Assembly (NCBI GenBank): GCA_023558315.1 | Contig: JAMJVX010000045.1 | Span: 1 to 40,000, forward strand | Direction of reading: 5' to 3' | Length of the DNA stretch: 40,000 bases | Origin: Flavobacteriaceae bacterium | GTDB lineage: Bacteria; Bacteroidota; Bacteroidia; Flavobacteriales; Flavobacteriaceae | Shown: positions 1 through 40,000 of the stretch, piece after piece | How positions within the stretch are numbered: the first letter of the stretch is position 1 | How the letters are laid out: each line of letters starts with the position of its first letter | Position numbers and translations under genes: made by a program | Notes under the pieces: model-generated | Database searches by the model: none | The model's input: the letters and a program-made list of their open reading frames with translations, nothing else | What the model was told of the DNA's origin: nothing

Positions 1-100
<100 letters not shown>

Positions 101-108
101 GATAACTG

Positions 109-1497
109 TTAATTATTGTTAAAAACTTGTTTAACTAATTCTTTGATAGTTAAATTTTCTAATTTAGAAATAATAGGTGAAAAATTGTCTTGATTATTTT
201 TCCAATGCAATGTGTCGTTATAAATTATACCCAAAAAGTAATACATTTCTGACAATTCAGTTTTGTTATTTTCTGCAAATTCTAATTTATCTTTAGTTTT
301 AGTTATCTCTACAAATGTTTTCTTTAATTCAACTTTTTCAATCTTATCATAGACATTTTTCTCAATACCAACTCTAATAGCTACACAAACAGCAAATGGG
401 TTATATTTTTCATTTTCTAAATATTTATTTTTTTCCTTTAAAGTATAATTAACAAAACATGATTTTGTTTCCCAATTATTATTCAACCCTATTTTTTTTA
501 AATGTTCGCTTATCTCTATATCTTCGGGATAAAAATGAAATAAATATTTTGATAAAAAATTTTCTACATCTTTTTTATTCCTATATATTAATAATTGTAC
601 CATAGGGTCATTACTTTTAATATTGTTATTTGCTCCATTTAAATAAAATATTTTTTGTTTGTTAAATACAAAATTTTTGAAATAATAAGGATTTAAATGA
701 GTTAATATTATTGGATAAATATTTTTTCCTAATGTTTTAAATTCATCAATAAATTTTGAAATATAATATTGAACCGCTATCAGATTTGCATCATCCAAAT
801 AGTCAAAAACTTCATCAATGATTAAAATGTTAGAATTCTTCTTTAATTCCAATTTTGCTTTAAAAAGCATTATTATAAATGATAAAATATCTCTTTGACC
901 ATTAGATATACTAGATATTTTCTGTGGAAAATTAGCAACTAAATAGTCTCCACTTTTTTTTAATTTAACTTTTAACCACGCATTGTTAAAACTTTGCAAT
1001 GTATTTTCAAAATATTCTTTATTTTTTTTATACTCAAGATATTTTTTTTTGTCATTACTCTTAACAATCTTACATATACTAATATCTGGTATTTCTACTC
1101 TTGCTGTTGCTGTCCCAAATCTAGAACCTATTCCTTTTGGTTTTACCTGATTATTTATCACAAAACAACTAAATTGTTTTTTAATTTCATTTATATTTTC
1201 ATTTGCTTCCAAACTTTTTTGTACTCTTCCCTTATTATAATTGATTATTATTCTTGGCGAATTTTTTTTAGTTTGTTCATAATGATCCTCCTCTGAAAGA
1301 GTAATTTTATTACGATTAATTATTGATTGAAATGCTTTAGCAAAAGAACTTTTCCCAAAACCATTAGGCGCAACAAATATATTAGGAATATTAGGGTGTA
1401 TTCCTTTAATGTAATTATCAAACTTAAATATCTTATTTTTTATCCCTTTTATATTAAAAATTTGTATTCGCTTAATAAATTCAGTAGTTTTATTCAT
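109..1497 (-). CDS. lone AAA/ABC-type ATPase (RecF/SMC-like head), function unknown
   Basis: A 462-residue protein with a full ABC-type ATPase head. The Walker A motif is APNGFGKS (43-50), a signature-like SSISNGQRD sits at about 196-204, Walker B is NILIIDEV (about 223-230, D228 and E229), and the H-loop is ILTHLNP (H267). The span between Walker A and the signature is too short for an SMC-type coiled coil. The C-terminal part (about 300-462) matches nothing I can name. It contains AIRVGIEK (R375, E379) and NDTLH (N427, H431), which loosely recall the R..E and N..H layout of PrrC/RloC-type nuclease tails; that resemblance is only an inference. No TOPRIM domain is apparent. The gene stands alone and is strikingly AT-rich: two sampled 60-base rows are about 20-22% G+C. 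It may be a transferred defence-type gene or an orphan repair-type ATPase. Confidence 0.75.
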   Translation of the reverse strand: MNKTTEFIKRIQIFNIKGIKNKIFKFDNYIKGIHPNIPNIFVAPNGFGKSSFAKAFQSIINRNKITLSEEDHYEQTKKNSPRIIINYNKGRVQKSLEANENINEIKKQFSCFVINNQVKPKGIGSRFGTATARVEIPDISICKIVKSNDKKKYLEYKKNKEYFENTLQSFNNAWLKVKLKKSGDYLVANFPQKISSISNGQRDILSFIIMLFKAKLELKKNSNILIIDEVFDYLDDANLIAVQYYISKFIDEFKTLGKNIYPIILTHLNPYYFKNFVFNKQKIFYLNGANNNIKSNDPMVQLLIYRNKKDVENFLSKYLFHFYPEDIEISEHLKKIGLNNNWETKSCFVNYTLKEKNKYLENEKYNPFAVCVAIRVGIEKNVYDKIEKVELKKTFVEITKTKDKLEFAENNKTELSEMYYFLGIIYNDTLHWKNNQDNFSPIISKLENLTIKELVKQVFNNN

Positions 1498-1588
1498 ATT
1501 TTTCTATTATTTACTTGTTCCAAGTTAATATATTTAATGATCATATATCAACAACTTCAAAATTAATTAATTTATACTATATATTTGA

Positions 1589-1604
1589 TGATAAACACTT
1601 ATCA
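1589..1604. other. small inverted repeat in the 1498-1670 intergenic gap
   Basis: TGATAA and TTATCA form a 6-base stem with a 4-base loop. A TATATTTG promoter-like box lies just before it on the plus strand (1580-1587). The gap otherwise shows only AT-rich sequence between the ATPase start and the SRP RNA promoter. The box could start a short transcript toward the SRP RNA gene, or it may be chance in AT-rich DNA. Confidence 0.25.
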
Positions 1605-1670
1605 ATTAAACATCCACTCAATCAGTCATATTATTTTATAAAGGGATATATTTTTTTATAAAAATGTTTT

Positions 1671-1678
1671 TATCTTTG
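1671..1678 (+). promoter_or_regulatory. -7 promoter box of the SRP RNA gene
   Basis: TATCTTTG matches the Bacteroidota -7 consensus TAnnTTTG exactly. It lies 5 bases before the first base of the folded SRP RNA, which is the spacing expected for transcription to start at about 1682-1684. No strong TTTG -33 element is visible upstream. Confidence 0.7.
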
Positions 1679-1682
1679 CACC

Positions 1683-1782
1683 GAGGTGAGTAGTTATACA
1701 TCAGCTCCTACTGAATCCCCCAGGGTGGAAACACAGCAAGGGTAGGTGGTTGTAGCGATGTGATAATTTACTTGCCTTTTTT
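1683..1782 (+). ncRNA. ffs: signal recognition particle RNA, small bacterial type (4.5S)
   Basis: The sequence holds the universal SRP RNA tip: CCCCCAGGGTGGAAACACAG followed by CAAGGG, that is, a GGAA tetraloop flanked by the conserved symmetric and asymmetric internal loops (about 1717-1742). The outer helix can be drawn directly. Bases 1684-1692 pair with 1769-1777 over nine pairs, including two G-U pairs. A run of six T follows at 1777-1782, so the closing helix doubles as an intrinsic terminator. The RNA scaffolds Ffh and its receptor FtsY for co-translational membrane targeting. Its length of about 100 bases fits the small bacterial class without an Alu domain. The ends are placed from the helix and promoter and could be off by a few bases. 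Confidence 0.93.
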
Positions 1783-1797
1783 AAATAAATACAACAT

Positions 1798-2460
1798 ATG
1801 AAATTTTTTATAGATACCGCAAACCTTGCTCAAATAGAAGAAGCACAAAAATTAGGAATTTTAGATGGCGTTACAACCAACCCATCATTAATGGCGAAAG
1901 AAGGCATTGTCGGAAAAGAAACAGTGTTAAATCATTACAAAGCAATTTGCGATATAGTAGATGGCGACGTCTCTGCAGAAGTTATCGCTGTAGATTTTGA
2001 TGGAATGGTTAAGGAAGGAGAAGAGTTAGCAAGTCTCCACCCACAAATAGTCGTTAAAATACCTATGATAAAAGAAGGCTTAAAAGCGATTAAATATTTC
2101 TCTGAAAAAAATATAAAAACGAATTGTACGCTTATTTTTTCTGCGGGACAAGCACTATTAGCTGCTAAAGCTGGTGCTACTTATATTTCTCCTTTTATAG
2201 GACGCTTAGATGATATTTCAAGTAGCGGTATGCACCTTATAAATGAGATTAAAGAGATTTACAACCATTACAAATTTGATACCCAAATATTAGCCGCATC
2301 AGTGAGACACACAATGCATATCATTGAATGTGCTAAACTAGGAGTAGATGTAATGACTGGACCTTTGAGTGCTATAACTGGACTTCTAAAACATCCTCTT
2401 ACGGATAGCGGGCTTAAAACATTTTTAGAAGACCATAAAAAAAGTAATGCTGGCAACTAA
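1798..2460 (+). CDS. tal: transaldolase of the small FSA/TAL family
   Basis: A 220-residue single-domain TIM barrel, the usual length of this subfamily. It starts with MKFFIDTANLAQIEEA, has the conserved GVTTNPSL (24-31), and carries the Schiff-base lysine in VVKIPM (K87). The family contains both fructose-6-phosphate aldolases and true transaldolases. The aldolase carries Gln and Tyr at two active-site positions where transaldolases carry Glu and Phe. Here they read E61 (SAEVIA) and F133 (SPFIGR), so a transaldolase that moves dihydroxyacetone units in the non-oxidative pentose phosphate pathway is the better call, although many databases label such proteins fructose-6-phosphate aldolase. 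It follows the SRP RNA gene directly and may depend on read-through or an unseen promoter. It converges with the Nudix gene. Confidence 0.92.
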   Translation: MKFFIDTANLAQIEEAQKLGILDGVTTNPSLMAKEGIVGKETVLNHYKAICDIVDGDVSAEVIAVDFDGMVKEGEELASLHPQIVVKIPMIKEGLKAIKYFSEKNIKTNCTLIFSAGQALLAAKAGATYISPFIGRLDDISSSGMHLINEIKEIYNHYKFDTQILAASVRHTMHIIECAKLGVDVMTGPLSAITGLLKHPLTDSGLKTFLEDHKKSNAGN

Positions 2461-2482
2461 CGGAATACTAATTTAGTTAGTT
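2455..2482. terminator. hairpin spanning both stop codons of convergent tal and Nudix genes
   Basis: AACTAAC (2455-2461) is perfectly complementary to GTTAGTT (2476-2482), with a 14-base loop. The stems include the TAA of the plus-strand gene and the stop of the minus-strand gene. No clear T-tract follows, so it is a candidate bidirectional terminator or 3'-end stabiliser rather than a textbook intrinsic terminator. Confidence 0.4.
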
Positions 2483-3100
2483 TACAAACTTATTTATCTT
2501 TTTCTTTTGCAAAAGCATTTTTATATTTTTATAAGAATTATTAAGTAATTCTGGAATTTCATTTGTCTTTTTCCAAACTGATAATTCTATATTTTCTTCT
2601 TGTTGTGGGATTAATTCAATTGTGCTTTCAGTTTCCATCAAATACCAATAGGTTTTCTTTAATTTATACCGATTATGATGATGAAAAATATGATAGGATT
2701 TAGATGCTTTTTTAACAATTTTCACGTTGTCAAGTCCCGTTTCTTCTTGAACTTCTCTGATAGCTGCTGATTTTTTCCCCTCTTTCTTCTCTAATTTTCC
2801 TTTGGGTAAATCCCATTTATTATTTCTAAAAATAAATAAAATATTATTTGTCTTTGTGTTTTTTACTATTCCTCCAGCAGCTTCTACAACAGGAAATATT
2901 TTTTCAAAAATCTTTACGAGTTTACTTTTATTAGGGTGATATAAATAGATTTTTTTTATCTTCTTATTTTCTAATGTTTTTATAATATTCTTCTTGAATT
3001 TTTTATGTAATAATACAAATGTAGAATTTGTAAGAGCCTTATAATCATCAACACTATCAATCAATAAAATCTTTTTCTTATGATAAAAAATTACATTCAT
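2477..3100 (-). CDS. Nudix hydrolase with an N-terminal extension
   Basis: A 207-residue protein. An exact Nudix box (Gx5Ex7REUxEExGU) runs from GKLEKKEG to REVQEETGL at roughly residues 101-123. The glutamates of REVQEE bind the metal, and the family cleaves nucleoside diphosphates linked to another moiety. The substrate cannot be told from sequence. The first 70 or so residues (a lysine-rich stretch, then YLYHPNKSKLVKIFEK) lie outside the Nudix fold. Similar two-part proteins are common next to envelope genes in Flavobacteriia. The gene is the last of a minus-strand run with the EnvC-like and YfhO genes (4-base spacing), so it is probably co-transcribed with them. The ATG at 3100 is the natural start, because the upstream gene stops at 3105. 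Confidence 0.9.
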   Translation of the reverse strand: MNVIFYHKKKILLIDSVDDYKALTNSTFVLLHKKFKKNIIKTLENKKIKKIYLYHPNKSKLVKIFEKIFPVVEAAGGIVKNTKTNNILFIFRNNKWDLPKGKLEKKEGKKSAAIREVQEETGLDNVKIVKKASKSYHIFHHHNRYKLKKTYWYLMETESTIELIPQQEENIELSVWKKTNEIPELLNNSYKNIKMLLQKKKINKFVN

Positions 3101-3104
3101 AATA

Positions 3105-4307
3105 CTATATTTTTAATATCCATGAAAGTGGGTCTTCTGGATTCATATTTGAGAAAATACTAAAAAACAATACACTTTCTTTTGTTTGAGGATTGGTAAA
3201 CACTTCCCCAATATTTTCATTGCTATTTACTCTTTGCCCTTTTTTGACGTATACTTTTTCTAAATTTTTGTAAGCTGTAACAAAATTTCCGTGTTTAATT
3301 AACACTGTGGGATTACTCCCTTTAAAACTTAGAACTGAAAGCACTCTACCTTTAAAAACGCTTCTAACTTTCGCATTTTGTGGCGTGGCAATACCAATCC
3401 CATTACTTTGAATAATTGTAGTAGGGACTACTGGGTGTTTTTGCCTGCCAAATTTTCTAACAACCACTCCTTTTTCTACAGGCCAAGGCAAGTTTCCTTT
3501 ATTTTTTATAAATTGATATGCCATTTTCTTTGCCTCTGGAGTGAGTTTAAATGTCAAACTTTTAGCATTATTACTAGATGCCGCTATCGCTTCTTTTATT
3601 AATCTTTCTATTTGATTATCAATCGCTTTTGACTCTTGCTCTTTTATCTTAATTTGTAAAGTATACTCACTCTCTTTATTTTTAAAAACAGTAACTAATC
3701 TGTTTTGCTCTGCTTTCTCATCCTGCAATTCTTTTTGCAGAAAAATATTAGCCAATGTAATCTTTTCTTGTTCTTTTTTTTGAGATAAAAGCCTCTCTCC
3801 TATTTGCTCCATCTCAGTTTTCTTTTCTATTATTTCCTCCCCTTGATTTTTTCTATATGAGATATATTGTTGTAAATATTGAGAGCGTTTATAAAGCTGT
3901 GTAAAATTAGATGAGGAAAGTAAAAACATAAGTTTGTTTTGTTTAGACCTATTTTTATATGATCTTAAAAGCATTTCCGCATATTCCTTTTTTAAAACAC
4001 GAAGTTCATTCGTTATTGTTTTAATTTTATTTTGGTTATCTTCTATTGTACTTACTAAAAGTTCTAATTCTTGATTTGCGATATCTATAAGTTCCGATTG
4101 TGCTTTTATCTTAATATTTATGTTTTCAATTTTCTGAAGAATATTTTCAGTTTCGCTCTTATTATTCAGTAAAAGGGTATTTATCTTTTTAATCTCCTGT
4201 TGGAGTTTTAACTTTTGTTCTTTTAATTGTTGTTGTTTATTGTTTTGAGAATATAAATACAAATTAAAAAAAACAGTTATAATAAAAAAATAAAAATATT
4301 TTTTCAT
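3105..4307 (-). CDS. EnvC-like murein hydrolase activator (degenerate LytM/M23 domain)
   Basis: A 400-residue secreted protein. A signal peptide (residues 1-20, ending in YSQNNK) is followed by a long Gln/Lys/Glu-rich coiled coil (about 22-245) and a C-terminal LytM fold (about 275-400). Active M23 peptidases hold zinc with an HxxxD motif and an HxH motif. Here the first region reads GIGIATPQ and the last reads LFFSIFSN, so the ligands are missing. Loss of zinc ligands with retention of the coiled coil is the hallmark of EnvC-type proteins, which activate periplasmic N-acetylmuramoyl-L-alanine amidases during cell separation. Such a role here is inferred from domain architecture. Its start overlaps the end of the YfhO gene by 4 bases, which implies translational coupling. 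Confidence 0.88.
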   Translation of the reverse strand: MKKYFYFFIITVFFNLYLYSQNNKQQQLKEQKLKLQQEIKKINTLLLNNKSETENILQKIENINIKIKAQSELIDIANQELELLVSTIEDNQNKIKTITNELRVLKKEYAEMLLRSYKNRSKQNKLMFLLSSSNFTQLYKRSQYLQQYISYRKNQGEEIIEKKTEMEQIGERLLSQKKEQEKITLANIFLQKELQDEKAEQNRLVTVFKNKESEYTLQIKIKEQESKAIDNQIERLIKEAIAASSNNAKSLTFKLTPEAKKMAYQFIKNKGNLPWPVEKGVVVRKFGRQKHPVVPTTIIQSNGIGIATPQNAKVRSVFKGRVLSVLSFKGSNPTVLIKHGNFVTAYKNLEKVYVKKGQRVNSNENIGEVFTNPQTKESVLFFSIFSNMNPEDPLSWILKI

Positions 4308-6730
4308 CGCCTTTTTTTATATTGAAAGAATATCAAACCACTAATAAGAACTGCTAATATAACTAAAAATGATATTTTTAAATTAGTCCCCAATCTTATA
4401 ACTTTTGGCTCAAAAACAAAACTTATATTATGATTTCCTTTTGGGACAAACAGCCCTCTTAATATATAATTTGTATTAAAATAAGGGGCTTCTTCCCCAT
4501 CAATAAATGCTTTCCACCCATCCTTATAGTATACTTCAGAAAAAACTACAAACTGATTTTCACTACTATTAAACTTGTAGTCTAATTTTATTGGTGAATG
4601 TTTTACCAATTCGATGTTTGCCAAAGTATCTTTTTTGAACATTGATTGAGGAATGCGTTCAAAATCCTTCGTTAATAAGATTGCTTTATGCTTTAATTCG
4701 TTCTCTCTAATTTTAGATAAATAATCATCATACGAAGTTGCACCTACTAAACTATCCACAATCCAAGCGTTACCTAGGACATTTTCATTTCCCATAACTT
4801 CTGTGCCTCCATTTTCCCCAGAATACAAAATATACTTTGTGTTTAATATATTCAACAATTTATCAGTTTGATTATGGTATCCCAAATAATCATAAAGTTC
4901 TTGGTAATTTCTCAACTTTGCCCCATGATACCCTCCAATTGAGTTGTGAAAATAGGAACTCCTTGCGCTATTTAATCCCCCTTGCACTTCAAACACTCTA
5001 TATCTTTGTGTCGTATCTTTAAGAATCTGCTTATCAGCTTCTGTTTGGTTAAAAGTATTTTTTATTCTACGGTTATGAATAAATAAATCATTATCTATAT
5101 ATCTATTGGCAATGCTTAATAAATCTATAAATACGATTCCCAATACTATAAAATACACATAGTTTCTCTTTAATTTTTGTTTTATAAATAGAAATAAACT
5201 AATAGCTATTCCAAATATTATGAGAGTTGCTCTAAGTATGTCTTGTGTGAAAATTCGTTTTCTGTCTTCTATAATTACCTCTAATAATTCATCCCCATAA
5301 TATTGTTGTATATACGAATCTGAACCTCCTTGAAATGAAAATGTACTTTTAAATAATAAAAGTAAAATCATTCCTCCAAGCAAAATATATGACGTTCGCA
5401 AAAGATATTTTAATTTTTGTGCATTTTCTTTCTCTAAAAAATGATAGATGCCAAAAGTTGCTAGAATGGGAACACATAATTCTAATACCACTTGTATAGA
5501 TGAGACGGCTCTAAACTTGGAATATAAAGGGAAATATTGTATGAAAAATTGCGTTAAAAAACCTAAATTATCACCCCATGAGAGAAGTAACGAAAAAACA
5601 ACTCCAATCGTTAACCAAATTTTATTAACCCCTTTTAGTATAAAAAATGCTAATAGCGCAAGAAAAAAAACGGATATCCCAATATAAGCGGGCGCTTCTA
5701 AAATTGGTTGTGTACCCCAGTAGGTAGGTAGATTTTTTGTAAATCCTTTGGCTTGACTATTTGGAACCCCATTTTGAGTTAAAAAAGTATATGTTTCTGA
5801 CTTTTTACCAACATCTTCTCGTGACCCTCCGCCTTGCACTCTTGGTACAAGCAAATTTAAACTTTCAAATATTCCATAGCTATATTGTGTAATATACTCA
5901 TAATCTAATCCCCTTGTTTTTTCTTTGATAGAACCATCAAAATTCTTTTCTAACTGACTCGCGCCTCTAATACTGTGCTTACTATATTCTGCAGTGGCTA
6001 ATATTTGTGTCGCATTCAGCCCTAAGGCAAATATCCCAGATGCACAAAGTATAGCAAGCTGTTTAAAAAACACTTTTTGTTGATTTTCTTTAAACGCTTT
6101 ATATGCGTTTACTATACAAAAAATTAATAAGAGTAAAAATGTATAATACGTAATTTGATAGTGATTTGCTTTTATCTGAAGTCCTAAAAATAATGTAGCT
6201 AATAAAAAACCCTTTAAAAATTTATTTTGAAAAATGAGATATGCGCCTCCTAAAAATAAAGGCATATAGGCAAGTGCTAGCGCTTTAGTATTATGACCTA
6301 CTTGGAGAATTATTAATAAATAGGTAGAAAATCCGTATGCTAATGCTCCTAAAATTGCATACCGATAGGGTATTTTCAAAATATATAAAAAAGTAAATGC
6401 CCCAAATAAGTACAAAAAAAGTACAGAAGCAGGGTGCATAAATATTCTTACCTTACTATTTATTGCTCCCAAAAAATCTAAGGGATATTTTGCTCCTAGC
6501 AAATACGTAGGCATCCCAGAAAAAGCATTGTCAACCCAATATATTTCCTTTCCATCATCTCTAAACTCTTTCAATTGTTTTGACATCCCTCTATATTGCT
6601 GAATATCAGACTGGAGTAATTTCTTGCCTTCTAATAATGGGCTATAAAATAAAATTGATATTATTAGAAAAATTAAATTAATACCTAAAAAATAAAGAAC
6701 ATTTTTATTGTTTTTGAGAATTTTATTCAT
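4304..6730 (-). CDS. YfhO family polytopic membrane protein
   Basis: An 808-residue integral membrane protein. A first hydrophobic helix lies near residues 14-32 and is followed by a large extracytoplasmic loop (LLQSDIQQYRGM, then VDNAFSGMPTYLLGA). About a dozen further helices run to roughly residue 545, then a soluble domain of about 230 residues, and a final helix with a basic tail (FFQYKKRR). This is the layout of the YfhO family, thought to act in glycosylation of cell-surface polymers with GT-C-like topology. The acceptor and donor are unknown. The gene is first in the operon with the EnvC-like and Nudix genes and has its own -7 box at 6796-6803. Confidence 0.88.
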   Translation of the reverse strand: MNKILKNNKNVLYFLGINLIFLIISILFYSPLLEGKKLLQSDIQQYRGMSKQLKEFRDDGKEIYWVDNAFSGMPTYLLGAKYPLDFLGAINSKVRIFMHPASVLFLYLFGAFTFLYILKIPYRYAILGALAYGFSTYLLIILQVGHNTKALALAYMPLFLGGAYLIFQNKFLKGFLLATLFLGLQIKANHYQITYYTFLLLLIFCIVNAYKAFKENQQKVFFKQLAILCASGIFALGLNATQILATAEYSKHSIRGASQLEKNFDGSIKEKTRGLDYEYITQYSYGIFESLNLLVPRVQGGGSREDVGKKSETYTFLTQNGVPNSQAKGFTKNLPTYWGTQPILEAPAYIGISVFFLALLAFFILKGVNKIWLTIGVVFSLLLSWGDNLGFLTQFFIQYFPLYSKFRAVSSIQVVLELCVPILATFGIYHFLEKENAQKLKYLLRTSYILLGGMILLLLFKSTFSFQGGSDSYIQQYYGDELLEVIIEDRKRIFTQDILRATLIIFGIAISLFLFIKQKLKRNYVYFIVLGIVFIDLLSIANRYIDNDLFIHNRRIKNTFNQTEADKQILKDTTQRYRVFEVQGGLNSARSSYFHNSIGGYHGAKLRNYQELYDYLGYHNQTDKLLNILNTKYILYSGENGGTEVMGNENVLGNAWIVDSLVGATSYDDYLSKIRENELKHKAILLTKDFERIPQSMFKKDTLANIELVKHSPIKLDYKFNSSENQFVVFSEVYYKDGWKAFIDGEEAPYFNTNYILRGLFVPKGNHNISFVFEPKVIRLGTNLKISFLVILAVLISGLIFFQYKKRR

Positions 6731-6758
6731 GATTTGTTTTTGGTATATTGAATAAATG

Positions 6759-6779
6759 TATTTTTGATTTTTATTTTTG
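6759..6779 (+). promoter_or_regulatory. duplicated -7 promoter box of the barrel gene at 6806
   Basis: TATTTTTG occurs twice, at 6759-6766 and 6772-6779, inside a 13-base direct repeat (TATTTTTGATT). Both match TAnnTTTG. A TTTG at 6739-6742 stands 16 bases before the first copy. The second lies 27 bases before the ATG at 6806. Confidence 0.5.
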
Positions 6780-6795
6780 ATTAAAATAAAACAAG

Positions 6796-6803
6796 CAAAT
6801 ATA
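6796..6803 (-). promoter_or_regulatory. -7 promoter box of the YfhO-EnvC-Nudix operon
   Basis: On the minus strand this reads TATATTTG, an exact TAnnTTTG match, 65 bases before the YfhO start at 6730. It sits immediately before the ATG of the divergent plus-strand gene at 6806, so the two promoter regions overlap completely. Confidence 0.6.
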
Positions 6804-6805
6804 TA

Positions 6806-7747
6806 ATGAATATCGTTTATAAATATATTCTATACTTTTTTTTGTTGAATATCCAAAATATTTTCTCTCAATATACTGATATTATAAACACGAATAGGCC
6901 TAGCACCTCTATTGGCGCATTTTCAGTTGGAAAAGGAGTAATTCAAATAGAATCAGAATTAGAAACTAAAAGTTTTGTTCATAAAAGTTTTAACAACTCA
7001 ACATTACGAGGCAATAAATGGAATGCTTTTTTAAGATATGGTTTTCTTTTAGAAAAATTAGAACTCAATTTTGAATCAAGTTTTTTTCATGGAACTATAC
7101 TTGATAAAACATTTCCTATACATTTTGATGAAATCACTTATGGATTTACAAATAATACCTTAGGGGTGAAATATTTGTTGTTTGATCCATTTGTTAATCA
7201 AAATGAATCTCCTAATATTTACAGTTGGGATGCGAATAATAAGTTTAAATTTGAAAACCTAATTCCTGCTGTTTCAGTAACTTTTGGAATAAATCTCTAC
7301 ACTTTTTTTAATACGCTATTGCTAGAAAATAATCCCTACCCATATGAAGATTTATATAATTCTATTTACCTTTCACAATTTCAAAAAGCATTTGAAGAAC
7401 CATTAGTCACATCAAGGTTGACAATTGCAACCCAATCTATTTTATCTCCAAATATGACTCTGATATCCAATTGGACAATAGATAAAATTTTGGCAAACAA
7501 TTTATCCTTTGAGTATGTTTTCTCTTTTATATACTTATTTAATGATAAAATTAGTATGTTTATCGATAATAGAGGAGTGCAAAACGTATTATATTCTGAT
7601 GCTTTTTTCAGAATGGGATTGGCAGCTTTATCTACTAAAAATTTACAATTAGATGGGTTTGTCAGCACAAGTGTAAAAAACACCCCTTATCTACTTTCTC
7701 TAGGTTTTGGAGTTTCCTATAGATTGGACAGATTTAATAAAAATTAA
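6806..7747 (+). CDS. outer-membrane beta-barrel protein, transporter-like (PF13557 type)
   Basis: A 313-residue secreted protein. The signal peptide ends near residue 21 (NIFSQ) and is followed by DIINTNRPSTSIGAFSVGKG and a run of amphipathic strands (YGFLLEKLELNFE, NNTLGVKYLLF, FVSTSVKNTPYLLSLGFGVS) ending at an aromatic strand. The opening 'tdRPs.s.g..tvgkG..qiE' pattern is typical of the transporter/phenol-degradation meta-pathway barrel family common in Flavobacteriia. The transported compound is unknown. Neighbours are convergent or divergent, so it is a single-gene unit. The ATG at 6806 is supported by the promoter boxes just upstream. Confidence 0.72.
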   Translation: MNIVYKYILYFFLLNIQNIFSQYTDIINTNRPSTSIGAFSVGKGVIQIESELETKSFVHKSFNNSTLRGNKWNAFLRYGFLLEKLELNFESSFFHGTILDKTFPIHFDEITYGFTNNTLGVKYLLFDPFVNQNESPNIYSWDANNKFKFENLIPAVSVTFGINLYTFFNTLLLENNPYPYEDLYNSIYLSQFQKAFEEPLVTSRLTIATQSILSPNMTLISNWTIDKILANNLSFEYVFSFIYLFNDKISMFIDNRGVQNVLYSDAFFRMGLAALSTKNLQLDGFVSTSVKNTPYLLSLGFGVSYRLDRFNKN

Positions 7748-7758
7748 TAATTTTTATT
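7736..7758. terminator. perfect 10-bp AT hairpin across two convergent stop codons
   Basis: AATAAAAATT (7736-7745) and AATTTTTATT (7749-7758) are perfect reverse complements separated by three bases. The stem contains part of the TAA of the barrel gene (7745-7747) and of the phosphatase stop (7754-7756). The inner T-run and A-run place a U-rich arm in either transcript, so it can act in both directions. Confidence 0.55.
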
Positions 7759-8818
7759 CATTGTGATAATCAAATACCTCTTTCATCTTGAGAAAGATAT
7801 CTGTATTATCCATTATTCCAGAGAATTTTTTTGAAGAAGGACCATAGGCAAAAACAGGAACCATTGTAGCGGTATGTTTAAGCGTTGTAAAACTACCCTT
7901 CATAGCTTCAATACTTTCTCCATCAAATGCAAATCCTCCTGTTTCGTGGTCTGCAGTAACTATCACTAATGTATTAGTATTTCTTTTAGCATACGCTAAC
8001 GCCTCTTTAACAGCACCATTAAAATCTTTAAATTCACTCACAATATAATCCGTATCATTTGCATGACCTCCCCAATCAATTTGTGCTCCTTCTATCATCA
8101 TAAAAAAAGGTTGCTTTTCAGGATTTCTAAATTTATCTAATGTCGCTTTCGTTATTGCTCCTAGCGAAGGAGTTCTTCCTTTTGAGACAGGAATAGGAGA
8201 TTCCTCTGCAATAAAATATCCTATATTAGGATTTTTAGAATCTATAAATGATTGTAAATCATTCACTATATCGTATTTTTTACTCATCTTCTCTAAAATG
8301 TTAATACTGTCTGAGCGTTGGTCAAAATGTTTCTTGCCTCCTCCTACAAATATATCTACATCATGATTGCTCAATTGGCTAGCAATAGTTTCGTACTCCC
8401 CTCTACTTAACACTTTTGCATAGAAAGCTGCTGGAGTAGCATGTGTTATGGTTGCGGTACTTAATAAAGCGGATCTATAGTTTTTTGCTTCAAATATTTC
8501 TAATATTGAGGTTAGTGTATCATTAGTCGCATTTATTCCAAGAGTTCCGTTGTTTGTTTTCTCGCCACTTGCCATAGCAGTTGCACTAGAAGCAGAATCC
8601 GTCACCAAGTTATCAGCCGCATGAGTTTTCACAAGTCCGATGGTTGTAAATTCCTCCAAAGCAGACTTGTTTCCATTTGCGTACATAGAAGCGGAAATTT
8701 GTGAAAGCCCCATCCCATCTCCAATTAAAAGAATAATATTAGGGGTGGTGTGCTTTGAACAATCATTACAGCAACTAAAAAAAATAGGGAATAAAAGAAG
8801 TAATACGATTTTTTTCAT
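7754..8818 (-). CDS. alkaline phosphatase lipoprotein (PhoA superfamily)
   Basis: A 354-residue protein with a lipoprotein signal peptide (lipobox near FFSCC, residues 13-17). The phosphatase metal site begins with LIGDGMG (D34), and the nucleophilic serine is S75 in VTDSASSATA. The later metal ligands appear in MIEGAQIDWGGHANDTD and TADHETGG. It would release inorganic phosphate from monoesters at the cell envelope. At 354 residues it is shorter than E. coli PhoA but close to other bacteroidotal members. No PHO-box-like element was recognised upstream, so phosphate control cannot be claimed. It converges with the barrel gene at 7747. The 145-base gap on its 5' side holds no clear feature. 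Confidence 0.93.
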   Translation of the reverse strand: MKKIVLLLLFPIFFSCCNDCSKHTTPNIILLIGDGMGLSQISASMYANGNKSALEEFTTIGLVKTHAADNLVTDSASSATAMASGEKTNNGTLGINATNDTLTSILEIFEAKNYRSALLSTATITHATPAAFYAKVLSRGEYETIASQLSNHDVDIFVGGGKKHFDQRSDSINILEKMSKKYDIVNDLQSFIDSKNPNIGYFIAEESPIPVSKGRTPSLGAITKATLDKFRNPEKQPFFMMIEGAQIDWGGHANDTDYIVSEFKDFNGAVKEALAYAKRNTNTLVIVTADHETGGFAFDGESIEAMKGSFTTLKHTATMVPVFAYGPSSKKFSGIMDNTDIFLKMKEVFDYHNE

Positions 8819-8963
8819 TATTGATACAAATTAAATAAGGGTGCTAATTTAATGAACTTATTAAGTTATACTATAAATTTATCTGCTTTTTTATTATTTG
8901 AACTCTTTATATAATTTACATAGTATTAACTCGTAGAATTATTTGGATACATCTCTCATTGCA

Positions 8964-9704
8964 TCACTCACTTGTCGTTTTAAAATTTTTAATCTCTCCA
9001 TAACTAGTGCCAATGCTACTTGTAGCAAAAGAACGAACGTAATAGGTCGTGTTTTCATTTAGTCCATTAATATTCGTGATAAAACTTCCCGTAGTAGTCC
9101 TTAGACCTATATCGTTTTTACTTATACCGCTTCCTGTAAGTGAGAGAGCAGTATCATTAGTATGCCATAGGTGACCATGCGAGGTCACTTTTATACTTCC
9201 TATATTTTCTAAAGACCCCTCCACACTTGCACCACTTATCGTAATACCACTGATAGTTCCTGTACTTACCTCAGAGAGGGCGTGTTTGGTGATATACATA
9301 TTATAACGACAACAATACACATTATTTACCATATAATAATTTCCAATACTTAAAGTATCTCCTTCTTTTAATGCGCTATATAATTTTTTTTTTGTTTCTA
9401 TATTAAATATAATATATTCAACGGGTAATTGTCTTTTTACTGCTTTTCTTTTCGCCGCAGATTTATCATATTCTGTTGTAATGAAAGTTTTTACAATTAC
9501 TTTGGTAGATTCGTTTGGTAATGTATCAAATGTAATAATTTCATTTCTTATACCTTCATTACTTATATCACCTCTATAGGTTTTTTTATTAGTTATATCT
9601 TCAATAACTATGTCTAAAATCTCATTATTTAAGTCTGCTATTTCAAGCCAGCAATTATAAAAAATTACAGTGATAAATAATAAGTATACTCTTATTTTCT
9701 TCAT
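8964..9704 (-). CDS. lipoprotein with a C-terminal fibronectin III-like domain
   Basis: A 246-residue protein. Its signal peptide leads to a probable lipidated cysteine (C18 in VIFYNCWLE). Residues about 20-145 form an unrecognised domain with a CC pair in NNVYCCRYNM. Residues about 148-246 look like a fibronectin III/Ig-type strand sandwich, with TSHGHLWHTN and the strand pattern LNENTTYYVRSFATSSIGTS. That C-terminal pattern is common in surface proteins of Bacteroidota. Its start codon is fused to the stop of the 48-residue ORF upstream (TAATG), so the two are translationally coupled. Its function is unknown; a role in surface binding is only a guess. Confidence 0.65.
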   Translation of the reverse strand: MKKIRVYLLFITVIFYNCWLEIADLNNEILDIVIEDITNKKTYRGDISNEGIRNEIITFDTLPNESTKVIVKTFITTEYDKSAAKRKAVKRQLPVEYIIFNIETKKKLYSALKEGDTLSIGNYYMVNNVYCCRYNMYITKHALSEVSTGTISGITISGASVEGSLENIGSIKVTSHGHLWHTNDTALSLTGSGISKNDIGLRTTTGSFITNINGLNENTTYYVRSFATSSIGTSYGEIKNFKTTSE

Positions 9705-9850
9705 TATTCATATAGTTTAAATAGTTCATCAAGGTGTTTTCTTCTTTCATTCTCTGGATATTTCTCTACTACAATAGAAAAAGTAAATAGCCCTACTATT
9801 AGGGATATACAAACGGCTTTGATAATGTTTTTTTTGGTTTTAGTATTCAT
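9704..9850 (-). CDS. 48-residue single-pass membrane peptide coupled to the downstream lipoprotein
   Basis: A short ORF read on the minus strand from an ATG at 9848-9850 to a TAA at 9704-9706. It begins MNTKTKKNIIKAVCISL, has a hydrophobic helix at about residues 9-28, and ends in a charged tail (YPENERRKHLDELFKLYE). The lysine-rich N-terminus, hydrophobic middle and charged C-terminus suggest an inner-membrane peptide with its tail outside the cytoplasm. Its stop overlaps the ATG of the 246-residue lipoprotein by one base (TAATG). A promoter box (TATATTTG with TTTG 17 bases upstream) lies in front of it. No family was recognised. Confidence 0.6.
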   Translation of the reverse strand: MNTKTKKNIIKAVCISLIVGLFTFSIVVEKYPENERRKHLDELFKLYE

Positions 9851-9892
9851 GATTTTTTATTTTTTAAAGTTAAACTAAATCATAGTAAAAAC

Positions 9893-9917
9893 ACAATAGG
9901 GTATTATTCCCTATTGT
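9893..9917 (-). promoter_or_regulatory. hairpin at the very 5' end of the 48-residue ORF mRNA
   Basis: ACAATAGGG (9893-9901) and CCCTATTGT (9909-9917) are perfect 9-base complements around a 7-base loop. With transcription starting about 5-7 bases after the minus-strand -7 box (9927-9934), this hairpin would form at or within a few bases of the mRNA 5' end. No gene reads into it from either side, so it is not a terminator for a visible gene. It may be an mRNA-protecting stem or an operator palindrome. Confidence 0.5.
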
Positions 9918-9926
9918 ATTTTGAAT

Positions 9927-9955
9927 CAAATATATACGATTATTTTAAAATCAAA
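9927..9955 (-). promoter_or_regulatory. promoter of the 48-residue ORF and lipoprotein unit
   Basis: On the minus strand TTTG (complement of 9952-9955) and TATATTTG (complement of 9927-9934) are separated by 17 bases. Both elements match the Bacteroidota -33/-7 consensus. The start codon at 9850 lies about 75 bases downstream. Confidence 0.65.
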
Positions 9956-10026
9956 GAAAAAAGTATTTTTTTTATGTTTAATAGTATATTTTATATATTA
10001 CCTTGACAAAGGCATACGTTGTTTAG

Positions 10027-10034
10027 TATATTTG
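10027..10034 (+). promoter_or_regulatory. -7 promoter box of queA-sucA
   Basis: TATATTTG matches TAnnTTTG and lies 16 bases before the queA ATG, giving a very short leader. A TTG within CCTTGACAAAG about 21 bases upstream could serve as the -33 element. Confidence 0.6.
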
Positions 10035-10050
10035 CATAAATTTTAAAAAT

Positions 10051-11100
10051 ATGAAATTAGAGCGCTACAATTTTAAATTCCCTGAAAACTTGATTGCTGA
10101 ATATCCTGCTGAAAACAGAGATGAAGCAAGAATGATGGTCTTAAATAGAAAAGAACAAACTATTGAACATAAAACGTTTAAAGACATCGTGAACTATTTC
10201 GACGAAGATGATTTAATGATTTTAAATAATACTCGCGTATTTCCTGTTCGTCTATATGGAAACAAAGAAAAAACAGGCGCTGCCATAGAAGTGTTTTTAC
10301 TAAGAGAATTAGATAAAGACCAAAGGCTTTGGGATGTAATTGTAGAACCCGCTCGAAAAATTAGAATAGGAAATAAACTTTATTTTGGAGAAGATGAAAT
10401 GCTAATTGCTGAAGTGATTGACAATACAACCTCTAGAGGAAGAACAGTACGTTTTCTATTTGATGAGAATTACGAAGATTTTGAAGAAAAAATTAGGATA
10501 TTAGGTAAGGTCCCTCTGCCTGAATACATAAATAGAAAACCCGATGAATCAGATGTAGATAGGTATCAAACTATATATGCAAAAGTTGATGGCGCAATTA
10601 TACCCCCATCCGCTGGATTTCACTTTTCTAAACACGTAATTAAAAGAATGGAAATAAATGGAGTCGATTTTACTTCGGTAACTTTGCACATTGGGTTAGA
10701 AGAATATCATACAATAGAAGTAGAAGATTTATCAAAGCATAAGACAACATCTGAAGAGTACATAATAAATGAAAAAGCTGCGGGAATTGTTAATAGTAAG
10801 ATTGAGAAAAAGAAAAGAATTTGTGCTGTAGGACTCAGTACTTTAAAAGCATTAGAGAGTTCATTAACCTCACAGAACAAATTAATGGATAGTGCTGGAT
10901 GGACACACAAATTCATTTATCCTCCTTATAATTTTTCTATTGCTAATGCATTAGTAACTGGTTTTCATATGCCGAAATCTACATTGTATGCAACAGTATG
11001 TGCATTTGGAGGTTTAAAATTTGTAAAGAAAGCATATGAAGAAGCTATTAAAGAAGGGTATAAATTCTGCGTATACGGAGATGCAATGTTGATTATTTAA
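10051..11100 (+). CDS. queA: S-adenosylmethionine:tRNA ribosyltransferase-isomerase
   Basis: A 349-residue protein of normal QueA length. Family motifs include an N-terminal [20 protein letters not shown], the [13 protein letters not shown] segment, the PPSAGFHFS motif near residue 190, [14 protein letters not shown], and the C-terminal YGDAMLI. QueA moves the ribosyl part of S-adenosylmethionine onto 7-aminomethyl-7-deazaguanine at the wobble base of GUN tRNAs, giving epoxyqueuosine. It acts in the cytoplasm on tRNA. No other queuosine genes are in the window. It is followed by sucA after only 6 bases, so both are probably read from the promoter at 10027. Confidence 0.96.
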
Positions 11101-11106
11101 TTTATT

Positions 11107-13863
11107 ATGGATAAATATTCTTTTCTAAATGCTTCTCATTCTTCATTTTTTGAAGAATTATATGAAAAATATTTGAGTGCTCCTGATACTATTGAGCCTA
11201 GTTGGCGTGCATTTTTTCAAGGATTTAATTTTGGAATTGAAAATGGCAATGGATTTTTAGAAGAAAATCAAAGTGACGTTCCCGAATCTATTCATAAAGA
11301 ATTTTTAGTAATTAAATTTATTGATGAATACGCCAAAAGAGGTCACCTTTTTACAAAAACAAACCCCGTAAGAAATAGGCGAAAATACTCGCCAACATTA
11401 GCTATTGAAAATTTTGGGTTAGCTTCTACAGATCTTGATTCCGTATTTAATGCTGGAGAAATTATTGGAATTGGTGCAGCCACATTGAGAAATATTATAG
11501 AAAAATTGAATCTAATTTACTGTAATTCAATTGGAATTGAATATATGTATATAAGAAACAGAGAGCGTATTCAATGGATTCAAAATGAATTATATAAAAA
11601 CAATAATTCCCCTAATTTTTCTATAGATAAAAAAAAATACATCCTAAAAAAATTAATACAAAGCACTGGATTTGAACGATTTTTACATACAAAATATGTG
11701 GGGCAAAAACGCTTTTCATTAGAAGGTGGGGAATCACTTATCCCTGCATTAGATGCTATTATTGAAGAGGCTGCTAATTCTGGAGTTAAAGAATTTGTCA
11801 TGGGAATGCCGCATAGAGGTAGACTTAATGTACTCTCTAATATATTTGGAAAATCTAGCAAAGACATTTTTAATGAATTTGAAGGAAAAGATTATCAAGA
11901 TGTGGTTTTTGATGGAGATGTGAAATATCATTTAGGTTGGACTTCAATTAGAGAAACAAATGGCGGAAAAAAAATAAATATGAGTCTCGCCCCAAATCCT
12001 TCTCATTTAGAAACTGTTGGAAGTATTGTGGAAGGAATAACTAGGTCTAAATTAGACAACAAGCTCAGCCAAAATTTTTCAGAAATAGTACCCATCATTA
12101 TACATGGAGATGCTGCTATTGCGGGTCAAGGAATTGTGTATGAAATAATACAGATGGCTAAATTAGATAGTTTTAAAACTGGAGGAACTATACATATTGT
12201 CATTAATAATCAAATTGGATTTACTACAAATTATTTAGATGCGAGGTCAAGTACTTATTGTACTGATGTTGCAAAAGTGACGTTAAGTCCAGTTTTACAT
12301 GTAAATGGAGACGACGTGGAAGCCGTCACCCATGCTTCATTATTTGCCCTAAAATATAGAATGCAATTTAATCAAGACGTGTTCATTGATTTATTAGGAT
12401 ATAGAAAATATGGTCATAACGAAGGGGATGAACCTAGATTCACACAACCTCAGTTATATAAATTGATTGATAAACAAAAAAATATAAGAGATTTATATGC
12501 TGCAAAACTAATTCAAGAAAATGTTATAACTCAAGAGTACTTTAAAGGTGAGGAAGAAAAATACAAAGAGGGGCTAGAACAAAAATTAGAAGATTCTAAA
12601 AAAGATATGCAGATTGATATTACCTCTTTCTTAAAAAAGGAATGGGATTATTTTTTGAAAGTAGATAGTAATTCTGAGATTACAAAACTTGTAAACACAA
12701 AAGTATCTAAAGAAAATTTAGATATAGTCGCAAATGCTATTTTTCCTAATGATTCTAAATTTTTAAGAAAAATTCAACGCCTAAATGAGGAAAGAAAAAA
12801 AATGTATTTTGAGAAAGGAGAATTAGATTGGGCGATGGGGGAACTACTTGCATACGGTACTCTTTTACAAGAAAAAAATAATGTGCGTATCTCGGGGCAA
12901 GATGTAGAAAGAGGAACTTTTTCCCACAGGCATGCAGTTTTAACAATTGAAAATGAGGGCAATGAAGAAGAAATTATCCCCCTAAATGATTTTGCTAAAC
13001 AGCATAATAGTTCTTTTTACATTTATAACTCTCACCTATCAGAATATGGCGTTTTAGGTTTTGAATATGGCTACGCTATGGCTAGCCCAAATACTCTTAC
13101 TATTTGGGAAGCACAATTTGGAGATTTTTCTAATGGCGCACAAATAGTGATTGACCAATATATTGCTTCAGCTGAATCTAAATGGAAAACACTTTGTGGA
13201 GTGGTATTACTTCTCCCTCATGGGTACGAAGGGCAAGGAGCTGAACACTCATCCGCACGAATAGAACGTTTTTTACAATTATGTGCCAAAAACAATATGT
13301 TTATTGCCAATTGTACTACGCCATCAAATTATTTTCACTTATTAAGAAGACAATTAAAAGCTAAATATAGAAAACCCCTTGTAGTTTTTACTCCTAAAAG
13401 TTTATTGAGACACCCTGAGGTGCACTCGCCGATTAGCGATTTTACTGAAGGTAGTTTTGAACATATCATTCCAGAGAAACAAATCACACCAAAAGAGACC
13501 AAAACATTAGTTTTTTGTTCTGGAAAGTTTTATTACGATTTGTTAAAAGCGAGAAGAGAAAAAAATAGAGAGGATGTTGCTTTGGTGCGATTGGAACAAC
13601 TGTACCCACTACCATATGAGGAAATTAGAGCTATTCTAAAAACCTATAAACATGTGAAAGATGTTGTTTGGGCACAGGAAGAGCCAAGAAATATGGGAGT
13701 TTGGAACTTTTTACTCCTGCATCTTCCAGAAGCGAAAAATTTCCGCCCTGCGACTCGTCGTTTTTACAATACTCCTGCCTCAGGAAATCCTACAAGGTTT
13801 AATAGAAGACAAAAGGAAATTATTGATTACGTGTTTGATAAGTCTAAAGACAATTTATATTGA
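11107..13863 (+). CDS. sucA: 2-oxoglutarate dehydrogenase E1 component
   Basis: A 918-residue thiamine-diphosphate enzyme of the usual length. It opens with the conserved E1 N-terminal segment (LYEKYLSAPDTIEPSWRAFF), and the core includes MGMPHRGRLNVL, IHGDAAIAGQGIVYE and LLGYRKYGHNEGDEPRFTQP. The C-terminal transketolase half has WEAQFGDFSNGAQIVIDQYI and LPHGYEGQGAEHSSARIERF. It decarboxylates 2-oxoglutarate in the TCA cycle and passes the succinyl group to the E2 subunit. In many Flavobacteriia the E2 gene follows at once. Here a convergent lipoprotein gene follows instead, so E2 must be encoded elsewhere. The gene starts 6 bases after queA. An AT hairpin at 13867-13887 closes the unit. Confidence 0.97.
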   Translation: MDKYSFLNASHSSFFEELYEKYLSAPDTIEPSWRAFFQGFNFGIENGNGFLEENQSDVPESIHKEFLVIKFIDEYAKRGHLFTKTNPVRNRRKYSPTLAIENFGLASTDLDSVFNAGEIIGIGAATLRNIIEKLNLIYCNSIGIEYMYIRNRERIQWIQNELYKNNNSPNFSIDKKKYILKKLIQSTGFERFLHTKYVGQKRFSLEGGESLIPALDAIIEEAANSGVKEFVMGMPHRGRLNVLSNIFGKSSKDIFNEFEGKDYQDVVFDGDVKYHLGWTSIRETNGGKKINMSLAPNPSHLETVGSIVEGITRSKLDNKLSQNFSEIVPIIIHGDAAIAGQGIVYEIIQMAKLDSFKTGGTIHIVINNQIGFTTNYLDARSSTYCTDVAKVTLSPVLHVNGDDVEAVTHASLFALKYRMQFNQDVFIDLLGYRKYGHNEGDEPRFTQPQLYKLIDKQKNIRDLYAAKLIQENVITQEYFKGEEEKYKEGLEQKLEDSKKDMQIDITSFLKKEWDYFLKVDSNSEITKLVNTKVSKENLDIVANAIFPNDSKFLRKIQRLNEERKKMYFEKGELDWAMGELLAYGTLLQEKNNVRISGQDVERGTFSHRHAVLTIENEGNEEEIIPLNDFAKQHNSSFYIYNSHLSEYGVLGFEYGYAMASPNTLTIWEAQFGDFSNGAQIVIDQYIASAESKWKTLCGVVLLLPHGYEGQGAEHSSARIERFLQLCAKNNMFIANCTTPSNYFHLLRRQLKAKYRKPLVVFTPKSLLRHPEVHSPISDFTEGSFEHIIPEKQITPKETKTLVFCSGKFYYDLLKARREKNREDVALVRLEQLYPLPYEEIRAILKTYKHVKDVVWAQEEPRNMGVWNFLLLHLPEAKNFRPATRRFYNTPASGNPTRFNRRQKEIIDYVFDKSKDNLY

Positions 13864-13866
13864 TTA

Positions 13867-13887
13867 TAATATTTACACCAAATATTA
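13867..13887. terminator. 8-bp AT-only hairpin between convergent sucA and a lipoprotein gene
   Basis: TAATATTT (13867-13874) pairs perfectly with AAATATTA (13880-13887) around a 5-base loop ACACC. It starts 3 bases after the sucA stop and covers the stop codon of the minus-strand gene. All stem pairs are A-T, so it is a weak hairpin and no long T-tract follows. Confidence 0.45.
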
Positions 13888-14589
13888 ATTATCCTCTCCC
13901 ACCTCTTGAATATAATTTTTAAGCAATCTTCCGTATTTCTCATCGCGAATAGTAGGGGTAAGTTTCTTATAAATAGTATCTAAATAGTATGGATTCGCAT
14001 CAAATACTTCTGACAATGCAATAAAAGGAGCGATTGTTTTGTCTGATTTTGTCAGTGCATAGTTAATCGCAAATAAGTATTTTCTTTTTTGTAAACTCGC
14101 AAATTGTACATCTAAGGTTTCCATTGCTGCCTCACTTTGCTGTTTTTCGGCACTATAATATTTTTTTAATAAATCCAAATTAGATTTTTCAAACTTACGT
14201 ATCATAGACTCATATTCCTCTAAAAGTTCATGGTTTTCTGACCCATAAATTTTCGCACTACTTTCAAAAGTTCTCAATGTAGTATTTATTGTAATCGTTC
14301 CCTTTTCACCAAAAAAACGAATCCTGTCGTTGAGTGTGTCTCCGTCTTGTTTTTTAAGATATAAATAAAAAATCTCTGGACTTTCAATATTTGTTCCTAA
14401 TGAAAAATCTGGACTCCCTTCTATAACTAAAGAGTCTAAAACTACTAATGTACTATCTTCTATTTTTTGTAAATAGAGCGTTCCTTTTCGCAGTCCTTTA
14501 ATCGTTCCATTTATTGTCATATTATAATTTGTTGATGATGAGCATGCAATTGCTAAAACGATAATTATGGTCAAGAATATTTTTTTCAT
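13885..14589 (-). CDS. DUF4369-domain lipoprotein
   Basis: A 234-residue protein. Its lipoprotein signal peptide ends at LAIACSSS (Cys about 16). A DUF4369-type N-terminal domain follows, with MTINGTIKGLRKGTLYLQ, VVLDSLVIEG and YLYLKKQDGDTLNDRIRFFG. In Bacteroidota this domain often precedes a thioredoxin-like domain (TlpA/AhpC type). Here no CxxC is present and the rest is a charged helical region, so the thioredoxin half is absent. The function is unknown, but a periplasmic-facing envelope role is likely from the lipidation signal. A -7 box lies at 14608-14615. It converges on sucA. Confidence 0.8.
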   Translation of the reverse strand: MKKIFLTIIIVLAIACSSSTNYNMTINGTIKGLRKGTLYLQKIEDSTLVVLDSLVIEGSPDFSLGTNIESPEIFYLYLKKQDGDTLNDRIRFFGEKGTITINTTLRTFESSAKIYGSENHELLEEYESMIRKFEKSNLDLLKKYYSAEKQQSEAAMETLDVQFASLQKRKYLFAINYALTKSDKTIAPFIALSEVFDANPYYLDTIYKKLTPTIRDEKYGRLLKNYIQEVGEDN

Positions 14590-14607
14590 TTTAAATTTTT
14601 AAAAAGG

Positions 14608-14615
14608 CAAAAATA
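14608..14615 (-). promoter_or_regulatory. -7 promoter box of the DUF4369 lipoprotein gene
   Basis: The minus strand reads TATTTTTG, matching TAnnTTTG, 18 bases before the start codon at 14589. The gap 14590-14680 contains nothing else recognisable. Confidence 0.55.
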
Positions 14616-14680
14616 AGATAAAAGCTATAATTAGATTAAAATGAAGTAATCTTTATATGATACGTATTTATTTTATTTAG

Positions 14681-16888
14681 TTATAAATTAAGCCAGTATG
14701 TGAACTTAAAATTAATACTTCTTTGTCTTGGTGCAAAAACATCAGACGCTATGTAGTTATCTGTATATACCAAAAACAAATCAGAAAGGGGTTTAAATCG
14801 CCATTGTAATCTTGAATTAATACCCAAACTTTCTCCTTGAGTATTATATTGAATAAAAGTTGCCCAAAATATTTTTTTTGAAAAGGTTATGTCTATTCTA
14901 GGGGTGATTAGCCAAATATCTGCTGAAGGATAAGGCGCAGGTAATTGTATCCCATCATAAGAAGCTTGAAGCGTTGTAAAAAAATGAGGTTGGACTCTCC
15001 AACTAAGATTCAACCTTGCAGAAGTTTTTGTGCCATTATAAAACGTTCCTCTATCTGCTTGTATAAAATAAAATAATTCTTTTCTATTATCTGACCTATA
15101 ACTAGCACTAAAATTATTGTAATGATACGAAGAATTTGCGGGCAACTTTATTGCATCTCCTCCTGAACGTGTGGGATCAAATTCGTTATCCAAAAAAGTA
15201 AATTGCTTATTGAATGAAAAATCTAACTCCGAACGGTCTAAAAACTGAATATTGGCTCTTGTTCTATAAAAATGATCTGTTAGTCTATGTGAATCATTTT
15301 CATAAAAATGAATACCCAGTTGAGATAACTGTATTCTATTGATATTTTTCGTAGGAGACCATATTCTATACGTATAACTTGCAGGAATTTTTAAAAGATT
15401 AGTTCTTCGATTAAATCCCAAATCAGATTTAAAATTCTTTTCTATAAACATGGTTGCTGCAAAAAACTGATGTTTACGCGTATTATAATTTATGTTAAAC
15501 CCTCCTGAAAAATCTTGATTATCTACCACAGGTCTGAAAGATTTGTGTAACCAAAATCGTCCTGTCCATACATTTGATTTCGTTGCCAAATTATAATCAA
15601 TCCCCAAAACCCTATTAAATCGTTCCTCTTCTGTTAAAAAATCGTAATTCTTTGTCGCTTGACGATTAATAAAAAGCATACTAATGTTTGATCGTTCAAA
15701 AACTTTTTGTTGAAGCGTAAATACTGTATTGTTGTTTGTAGGAATTTCATTTGGAATATCTTCTCGTGTTTGCATGCTCAAAAATCCCAAACGCAAATCA
15801 TCATTTACTTTCCCACTGATACGAACTCCACCTATTATTTTATTCTCGATTGTATTTCCAGAAATATCTCTTGCTATACCTATACGACGCGAAAAGAAAG
15901 GTTGTTGCTCTCGCCTATCTCCAAAATTGGTAAACAAATCACTATTTTGAATAAAAAATTGTCTTTTTTCTGGTAGAGACACTGCAAATCTTGAAAGGTT
16001 TACAATTTGGTCATCTACTTCTACTTGTGAAAAATCTGGATTTATAGTTATATCCATAAGCATCCCATTACTCCCCAGTGGCACTTTTGCATCTATCCCT
16101 ACGTTACCGTTCGTAAAATTTTGACTCGCATCCTGATAATTTTCGTTTACTGCACTGCTCACATAAGGTATAATCGCCACAGGGTTTTTTGATTTCCCTA
16201 AAGGTTTCTCAAAAATAAGTTCTCCTAAAAAAGCAAGGTTAATCAATTGTTGATTTTGCGGAACCCTAGACCAAATTGTCCACTCTGCCGTATGTGTATC
16301 AAAACGATACATATTAAATCGCCATTTTGTACTACCTTCAGGAAAATTTAACGAACTAAAAGGAATTTTAATTTCTGAAATATAATATCCATCGTATGTT
16401 TGTGCTTCTGTTTCCCATACCACATCCCAACTTAGATTAGCATCTGTTCCATAGTTATTCCCCCCATTTGCAATTAACGCTTCCCTCTGAATCCCCATTG
16501 GGTTTGTTCCAAAGAAAAAGGCGTTTGTCTTGTCTAAAAAAGTATCAAATAAAAACGTATTATTATCATTTCCGCTTCCTTGAAAATCTCTTCGTAAAGA
16601 GGGAACGACATAATCGGAACTTTCACTATACGATTTGAATAACAAATAAATATTTTTATCATCCATTAAAAATCGCATCTCAGTTTGCTGCGTTGCTTTT
16701 AAGGAGTCTGTAGGAAACCATTGCCAAAAGTCGGAAGTAGGTTGCGCATCTTTCCACGCCTGCTCATCCACTTTTCCGTCAATGATAATTTTTTCTGTAG
16801 TATACTTTACGTATGCTTTTGGGGGTTCAATTTGTTGCGCAAATGAACTAGTGCTAATTAAGAATATTAAAAATAGGAACGCTCTCAC
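14681..16888 (-). CDS. DUF5916 protein with N-terminal CBM9-like domain (outer-membrane barrel)
   Basis: A 735-residue secreted protein starting at a GTG (complement of 16886-16888). The signal peptide ends at SSFAQQ. A CBM9-like/DOMON-type sandwich follows at about 28-230, recognisable by IIDGKVDEQAW and by DDKNIYLLFKSYS. The rest is DUF5916, with QVEVDDQIVNLSRFAVSLPE and FFIQNSDLF, then many amphipathic strands ending in INFKFTYWLNL, consistent with a C-terminal beta-barrel. Proteins of this kind are widespread and poorly characterised in Flavobacteriia. The gene starts 9 bases after the ftsH stop, so it may be read with rsfS-ftsH. The GTG is favoured because it gives a clean signal peptide. 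The exact role is unknown. Confidence 0.85.
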   Translation of the reverse strand: MRAFLFLIFLISTSSFAQQIEPPKAYVKYTTEKIIIDGKVDEQAWKDAQPTSDFWQWFPTDSLKATQQTEMRFLMDDKNIYLLFKSYSESSDYVVPSLRRDFQGSGNDNNTFLFDTFLDKTNAFFFGTNPMGIQREALIANGGNNYGTDANLSWDVVWETEAQTYDGYYISEIKIPFSSLNFPEGSTKWRFNMYRFDTHTAEWTIWSRVPQNQQLINLAFLGELIFEKPLGKSKNPVAIIPYVSSAVNENYQDASQNFTNGNVGIDAKVPLGSNGMLMDITINPDFSQVEVDDQIVNLSRFAVSLPEKRQFFIQNSDLFTNFGDRREQQPFFSRRIGIARDISGNTIENKIIGGVRISGKVNDDLRLGFLSMQTREDIPNEIPTNNNTVFTLQQKVFERSNISMLFINRQATKNYDFLTEEERFNRVLGIDYNLATKSNVWTGRFWLHKSFRPVVDNQDFSGGFNINYNTRKHQFFAATMFIEKNFKSDLGFNRRTNLLKIPASYTYRIWSPTKNINRIQLSQLGIHFYENDSHRLTDHFYRTRANIQFLDRSELDFSFNKQFTFLDNEFDPTRSGGDAIKLPANSSYHYNNFSASYRSDNRKELFYFIQADRGTFYNGTKTSARLNLSWRVQPHFFTTLQASYDGIQLPAPYPSADIWLITPRIDITFSKKIFWATFIQYNTQGESLGINSRLQWRFKPLSDLFLVYTDNYIASDVFAPRQRSINFKFTYWLNL

Positions 16889-16897
16889 AAAAAAAAA

Positions 16898-18835
16898 CTA
16901 TTCTTTTGTACTTTCTTTTTTCTCAAAAGGATTTTTTCCTAAAATTTCCTCCAAATCCTCTTTAAAAATGACTTCTTTTTCTAATAATCGCTCTGCCAGT
17001 TTTTTAAGCTTGGTTTTATTTTTATTTAAAATATCCATCGCTCTCTTATACTGGGCTTCTATAATTTGATAAATTTCTTTATCTATTTTTTGTGCAGTTT
17101 CCTCTGAATAAGGTTTTGTGAAACTATATTCTTGTTGTCCAGAAGAGTCATAATAAGTAATATTTCCTATCTTTTCATTCAATCCATAAATGGTGACTAT
17201 AGCTCTTGCTTGCTTGGTTACTTTTTCTAAATCACTCAATGCACCCGTTGATATTTTTTTAAAAGTAATTTCTTCTGCGGCACGACCACCTAAAGCGGCA
17301 CACATCTCATCTAATATCTGTTCTGTTCGAACTATCTGTCTTTCTTCAGGAAGATACCACGCTGCTCCTAAGGATTGTCCTCTTGGTACTATAGTTACTT
17401 TTACTAAAGGTGCTGCATGCTCTAAAAACCAGCTCACTGTTGCGTGACCTGCCTCGTGAAAAGCTATCGTTCTTTTTTCTTCTGAAGTGATTATCTTATT
17501 CTTCTTTTCTAAACCTCCTACTATTCTATCTACAGCATCTAAAAAGTCTTGTTTTCCAACTGATTTCTTGTCATTTCTCGCAGCTATTAATGCCGCTTCA
17601 TTACAAATATTAGCAATATCAGCCCCTGAAAAACCTGGTGTTTGTTTTGCTAAAAATGGAACGTCTAATGTTTTAGTATGTTTTATTGGTTTTAAGTGCA
17701 CTTTGAAAATGGCTTCTCGCTCTCTAAGGTCTGGTAAATCTACAAATATTTGTCTATCAAATCTCCCTGCACGCATCAATGCTTTATCAAGCACGTCTAC
17801 TCTATTTGTTGCGGCAATAATAATCACATTCGTATTCGTATCAAAACCGTCCATTTCTGTCAATAATTGATTAAGCGTATTTTCACGTTCATCATTACTA
17901 TTAGTGATACTACTCCTTCCTCTCGCTCTACCTATCGCATCAATTTCATCAATGAAAATTATAGAAGGCGATTTTTCTTTTGCTTGCTTAAATAAATCTC
18001 TTACTCTACTGGCTCCTACTCCTACAAACATTTCTACAAAATCTGATCCTGACAATGAAAAGAAAGGCACTTTTGCTTCTCCAGCTACTGCCTTTGCTAA
18101 AAGTGTTTTACCTGTTCCTGGCACACCAACCAATAGTGCTCCTTTTGGAATTTTCCCTCCTAAGGTTGTATACTTGCTAGGGTTTTTTAGAAAATTAACA
18201 ATTTCCTCAACTTCCTCTTTTGCTCCCTCTAGCCCTGCAACGTCTTTAAATGTGATTTTTACATTGTCGTTTTTATCGAAAAGTTTAGCTTTTGACTTCC
18301 CTATATTAAATATCTGAGACCCTCCTATACCTCCTCCACCGCTGCCTCCAGACATTCGTCTTGCAATAAATATCCAAATTGCTATTATCAGAATAAAGGG
18401 AAAAATTCCAATGAGAATATCCATCAACCGATTTTCTTCAGTTTCATAAGAAAAACGTATGTCGTCATTTTTTGATGCTTCTCTTAGTCTTTCTTCTAAA
18501 TTACTGTTATCCCTACCTATTTCAAAATAATAATGAGGCCCTTTAATGTTTGGTGTATTTAATAAGGTCTTTTCTTTTAAAGATTTATGAATATCTTTAT
18601 CCAAAGCACGTTCCGTAAGACTTACTCTCACGTTTTTATCATTTACAATGACTACTTCTCTAACATCTCCTGCTTCTAAAAATCTGTAAAACTGTGATAT
18701 ACTTGTTTTTTGAGTTCCATTTATAGTTTCGCCTATATTCATCATAAACATAAGCATTATAAAACCTATTATAAATGCATATATCCAATTACTTTTAAGT
18801 GTAAATTTATTTTTAGGGGGTTTCTTTTTTGTCAT
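16898..18835 (-). CDS. ftsH: ATP-dependent zinc metalloprotease FtsH
   Basis: A 645-residue membrane AAA+ protease. Two transmembrane helices (about 16-34 and 138-158) frame a periplasmic domain. The cytoplasmic part has Walker A GVPGTGKT (237-244), the pore motif [15 protein letters not shown], Walker [10 protein letters not shown] (about 291-299) and the second region of homology [15 protein letters not shown]. The zinc site HEAGH is at 460-464, with the third ligand probably D535 in GALSDLEK. It degrades membrane and short-lived cytoplasmic proteins. The length and order of domains are complete. It lies 28 bases after rsfS, with which it appears to form an operon. Confidence 0.98.
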
Positions 18836-18863
18836 TCTTTTTGATTATAAATAAGTCGGTTTT

Positions 18864-19229
18864 TTATACTTTCGTTTCTACTTTTTTAGCATCTGCCCAA
18901 AAAGAATCTAAGTTATAAAATTCTCTTTCTTCGGGTTGAAAAACATGAACGATAATGTCTATATAATCTATCAAAACCCAAGTAGCATTTTCTAGTCCTT
19001 CAACACTTTTCGGATTTCTCTTTATTTGTTTACTTACATGCCTTTGTATAGAGTTTGCAATGGCTGACACATGCGTGTTAGAAGTACCGTTGCATATTAA
19101 AAAATAATCACAAAGGGTATTTTCTATCCCTCTTAAATCTAAGATATTTATATCCACCGCTTTAAGTTCTTCAATGGAATAAACAATGCTTGATAATAGT
19201 GAATTTTCGTCCTCGTTTTTGGGAATCAT
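18864..19229 (-). CDS. rsfS: ribosome silencing factor
   Basis: A 121-residue RsfS/YbeB/iojap protein. Diagnostic segments are DYFLICNGTSNTHVSAIANS, a WVLIDYIDIIVHVF strand and EEREFYNLDSFWADA at the end. RsfS binds ribosomal protein uL14 and blocks joining of the subunits when nutrients run low. The ATG at 19229 gives the full domain. Promoter TACATTTG on the minus strand is at 19262-19269. It heads the rsfS-ftsH run and is divergent from birA, an arrangement that recurs in Flavobacteriia. Confidence 0.96.
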   Translation of the reverse strand: MIPKNEDENSLLSSIVYSIEELKAVDINILDLRGIENTLCDYFLICNGTSNTHVSAIANSIQRHVSKQIKRNPKSVEGLENATWVLIDYIDIIVHVFQPEEREFYNLDSFWADAKKVETKV

Positions 19230-19261
19230 TATTGAGTAATGCCTTTAAATAAAAAATTATG

Positions 19262-19290
19262 CAAATGTAGTCTTTTTTAGATTAATTTTG
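19262..19290. promoter_or_regulatory. divergent -7 boxes for rsfS (minus) and birA (plus)
   Basis: Minus strand: TACATTTG at 19262-19269, 33 bases before rsfS. Plus strand: TAATTTTG at 19283-19290, 12 bases before the birA ATG at 19303. The two boxes are 13 bases apart, so the promoters overlap and probably compete. The plus box covers the TTG at 19288, which rules that codon out as the birA start. Confidence 0.6.
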
Positions 19291-19302
19291 TCTCTTATTC
19301 AT

Positions 19303-20025
19303 ATGAGTTTTAAAATTATAAAAAAGGATTCTGTAACATCTACAAACGAAATTCTTAAAAAAAGAGCTGCGCAAAATAAAATAGTTACTAATGAGATTCT
19401 TTGGGCTTTAGAACAAACAAATGGAAAAGGACAACAAAAACGAAAATGGCATTCTAAAAAAGGGGAAAACCTCACTTTTAGTATCTATACAAAATTCCAT
19501 GATTTAGCCGCTGATAATTTTTTCATAATAAATAGCATCGTCTCTTTATCGATTGTCAAAACACTTCAACATTTTACAGACGATACTATAGAAATAAAAT
19601 GGCCTAACGATATTTTAGTCAATGAAAAAAAAATTGCAGGTATTCTAATAGAAAACAAAATAAATAACAACTCTATAATTGAGTCAATAATTGGTATTGG
19701 GATTAATATAAATCAAACAGATATGAAGACTATTCCTAACGGCACTTCATTGCGTTTACTTACAAATAAATCTAATGAATTAGAAACAGTATTAGCGAAG
19801 TTTTTAGCTGACTTTAAAGAATTTAACAACACTAAAAATAGTACGTTTATTTTCAAAATCTATGAAAAACTTTTATTTAGACTTGGCAAAAAATCTCAAT
19901 TTATATATAATGGAGAATCTTTAGAGGGCGAAATTAAAGGAGTAGATACTCACGGAAGGCTTATTGTAAAAACAAAAAACAAAGACTACGCATTTAAAAA
20001 TGGGGAAGTAAAGTGGGTGTATTAG
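19303..20025 (+). CDS. birA: biotin--[acetyl-CoA-carboxylase] ligase, catalytic form without DNA-binding domain
   Basis: About 240 residues from the ATG at 19303; an in-frame TTG at 19288 lies inside the promoter and is rejected. The biotin-adenylate loop reads TNGKGQQKRKW, in place of the usual GRGRQGR, with the same spacing. The lysine strand is KWPNDILVNEKKIAGILIE. A short C-terminal SH3-like domain follows (GESLEGEIKGVDTHGRLIVK). It attaches biotin to the carrier protein of acetyl-CoA carboxylase. The N-terminal winged helix of E. coli BirA is missing, so it is an enzyme only and not a repressor. It is a single-gene unit. Confidence 0.95.
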   Translation: MSFKIIKKDSVTSTNEILKKRAAQNKIVTNEILWALEQTNGKGQQKRKWHSKKGENLTFSIYTKFHDLAADNFFIINSIVSLSIVKTLQHFTDDTIEIKWPNDILVNEKKIAGILIENKINNNSIIESIIGIGININQTDMKTIPNGTSLRLLTNKSNELETVLAKFLADFKEFNNTKNSTFIFKIYEKLLFRLGKKSQFIYNGESLEGEIKGVDTHGRLIVKTKNKDYAFKNGEVKWVY

Positions 20026-20052
20026 AATTGTTTTTATCAAAATCAAATTAAT

Positions 20053-20109
20053 GTAAAAAACATTTGTCTATTTGTAAAATATATTTTACTTTTGTAAGAA
20101 ATATTTTAC
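20053..20109. promoter_or_regulatory. three phased 16-bp palindromic operator-like sites around a promoter
   Basis: A perfect 16-base palindrome GTAAAATATATTTTAC lies at 20074-20089. A close copy, GTAAGAAATATTTTAC, is at 20094-20109, and a weaker one, GTAAAAAACATTTGTC, at 20053-20068. Starts are 21 and 20 bases apart, about two helical turns, so a regulator would sit on one DNA face. The -7 box TACTTTTG (20087-20094) bridges the second and third sites, and TTTG at 20063-20066 can serve as -33 (20-base spacer). The likely ligand is the XRE-type protein encoded at 20573. Confidence 0.6.
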
Positions 20110-20112
20110 ATT

Positions 20113-20568
20113 ATGAATTACTTATTTAACAATAAATGGAAAAAATTATCGGGGTGGATTTTCTATTTATCTCTCCCACTTGGGATTTATGCAATTATTT
20201 CTGGAAATTTTGAAGACATATTTGTAATTAAAGTTTTCTCAATCTTTGAACCTCCACTAACCAATCACGATACTGGGTTTGTTTGGTTTAAAAATAGTTT
20301 TATAGATGAATCTTTTACTTTTGTAATAATTATAACAGGTATAGTTAACTCTTTTTGTAAAGAAAAGATTGAAGATGAACTTATATCTAAAATCAGACTT
20401 GAAAGTTTAACTTTATCTCTTTTCATTAGTTATGGATTAATAATATTATCTACTTTATTTATTTACGGTTTTGAGTATTTATATGTACTTGAGTTCAATT
20501 TGTTTTTAATTATATTATTATTCAACTTAATTTTCAAATACAGACTTTATAAACATTACAAATCCTAA
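20113..20568 (+). CDS. four-helix membrane protein, partner of an XRE regulator
   Basis: A 151-residue hydrophobic protein with about four transmembrane helices (roughly 14-31, 66-84, 99-118, 124-142). A polar segment between helices 1 and 2 holds FEPPLTNHDTGFVWFKN, and the tail is basic (FKYRLYKHYKS). I do not recognise a family. It begins 3 bases after an operator-like palindrome and ends 4 bases before an XRE-type regulator gene, so the two are one operon. Pairs of a small integral membrane protein with a short YozG-like XRE protein are common in Firmicutes and Bacteroidota, generally of unknown role. A membrane-acting accessory or stress module is possible but unproven. Confidence 0.7.
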   Translation: MNYLFNNKWKKLSGWIFYLSLPLGIYAIISGNFEDIFVIKVFSIFEPPLTNHDTGFVWFKNSFIDESFTFVIIITGIVNSFCKEKIEDELISKIRLESLTLSLFISYGLIILSTLFIYGFEYLYVLEFNLFLIILLFNLIFKYRLYKHYKS

Positions 20569-20572
20569 GTAT

Positions 20573-20764
20573 ATGAAGAATAATATCAGAATGTATAGAG
20601 GAAAATTTAGTCTCACTCAAGAAGATTTATCTAAAAAATTAGGAGTTTCTAGGCAAACAATAAATTCCATAGAAAACAACAAATACTTTCCCTCTTTGGA
20701 ATTAGGATTGAAACTTTCTAAAATATTTGAATGTACCGTTGATGAATTGTTTAGTTTAGATTAA
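20573..20764 (+). CDS. XRE-family helix-turn-helix regulator (short, YozG-like)
   Basis: A 63-residue protein that is almost wholly a helix-turn-helix domain. It has MYRGKFSLTQEDLSKKLG, the recognition helix SRQTINSIENNKYFPSLEL and the terminal ALKL-type helix ending CTVDELFSLD. It has no sensor or dimer domain beyond the HTH fold. It is translated 4 bases after the four-helix membrane protein. The palindromes at 20053-20109 are well suited to a dimeric XRE protein and suggest autoregulation, although binding is not shown. The small size matches the YozG/PrtR-like family that partners with membrane proteins. Confidence 0.88.
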   Translation: MKNNIRMYRGKFSLTQEDLSKKLGVSRQTINSIENNKYFPSLELGLKLSKIFECTVDELFSLD

Positions 20765-20828
20765 ATAAAGGCATTATAAATTTTTAGATAAGCCCATAAA
20801 CTCTGTATTTTTTAATAATATTTTATGA

Positions 20829-20892
20829 TTAGAACACATTAGAGGGCATTGTATTTTGTACTTTTGCGCAATCTTATTAAAATGTGCTCTAA
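20829..20892. promoter_or_regulatory. TTAGAnnnCATT repeats flanking the GNAT gene promoter
   Basis: TTAGAACACATT (20829-20840) and AATGTGCTCTAA (20881-20892) form a 12-base inverted repeat with one mismatch. Between them lie a partial direct copy, TTAGAGGGCATT (20839-20850), and the -7 box TACTTTTG (20859-20866). The second arm covers the upstream candidate ATG at 20882. This looks like an operator arrangement around a promoter. Confidence 0.4.
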
Positions 20893-20893
20893 A

Positions 20894-21325
20894 ATGAAAT
20901 TTAAAGTATTAGACAAAAAGGATATTCCTCAGATAGTCCCTTTAGTAAAACAATTAAACCCAAAATTATCTCTAAAAACAATAAAAAATTTACAAACAGA
21001 AATGTTTGAAATTCCCACGTACTATTGCTTTGGCTTATATGATAGTGAGGATTTAGTTGGGATTTCAAGTGGTTGGATTACCGTAAGGCATTATTCTGGC
21101 AAACAAATTGAACTTGATAATCTTATCATTGACAGCAAGTGCCAATCAAAAGGGATGGGAAAGGTTTTTTTGAATTTTATAGAAAAATGGGCGACCGAAA
21201 ATAGTTGCAAAACTATAGAACTCAATACCTATGTTCACAATTCACGCTCTCATAAATTCTATTATAATCAAGGGTTTTCTATTTTAGGGTTTCATTTTTT
21301 AAAAAAAATTGCTTCCTATTCCTAA
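20894..21325 (+). CDS. GNAT-family N-acetyltransferase
   Basis: About 143 residues from the ATG at 20894 (an in-frame ATG at 20882 adds MCSK; a TTG further up at 20849 lies before the promoter box and is rejected). The fold is complete. An N-terminal MKFKVLDKKDIPQIVPLVKQ helix is followed by a strand pair ending in IELDNLIIDSKCQSKGMG, where QSKGMG is the acetyl-CoA pyrophosphate-binding motif. The C-terminal pattern is NTYVHNSRSHKFYYNQGF, with the family's NxxAxxFYxxxGF logic. The substrate, an amine of a small molecule or protein, cannot be predicted. It is a single-gene unit with the CapA-like gene starting 10 bases after its stop. Confidence 0.88.
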   Translation: MKFKVLDKKDIPQIVPLVKQLNPKLSLKTIKNLQTEMFEIPTYYCFGLYDSEDLVGISSGWITVRHYSGKQIELDNLIIDSKCQSKGMGKVFLNFIEKWATENSCKTIELNTYVHNSRSHKFYYNQGFSILGFHFLKKIASYS

Positions 21326-21335
21326 AAATATTACT

Positions 21336-22259
21336 ATGAAAAAAACTATATGTTTTTTATTTTTTATTTCTGGGTATTTTGCATATACTCAAAACATAGA
21401 AAATAACTTACTAAATATTGATACCCTAAAATTAGGTTTTGTTGGGGATATTAGTAATGAAAAAATACCTCTCTCTGATGACTTAGAAAATTATATTTTA
21501 TCAAACAACCTACTTTTATTTGGCAATTTAGAGACTGTGGTTTCAGATAATGAGTTAAAAGATTCAAAATGCAATTACATAAAAAGAAATTGTTATGCTT
21601 TTAGAGCAAAAGGGCAAATGATTGATAGGCTTAAAACTCTAGGATTTGGTTTTATAAGTATCGCAAACAATCACGCCTTAGATTTTGGAGTCAAAGGACT
21701 GAACGAGACGAAAAATAATTTAAAAGCAAAAGGAATAAAATATGCAGGGTATGGCATTGATTACTCATATCAAACTTGGAAAACTAAAAAAATTTGTTTT
21801 ACCGCCTTTTCCGTAAATAGAAACTTCAGGAATATTATTGATGTTAATTCTGCCTCAGAATTTGTTGCAAATTTAAAAGAAAACGAAAATTGCGATTTCT
21901 TAGTAGTTTCATTTCATGGAGGTGGAGAAGGTAAAGAATACCTTGAAGTTAAAAACGAAACCGAATATTTTTATGGCGAGAACAGAGGAAACGTAGTTAC
22001 ATTTTCTCGCTCTATGATCGACAGTGGTGCTGATTTTGTTTTTGGCCATGGACCTCATATTGTTAGAAAAATGGAAGTTTATAAAGATAAATACATTTAC
22101 TATAGCTTAGGAAACTTTTCTGTGAATTCAAGAAATAGATTGGATGGGTTAAGAAAAGAAAGTATGCTTGTGGAAGGATATATTGATAGCACAATGAACT
22201 TTACATTATACAAAAGCCATAAGTTACTAATCTCAAATAAAACCTCTTTTAGAAATTAA
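21336..22259 (+). CDS. CapA-family (poly-gamma-glutamate synthesis type) secreted metallophosphatase-like protein
   Basis: About 307 residues from the ATG at 21336, which gives a clean signal peptide (KKTICFLFFISGYFAYTQ); a TTG at 21309 overlaps the upstream gene and is less likely. The CapA/calcineurin-like signature is visible in order: LGFVGDIS, FGNLETVV, SIANNHALDFG, VSFHGGGEG and FGHGPHIVRKMEVYKDK, then YYSLGNFS. These hold the presumed metal ligands (D, N, H, H). CapA proteins take part in export of poly-gamma-glutamate, but standalone members occur with no capsule genes, as here, so the substrate is unknown. It is probably co-transcribed with the GNAT gene. Confidence 0.85.
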   Translation: MKKTICFLFFISGYFAYTQNIENNLLNIDTLKLGFVGDISNEKIPLSDDLENYILSNNLLLFGNLETVVSDNELKDSKCNYIKRNCYAFRAKGQMIDRLKTLGFGFISIANNHALDFGVKGLNETKNNLKAKGIKYAGYGIDYSYQTWKTKKICFTAFSVNRNFRNIIDVNSASEFVANLKENENCDFLVVSFHGGGEGKEYLEVKNETEYFYGENRGNVVTFSRSMIDSGADFVFGHGPHIVRKMEVYKDKYIYYSLGNFSVNSRNRLDGLRKESMLVEGYIDSTMNFTLYKSHKLLISNKTSFRN

Positions 22260-22312
22260 CTTTTTCCAATATAGTGAGCTATTTACTTTTAAGAATTTAA
22301 CTTAAATAGTAG

Positions 22313-22320
22313 TATATTTG
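22313..22320 (+). promoter_or_regulatory. -7 promoter box before the Ig-like lipoprotein gene
   Basis: TATATTTG matches TAnnTTTG and lies 24 bases before the ATG at 22345. CTATTTA (about 22279-22285) and TAAATAG (about 22303-22309) upstream can pair over 7 bases and may end the CapA transcript. No further promoter match was seen between here and trpE, so this promoter may also feed the trp operon. Confidence 0.5.
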
Positions 22321-22344
22321 GTGACTTTTTAATTTTCTGAAAAA

Positions 22345-22806
22345 ATGAGAACAATTATTGTAGCTTTCCTATTATTAAATACTTTTTCATGCAGTAGTTT
22401 ATTAAAAAATCCCTCACCACAAATTAAATTAATTACAAAATTGTCTTCAAATAAATCTACCTTTAAATTAGATGAGCCTATTGAAATTATTATGAAAATT
22501 CAAAATATAGGTAAAAAAAAATATACGTTTTTGCCATGGGGTACACCAATTGAAAATATTTTAACCAGAGATTGTCTAAAAATAATGTATGGCAATAATT
22601 CTATAGATTATTCTGGTATCATGGTAAAAAGAAAGGCTCCGACAAAAAGCGATTATATAACTTTATCCACGGGAGAAATAGCTAATGGAAAAATTAATAT
22701 TTTAGAAGGATATAAACTTGATAAAAAAGGAGAATATACGATTCAATTTAAAGAGACCTTTGATGGGATTCCTTTTTCAAACACGATAACAATAGTGATA
22801 AAATAG
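22345..22806 (+). CDS. lipoprotein resembling the N-terminal Ig-like domain of M35 (deuterolysin) proteases
   Basis: A 153-residue protein with a lipobox cysteine (TFSCSS, about residue 16). The mature part is a single strand-rich domain: STFKLDEPIEIIMKIQNIGK, LPWGTPIENI, then VKRKAPTKSDYITLSTGE. That block strongly recalls the domain that precedes the catalytic HExxH region of bacterial M35 metalloendopeptidases, and more broadly BsuPI-type inhibitor folds. No HExxH is present and the ORF ends soon after the domain, so it is an orphan and cannot be a protease. It may be a chaperone- or inhibitor-like domain. It is 9 bases upstream of the DUF2200 gene and probably in its operon. Confidence 0.65.
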   Translation: MRTIIVAFLLLNTFSCSSLLKNPSPQIKLITKLSSNKSTFKLDEPIEIIMKIQNIGKKKYTFLPWGTPIENILTRDCLKIMYGNNSIDYSGIMVKRKAPTKSDYITLSTGEIANGKINILEGYKLDKKGEYTIQFKETFDGIPFSNTITIVIK

Positions 22807-22815
22807 TACAACATT

Positions 22816-23178
22816 ATGAAAGCAACCCCTGAACACAATGAAAGAATAAGAACGATGACCTTTGCTTCGGTGTATCCATGTTATATAACAAAATTGGAAA
22901 AAAAAGGAAGAACAAAAGAGGAATTAAATCAAGTGATAGAATGGCTAACTGGTTTTAATGAAAAAAAAATACAAGACCTCATTAATGAAAAAGTTACTTT
23001 TGAAACCTTCTTTCAAAAAGCAACTTTAAATCCAAATGCTACCCTAATCACAGGAGTAATTTGTGGATATAGAATTGAAGAAATTGACAACGCGTTAACT
23101 AAAAAAGCTAGATATCTGGATAAGTTAGTAGACGAGTTAGCCAAAGGAAAAAAAATGGAAAAAATTTTAAGAACTTGA
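22816..23178 (+). CDS. DUF2200 family protein
   Basis: A 120-residue cytoplasmic protein with the full DUF2200 pattern: TMTFASVYPCYITKLEKKGR, VIEWLTGF, FETFFQKA, LITGVICGYRIEEI and LVDELAKGKKMEKILR at the end. It is mostly helical with no membrane segment. The family is widespread and its function is unknown. It starts 9 bases after the lipoprotein gene and ends 30 bases before trpE. No independent promoter consensus was found in the short gap, so it and the trp genes may share a transcript. Confidence 0.92.
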   Translation: MKATPEHNERIRTMTFASVYPCYITKLEKKGRTKEELNQVIEWLTGFNEKKIQDLINEKVTFETFFQKATLNPNATLITGVICGYRIEEIDNALTKKARYLDKLVDELAKGKKMEKILRT

Positions 23179-23208
23179 AAACAAAAAGAATTATAAACTC
23201 AATTATAA

Positions 23209-24603
23209 GTGAATTATAAATTTAAAACAAATACAGAACAATTTTTAGCTGATACTATTTCCCCAATAGAGGCATACTTCAACATACGAGATTTGTATCC
23301 TAATAGTATTATGTTAGAAAGCTCTGATTATAACGCCTCAGCCAACAGTAAATCTATTATATGTTGTGACGCAATCGCAGACTTTAAAATTGAAAATCAA
23401 ATTTTAACTACGAGAATTTTAGACGATTCTAAGGAAATAAAATATACTGACACTAAAATCCATGAAGAATTAGATACTTTTATTTCGCTTCTATCTCCAG
23501 AAAAATCGCATCCTCAAAATGGAATATATGGATATACTTCCTATAATGCTATTCCGTATTTTGAAACAATAAAACAGAAAACTACATTAGCTCCAGAACA
23601 AAAAATACCAGAAATTCGGTATCATTTTTATAGATTTATTTTTATCTATAATCATTTTAATAGTTCTTTAACTCTAATAGAAAATCAACCCTACAATGAA
23701 AAATCAAAACTTTCTACATTCAAAAAACATGTTTTAGCCAAAAATTTTCAAACTTTTTCTTTTACTACTCAGGGGGAAACTACTAGCTCATTAACGGATG
23801 AACAATACAAAAAATTAGTAGAAAAAGCCATTCATCATACAAAAGTAGGAGATGTATTTCAGTTAGTTTTATCTAGACAATTTCAACAAAAATATAGAGG
23901 CGATGAATTCACATTATATCGCGCATTGAGAAATATCAACCCCTCTCCTTATTTATTTTATTTTGATTATGGAAATTATACACTTTTGGGCTCTTCTCCA
24001 GAAGCACAATTAGTTATTGATAAAGGAATTGCTGAGATTCATCCCATTGCAGGAACCGTAAAGAAAACAGGAAATGAAAAAAGAGATCAAGAACATATAT
24101 TACAATTAAAAGAAGATCCTAAAGAAAATGCAGAACATACAATGTTAGTTGATTTAGCAAGAAATGATTTGAGCATGAATTCTACTGAAGTTACTGTAGA
24201 GAATTATAAAAACATACAGCATTTTTCACATGTGATACATATGGTTTCTAAGGTAACGGGCAAATTAAAAAGTAATGCTATCAAAATGCTTACTGATTCC
24301 TTTCCTGCTGGCACACTATCAGGTGCTCCTAAATATAAAGCAATGGAATTGATAGATTTATATGAGCCTATTACTCGTGGAGTATATGCAGGCGCTATTG
24401 GATTTATAAATTTTGAAAATGAGTTAACCCACGCAATTATTATTAGAAGTTTTTTTGCAAAAGATAATGTACTTTATTATCAAGCGGGAGCGGGTATTGT
24501 TGAAAGTTCAGTCCCTGAAAATGAACTAAATGAGGTGTACCACAAAGTTAGAGCCCTCTCAAAATCCATTGAATTAGCACAATTATTAAGTAATAAAAAA
24601 TGA
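23209..24603 (+). CDS. trpE: anthranilate synthase component I
   Basis: A 464-residue chorismate-utilising enzyme. The N-terminal feedback site for tryptophan shows as IMLESSDYN. The catalytic half holds VGDVFQLVLSRQF, LLGSSPEAQL, HPIAGTVKKTGNEKRDQEH, MLVDLARNDL, and FPAGTLSGAPKYKAMELID near the C-terminus. With TrpG it makes anthranilate from chorismate and glutamine. The start is a GTG at 23209; an in-frame TAA directly precedes it (23206-23208), so the start cannot be further upstream. First gene of trpE-G-(insert)-D-C-F-B-A. No tryptophan-codon leader peptide was seen. Three AATTATAA copies surround the start (23189, 23201, 23212). Confidence 0.97.
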   Translation: MNYKFKTNTEQFLADTISPIEAYFNIRDLYPNSIMLESSDYNASANSKSIICCDAIADFKIENQILTTRILDDSKEIKYTDTKIHEELDTFISLLSPEKSHPQNGIYGYTSYNAIPYFETIKQKTTLAPEQKIPEIRYHFYRFIFIYNHFNSSLTLIENQPYNEKSKLSTFKKHVLAKNFQTFSFTTQGETTSSLTDEQYKKLVEKAIHHTKVGDVFQLVLSRQFQQKYRGDEFTLYRALRNINPSPYLFYFDYGNYTLLGSSPEAQLVIDKGIAEIHPIAGTVKKTGNEKRDQEHILQLKEDPKENAEHTMLVDLARNDLSMNSTEVTVENYKNIQHFSHVIHMVSKVTGKLKSNAIKMLTDSFPAGTLSGAPKYKAMELIDLYEPITRGVYAGAIGFINFENELTHAIIIRSFFAKDNVLYYQAGAGIVESSVPENELNEVYHKVRALSKSIELAQLLSNKK

Positions 24604-25175
24604 AAATTCTTATAATTGATAATTACGATTCTTTTACTTATAATTTAGTTCAGTATATTGAACGGATTACCCAGCAAAGAGTAGATGTGGTTAGAAACGA
24701 TCAAATTACACTTTCACAAGCAGAAAAATACGATAAAATAGTACTCTCTCCCGGACCTGGAGTGCCTTCTGAAGCTCCCATGCTTTTAAAGGTAATTAAA
24801 GAACTTTACACAAAAAAAAGTATTCTTGGCGTGTGTTTAGGGCATCAAGCCATTGGGCAATTTTTTGGGGCTAAACTCGTTAATATTCAAAAAGTGTTTC
24901 ACGGTATAGCTACAGAAATAAAGGCATTACAAGAACATTATCTTTTTGATGGGTTGCCTAATAAAATAGAAGTAGGCAGATACCATTCTTGGATAATTAA
25001 CATTGATGAACATTTAACTGAAACTATCCCTTTAAAAGTCATTGCAAAAAGTAAGGAAGGACATATTATGGCAATTCAACATGAAAAATATGATATTTGC
25101 GGTATTCAGTTTCATCCTGAATCTATCCTAACTCCACACGGATATACGATGTTAGAAAATTGGATAAATTATTAA
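24600..25175 (+). CDS. trpG: anthranilate synthase component II (glutamine amidotransferase)
   Basis: A 191-residue class I glutamine amidotransferase. It starts ILIIDNYDSFTYNLVQYIE and has LSPGPGVPSEAPM. The catalytic cysteine lies in GVCLGHQAIGQ (about C79), and the histidine and glutamate lie in IQFHPESIL. It delivers ammonia to TrpE. Its ATG overlaps the trpE TGA by 4 bases, so the two subunits are translationally coupled. Normally trpD would follow; here a lipoprotein gene with its own promoter stands between. Confidence 0.96.
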   Translation: MKILIIDNYDSFTYNLVQYIERITQQRVDVVRNDQITLSQAEKYDKIVLSPGPGVPSEAPMLLKVIKELYTKKSILGVCLGHQAIGQFFGAKLVNIQKVFHGIATEIKALQEHYLFDGLPNKIEVGRYHSWIINIDEHLTETIPLKVIAKSKEGHIMAIQHEKYDICGIQFHPESILTPHGYTMLENWINY

Positions 25176-25185
25176 TGAAAAATTG

Positions 25186-25193
25186 TATATTTG
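25186..25193 (+). promoter_or_regulatory. -7 promoter box of the lipoprotein gene inside the trp operon
   Basis: TATATTTG matches TAnnTTTG and lies 11 bases after the trpG stop and 54 bases before the lipoprotein ATG. It gives the inserted gene an independent promoter and may also drive trpDCFBA, because no strong terminator is seen after the insert. Confidence 0.55.
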
Positions 25194-25247
25194 ACACTTA
25201 AATTTCATGAACTAAAAATCAATATATTTTATAATTAAACTATTATA

Positions 25248-26852
25248 ATGAAAACAAAAATCATCAAAAACCAAACAAAATTAAACCCGCGTATATTCTA
25301 CAAACTTGTACTATTTACAATCATATTAAGCGTATATCAATGTAAAAACCCAGAGACAGGAAAGGAACTCAAAGCCATCGCAGTGACGGACGCTAACAAC
25401 AAAGAATATAATGGTGTCATCGCTGGGACAAACATCACTTTTACAGATAAAGTACCTTATGGAACGACAGAAGTAAACCTAAAAACCCTTGCAATCTCTA
25501 ACAAAGCGAGTGCAGATAAAAAAATAGGAGATAAAATTGGAGTAGGCACAAGTACCCTTACTGTATCTGCTGAAGATAATTCCACTCAAAGTTATACTTT
25601 AACCCTTAATGTAGCAGAAATAGATACTGACAATGATATTAATGCGATAGTCATCACCGCAGGAAGTGCAGATTTTAATGGAACCATCAGCGGAACAAAC
25701 ATCACCTTTGACGCCTTACCGTATGGAACGACACAAGTCACGCTAAAAACGTTAAGCATACCAGCGACTGCCACGGCAAATATGTCCGTAAACGACACGC
25801 TAAGTATCAGTGGCGAGACCATCACCGTTACAGCGCAGAACAACAGCACCAAAACCTATTCCCTCACGATGAATATTCTTCCAGCCTCTAAGGAAAAATC
25901 CATTACAGCGATGGTGATAACCGTTAGTGGCAATGACTTTACTGGGACAGTCAGCGGAACCGAGGTAATCTTTAAGGGAATCCCCAACGCCCACGAAGAA
26001 GCCCCCATCACTTTAAAAACGCTCACACTCTCTGCCTTTGCCACGGCAAACAAAAGCGAAGGGAACCCCCTCTCCCTGTCTGGGCAAACCCTCACCGTCA
26101 CTGCACAAGACACCACTACCCAAACCTATACCCTTTCTATAAACCTCTTTGCCCAAAGAAATACCAATAAAGAGTTTAATATTGAAGTAGGGGATTTTAA
26201 TCAATATTTAGGACTTTGGTCAGACGGTACTACTTTATGGATATCGGATAATTGGAATGATAAAATCAACGCATTTAATTTGTCTAATAAAGTAAGAGAG
26301 ATGAGTAAAGATTTAACTCCTTTATCTGGTAATAATAATTTAAGTGGAATATGGTCAGATGGAACAACCCTATGGGTAATTGACTCTGCTGATGATAAAA
26401 TTTATGCCTATAATCTCTCTACCAAAGTAAGAATACCCAGTGAAGATTTTAACACCTTGTCTGGGGCAGGGAATAATGCACCAGGTGGGCTTTGGTCAGA
26501 CGGAACAACCCTTTGGGTAATTGACTCTGCTGATGATAAAATTTATGCCTACAATCTCTCTACCAAAGTAAGAATACCCAATAAAGATTTTAATACCTTG
26601 TCTGGGGCAGGGAATCAAAATGCTACTGGTTTATGGTCTGACGGTACAACACTATGGGTATCAGACGCATCTGATGATAAAATCTACGCCTATAATTTCA
26701 ATACACAATCAAGAGAGCCTAACAAAGATTTTACCCTCCTAACAGACGAAGGAAATAATTTCCCTTTTGGTCTCTGGTCAGATGGCAACACGATTTTTGT
26801 CACAGATATTAATAGAGTAAAATTCTACGCCTATGATTATGCGAGTGAATAG
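25248..26852 (+). CDS. surface lipoprotein with three Ig-like repeats and a five-repeat beta-propeller, lodged inside the trp operon
   Basis: A 534-residue protein with a lipidation cysteine in SVYQCKNPE (C32). Three repeats of about 85 residues follow (roughly 41-124, 130-214, 217-301), each with a 'DFNGTISGTNITF ... LKTLSI ... LTVTAQDNSTQSYTL' strand pattern, resembling cadherin/BIG-type sandwiches. Five propeller repeats (about 323-534) have the core LWSDGTTLWVIDSADDKIYA. The gene splits trpG from trpD and has nothing to do with tryptophan by sequence. The Ig part is unusually G+C-rich (36 of 60 bases in 26041-26100, against 18 of 60 in the trpD row 27001-27060), pointing to a foreign or shuffled domain. 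Its role may be adhesion or ligand binding. Confidence 0.85.
   Translation: MKTKIIKNQTKLNPRIFYKLVLFTIILSVYQCKNPETGKELKAIAVTDANNKEYNGVIAGTNITFTDKVPYGTTEVNLKTLAISNKASADKKIGDKIGVGTSTLTVSAEDNSTQSYTLTLNVAEIDTDNDINAIVITAGSADFNGTISGTNITFDALPYGTTQVTLKTLSIPATATANMSVNDTLSISGETITVTAQNNSTKTYSLTMNILPASKEKSITAMVITVSGNDFTGTVSGTEVIFKGIPNAHEEAPITLKTLTLSAFATANKSEGNPLSLSGQTLTVTAQDTTTQTYTLSINLFAQRNTNKEFNIEVGDFNQYLGLWSDGTTLWISDNWNDKINAFNLSNKVREMSKDLTPLSGNNNLSGIWSDGTTLWVIDSADDKIYAYNLSTKVRIPSEDFNTLSGAGNNAPGGLWSDGTTLWVIDSADDKIYAYNLSTKVRIPNKDFNTLSGAGNQNATGLWSDGTTLWVSDASDDKIYAYNFNTQSREPNKDFTLLTDEGNNFPFGLWSDGNTIFVTDINRVKFYAYDYASE
26217..26852 (+). repeat. tandem propeller repeats, period 135-141 bp
   Basis: The TGGTCAGA/TGGTCTGA core recurs at 26217, 26352, 26493, 26634 and 26775, with spacings of 135, 141, 141 and 141 bases. 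The second and third copies are nearly identical at the DNA level for more than 100 bases, which points to recent duplication or gene conversion. A related single copy is found in the pseudogene near 34571. Confidence 0.9.
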
Positions 26853-26899
26853 TTTTCAAAATTCCAAATTAGAGGAGCGATTGTATTAATCATAACATT

Positions 26900-27895
26900 T
26901 TGAACAAAGAAATAAAACCTGTTTTTAACCAAACAACTTTAAATAGAAAAGGTGCTTATTTAGCACTGAAAGCTATAATAGAAGACGTGACTATTCCTCA
27001 AAGTCAAATTGCCTCATTTCTTACAGTTTTTAGTATTAGAAAACCCTTGTTAGAAGAAGTATTAGGCTTTAGAGATTATTTAATAGAAGTAGCGAAAATA
27101 GTACATTTTGATGCGGATACAATTGATTTATGTGGTACTGGAGGAGATAATAAAAATACATTTAATATTAGCACCCTAGCTTCTTTCGTGGTTGCAGGAG
27201 CTGGATATAAAGTTACTAAACATGGGAATTATAGTTTTTCTTCTATCAGTGGTAGTAGTACGGTATTAGAGCATTTAGGGTATCGATTTACCAATGACAA
27301 TGCCGAATTAAAAAAGCAGTTAGATAATGCGAATATTTGTTATTTACACGCCCCTCTTTTTCATTCTTCTTTAAAAAAATTAGGGTTAATCCGAAAAGAA
27401 TTAGGATTTAGAACGGTTGTCAATTTATTAGGTCCTTTACTAAATCCAGCGCTCCCAAAATATCAATGTACTGGAGTTTTTAACCTTGAGTCAGCAAGGA
27501 TATATCAGAATGTATTTGATGCTATAGACACACAATATTCAATCATTCACAACTTGATAGGATATGATGAAGCGGTTCCATTTAATTACAACAAAGTGAT
27601 AACTCCCAACGAAAAAACCTTTATAAATTTATCTGAATTTAATTTTAAAAAATATTTTCCAGAAGATATTGAAGGAGGAGAAAACATCATTGAAAATGCT
27701 GCTATTTTTACTAGTATTTTAAATAACAAAACGACAGAAGCAAAAAAAAATACCGTTTTACTCAATAGTGCTATTGCAATAAAAACGATAGAAAAAAACA
27801 GTTTGAAGGAAGCCTTTGAAATCGCTAAAGAATCTTTGGAAAGTGGAAAAGCATTACATAGTTTTAATACATTAATTAAAGTCAGTAACTCATGA
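26900..27895 (+). CDS. trpD: anthranilate phosphoribosyltransferase
   Basis: A 331-residue family member with the phosphoribosyl pyrophosphate site LCGTGGDNKNTFNIST, then KHGNYSFSSISGSSTVLEHLG and VVNLLGPLLNPA. It adds phosphoribose to anthranilate, the second step of the pathway. The best start is a TTG at 26900; no ATG gives a better N-terminus and the frame is open upstream. The gene lies 47 bases after the inserted lipoprotein gene and overlaps trpC by 4 bases (ATGA). A weak start codon may tune its output. Confidence 0.95.
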   Translation: MNKEIKPVFNQTTLNRKGAYLALKAIIEDVTIPQSQIASFLTVFSIRKPLLEEVLGFRDYLIEVAKIVHFDADTIDLCGTGGDNKNTFNISTLASFVVAGAGYKVTKHGNYSFSSISGSSTVLEHLGYRFTNDNAELKKQLDNANICYLHAPLFHSSLKKLGLIRKELGFRTVVNLLGPLLNPALPKYQCTGVFNLESARIYQNVFDAIDTQYSIIHNLIGYDEAVPFNYNKVITPNEKTFINLSEFNFKKYFPEDIEGGENIIENAAIFTSILNNKTTEAKKNTVLLNSAIAIKTIEKNSLKEAFEIAKESLESGKALHSFNTLIKVSNS

Positions 27896-28665
27896 CCATA
27901 TTAGATTCTATCATAGAGCACAAAAAAGAAAAGGTTTTACTAGCTCAAAAAGAGACCCCCTTATCGTTATTAAAAAATACAGAATATTATCAGAGAACCC
28001 CTTATTCTTTAAATAAAAGTTTTCAATCAACAAATGGGATTATCGCTGAATTTAAAAGAAAATCTCCTTCCAAAGGAATTTTACATCCAAATCCAGATAT
28101 TTTAAAAATAACCCAAGGGTATCAAAAAGCAAATGTTTCTGCATTATCTGTGCTTACGGATTCACATTTTTTTGGTGGGCAGAATGAAGATATTGGAAAT
28201 ATTAGAAACAAAATAATTATTCCTATTTTACGAAAAGACTTTATCCTCAGTGAATATCAAATTCATGAAACAAAAGCCCTTGGTGCAGATGTTCTATTGC
28301 TTATCGCTCGCTGTCTTAGCAAAGAACAAATTAAAGAATTTACGGAAATAGCACATTCCATAGGTTTAGAAGTTTTATTAGAATTAAATCAAATAGAAGA
28401 AATAGATAAAATTGCTCCGAATATTAAACATATAGGGGTAAACAATAGAAATTTAAACACTTTTGAAGTAGATATAAATAACACAAAATTCATTTTTGAT
28501 ACAATAGGGAACAATTACAATAAAATTGCTGAAAGTGGATTATCAAACCCTTCTACTATTCGCGAATTGAAAAAGGAAAATATAAATGGGTTTTTAATTG
28601 GAGAACATTTTATGAAGCAAGTAAACCCTGAAATAGCATGTGCTACATTTTGTAAAGAGTTATAG
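27892..28665 (+). CDS. trpC: indole-3-glycerol phosphate synthase
   Basis: A 257-residue TIM barrel not fused to TrpF. The active site shows as IIAEFKRKSPSKG (Glu and Lys), ALSVLTDSHFFGG, ILRKDFILSEYQI (catalytic lysine) and GVNNRNLNTFEVD, then IAESGLSN at the phosphate site. It closes the indole ring from carboxyphenylaminodeoxyribulose phosphate. Its ATG overlaps the trpD stop by 4 bases. trpF follows after 3 bases. Confidence 0.97.
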   Translation: MTILDSIIEHKKEKVLLAQKETPLSLLKNTEYYQRTPYSLNKSFQSTNGIIAEFKRKSPSKGILHPNPDILKITQGYQKANVSALSVLTDSHFFGGQNEDIGNIRNKIIIPILRKDFILSEYQIHETKALGADVLLLIARCLSKEQIKEFTEIAHSIGLEVLLELNQIEEIDKIAPNIKHIGVNNRNLNTFEVDINNTKFIFDTIGNNYNKIAESGLSNPSTIRELKKENINGFLIGEHFMKQVNPEIACATFCKEL

Positions 28666-28668
28666 TTC

Positions 28669-29301
28669 ATGAGACAAAAATTAAAAATAAAAGTTTGCGG
28701 AAATAAGTTTCCAGATAATTATTCTGCTATAGATGCATTAGATGTAGATTATTTAGGATTTATTTCTTATAGTAAATCCATGCGCTCTGTAGAAATAAAC
28801 AAATTAGTTTCCTCTCCGAAATTTTCAGTATTGAAAGCACAAAAAATTCTTGTAGTTGTTGACCCTGATAAAACAGAACTAGAAAATTCACTTTCCTATT
28901 TTGATGGAGTTCAACTTCATGGTAATGAACCTATTGAAACAATACAATTTATTAGAGAAACCTTTCCCCATCTAACTATAATTAAAGCCATTCCCGTTGA
29001 GACTGAAAAGGATATAAAAAAATGTATAGATTATGTTTCTTATATTGATTATTTTCTTTTTGATGCAAAAGGAAAAAATATAGGGGGAAATGGAATTACT
29101 TTTGACTGGAATATTTTAGAAAAATATACTTTAAATATACCTTATTTTCTAAGTGGTGGATTACATATTGGAGAGGTAGAAAATATTAATAACTTATCCT
29201 TTGAAAAACTAGTTGGGGTTGATATTAATAGTAAATTTGAAACTGATTTTGCCGTAAAAGATACGCAATTAATCCAACAATTTTTAACACAAATACAATG
29301 A
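28669..29301 (+). CDS. trpF: phosphoribosylanthranilate isomerase
   Basis: A 210-residue monofunctional isomerase. The general base is the cysteine in IKVCGNKF, and the general acid is the aspartate of YFLFDAKGKNIGGNGITFDW. VQLHGNEP and YFLSGGLHIGEV are also typical. It carries out the Amadori rearrangement between TrpD and TrpC. GLHIGEV differs from the commoner 'GGL.p.Nv', but the fold order is intact. trpB overlaps its end by 4 bases. Confidence 0.94.
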   Translation: MRQKLKIKVCGNKFPDNYSAIDALDVDYLGFISYSKSMRSVEINKLVSSPKFSVLKAQKILVVVDPDKTELENSLSYFDGVQLHGNEPIETIQFIRETFPHLTIIKAIPVETEKDIKKCIDYVSYIDYFLFDAKGKNIGGNGITFDWNILEKYTLNIPYFLSGGLHIGEVENINNLSFEKLVGVDINSKFETDFAVKDTQLIQQFLTQIQ

Positions 29302-30479
29302 GTAGATACACAATAGATTCTGAGGGTTTTTATGGAGAGTTTGGAGGGGCTTTTATCCCTGAAATGTTAGTGCCCAATATTCAAGAATTACAAGAAAATT
29401 ATGAAAATATAATAAACTCAGAAGCCTTTAAAAAAGAATTTATTTCTTTACTTAAAAATTACGTAGGAAGACCTTCCCCGCTTTATTATGCAAATAATTT
29501 ATCTACTCACTACAACACTACTATTTTTTTGAAAAGAGAAGATGTTAACCATACGGGGTCTCATAAAGTTAACAATACCATAGGGCAAGTATTAATAGCA
29601 AAACATTTAGGCAAAAAATATATTATCGCTGAAACTGGAGCAGGACAACACGGAGTAGCTACAGCAACCGTCTGCGCATTGATGAATATAAAATGTAAAG
29701 TATTTATGGGGGCAAAAGATGTGGAACGTCAATCGTCTAACTACAATAGAATGAATATGTTAGGTGCTGAAGTAATTCCTGTAACTAGTGGGAGCAAAAC
29801 CCTCAAGGACGCAACAAATGAAGCCTTACGATATTGGATTGCAAACCCTAATGCGTATTACCTTATAGGGTCAGCCATTGGACCACATCCCTATCCTGAT
29901 ATGGTTACAAAATTACAATCCGTGATAGGTGATGAGATAAAACAACAACTCACAAATGAATATCAGCAGAATAAACCTAATTATGTAATTGCTTGTGTAG
30001 GAGGAGGAAGCAATGCCGCAGGAAGTTTTTATTCTTTTTTAGAAGATGAAGACGTAAAACTTATAGGAGCAGAAGCCCATGGAAAGGGAGAGGAGACTGG
30101 GAAATCTGCAGCTACTCTAAATCTAGGTAAAAAAGGAGTAATTCATGGGTGTATGACCTATTTAATGCAAAACAAAGATGGACAAATAAAGGAACCCTAT
30201 TCTATTTCTGCTGGATTAGATTATCCTGGAATAGGCCCTCTACATGCACATTTATATCGCACAAATCGTGCACAATATATCCCTGTTTCTGACAAAGAAG
30301 CACTCAAAGCAGCTTATTTTCTCACACAAAAAGAAGGGATTATCCCTGCATTAGAATCTGCTCATGCTTTAGGAGTGTTAGAAAAACTTTCATTTAAGAA
30401 AAAAGACATTGTAGTTGTTACACTTTCAGGAAAAGGGGATAAAGACATAGAAACGTATATTAAAAATAGTGTGAAATGA
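29298..30479 (+). CDS. trpB: tryptophan synthase beta subunit
   Basis: A 393-residue PLP enzyme. It begins with GFYGEFGGAFIPEML, has GRPSPLYYA, and the PLP lysine in LKREDVNHTGSHKVNNTIGQ. The cofactor phosphate loop is CVGGGSNAAGSFY, and the C-terminal part has GLDYPGIGPLHAHLYRTNRA. It condenses indole with serine. This is the standard TrpB1 type that works with TrpA. It overlaps trpF and trpA by 4 bases on each side, a sign of strict coupling. Confidence 0.98.
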   Translation: MSRYTIDSEGFYGEFGGAFIPEMLVPNIQELQENYENIINSEAFKKEFISLLKNYVGRPSPLYYANNLSTHYNTTIFLKREDVNHTGSHKVNNTIGQVLIAKHLGKKYIIAETGAGQHGVATATVCALMNIKCKVFMGAKDVERQSSNYNRMNMLGAEVIPVTSGSKTLKDATNEALRYWIANPNAYYLIGSAIGPHPYPDMVTKLQSVIGDEIKQQLTNEYQQNKPNYVIACVGGGSNAAGSFYSFLEDEDVKLIGAEAHGKGEETGKSAATLNLGKKGVIHGCMTYLMQNKDGQIKEPYSISAGLDYPGIGPLHAHLYRTNRAQYIPVSDKEALKAAYFLTQKEGIIPALESAHALGVLEKLSFKKKDIVVVTLSGKGDKDIETYIKNSVK

Positions 30480-31234
30480 ATAATAAATTAACGCAATTAC
30501 TTTCAACAAAACAAAAAGATATTCTCACTTTATACTTTACTGCGGGTTTTCCAAAATTAGAGAGCACAATCTCTATTCTAAAGGGATTAGATTCCACAGA
30601 TGTTGATATTATTGAAGTGGGTATTCCTTTTACAGACCCTGTTGCGGACGGCCCTGTAATACAAAAAAGTAACACTGTCGCTTTAAAAAATGGAATTACA
30701 CTACCTCTGCTTTTTAAACAATTACAAGAAGTAAATATTTCAAAACCCATTGTTTTGATGGGGTATTTTAATCAATTTTTGCAGTTTGGTGCAGAACAAT
30801 TTTGCACCCAATGTAAAGCGGCTAATGTTTCTGGGTTAATCATTCCAGACTTACCAATTGCATATTTTAATACGCATTACAAAGAATTATTTGACTCTAA
30901 TAATCTTCACAATCATTATTTAATAACCCCACAAACTTCTGATGAAAGAATTAGAGAAATAGACAATATTAGTACAAGTTTTATATATGCAGTAGCTGAC
31001 AATAGTATCACTGGGAATACAAAAGATTTTAACGATGCACAAGTAGCGTATTTTAAAAGAATCGCCATGCTAAAATTAAAAAGCCCTATACAATTTGGAT
31101 TTGGCATATATAACAATGCTACGTTTTCTAAAGTTTGTCAATATGGACATGGTGGCATCATCGGAAGTAGTTTTATAAAAGCGCTTGAAAAAGGGAATAG
31201 TATAACTGATTTTGTGAAAAATATACGTGGGTAA
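30476..31234 (+). CDS. trpA: tryptophan synthase alpha subunit
   Basis: A 252-residue TIM barrel of the usual length. The catalytic Glu and Asp lie in DIIEVGIPFTDPVADGPVIQ. GLIIPDLPI and the phosphate site FGFGIYNNATF are recognisable. It cleaves indole-3-glycerol phosphate and channels indole to TrpB. It is the last trp gene; rlmD starts 4 bases after its stop, so transcription probably continues. Confidence 0.96.
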   Translation: MNNKLTQLLSTKQKDILTLYFTAGFPKLESTISILKGLDSTDVDIIEVGIPFTDPVADGPVIQKSNTVALKNGITLPLLFKQLQEVNISKPIVLMGYFNQFLQFGAEQFCTQCKAANVSGLIIPDLPIAYFNTHYKELFDSNNLHNHYLITPQTSDERIREIDNISTSFIYAVADNSITGNTKDFNDAQVAYFKRIAMLKLKSPIQFGFGIYNNATFSKVCQYGHGGIIGSSFIKALEKGNSITDFVKNIRG

Positions 31235-31238
31235 AAAT

Positions 31239-32627
31239 ATGTTAAAACTAACTAAAAAATTAACGATTGTTGATTTTGCTACTAAAGGTTTTTTAGTAGG
31301 CAAAACAGAGGAAGGTTTAGTCGTTTTCCTAAAAGACGTTGTTCCAGATGACGTTGTCAATGCTTTTATTTATAAAAAAAGAAAAGGAGTCTTTTACGGA
31401 AAAGTCACTGATTTTATTTCCTATTCAAAGAATAGGGTTGAGCCTGTTTGTTCTCATTTTGGGGACTGTGGAGGGTGTAAATGGTTACATATATCTTATG
31501 ATACTCAACTAAAATTTAAAGAAAAGAAAGTTCGTGATGATATAGAAAAATTAGCTAAAATTGAAGAAATGAAATATTTTCCAATTATTGGCTCAAAGGA
31601 AACTAGCTACTATAGAAATAAAGTGGAGTTTTCTTTTTCTAACAATAGATGGTTTACTCAAAAAGAAATAGAAAGCGATAAAAAACTTACTAAAAATGGA
31701 TTGGGATTTCACAAATCTGGAATGTGGGATAAAGTAGTGGATATTGAGAAATGTTATTTGCAAAAAGACCCTTCTAATTCCATAAGGAATGAAATTCGAA
31801 AATATGCTATAGATAATAATTTAGATTTTTATGATTTAAAAAATCAAACAGGGTTCTTACGAAATATCATGATTCGTACCTCAACTACAAATGAGATAAT
31901 GGTACTCATACAGTTTTATGAGGAACGGGGAAAAGAACGAATTGCTTTATTAGAATTTTTAATTACAAAATTTCCTTCTATCACCTCATTAGTATACGTT
32001 ATTAATAATAAAGGAAATGATTCTATATACGACCAAGAAATAAGCACTTATCACGGTAATAAATATATTTATGATACTTTACTCCATTTAAAATTTAAAA
32101 TAAATGCAAAATCCTTTTTTCAAATTAATGCTACACAAACGATAGAGTTATACAATACAATAACTAAGTTTGGTGATTTCAGCAAAGATGAAGTCGTATA
32201 TGATTTATATACAGGGATTGGCTCCATAGCACTATTTATAGCAGATAAAGTAAAAAAAGTAATTGGAATAGAGACAGTGAAAGAAGCCATTGAAAATGCT
32301 AATGAAAACAAAGAGATAAATAATATTAAAAATGCCTCATTTTTTTGTGGAGATGTAAAAGATGTACTTTTTAAAAGTTCTTTTAACGAAGAAAAACCAG
32401 ATACTATTATCATTGACCCACCTAGAGAGGGGATTCATAAAAAAGTTGTCCAAAAGATAATTGAAATATCTCCTAATAAAATTATATATATAAGTTGTAA
32501 TCCAACAACACAAGCCAGAGACATATTTTTACTAAAAGAAAAATACAAATGTCTGTATAATCAAACAATTGATATGTTTCCGAATACGGAACATATAGAA
32601 AATGTTATACTTTTGCAAAAAATATAG
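31239..32627 (+). CDS. rlmD: 23S rRNA (uracil-5-)-methyltransferase, RlmD/RumA type
   Basis: About 462 residues from the ATG at 31239 (a GTG at 31227 overlaps the end of trpA and is less likely). An N-terminal TRAM-like domain is followed by a 4Fe-4S cluster motif CSHFGDCGGCKW and a later cysteine in IEKCYLQ. The Rossmann methyltransferase part has FFQINATQTIELYN, YDLYTGIGSIALFIA, DPPREGIHKKV and the nucleophile loop YISCNPTTQARD. It methylates a uridine of 23S rRNA with S-adenosylmethionine. It belongs to a conserved flavobacterial run with DUF6452 and DUF6048 genes. Confidence 0.94.
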   Translation: MLKLTKKLTIVDFATKGFLVGKTEEGLVVFLKDVVPDDVVNAFIYKKRKGVFYGKVTDFISYSKNRVEPVCSHFGDCGGCKWLHISYDTQLKFKEKKVRDDIEKLAKIEEMKYFPIIGSKETSYYRNKVEFSFSNNRWFTQKEIESDKKLTKNGLGFHKSGMWDKVVDIEKCYLQKDPSNSIRNEIRKYAIDNNLDFYDLKNQTGFLRNIMIRTSTTNEIMVLIQFYEERGKERIALLEFLITKFPSITSLVYVINNKGNDSIYDQEISTYHGNKYIYDTLLHLKFKINAKSFFQINATQTIELYNTITKFGDFSKDEVVYDLYTGIGSIALFIADKVKKVIGIETVKEAIENANENKEINNIKNASFFCGDVKDVLFKSSFNEEKPDTIIIDPPREGIHKKVVQKIIEISPNKIIYISCNPTTQARDIFLLKEKYKCLYNQTIDMFPNTEHIENVILLQKI

Positions 32628-32633
32628 ATATTA

Positions 32634-33173
32634 ATGTCATTTCTTAAATACATCTTCTTACCTGTAATATGTTATTTCATTATCCTAGAAGCCTGCCAAC
32701 CTGATGATATTTGTGGATATGATATACCAGATACGCCTCATGTTATTATTACTTTTTATGACTCTCTATACATTCACAAAGATTCTGTAATTACTGATAC
32801 TACACCTAAAAAAAGAGTTTCTAACTTTTTCTTGAAAGCTTTGTCTGTTAAAAATGGCATATTTTATAGTGGTACAGATTCTATTTTAGTTCCTTTAAAT
32901 CCTGAGGACAAAACAAGTAAATTTCTGTTTGTTAAAAATGCACAAGTTCAGGGAGATAGTATAATAAAAGGAGGGGACATAGATACGTTAACTTTTTCTT
33001 ATACCCGAAAAGATGCATATATCAGTAGAGCATGTGGGTATAAAGCTACCTTCATTTTAAACGAAGAAAATCCTATTATATTCAATGATTCAGTTAAATG
33101 GATATATCAAATAGATAAATTAACCGATACAATTACCAATGACACGCAAACTACTCTTATTATGTATCATTAG
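32634..33173 (+). CDS. DUF6452 family lipoprotein
   Basis: A 179-residue protein with a lipobox cysteine (IILEACQPDD, about residue 21). The motif DICGYDIPDTPHVIITFYD after the cysteine marks the DUF6452 family, and ISRACGYKATFIL lies in the C-terminal half. The signal peptide places it in the envelope. The family usually stands between rlmD and a DUF6048 gene in Flavobacteriia, as here, which suggests a shared envelope role, unknown so far. It ends 35 bases inside the next gene, so translation of the two is coupled. Confidence 0.85.
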   Translation: MSFLKYIFLPVICYFIILEACQPDDICGYDIPDTPHVIITFYDSLYIHKDSVITDTTPKKRVSNFFLKALSVKNGIFYSGTDSILVPLNPEDKTSKFLFVKNAQVQGDSIIKGGDIDTLTFSYTRKDAYISRACGYKATFILNEENPIIFNDSVKWIYQIDKLTDTITNDTQTTLIMYH

Positions 33174-33996
33174 TCTTTTTATTTCAAGTTTTGCTTTTGC
33201 GCAAGTGGACGTACTGAATAAAGTAATTAGTAAATCAAATACTATTACCACTAATAATCAGGCAAAAAAAGAATCAAGAGACACCTTGCCAAAGGTAAAA
33301 GACACTTTGCCCAAAGAACACACTTTTAAGATACGATTTGGAGGAGATCTCTTCAAAAGCGTTGTGCTTAGTGAATTTATTCCTAAAGATTCTGTGAATA
33401 TAAATTATAGAGGGAGTGAATGGGTTATGGATATAGCTGTATATCCAAAATGGTATTTTGCCATAGAATTTGGAGACGAAGACAAAACACAAGTTTCTGA
33501 ACAGCATCATTTTAGAACCAAAGGAACCTATACTAAAATTGGCGTTGATTGGAATTCTCATCAAAATGCTAAAGGAATGGACAATATGGTTTATATAGGT
33601 TTTAGGTATGGATTTAGTCAGCACAGTCAAGAAGTGTTGAGTTATCAATTATTTAATAGGAATAGCTATTGGGGTGTCCCATTAGAGGTCAAAGATGGTT
33701 TGGCTACTGGGATTAGAGAAAACCTTTCTACAAAATGGGTAGAAGGTGTTTTTGGGTTTAAAGCAGAATTATATAATAGTAATATCTATGTGGGGATGGG
33801 AGCGCAATTAAAATTCCTAATAGACAATCCTCAACCAGATAATTTTGCGAACTTATATGTCCCTGGATTTAATAAAATATTAGATGAAATCGCTTTTGGA
33901 GTTGGAATAAATTACACCCTCTCTTACTCTATTCCCATTTATAAGACAAAATTTTATCCCTCTAATAATAAAAGAGTTGACCCTGAACAAGAATAA
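33139..33996 (+). CDS. DUF6048 family outer-membrane barrel protein
   Basis: A 285-residue protein. A signal peptide is followed by AFAQVDVLN and a charged linker with two copies of a DTLPK motif (RDTLPKVKDTLPKEH). The rest is a set of barrel strands: FKIRFGGDLFKSVVLSEF, GSEWVMDIAVYPKWYFAIEF, KIGVDWNSH, MVYIGFRYGFSQ, and a last strand near GVGINYTLSYSIPIY. It overlaps the DUF6452 gene by 35 bases. The pair may form a lipoprotein-barrel complex, which is inference from gene order only. Confidence 0.85.
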   Translation: MTRKLLLLCIISLFISSFAFAQVDVLNKVISKSNTITTNNQAKKESRDTLPKVKDTLPKEHTFKIRFGGDLFKSVVLSEFIPKDSVNINYRGSEWVMDIAVYPKWYFAIEFGDEDKTQVSEQHHFRTKGTYTKIGVDWNSHQNAKGMDNMVYIGFRYGFSQHSQEVLSYQLFNRNSYWGVPLEVKDGLATGIRENLSTKWVEGVFGFKAELYNSNIYVGMGAQLKFLIDNPQPDNFANLYVPGFNKILDEIAFGVGINYTLSYSIPIYKTKFYPSNNKRVDPEQE

Positions 33997-34016
33997 ATTA
34001 ATTAGTAGTAATTAAT
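33997..34016. terminator. 8-bp AT-only hairpin at the end of the trp-rlmD-DUF6048 run
   Basis: ATTAATTA (33997-34004) and TAATTAAT (34009-34016) form a perfect stem with a GTAG loop. It starts one base after the stop of DUF6048 and lies 21 bases before the end of a convergent minus-strand gene. It could end transcription in either direction. Confidence 0.5.
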
Positions 34017-34037
34017 AATTCCTTATTGGCAGAAGGT

Positions 34038-34271
34038 TTATTTCTGATTTTTAGTCCATTTTTTTAATTCTTTTATGAATGGATATTTAACGTATAGTTC
34101 GTTCTTTTTTACTATAAACTTGGGTGTAAAAAAACTTCCTAATAATGCTGCCCCAACTATCAGCGGCAAATATCCTAAAGCGAAAAAAAAAGAAATTACA
34201 TAACGAAAAAATACAAATAAAATGGCAAATCCTATAAAATTAAACAGCATTGATTTTGTTCTAATATTCAT
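34038..34271 (-). CDS. small two-helix membrane protein, unknown
   Basis: 77 residues from the ATG at 34271 (a TTG at 34295 lies within the promoter and is rejected). Two hydrophobic helices (about 10-27 and 31-48) hold FNFIGFAILFVFFRYVIS and GYLPLIVGAALLGSFF. A basic C-terminal tail follows (KFIVKKNELYVKYPFIKE, then LKKWTKNQK). The tail reads like a cytoplasmic anchor. I recognise no family. The gene has its own promoter box (34293-34300) and converges with the DUF6048 gene. Confidence 0.65.
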   Translation of the reverse strand: MNIRTKSMLFNFIGFAILFVFFRYVISFFFALGYLPLIVGAALLGSFFTPKFIVKKNELYVKYPFIKELKKWTKNQK

Positions 34272-34292
34272 CTTAAAATTGATTATAAATAG

Positions 34293-34300
34293 CAAATGTA
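34293..34300 (-). promoter_or_regulatory. -7 promoter box of the 77-residue membrane protein
   Basis: The minus strand reads TACATTTG, an exact TAnnTTTG match, 21 bases before the ATG at 34271. It covers the TTG start that would otherwise lengthen the gene. Confidence 0.55.
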
Positions 34301-34390
34301 ACTTAAATTATAATTTTAATAAATAACAAAAACTATCAAATGACCATATTTAATATATATGCAAAAAATTTATTACTTACAATATTACAT

Positions 34391-34659
34391 ATGAATACTT
34401 CAATTAAACCTTTTATCTTAACCTCTCTTTTAGTAACAATAGCACCCTTTGGTTAGCAGAATCAATAATCAATTTATCTAAAATCTACGCATATAACATC
34501 TTTGATAAGAACAGAAATGAATCTAACGATTTTAACACTTTAAGTGATGCAGGAAATAATGCCCCTTATGGTCTTTGGTCTGATGGGACCACGATGTGGG
34601 TAAGTGATCGTACTGATGCTAAAATTTATGCTTATACCTTAGTCAAGACGTATGAGTAG
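34391..34659 (+). pseudogene. decayed propeller-repeat lipoprotein, relative of the gene at 25248
   Basis: An ATG at 34391 starts a signal-peptide-like stretch (MNTSIKPFILTSLLVTIAPF) that stops at 34454-34456. In another frame, from about 34435 to the TAG at 34657-34659, a propeller sequence is read: NSTLWLAES, then KIYAYNIFDKN, then DFNTLSDAGNNAPYGLWSDG and TTMWVSDRTDAKIYAY. These match the blade core LWSDGTTLWV...DDKIYAYN of the intact gene. A signal peptide and only about one and a half blades remain, joined by a frameshift, with the Ig-like part missing. It lies in a gap of about 500 bases between two other genes (34296-34797). Confidence 0.75.
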
Positions 34660-34700
34660 GTAGACATCTTTTAGTCCTTTTTATAGTAGGAAGACACTCG

Positions 34701-34749
34701 CCCTATGCCCTTTTTCGTTTGCAACCTAGAAGTTGGTAAATCATAGGGG
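34701..34749. other. inverted repeat upstream of the OsmC gene
   Basis: CCCTATG (34701-34707) and CATAGGG (34742-34748) are complementary arms 34 bases apart. A smaller stem, CAAC (34722-34725) with GTTG (34732-34735), lies inside. A T-rich run follows at 34750-34760. It could terminate transcription from the pseudogene region, or be chance. Confidence 0.3.
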
Positions 34750-34750
34750 T

Positions 34751-34781
34751 TTTGTTTTTTAATTACATTTTTTTATTTTTG
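34751..34781 (+). promoter_or_regulatory. promoter of the OsmC gene
   Basis: TTTG (34751-34754) and TATTTTTG (34774-34781) are separated by 19 bases, matching both the -33 and -7 elements. The -7 box is 16 bases before the ATG at 34798. Confidence 0.65.
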
Positions 34782-34797
34782 CAAAAAAAATATTCTA

Positions 34798-35223
34798 ATG
34801 AAAATTACTTTAAATAAAATAAACGAGGATTATCTATTTGAATCAAAAAATAAAACTAGTCATAGTATTCTTATGGACAATACTTCTAAAACTGAAAGTA
34901 TAGTCAAAGGAGTGAGCCCTATGGAATGCGTGCTAATGGCTCTTGCAGGATGTAACGCCGTTGGGATTGTTAGAATTCTTAAAAAACAAAGAATTAAGTC
35001 GTTTGAATTAAACATTGAAATAGAAGCGACAAAAAAGATGGAAGGTACATTTGAAATTTTTGATACTATTGATGCTAAAATCAGTATTGACGGTAAAATA
35101 ACTAAATCTCAAGCTGAAAGAGCCGTAAATAATTCTTTTGATAAATATTGCTCTGTTTCTAAAATTTTGGAAGCAACCGCTACTATAAATCATAAAATTA
35201 TACTAAATAATATCCCTTTATAG
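34798..35223 (+). CDS. OsmC family peroxiredoxin-like protein
   Basis: A 141-residue OsmC/YhfA-type protein. The first redox cysteine lies in MECVLMALAGCNAVGIV on the long helix (the AGC cysteine), the second in KYCSVSKILEATA. TSHSILMDNTSKTESIVKG is a typical N-terminal sheet region. OsmC-type proteins reduce organic hydroperoxides with this cysteine pair; YhfA-type members are less well characterised, so the exact activity is uncertain. It is a single gene with its own strong promoter (34751-34781). Confidence 0.9.
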   Translation: MKITLNKINEDYLFESKNKTSHSILMDNTSKTESIVKGVSPMECVLMALAGCNAVGIVRILKKQRIKSFELNIEIEATKKMEGTFEIFDTIDAKISIDGKITKSQAERAVNNSFDKYCSVSKILEATATINHKIILNNIPL

Positions 35224-35244
35224 GTGATATTTAAAAAATTAGTA

Positions 35245-35252
35245 TATATTTG
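35245..35252 (+). promoter_or_regulatory. -7 promoter box of the sigma factor gene
   Basis: TATATTTG matches TAnnTTTG and lies about 120 bases before the ATG at 35375, giving an unusually long leader that contains the hairpin at 35321-35358. Confidence 0.55.
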
Positions 35253-35320
35253 TCCCCTTAATAATACACGCCTATAGCATAAATTTACTCAATTTAATTA
35301 TTTAACAACAAATTTAACCC

Positions 35321-35358
35321 TTTATAAGAGATATAAATAATCGTTATTTTCTTATAAA
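35321..35358 (+). promoter_or_regulatory. nested stem-loop in the leader of the sigma factor gene
   Basis: TTTATAAGA (35321-35329) pairs with TCTTATAAA (35350-35358) over 9 bases. An inner stem AAATAA (35335-35340) with TTATTT (35344-35349) closes a TCG loop. The only unpaired stem bases form a 5-base bulge (35330-35334). It ends 16 bases before the ATG and could control translation or mRNA stability. Confidence 0.5.
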
Positions 35359-35374
35359 ATAAAGAGTAAATATT

Positions 35375-35959
35375 ATGCAAAATCAAACAAACATCCCAGA
35401 TTCAGTTTTAGTAAATCGTTATATAAACGGTTGTAATACTTCTTTAGATTCTTTAATAGCAAGACATAAAAATAGAATCTTTAGATTTATACTAATGAAA
35501 GTTAATAGTAAAGAGATTGCAGAAGATATTTTTCAAGATGTTTTTATTAAAGTTATAAAAACCTTAAAAAGTGGAAAAAAATATAATGAAGAAGGGAAAT
35601 TTATTTCATGGGTAACTCGAATAACTCATAACTTAATTATTGATTATTACAGAAAGAAAAATAATGTATTACTCAATAACGATAAGTACGACATTATTGA
35701 ACTCGTCAATTATACGAATGATAGTATAGAAAAAGACATGATAAATGCGCAAATTACTAATGACGTTAAAACTTTGATAGAGTATTTAGAAAAAGAACAG
35801 AAAGAGGTATTAAAAATGCGTATATATAATGATATGAGTTTTAAGGAAATTGCTGAAAATACGGGTGTAAGTATTAATACCGCTTTAGGAAGAATGCGCT
35901 ATGCTATTCTTAATCTAAGAACACTCGTAAAAAGGAAAAATATTGTATTGACTAATTAA
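35375..35959 (+). CDS. RNA polymerase sigma factor, sigma-70 family (ECF-like)
   Basis: A 194-residue protein with regions 2 and 4 only. Region 2 holds FRFILMKVNSKEIAEDIFQD and the DNA-melting stretch WVTRITHNLIIDYYRKKNN. Region 4 holds VLKMRIYNDMSFKEIAENTG and VSINTALGRMRYAILNLR, a typical helix-turn-helix for the -35 element. It would direct RNA polymerase to its own set of promoters. No anti-sigma gene is adjacent, and nth is convergent downstream, so control may lie in the long leader with its hairpin. The target promoters are not visible here. Confidence 0.92.
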   Translation: MQNQTNIPDSVLVNRYINGCNTSLDSLIARHKNRIFRFILMKVNSKEIAEDIFQDVFIKVIKTLKSGKKYNEEGKFISWVTRITHNLIIDYYRKKNNVLLNNDKYDIIELVNYTNDSIEKDMINAQITNDVKTLIEYLEKEQKEVLKMRIYNDMSFKEIAENTGVSINTALGRMRYAILNLRTLVKRKNIVLTN

Positions 35960-35967
35960 GAGTCTAA

Positions 35968-36636
35968 CTATTTTTGTTTCGATTTTAAATCCTCAACATA
36001 CTTTTTTATAATCGCTTTCCGACCTATCGTCTTAGTAATAATATCGTTTTCTAAAATCCAGCCTCTTGCAGGGGAATATTCACGTCCATAAAAAATTATT
36101 TGAAGATGTAGTTTATTCCACTTATCTTTAGGAAAAAACTGTTTTCCATCTTTTTCAGTTTGTATTACATTTTTACCCTCAGATATCCCCCACCTAAATA
36201 ACAATCTATGAATATGAGTGTCTACTGGAAACGCAGGAACATTGAACACTTGTGCCATGACTACGCTTGCTGTTTTATGCCCTACTCCTGGCAAAGATTC
36301 TAATGCTTCAAAAGTATTCGGCACTTCCCCATTAAAATCTTCTACCAACCTCTGTGATAAAAGTAAGATATTTTTAGCCTTGGTAGCTGATAAACCTATG
36401 GGCTTAATTATTTCTCTTATTTTAGTCTCAGGAATTTGTAGCATTTTTTCAGGAGAATTTGCTAATGAATAAAGAGGTGGAGTCGTTTTATTTACCCTTT
36501 CATCTGTACTTTGTGCTGAAAGCAAAACAGATATTAGAAAAGTAAAATTATTTTCAAAATGTAAAGGCGGTTCTACTTTAGGATATAAATTATCTAGAGT
36601 AGAAATAATAAATTTACCTTTATCCTTTTTGTTCAT
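35968..36636 (-). CDS. nth: endonuclease III (DNA glycosylase/AP lyase) lacking the Fe-S cluster cysteines
   Basis: About 222 residues from the ATG at 36636 (a TTG at 36648 adds four residues and is less likely). The helix-hairpin-helix is LPGVGHKTASVVM with the catalytic lysine, and the catalytic aspartate lies in PAFPVDTHIHRLLFRW. The C-terminal end, which in E. coli Nth carries the Cys-x6-Cys-x2-Cys-x5-Cys cluster loop, here reads FYGREYSPARGWILENDI without cysteines, so no 4Fe-4S cluster can form there. The enzyme repairs oxidised pyrimidines. Loss of the cluster is known in several flavobacterial Nth-like proteins. It lies 8 bases from the sigma factor stop, convergent. Confidence 0.93.
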   Translation of the reverse strand: MNKKDKGKFIISTLDNLYPKVEPPLHFENNFTFLISVLLSAQSTDERVNKTTPPLYSLANSPEKMLQIPETKIREIIKPIGLSATKAKNILLLSQRLVEDFNGEVPNTFEALESLPGVGHKTASVVMAQVFNVPAFPVDTHIHRLLFRWGISEGKNVIQTEKDGKQFFPKDKWNKLHLQIIFYGREYSPARGWILENDIITKTIGRKAIIKKYVEDLKSKQK

Positions 36637-36658
36637 AAGAATACACAATTATTTCTTG

Positions 36659-37528
36659 TTATTTTTCCCACAAGGCTATCCAAAGCAAAGGTGTTAATTT
36701 TGGCAAGTCATTTCTTTTTCCAATATATTTTTTCATCAACTCTGATGGAGAGACATTTTTTGTCTTCTTCCAAATACTATTTGTATTTAATTTTTCTTCT
36801 ATTTTTTTAGGATCAAAATGAGAAATCATTGGTTCCCCTCTTTTTTCAACCCAATCTAACATTTTTGTAAATACTTCTTTTTCTTTTATAGTCAATAAAG
36901 TCTTAGGAATTGTGAAATCAAAAATAATTTGCGACCCTTCTATCACAAATTTCCCAATTTCATTTAAAGTTTTAATTATTGCAGGAGTAGATAGATAATA
37001 AGAAACACCCATCCAATTAAACATCGTTAGTTTATTTCTATCAAATCCATTTTTTTCTATTGTGTTTTGTAGATTTCCCATTTCGAAATTAAAGGGAATC
37101 ACTTTTAAATTTTTAGGAGTTTCAACCCCAATTTTTTTAATCTTTTCTTGTTTACTTTTGATGGACCCAGCTAAATCTAATTCAAATATTTTTATATTCT
37201 TATTCTTATTTCTATATGCAAAACTATCATACCCCGCTCCTAACAACACATATTGAATCTCTTTATTTTCTTTTTGCATCTTCTCTAATTCATCCTCCAC
37301 ATATCTTGCCCTTATTACATGTTGCATCATAATTGGAAAAAAGTGAGACAGCTTATTAGAAATAAATTTATCTAATACATTATTTTTCAAAATAAATCGC
37401 CACTTGCTTCCGACGAGGTTTATGGCGTATGGGTCATTAAATATATGAGGAGATGAGTATCTAAGCAAGTGTCTAGCTCTACTTACTGCAACAATCTCCG
37501 CTGTTTTACTTCTTTTTTTTGGATTCAT
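36659..37528 (-). CDS. class I SAM-dependent methyltransferase (TIGR00027/LCMT-like)
   Basis: A 289-residue protein with the family's early pattern AEIVAVSRARHLL and the IFNDPYAINLVGSKW segment. The SAM-binding motif is YVLLGAGYDSFAYR (about 93-106), followed by the acidic strand IFELDLAGSIKSKQEK and FNWMGVSYYLS. These mark the leucine carboxyl methyltransferase/TIGR00027 family (Pfam PF04072), whose bacterial substrates are mostly unknown; some act on polyketide-like or small molecules. It starts at an ATG at 37528 and is followed, 22 bases past its stop, by the nth ATG on the same strand, so the two may be co-transcribed. Confidence 0.85.
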   Translation of the reverse strand: MNPKKRSKTAEIVAVSRARHLLRYSSPHIFNDPYAINLVGSKWRFILKNNVLDKFISNKLSHFFPIMMQHVIRARYVEDELEKMQKENKEIQYVLLGAGYDSFAYRNKNKNIKIFELDLAGSIKSKQEKIKKIGVETPKNLKVIPFNFEMGNLQNTIEKNGFDRNKLTMFNWMGVSYYLSTPAIIKTLNEIGKFVIEGSQIIFDFTIPKTLLTIKEKEVFTKMLDWVEKRGEPMISHFDPKKIEEKLNTNSIWKKTKNVSPSELMKKYIGKRNDLPKLTPLLWIALWEK

Positions 37529-37604
37529 TTCAATTGTTTTAGGATGCTAATTTACTGAAAAACATTTATTTTTTTACCTACTGTATTTATTTAGTCGTTT
37601 TTTT

Positions 37605-37612
37605 TATATTTG
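37605..37612 (+). promoter_or_regulatory. -7 promoter box of leuB
   Basis: TATATTTG matches TAnnTTTG and lies 95 bases before the leuB ATG. The predicted leader includes the hairpin at 37630-37652. Confidence 0.55.
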
Positions 37613-37629
37613 CCGCAAATATTAAAAGA

Positions 37630-37652
37630 GGATATTTTTAATAAGAATATCC
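37630..37652 (+). promoter_or_regulatory. leader hairpin before leuB
   Basis: GGATATT (37630-37636) and AATATCC (37646-37652) pair perfectly over 7 bases around a 9-base loop. It would form about 11 bases after the predicted transcription start. No leader peptide with leucine codons is evident, so classical attenuation is not supported. Confidence 0.4.
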
Positions 37653-37707
37653 GTACTTAATTAATAAAAAAACAACCCTTTTAAAAATTAATTTTCCTTA
37701 AAACGAT

Positions 37708-38769
37708 ATGAAATTAAATATAGCAATACTTCCTGGAGATGGCATAGGTCCCGAAATAATTACTCAAGCAAAAAGTGTATTGAACACGATTGCGCAAAAG
37801 TTCGGACATGATTTTAACTACAAAGAAGCATTAGTCGGTGCAATAGCCATTGAAAAAACTGGTAATCCATTGCCTGACGAGACAATTAAAATTTGTGAAG
37901 AAACCGATGCTATTCTATTCGGAGCTATTGGCGACCCTAAATACGATAATAACCCTAATGCGAAGGTAAGGCCAGAAGATGGGCTTTTGAAACTAAGAAA
38001 AACATTAGAGCTCCATACAAATGTAAGGCCCATAAAAGTATACAACTCTCTCCTTGAAAAATCCCCTTTAAAAAAAGATAGAATAGTGGGAAGCGATTTT
38101 ATAATTTATAGAGAGCTTACAGGAGGAATTTATTTTGGAGAAAAAAAACTCTCTGCTGACGGCACTGTTGCTTCAGACCACTGTAGTTATAGTATAGAAG
38201 AAATAACAAAAGTGAGCACACTTGCATTTGAAGCGGCACAAAAGAGAAGAAAAAAACTCACATTAGTTGACAAAGCAAACGTATTAGAAACCTCTCGTCT
38301 ATGGAGGAAAGTAGTGAAGAAAATGAATGAGAAATATCCAGATGTTGAAGTAAACTTTTTATTTGTTGATAACGCAGCAATGCAACTTATCCTTAATCCT
38401 AAACAATTTGATATCATCCTTACAGAAAATCTTTTTGGAGATATTCTTTCCGATGAAAGTAGTGTAATTGTTGGTTCTATCGGCTTGTTAGCTTCTGCTT
38501 CATTAGGCACAAAAAATGCCCTTTTCGAACCAATTCACGGATCATTTCCTGAAGGCGCTGGAAAAAATATAGCAAATCCTATTGGAACAATTCTCTCTGC
38601 AGCAATGTTGCTAGAGCATTTTAATTTGAGCAAAGAAGCTGCTTTAGTTAATGAGGCAATTCAAAATGCTATTGAAACTAATAAAGTGACACCAGACATA
38701 TTTCCTAATAGTACCTTTGGAACTACTGATGTTGGAAAAATTATTTGTGAGTATATTTCAAAAAACTAG
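37708..38769 (+). CDS. leuB: 3-isopropylmalate dehydrogenase
   Basis: A 353-residue member of the isocitrate/isopropylmalate dehydrogenase family. It opens IAILPGDGIGPEIITQAK and has ATP-independent NAD use suggested by LFEPIHGSFPEGAGKNIANP. Metal-binding aspartates lie in LTENLFGDILSDESSVIVGS, and the substrate arginines include RELTGGIYFG. It oxidises and decarboxylates 3-isopropylmalate to the leucine precursor. Neither leuA nor leuCD is nearby, although in many Flavobacteriia leuB sits with them. Its last 29 bases overlap the end of the convergent S41 peptidase gene. Confidence 0.95.
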   Translation: MKLNIAILPGDGIGPEIITQAKSVLNTIAQKFGHDFNYKEALVGAIAIEKTGNPLPDETIKICEETDAILFGAIGDPKYDNNPNAKVRPEDGLLKLRKTLELHTNVRPIKVYNSLLEKSPLKKDRIVGSDFIIYRELTGGIYFGEKKLSADGTVASDHCSYSIEEITKVSTLAFEAAQKRRKKLTLVDKANVLETSRLWRKVVKKMNEKYPDVEVNFLFVDNAAMQLILNPKQFDIILTENLFGDILSDESSVIVGSIGLLASASLGTKNALFEPIHGSFPEGAGKNIANPIGTILSAAMLLEHFNLSKEAALVNEAIQNAIETNKVTPDIFPNSTFGTTDVGKIICEYISKN

Positions 38770-40000
38770 GCGTTTCTATATACATATTATCATCATATAA
38801 TAATGGAATAATCTCTTTGTGAAAAAGAGTTTCGCTTTGAGTGCTTTTATTCTGAGTTGAAGTTTCCATTATTTTTGATAAAGTAGTTGCCAATAAAGGC
38901 TCGGTTATTTCGCCCAAAACACCCATAGTAGAAATTTTTTCCTTTAAAGTAACATCTGGTATAAGTCCATTATCATAATCTCCAAAATTATTACTATTCA
39001 CTATTTTTAATACTATTGGCTGCATTGCATATTTATGATTAGGATTTAGGTATCCATTCTCAATATCTTTCAATGTAATTGACCCCACGTTTTTACCTAC
39101 AGTTCTATCTCCAACCTGAATCACTTCAATATATGTATCTAATCCATTTATTAACATTTCACTTGCAGAAGCAGATGTAGACGAAGTTATTACATAGAGT
39201 CGATTTAAATTCAGTGAACTAATGGAAGTATCAAATTTTGTTTCAAAATTATAATTTTCTTCTTTTAAATAAGGAGTCACTTTATCATTCCAAACTTGTT
39301 TAATAAATACTCTATCTTCAAACTGACCTGTTATATGGCTCGCTAATCTAACACAATTGGCAACACTGCCTCCTCTATTATACCTTAAATCTATAATTAA
39401 ATCATTTATGTTTTGAGATTTAAATTCAGAAAACACGCTTTCAAGTTCATCATTAAAACTATAAAGAAATTGATTATACATTAAATATCCTATTTTACTT
39501 CCACTAATCTCAATAACTTTATTTATATGTATTGGGTTTTTCTGAAAATCTATATCTTTAGTCAAAGTTACTGATTTACCATTTGATACTATTGATGAGT
39601 TTGAAATTGATGCCATGTTTAATGTATAGGAATTAACTGTTCCATAAAGTAAAGTACTATAATTTTCTGTAGTTAGGGTTTGACCATTTACACCATTAAA
39701 AATATCTCCTCTACTTATTTCTTTTGTTTCTGCATTTGAATTCGGGTGTACATATCGCACCACACCATAAACATCATTACTACTTGAAGAAGCTAAAAAA
39801 AGACCAAATTCTAATCCATTTGACCCTACTCCAGCCAAATTGTTTTCTAAATTCGTATAATCACTATCTATCCAACTAAATCTATCTCCTAATTTAAGCA
39901 AATTATCAAAAAACATCTCAGGCGTATTTCCATATGCATCATTTTTTAAAAAACTTATATATTCTTCAGAATTATATAGTTTTTCATCAGATAGATTATC
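38741..40000 (-). CDS. S41 family C-terminal processing peptidase, 3' part (partial)
   Basis: About 419 codons are present; the frame stays open to the window edge, so the N-terminus (normally a lipoprotein signal) is outside. The order is a helical N-terminal region, a PDZ-like domain with SRGDIFNGVNGQTL, and a catalytic S41 domain. The domain has VIDLRYNRGGS-like DLRYNRGG, the nucleophilic serine in SSTSASASEMLINGL, and the general-base lysine in DRTVGKNVGSI. Such peptidases in Bacteroidota are often cell-surface lipoproteins with an unknown substrate. The first ATG inside the window (39916) is internal, since the conserved protein continues upstream of it. Its end overlaps leuB by 29 bases. 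Confidence 0.92.
   Translation of the reverse strand, partial: DNLSDEKLYNSEEYISFLKNDAYGNTPEMFFDNLLKLGDRFSWIDSDYTNLENNLAGVGSNGLEFGLFLASSSSNDVYGVVRYVHPNSNAETKEISRGDIFNGVNGQTLTTENYSTLLYGTVNSYTLNMASISNSSIVSNGKSVTLTKDIDFQKNPIHINKVIEISGSKIGYLMYNQFLYSFNDELESVFSEFKSQNINDLIIDLRYNRGGSVANCVRLASHITGQFEDRVFIKQVWNDKVTPYLKEENYNFETKFDTSISSLNLNRLYVITSSTSASASEMLINGLDTYIEVIQVGDRTVGKNVGSITLKDIENGYLNPNHKYAMQPIVLKIVNSNNFGDYDNGLIPDVTLKEKISTMGVLGEITEPLLATTLSKIMETSTQNKSTQSETLFHKEIIPLLYDDNMYIETPSFLKYTHK

Follow-up and report, generated by a model that had tools for sequence, protein, structure and literature searches.

The gene at positions 109-1497 of the window (the whole stretch of 40,000 nucleotides analysed here) is most readily interpreted as an unnamed one-protein conflict or defence system, a PrrC/RloC-like ABC-HEPN ribonuclease, a reading to which we give a probability of roughly 0.6. 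It is based on the predicted fold of the ATPase, on residues which are invariant in the family, on a HEPN-like predicted fold of the C-terminal domain and on the genomic contexts of the relatives. The initial annotation had proposed a single-gene defence ATPase with a HEPN-like nuclease tail; fold and context support this architecture, and from them we infer the ribonuclease activity and the role in defence. The locus comprises the following features.

2..100, plus strand: 3' end of a gene which we take to be glmS, the name given initially (C-terminal peptide reading at 2..97), convergent with the ABC-HEPN-like gene
109..1497, minus strand: ABC-HEPN-like gene, one intact frame with an ATG start, 462 aa
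112..630, minus strand: C-terminal helical HEPN-like domain, residues 290-462 (predicted structure, VIA-align)
205..207, minus strand: H431, proposed catalytic histidine, invariant in 82/82 aligned members
217..219, minus strand: N427, N in 78/82 and D in 4/82 aligned members
361..363, minus strand: E379, invariant in 82/82 aligned members
373..375, minus strand: R375, invariant in 82/82 aligned members
640..1497, minus strand: ABC ATPase part of the Rad50/RecF/SMC/PtuA type, residues 1-286 (predicted structure matches)
697..699, minus strand: H267, switch histidine by analogy with ABC ATPases, conserved in relatives
790..828, minus strand: Walker B and D-loop ILIIDEVFDYLDD, residues 224-236, conserved in relatives
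889..906, minus strand: ABC signature SNGQRD, residues 198-203, conserved in relatives
1042..1047, minus strand: point between residues 151 and 152 where an insert of about 130 residues is missing (alignment with 81 other members)
1345..1371, minus strand: Walker A APNGFGKSS, residues 43-51, from the sequence, conserved in relatives
1558..1565, minus strand: TAATTTTG, possible Bacteroidota promoter element, 68 nt upstream of the ATG
1677..1781, plus strand: SRP RNA (RF04183, 71.6 bits), divergent from the ABC-HEPN-like gene

The gene belongs to a genome of 1.56 Mb, the sole representative of its genus among the genomes searched, and sits at the start of contig C45. Base 1 of the window is also the first base of this contig, which is why only about 100 bases of glmS are visible. 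The placement between glmS and the SRP RNA gene is as initially described, and the window holds no defence gene and no HNH, helicase or other partner gene beside it. With a G+C content of 22.4%, against 30.4% for the whole window, the gene has the lowest value among the 32 listed open reading frames of at least 150 aa. The AT-richness pointed out in the initial annotation is thus real, but the contrast drawn with a row of ftsH at 43% is too large, since no listed frame as a whole exceeds 39.7%. The element TAATTTTG was read against TAnnTTTG, which we take to be the Bacteroidota promoter consensus; judging from the window's own frequency, 0.17 matches would be expected in the stretch upstream of the ATG. 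The idea that the glmS-ffs interval is a conserved insertion hot spot found no support in 30 SRP RNA loci of relatives (1.5 kb per side): the 32-residue glmS peptide is in none of them, and transaldolase is in 24. As judged by eye, 25 of the 30 share one similar protein upstream of the SRP RNA, presumably a glutaminyl cyclase, which indicates that the SRP RNA region is arranged differently in the genome of the window. For the region at 1677-2460 of the window, many relatives have a frame of about 270-290 aa between the SRP RNA and transaldolase.

Checked for invariant presence at this place, the gene was found in two of the 149 genomes of its bacterial family, the window's own included. The window protein gave weak matches only, mostly to generic ATPase models, in searches against Pfam, PADLOC, NCBIfam and PHROGs, and the Pfam and NCBIfam scans (E up to 10) found neither TOPRIM nor another named domain in its C-terminal part, in agreement with what had first been noted. 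Five relatives likewise gave no TOPRIM match (Pfam). The members scanned with Pfam (five), PADLOC (five and five, one of these scans giving the best 25 of 62 families) and NCBIfam (eight) matched no specific model: AAA_15 lies just above the Pfam cut-off for the member at locus L005, and the other matches of the relatives are to generic ATPases. A match of the window protein and relatives to mad3, weak and covering ATPase stretches, was rejected. A search of genome contigs with the window protein alone returned no relative, and one with a five-member alignment returned 157 stretches encoding a relative, 80 of which, corresponding to 78 loci, were kept. Relatives were also found on three plasmids and on six viral contigs (on one of these by a short fragment only), and none in the phage records. 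When 395 genomes of the phylum were searched with the profile, the best few candidates being scored for most of them, 19 had a match at E 0.001 and three, again including the window's own, reached full-family scores. The tree contains 38 rows from Bacteroidota, 20 from Pseudomonadota, 5 from Bacillota and 2 from Campylobacterota, plus seven further phyla; it is a quick tree with long branches, in which the place of the window protein is unsure. No report of this ABC-HEPN-like family was found in the literature searched, whose full texts were covered in part (PMC2610378, PMC3710099, PMC11555353, PMC10853773, PMC12839542, PMC8618304 and PMC9668308 included).

Nearly all relatives are about 575-603 residues long, compared with 462 for the window protein. 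In the alignment of 82 rows, from which duplicates (L007, L054), broken or cut genes (L019, L081, L084) and loci with no usable frame (L085, L092) were left out, the middle region counts 12 residues in the window protein and 138-148 in the 81 other members, a difference which is absent from the initial annotation. The missing insert falls between the strand at 139-143 and the helix at 150-170 of the window protein; this helix of 21 residues is the only one there in the model, which bears out the initial statement that there is no long coiled coil. As far as the alignment goes, the window copy would be a shortened, solitary version of the family, a minimal one without the insert of about 130 residues. 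Since the insert is missing only here, the copy may be altered or inactive, and one alternative is that the deletion uncoupled ATPase and effector and that the gene is drifting in a small AT-rich genome. The long end branch of the window protein (1.14 in the tree of aligned members), its unusual composition and the low G+C content of its gene would all suit such a history, as would its being the only one of 82 members with this gap. It is hard to reconcile, however, with an intact frame of 462 aa in which, among the columns conserved at 85% or more (82 rows), departures are found only at four of 87-90% outside the insert, and at none conserved at 91% or more. The structure without the insert is furthermore predicted at high confidence, and PrrC (341-416 aa) is active without the long insert of RloC, according to the sections of PMC2610378 available to us. 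Decay is for these reasons considered unlikely.

The model of the full protein has a pLDDT of 90.9, and that of the C-terminal domain alone 92.5. The ATPase part of the full model matches chains of Rad50, SMC, RecF and PtuA, and the ATPase motifs are complete, as first described, from Walker A and SNGQRD to Walker B/D-loop and H267. For the C-terminal domain, Foldseek gave nothing at E 0.001 against PDB and BFVD. When Foldseek's own 247 candidates for this domain were re-ranked with VIA-align, the best matches were 1wty (Z 5.5), 5yep (5.3), 8xeh (5.1) and 8yuf (4.9), the next one being at 3.9; the four cover 103-110 residues with an rmsd of 3.9-4.3 Å, and the program warns that a Z below 8 (below about 13 for helical bundles) may reflect no more than a shared arrangement. 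Two of them, 8xeh and 8yuf, are named HEPN in their PDB titles, and we take 1wty and 5yep to be HEPN proteins as well. A match of the C-terminal half to a non-nuclease domain, which would have spoken against the proposal of the initial annotation, was not found in these comparisons; the four best matches are to HEPN proteins, with modest scores. In the model, the second main helix carries E379, and H431 follows directly on the third, with inserted helices separating the two. This predicted topology fits the description of HEPN domains, whose acidic residue belongs to helix 2 and whose catalytic histidine closes helix 3 (PMC3710099, seen in part), and suggests a HEPN-like domain. The classical HEPN motif Rx4-6H was found in none of the 82 aligned members, and searching PDB sequences with the window protein or with the profiles of the family and of the C-terminal part returned weak ATPase or chance matches only. 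The HEPN toxins of HEPN-MNT modules (5yep, 8xeh, 8yuf) are among the best structural matches, for about residues 344-462, but they differ in that the Z score is only about 5 and that the family, without the Rx4-6H motif, is fused to an ABC ATPase.

The likeness of the N-terminal part to Rad50, SMC and RecF structures, together with RecF matches in NCBIfam which are far below the cut-off, could also indicate a RecF/SMC-like ATPase of DNA repair or recombination, the helical C-terminal domain being structural or DNA binding instead of a nuclease. This is rather improbable, given that nine C-terminal residues (R306, H321, R375, E379, T401, K404, H431, K445 and L446) are invariant in all 82 members and that eight of them are polar or charged. 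The sparse distribution of the gene and its occurrence in cassettes, on a satellite-like island and in restriction operons (see below) likewise argue against a repair function.

The residues singled out by the initial annotation (R375, E379, N427 and H431) were found as stated, and they form a triad of the PrrC/RloC type, which makes the comparison drawn there with these two nucleases an apt one. RloC has a conserved Arg-X3-Glu-X36-52-His, matching Arg320-Glu324-His356 of PrrC, and its activity in vivo is abolished by alanine at any of the three positions (PMC2610378, same sections). The pattern R-X3-E-X50-53-H is present in all 82 aligned members, with X51 in the window protein; the gap between E and H is of 50, 51, 52 and 53 residues in 11, 53, 17 and 1 members, respectively, the last exceeding the published X36-52 range by one. 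Amongst the proteins retrieved from Bacteroidota, most RloC-like ones read RRILE...NDGSH or related forms and PrrC-like ones LRxxxE...SH, the consensus of the present family being VRxxIE...IYNDGMH. The R, E and H are aligned in register with RloC by hhalign, with a local score for the C-terminal profile that was reached by 2 of 100 column shuffles; in global mode it was reached by 1 of 100, but the alignment is then a meaningless one of 14 columns. Against PrrC, the score of the C-terminal profile was reached by 80 of 100 column shuffles, which is no better than chance. With 2 in 100 shuffles for RloC and nothing for PrrC, common descent is suggested by the sequences but not proven.

Membership of the family in PrrC or RloC is accordingly not supported by sequence comparison. 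The window protein has no match to AAA_13, the PADLOC PrrC model or PDC-S06 up to E 10, and five members have none to AAA_13 and five none to PrrC or PDC-S06 at 1e-6. A phmmer search of the PDB (E 0.01) with one RloC-like and one PrrC-like protein gave no match. The family resembles RloC in the succession of an ABC ATPase and a C-terminal domain with R-X3-E-X36-52-H, in the ND/NE-type motif before the histidine (NDGSH-type in RloC-like proteins) and, for some members, in the location in type I restriction loci, where RloC is sometimes found (PMC2610378, same sections). It differs from it in that the zinc-hook insert is RloC's, a zinc-hook CXXC being found in the insert of only two of the 82 members and not in the window protein, and in that the similarity of the C-terminal profile is only suggestive. 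The window protein is near PrrC in size, has the ABC ATPase and the triad residues, and some relatives share the type I restriction linkage; the spacing in the triad is however X31 in PrrC, and PrrC has a linked restriction operon, whereas the window gene is not beside one. A further group of ABC-HEPN proteins, APECO1_4465, is alike in its ABC ATPase, C-terminal HEPN domain and mobile element (PMC3710099, seen in part). The AAA ATPase of the APEC O1 P2-like prophage (L178 15933-18149), taken as APECO1_4465 from its position, matches RloC-like PDC-S06 models, but its alignment to the present family comprises ATPase residues plus a stretch following them, up to residue 353, without the triad. 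The most fitting reading of the family is that of an unnamed branch of ABC-HEPN-like proteins next to PrrC and RloC.

If the triad is catalytic, the family would work like PrrC and RloC. In the mechanism that we infer, from the dimer and the trigger to catalysis, RNA target and defence role, a dimer of the SMC/RecF-type ABC ATPase would sense infection or disturbed restriction, the signal being DNA ends or an inhibited restriction enzyme. Nucleotide binding or hydrolysis would then release the C-terminal HEPN-like ribonuclease, whose active site would consist of R375, E379 and H431, helped by N427. Its cleavage of host RNA, with tRNA as the likeliest target, would halt translation and abort the infection. 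The window protein could act alone or with a type I restriction system on another contig: HsdR, HsdS and HsdM are encoded together on contig C49 of the same genome, which leaves room for regulation in trans.

Type I restriction genes were found by tblastn in 15 of 84 loci (1.03 Mb); in each of the 15 they share the strand of the ABC gene, and the other 69 have none within the flanking DNA searched. Some of the hsd queries were proteins taken from these loci, and among the 15 are two in which the ABC gene is broken or cut (L019, L081) and one with a HsdR fragment (L077). On representative restriction-linked loci, Pfam finds the S, M and R subunits. None of 30 control loci carries hsd genes, a small sample of 93 kb, and the strand agreement is the better control. 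Two small proteins are found repeatedly next to the ABC gene where type I restriction genes are present (L027 5477-5971, L028 815-1656, L082 4916-5969, L056 7758-8309), one of 164 aa without a Pfam match and one from a family whose 183-aa member matches MtlR; they could be partners or antitoxins. On an Agrobacterium plasmid, a gene for a DNA cytosine methylase is followed by a small ORF which overlaps the ABC gene by 4 bases. On a viral contig (L091 4952-8740), the ABC gene stands between genes for a Mrr-type restriction nuclease, upstream, and an ADP-ribosylglycohydrolase, each of which shares a few bases with it.

In E. coli, a gene with 73.5% identity is present in two of 5426 genomes. Both copies lie about 4 kb from ssrA, surrounded by an integrase and genes which we take to be of satellite type, and they are probably located on a satellite-like island. 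Where near-identical copies occur across genera, the common part consists, besides short repeats, of the gene and short flanks: the Winogradskyella, Wocania and Aequorivita copies have 90-92% identity over 1.8-1.9 kb, and the Sinorhizobium plasmid copy has 88-90% over 1.9-2.1 kb with those of Paracoccus, a Rhizobiales isolate and a viral contig. Five genes annotated as having a TIR or Toll/interleukin receptor domain form a group downstream of the Sinorhizobium plasmid copy (L005 10625-14137).

In four loci from Flavobacteriaceae, namely L029 (Gramella), L052 (Winogradskyella), L068 (Flavobacterium) and L076 (Wocania), the ABC gene forms a single-gene cassette between attC-like sites. A pattern scan of L052 and L076 gave nine sites of 127-129 nt, with AAC near the start and CGTT plus a purine at the end. 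The five attC-like sites tested for folding as single-stranded DNA surpass nearly all shuffles, with z values of -2.6 to -4.0 and 0-2 of 200 shuffles as good. A covariance model built from the nine sites was searched over 87 sources including the window and gave 21 matches at E up to 1, every one of them on the plus strand of its locus; 12 lie outside the training set, two of the 12 being weaker than E 0.01, and a further site was found in this way at L052 5833-5964. The window has no match to the model at E up to 1, and its gene is not in a cassette. Close bounds on both sides of the ABC gene are given by the model for L029, L052 and L076 and by the sequence for L068. In integrons, the bases at the start of a cassette are complementary to the R'' box of the attC belonging to that cassette. 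Of the 15 intervals delimited by attC-like sites, 14 were scored for this; the interval after L029 3431 was left out as its CGTT was not found. The cassette start matches the R'' box at 9 of 9 nt in 12 cassettes, amongst them that of the ABC gene in all four loci; one of the other two matches at 8/9 and one, which precedes the interval left out and has its AAC placed by a simple rule, at 4/9. The six variable bases agree at a mean of 5.57 for cognate pairs, compared with 2.26 over 182 non-cognate ones. L076 encodes a tyrosine recombinase; compared by sequence with the PDB, it comes closest to a XerC-like protein, followed by IntI4. The arrays extend over 5833-13320 (L052), 4457-7886 (L076), 97-4504 (L029) and 369 to about 4350 (L068), with attC-like sites of about 128 nt and mostly perfect complementarity of cassette start and R'' box. 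Integrons have already been reported in Bacteroidota (PMC8618304, PMC9668308, both seen in part).

The cassettes also bear on the proposal that the protein is an ATPase of the PtuA/OLD type and acts together with a distinct nuclease, the gene of which would lie elsewhere. The ABC ATPase fold is common to the PtuA, OLD and Gabija ATPases, and chains of PtuA and Rad50 head the Foldseek list for the whole model; a TOPRIM domain or HNH/helicase partner is however not found with the window gene. The gene stands alone between attC-like sites in the four cassettes, it has a C-terminal domain of its own with invariant polar residues, and its neighbours form no cluster shared by more than 11 loci, the larger clusters examined being restriction genes, or recombinases by annotation or resemblance. 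Such a partnership is thus very improbable. The restriction linkage, satellite-like island and cassettes of some relatives fit a defence role.

Extended to all relatives, the reading as an ABC-HEPN ribonuclease describes a widespread autonomous defence family with a variant active site, R-X3-E...N-X3-H plus further invariant R, H, T and K. Its members would spread in two ways, by joining type I restriction operons as an additional gene and, in Flavobacteriaceae, as an integron cassette of one gene; the window copy would be the minimal version without the insert, and we put this wider picture at about even odds. If true, the suicide ribonucleases driven by ABC ATPases would gain, next to PrrC and RloC, a branch of divergent sequence to which no specific model was found to correspond in PADLOC of 2023. 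Lone travel as an integron cassette suggests that the protein carries all it needs or uses host factors, and the window copy, if active, would show how small an ATPase-effector unit can be.

Repeats of other kinds were seen around other copies. Those around two Flavobacterium copies, of about 121 nt (L058 5548, 7853, 7984, 10058) and about 76 nt (L060 7841, 12431), have no match to the attC-like model at E up to 1. Around the Aequorivita copy (L079 3189, 4171, 8138, 8713), dispersed repeats carry the hairpin TTACGGTTTTCCGTAA and, after it, a TATATTTG-like element.
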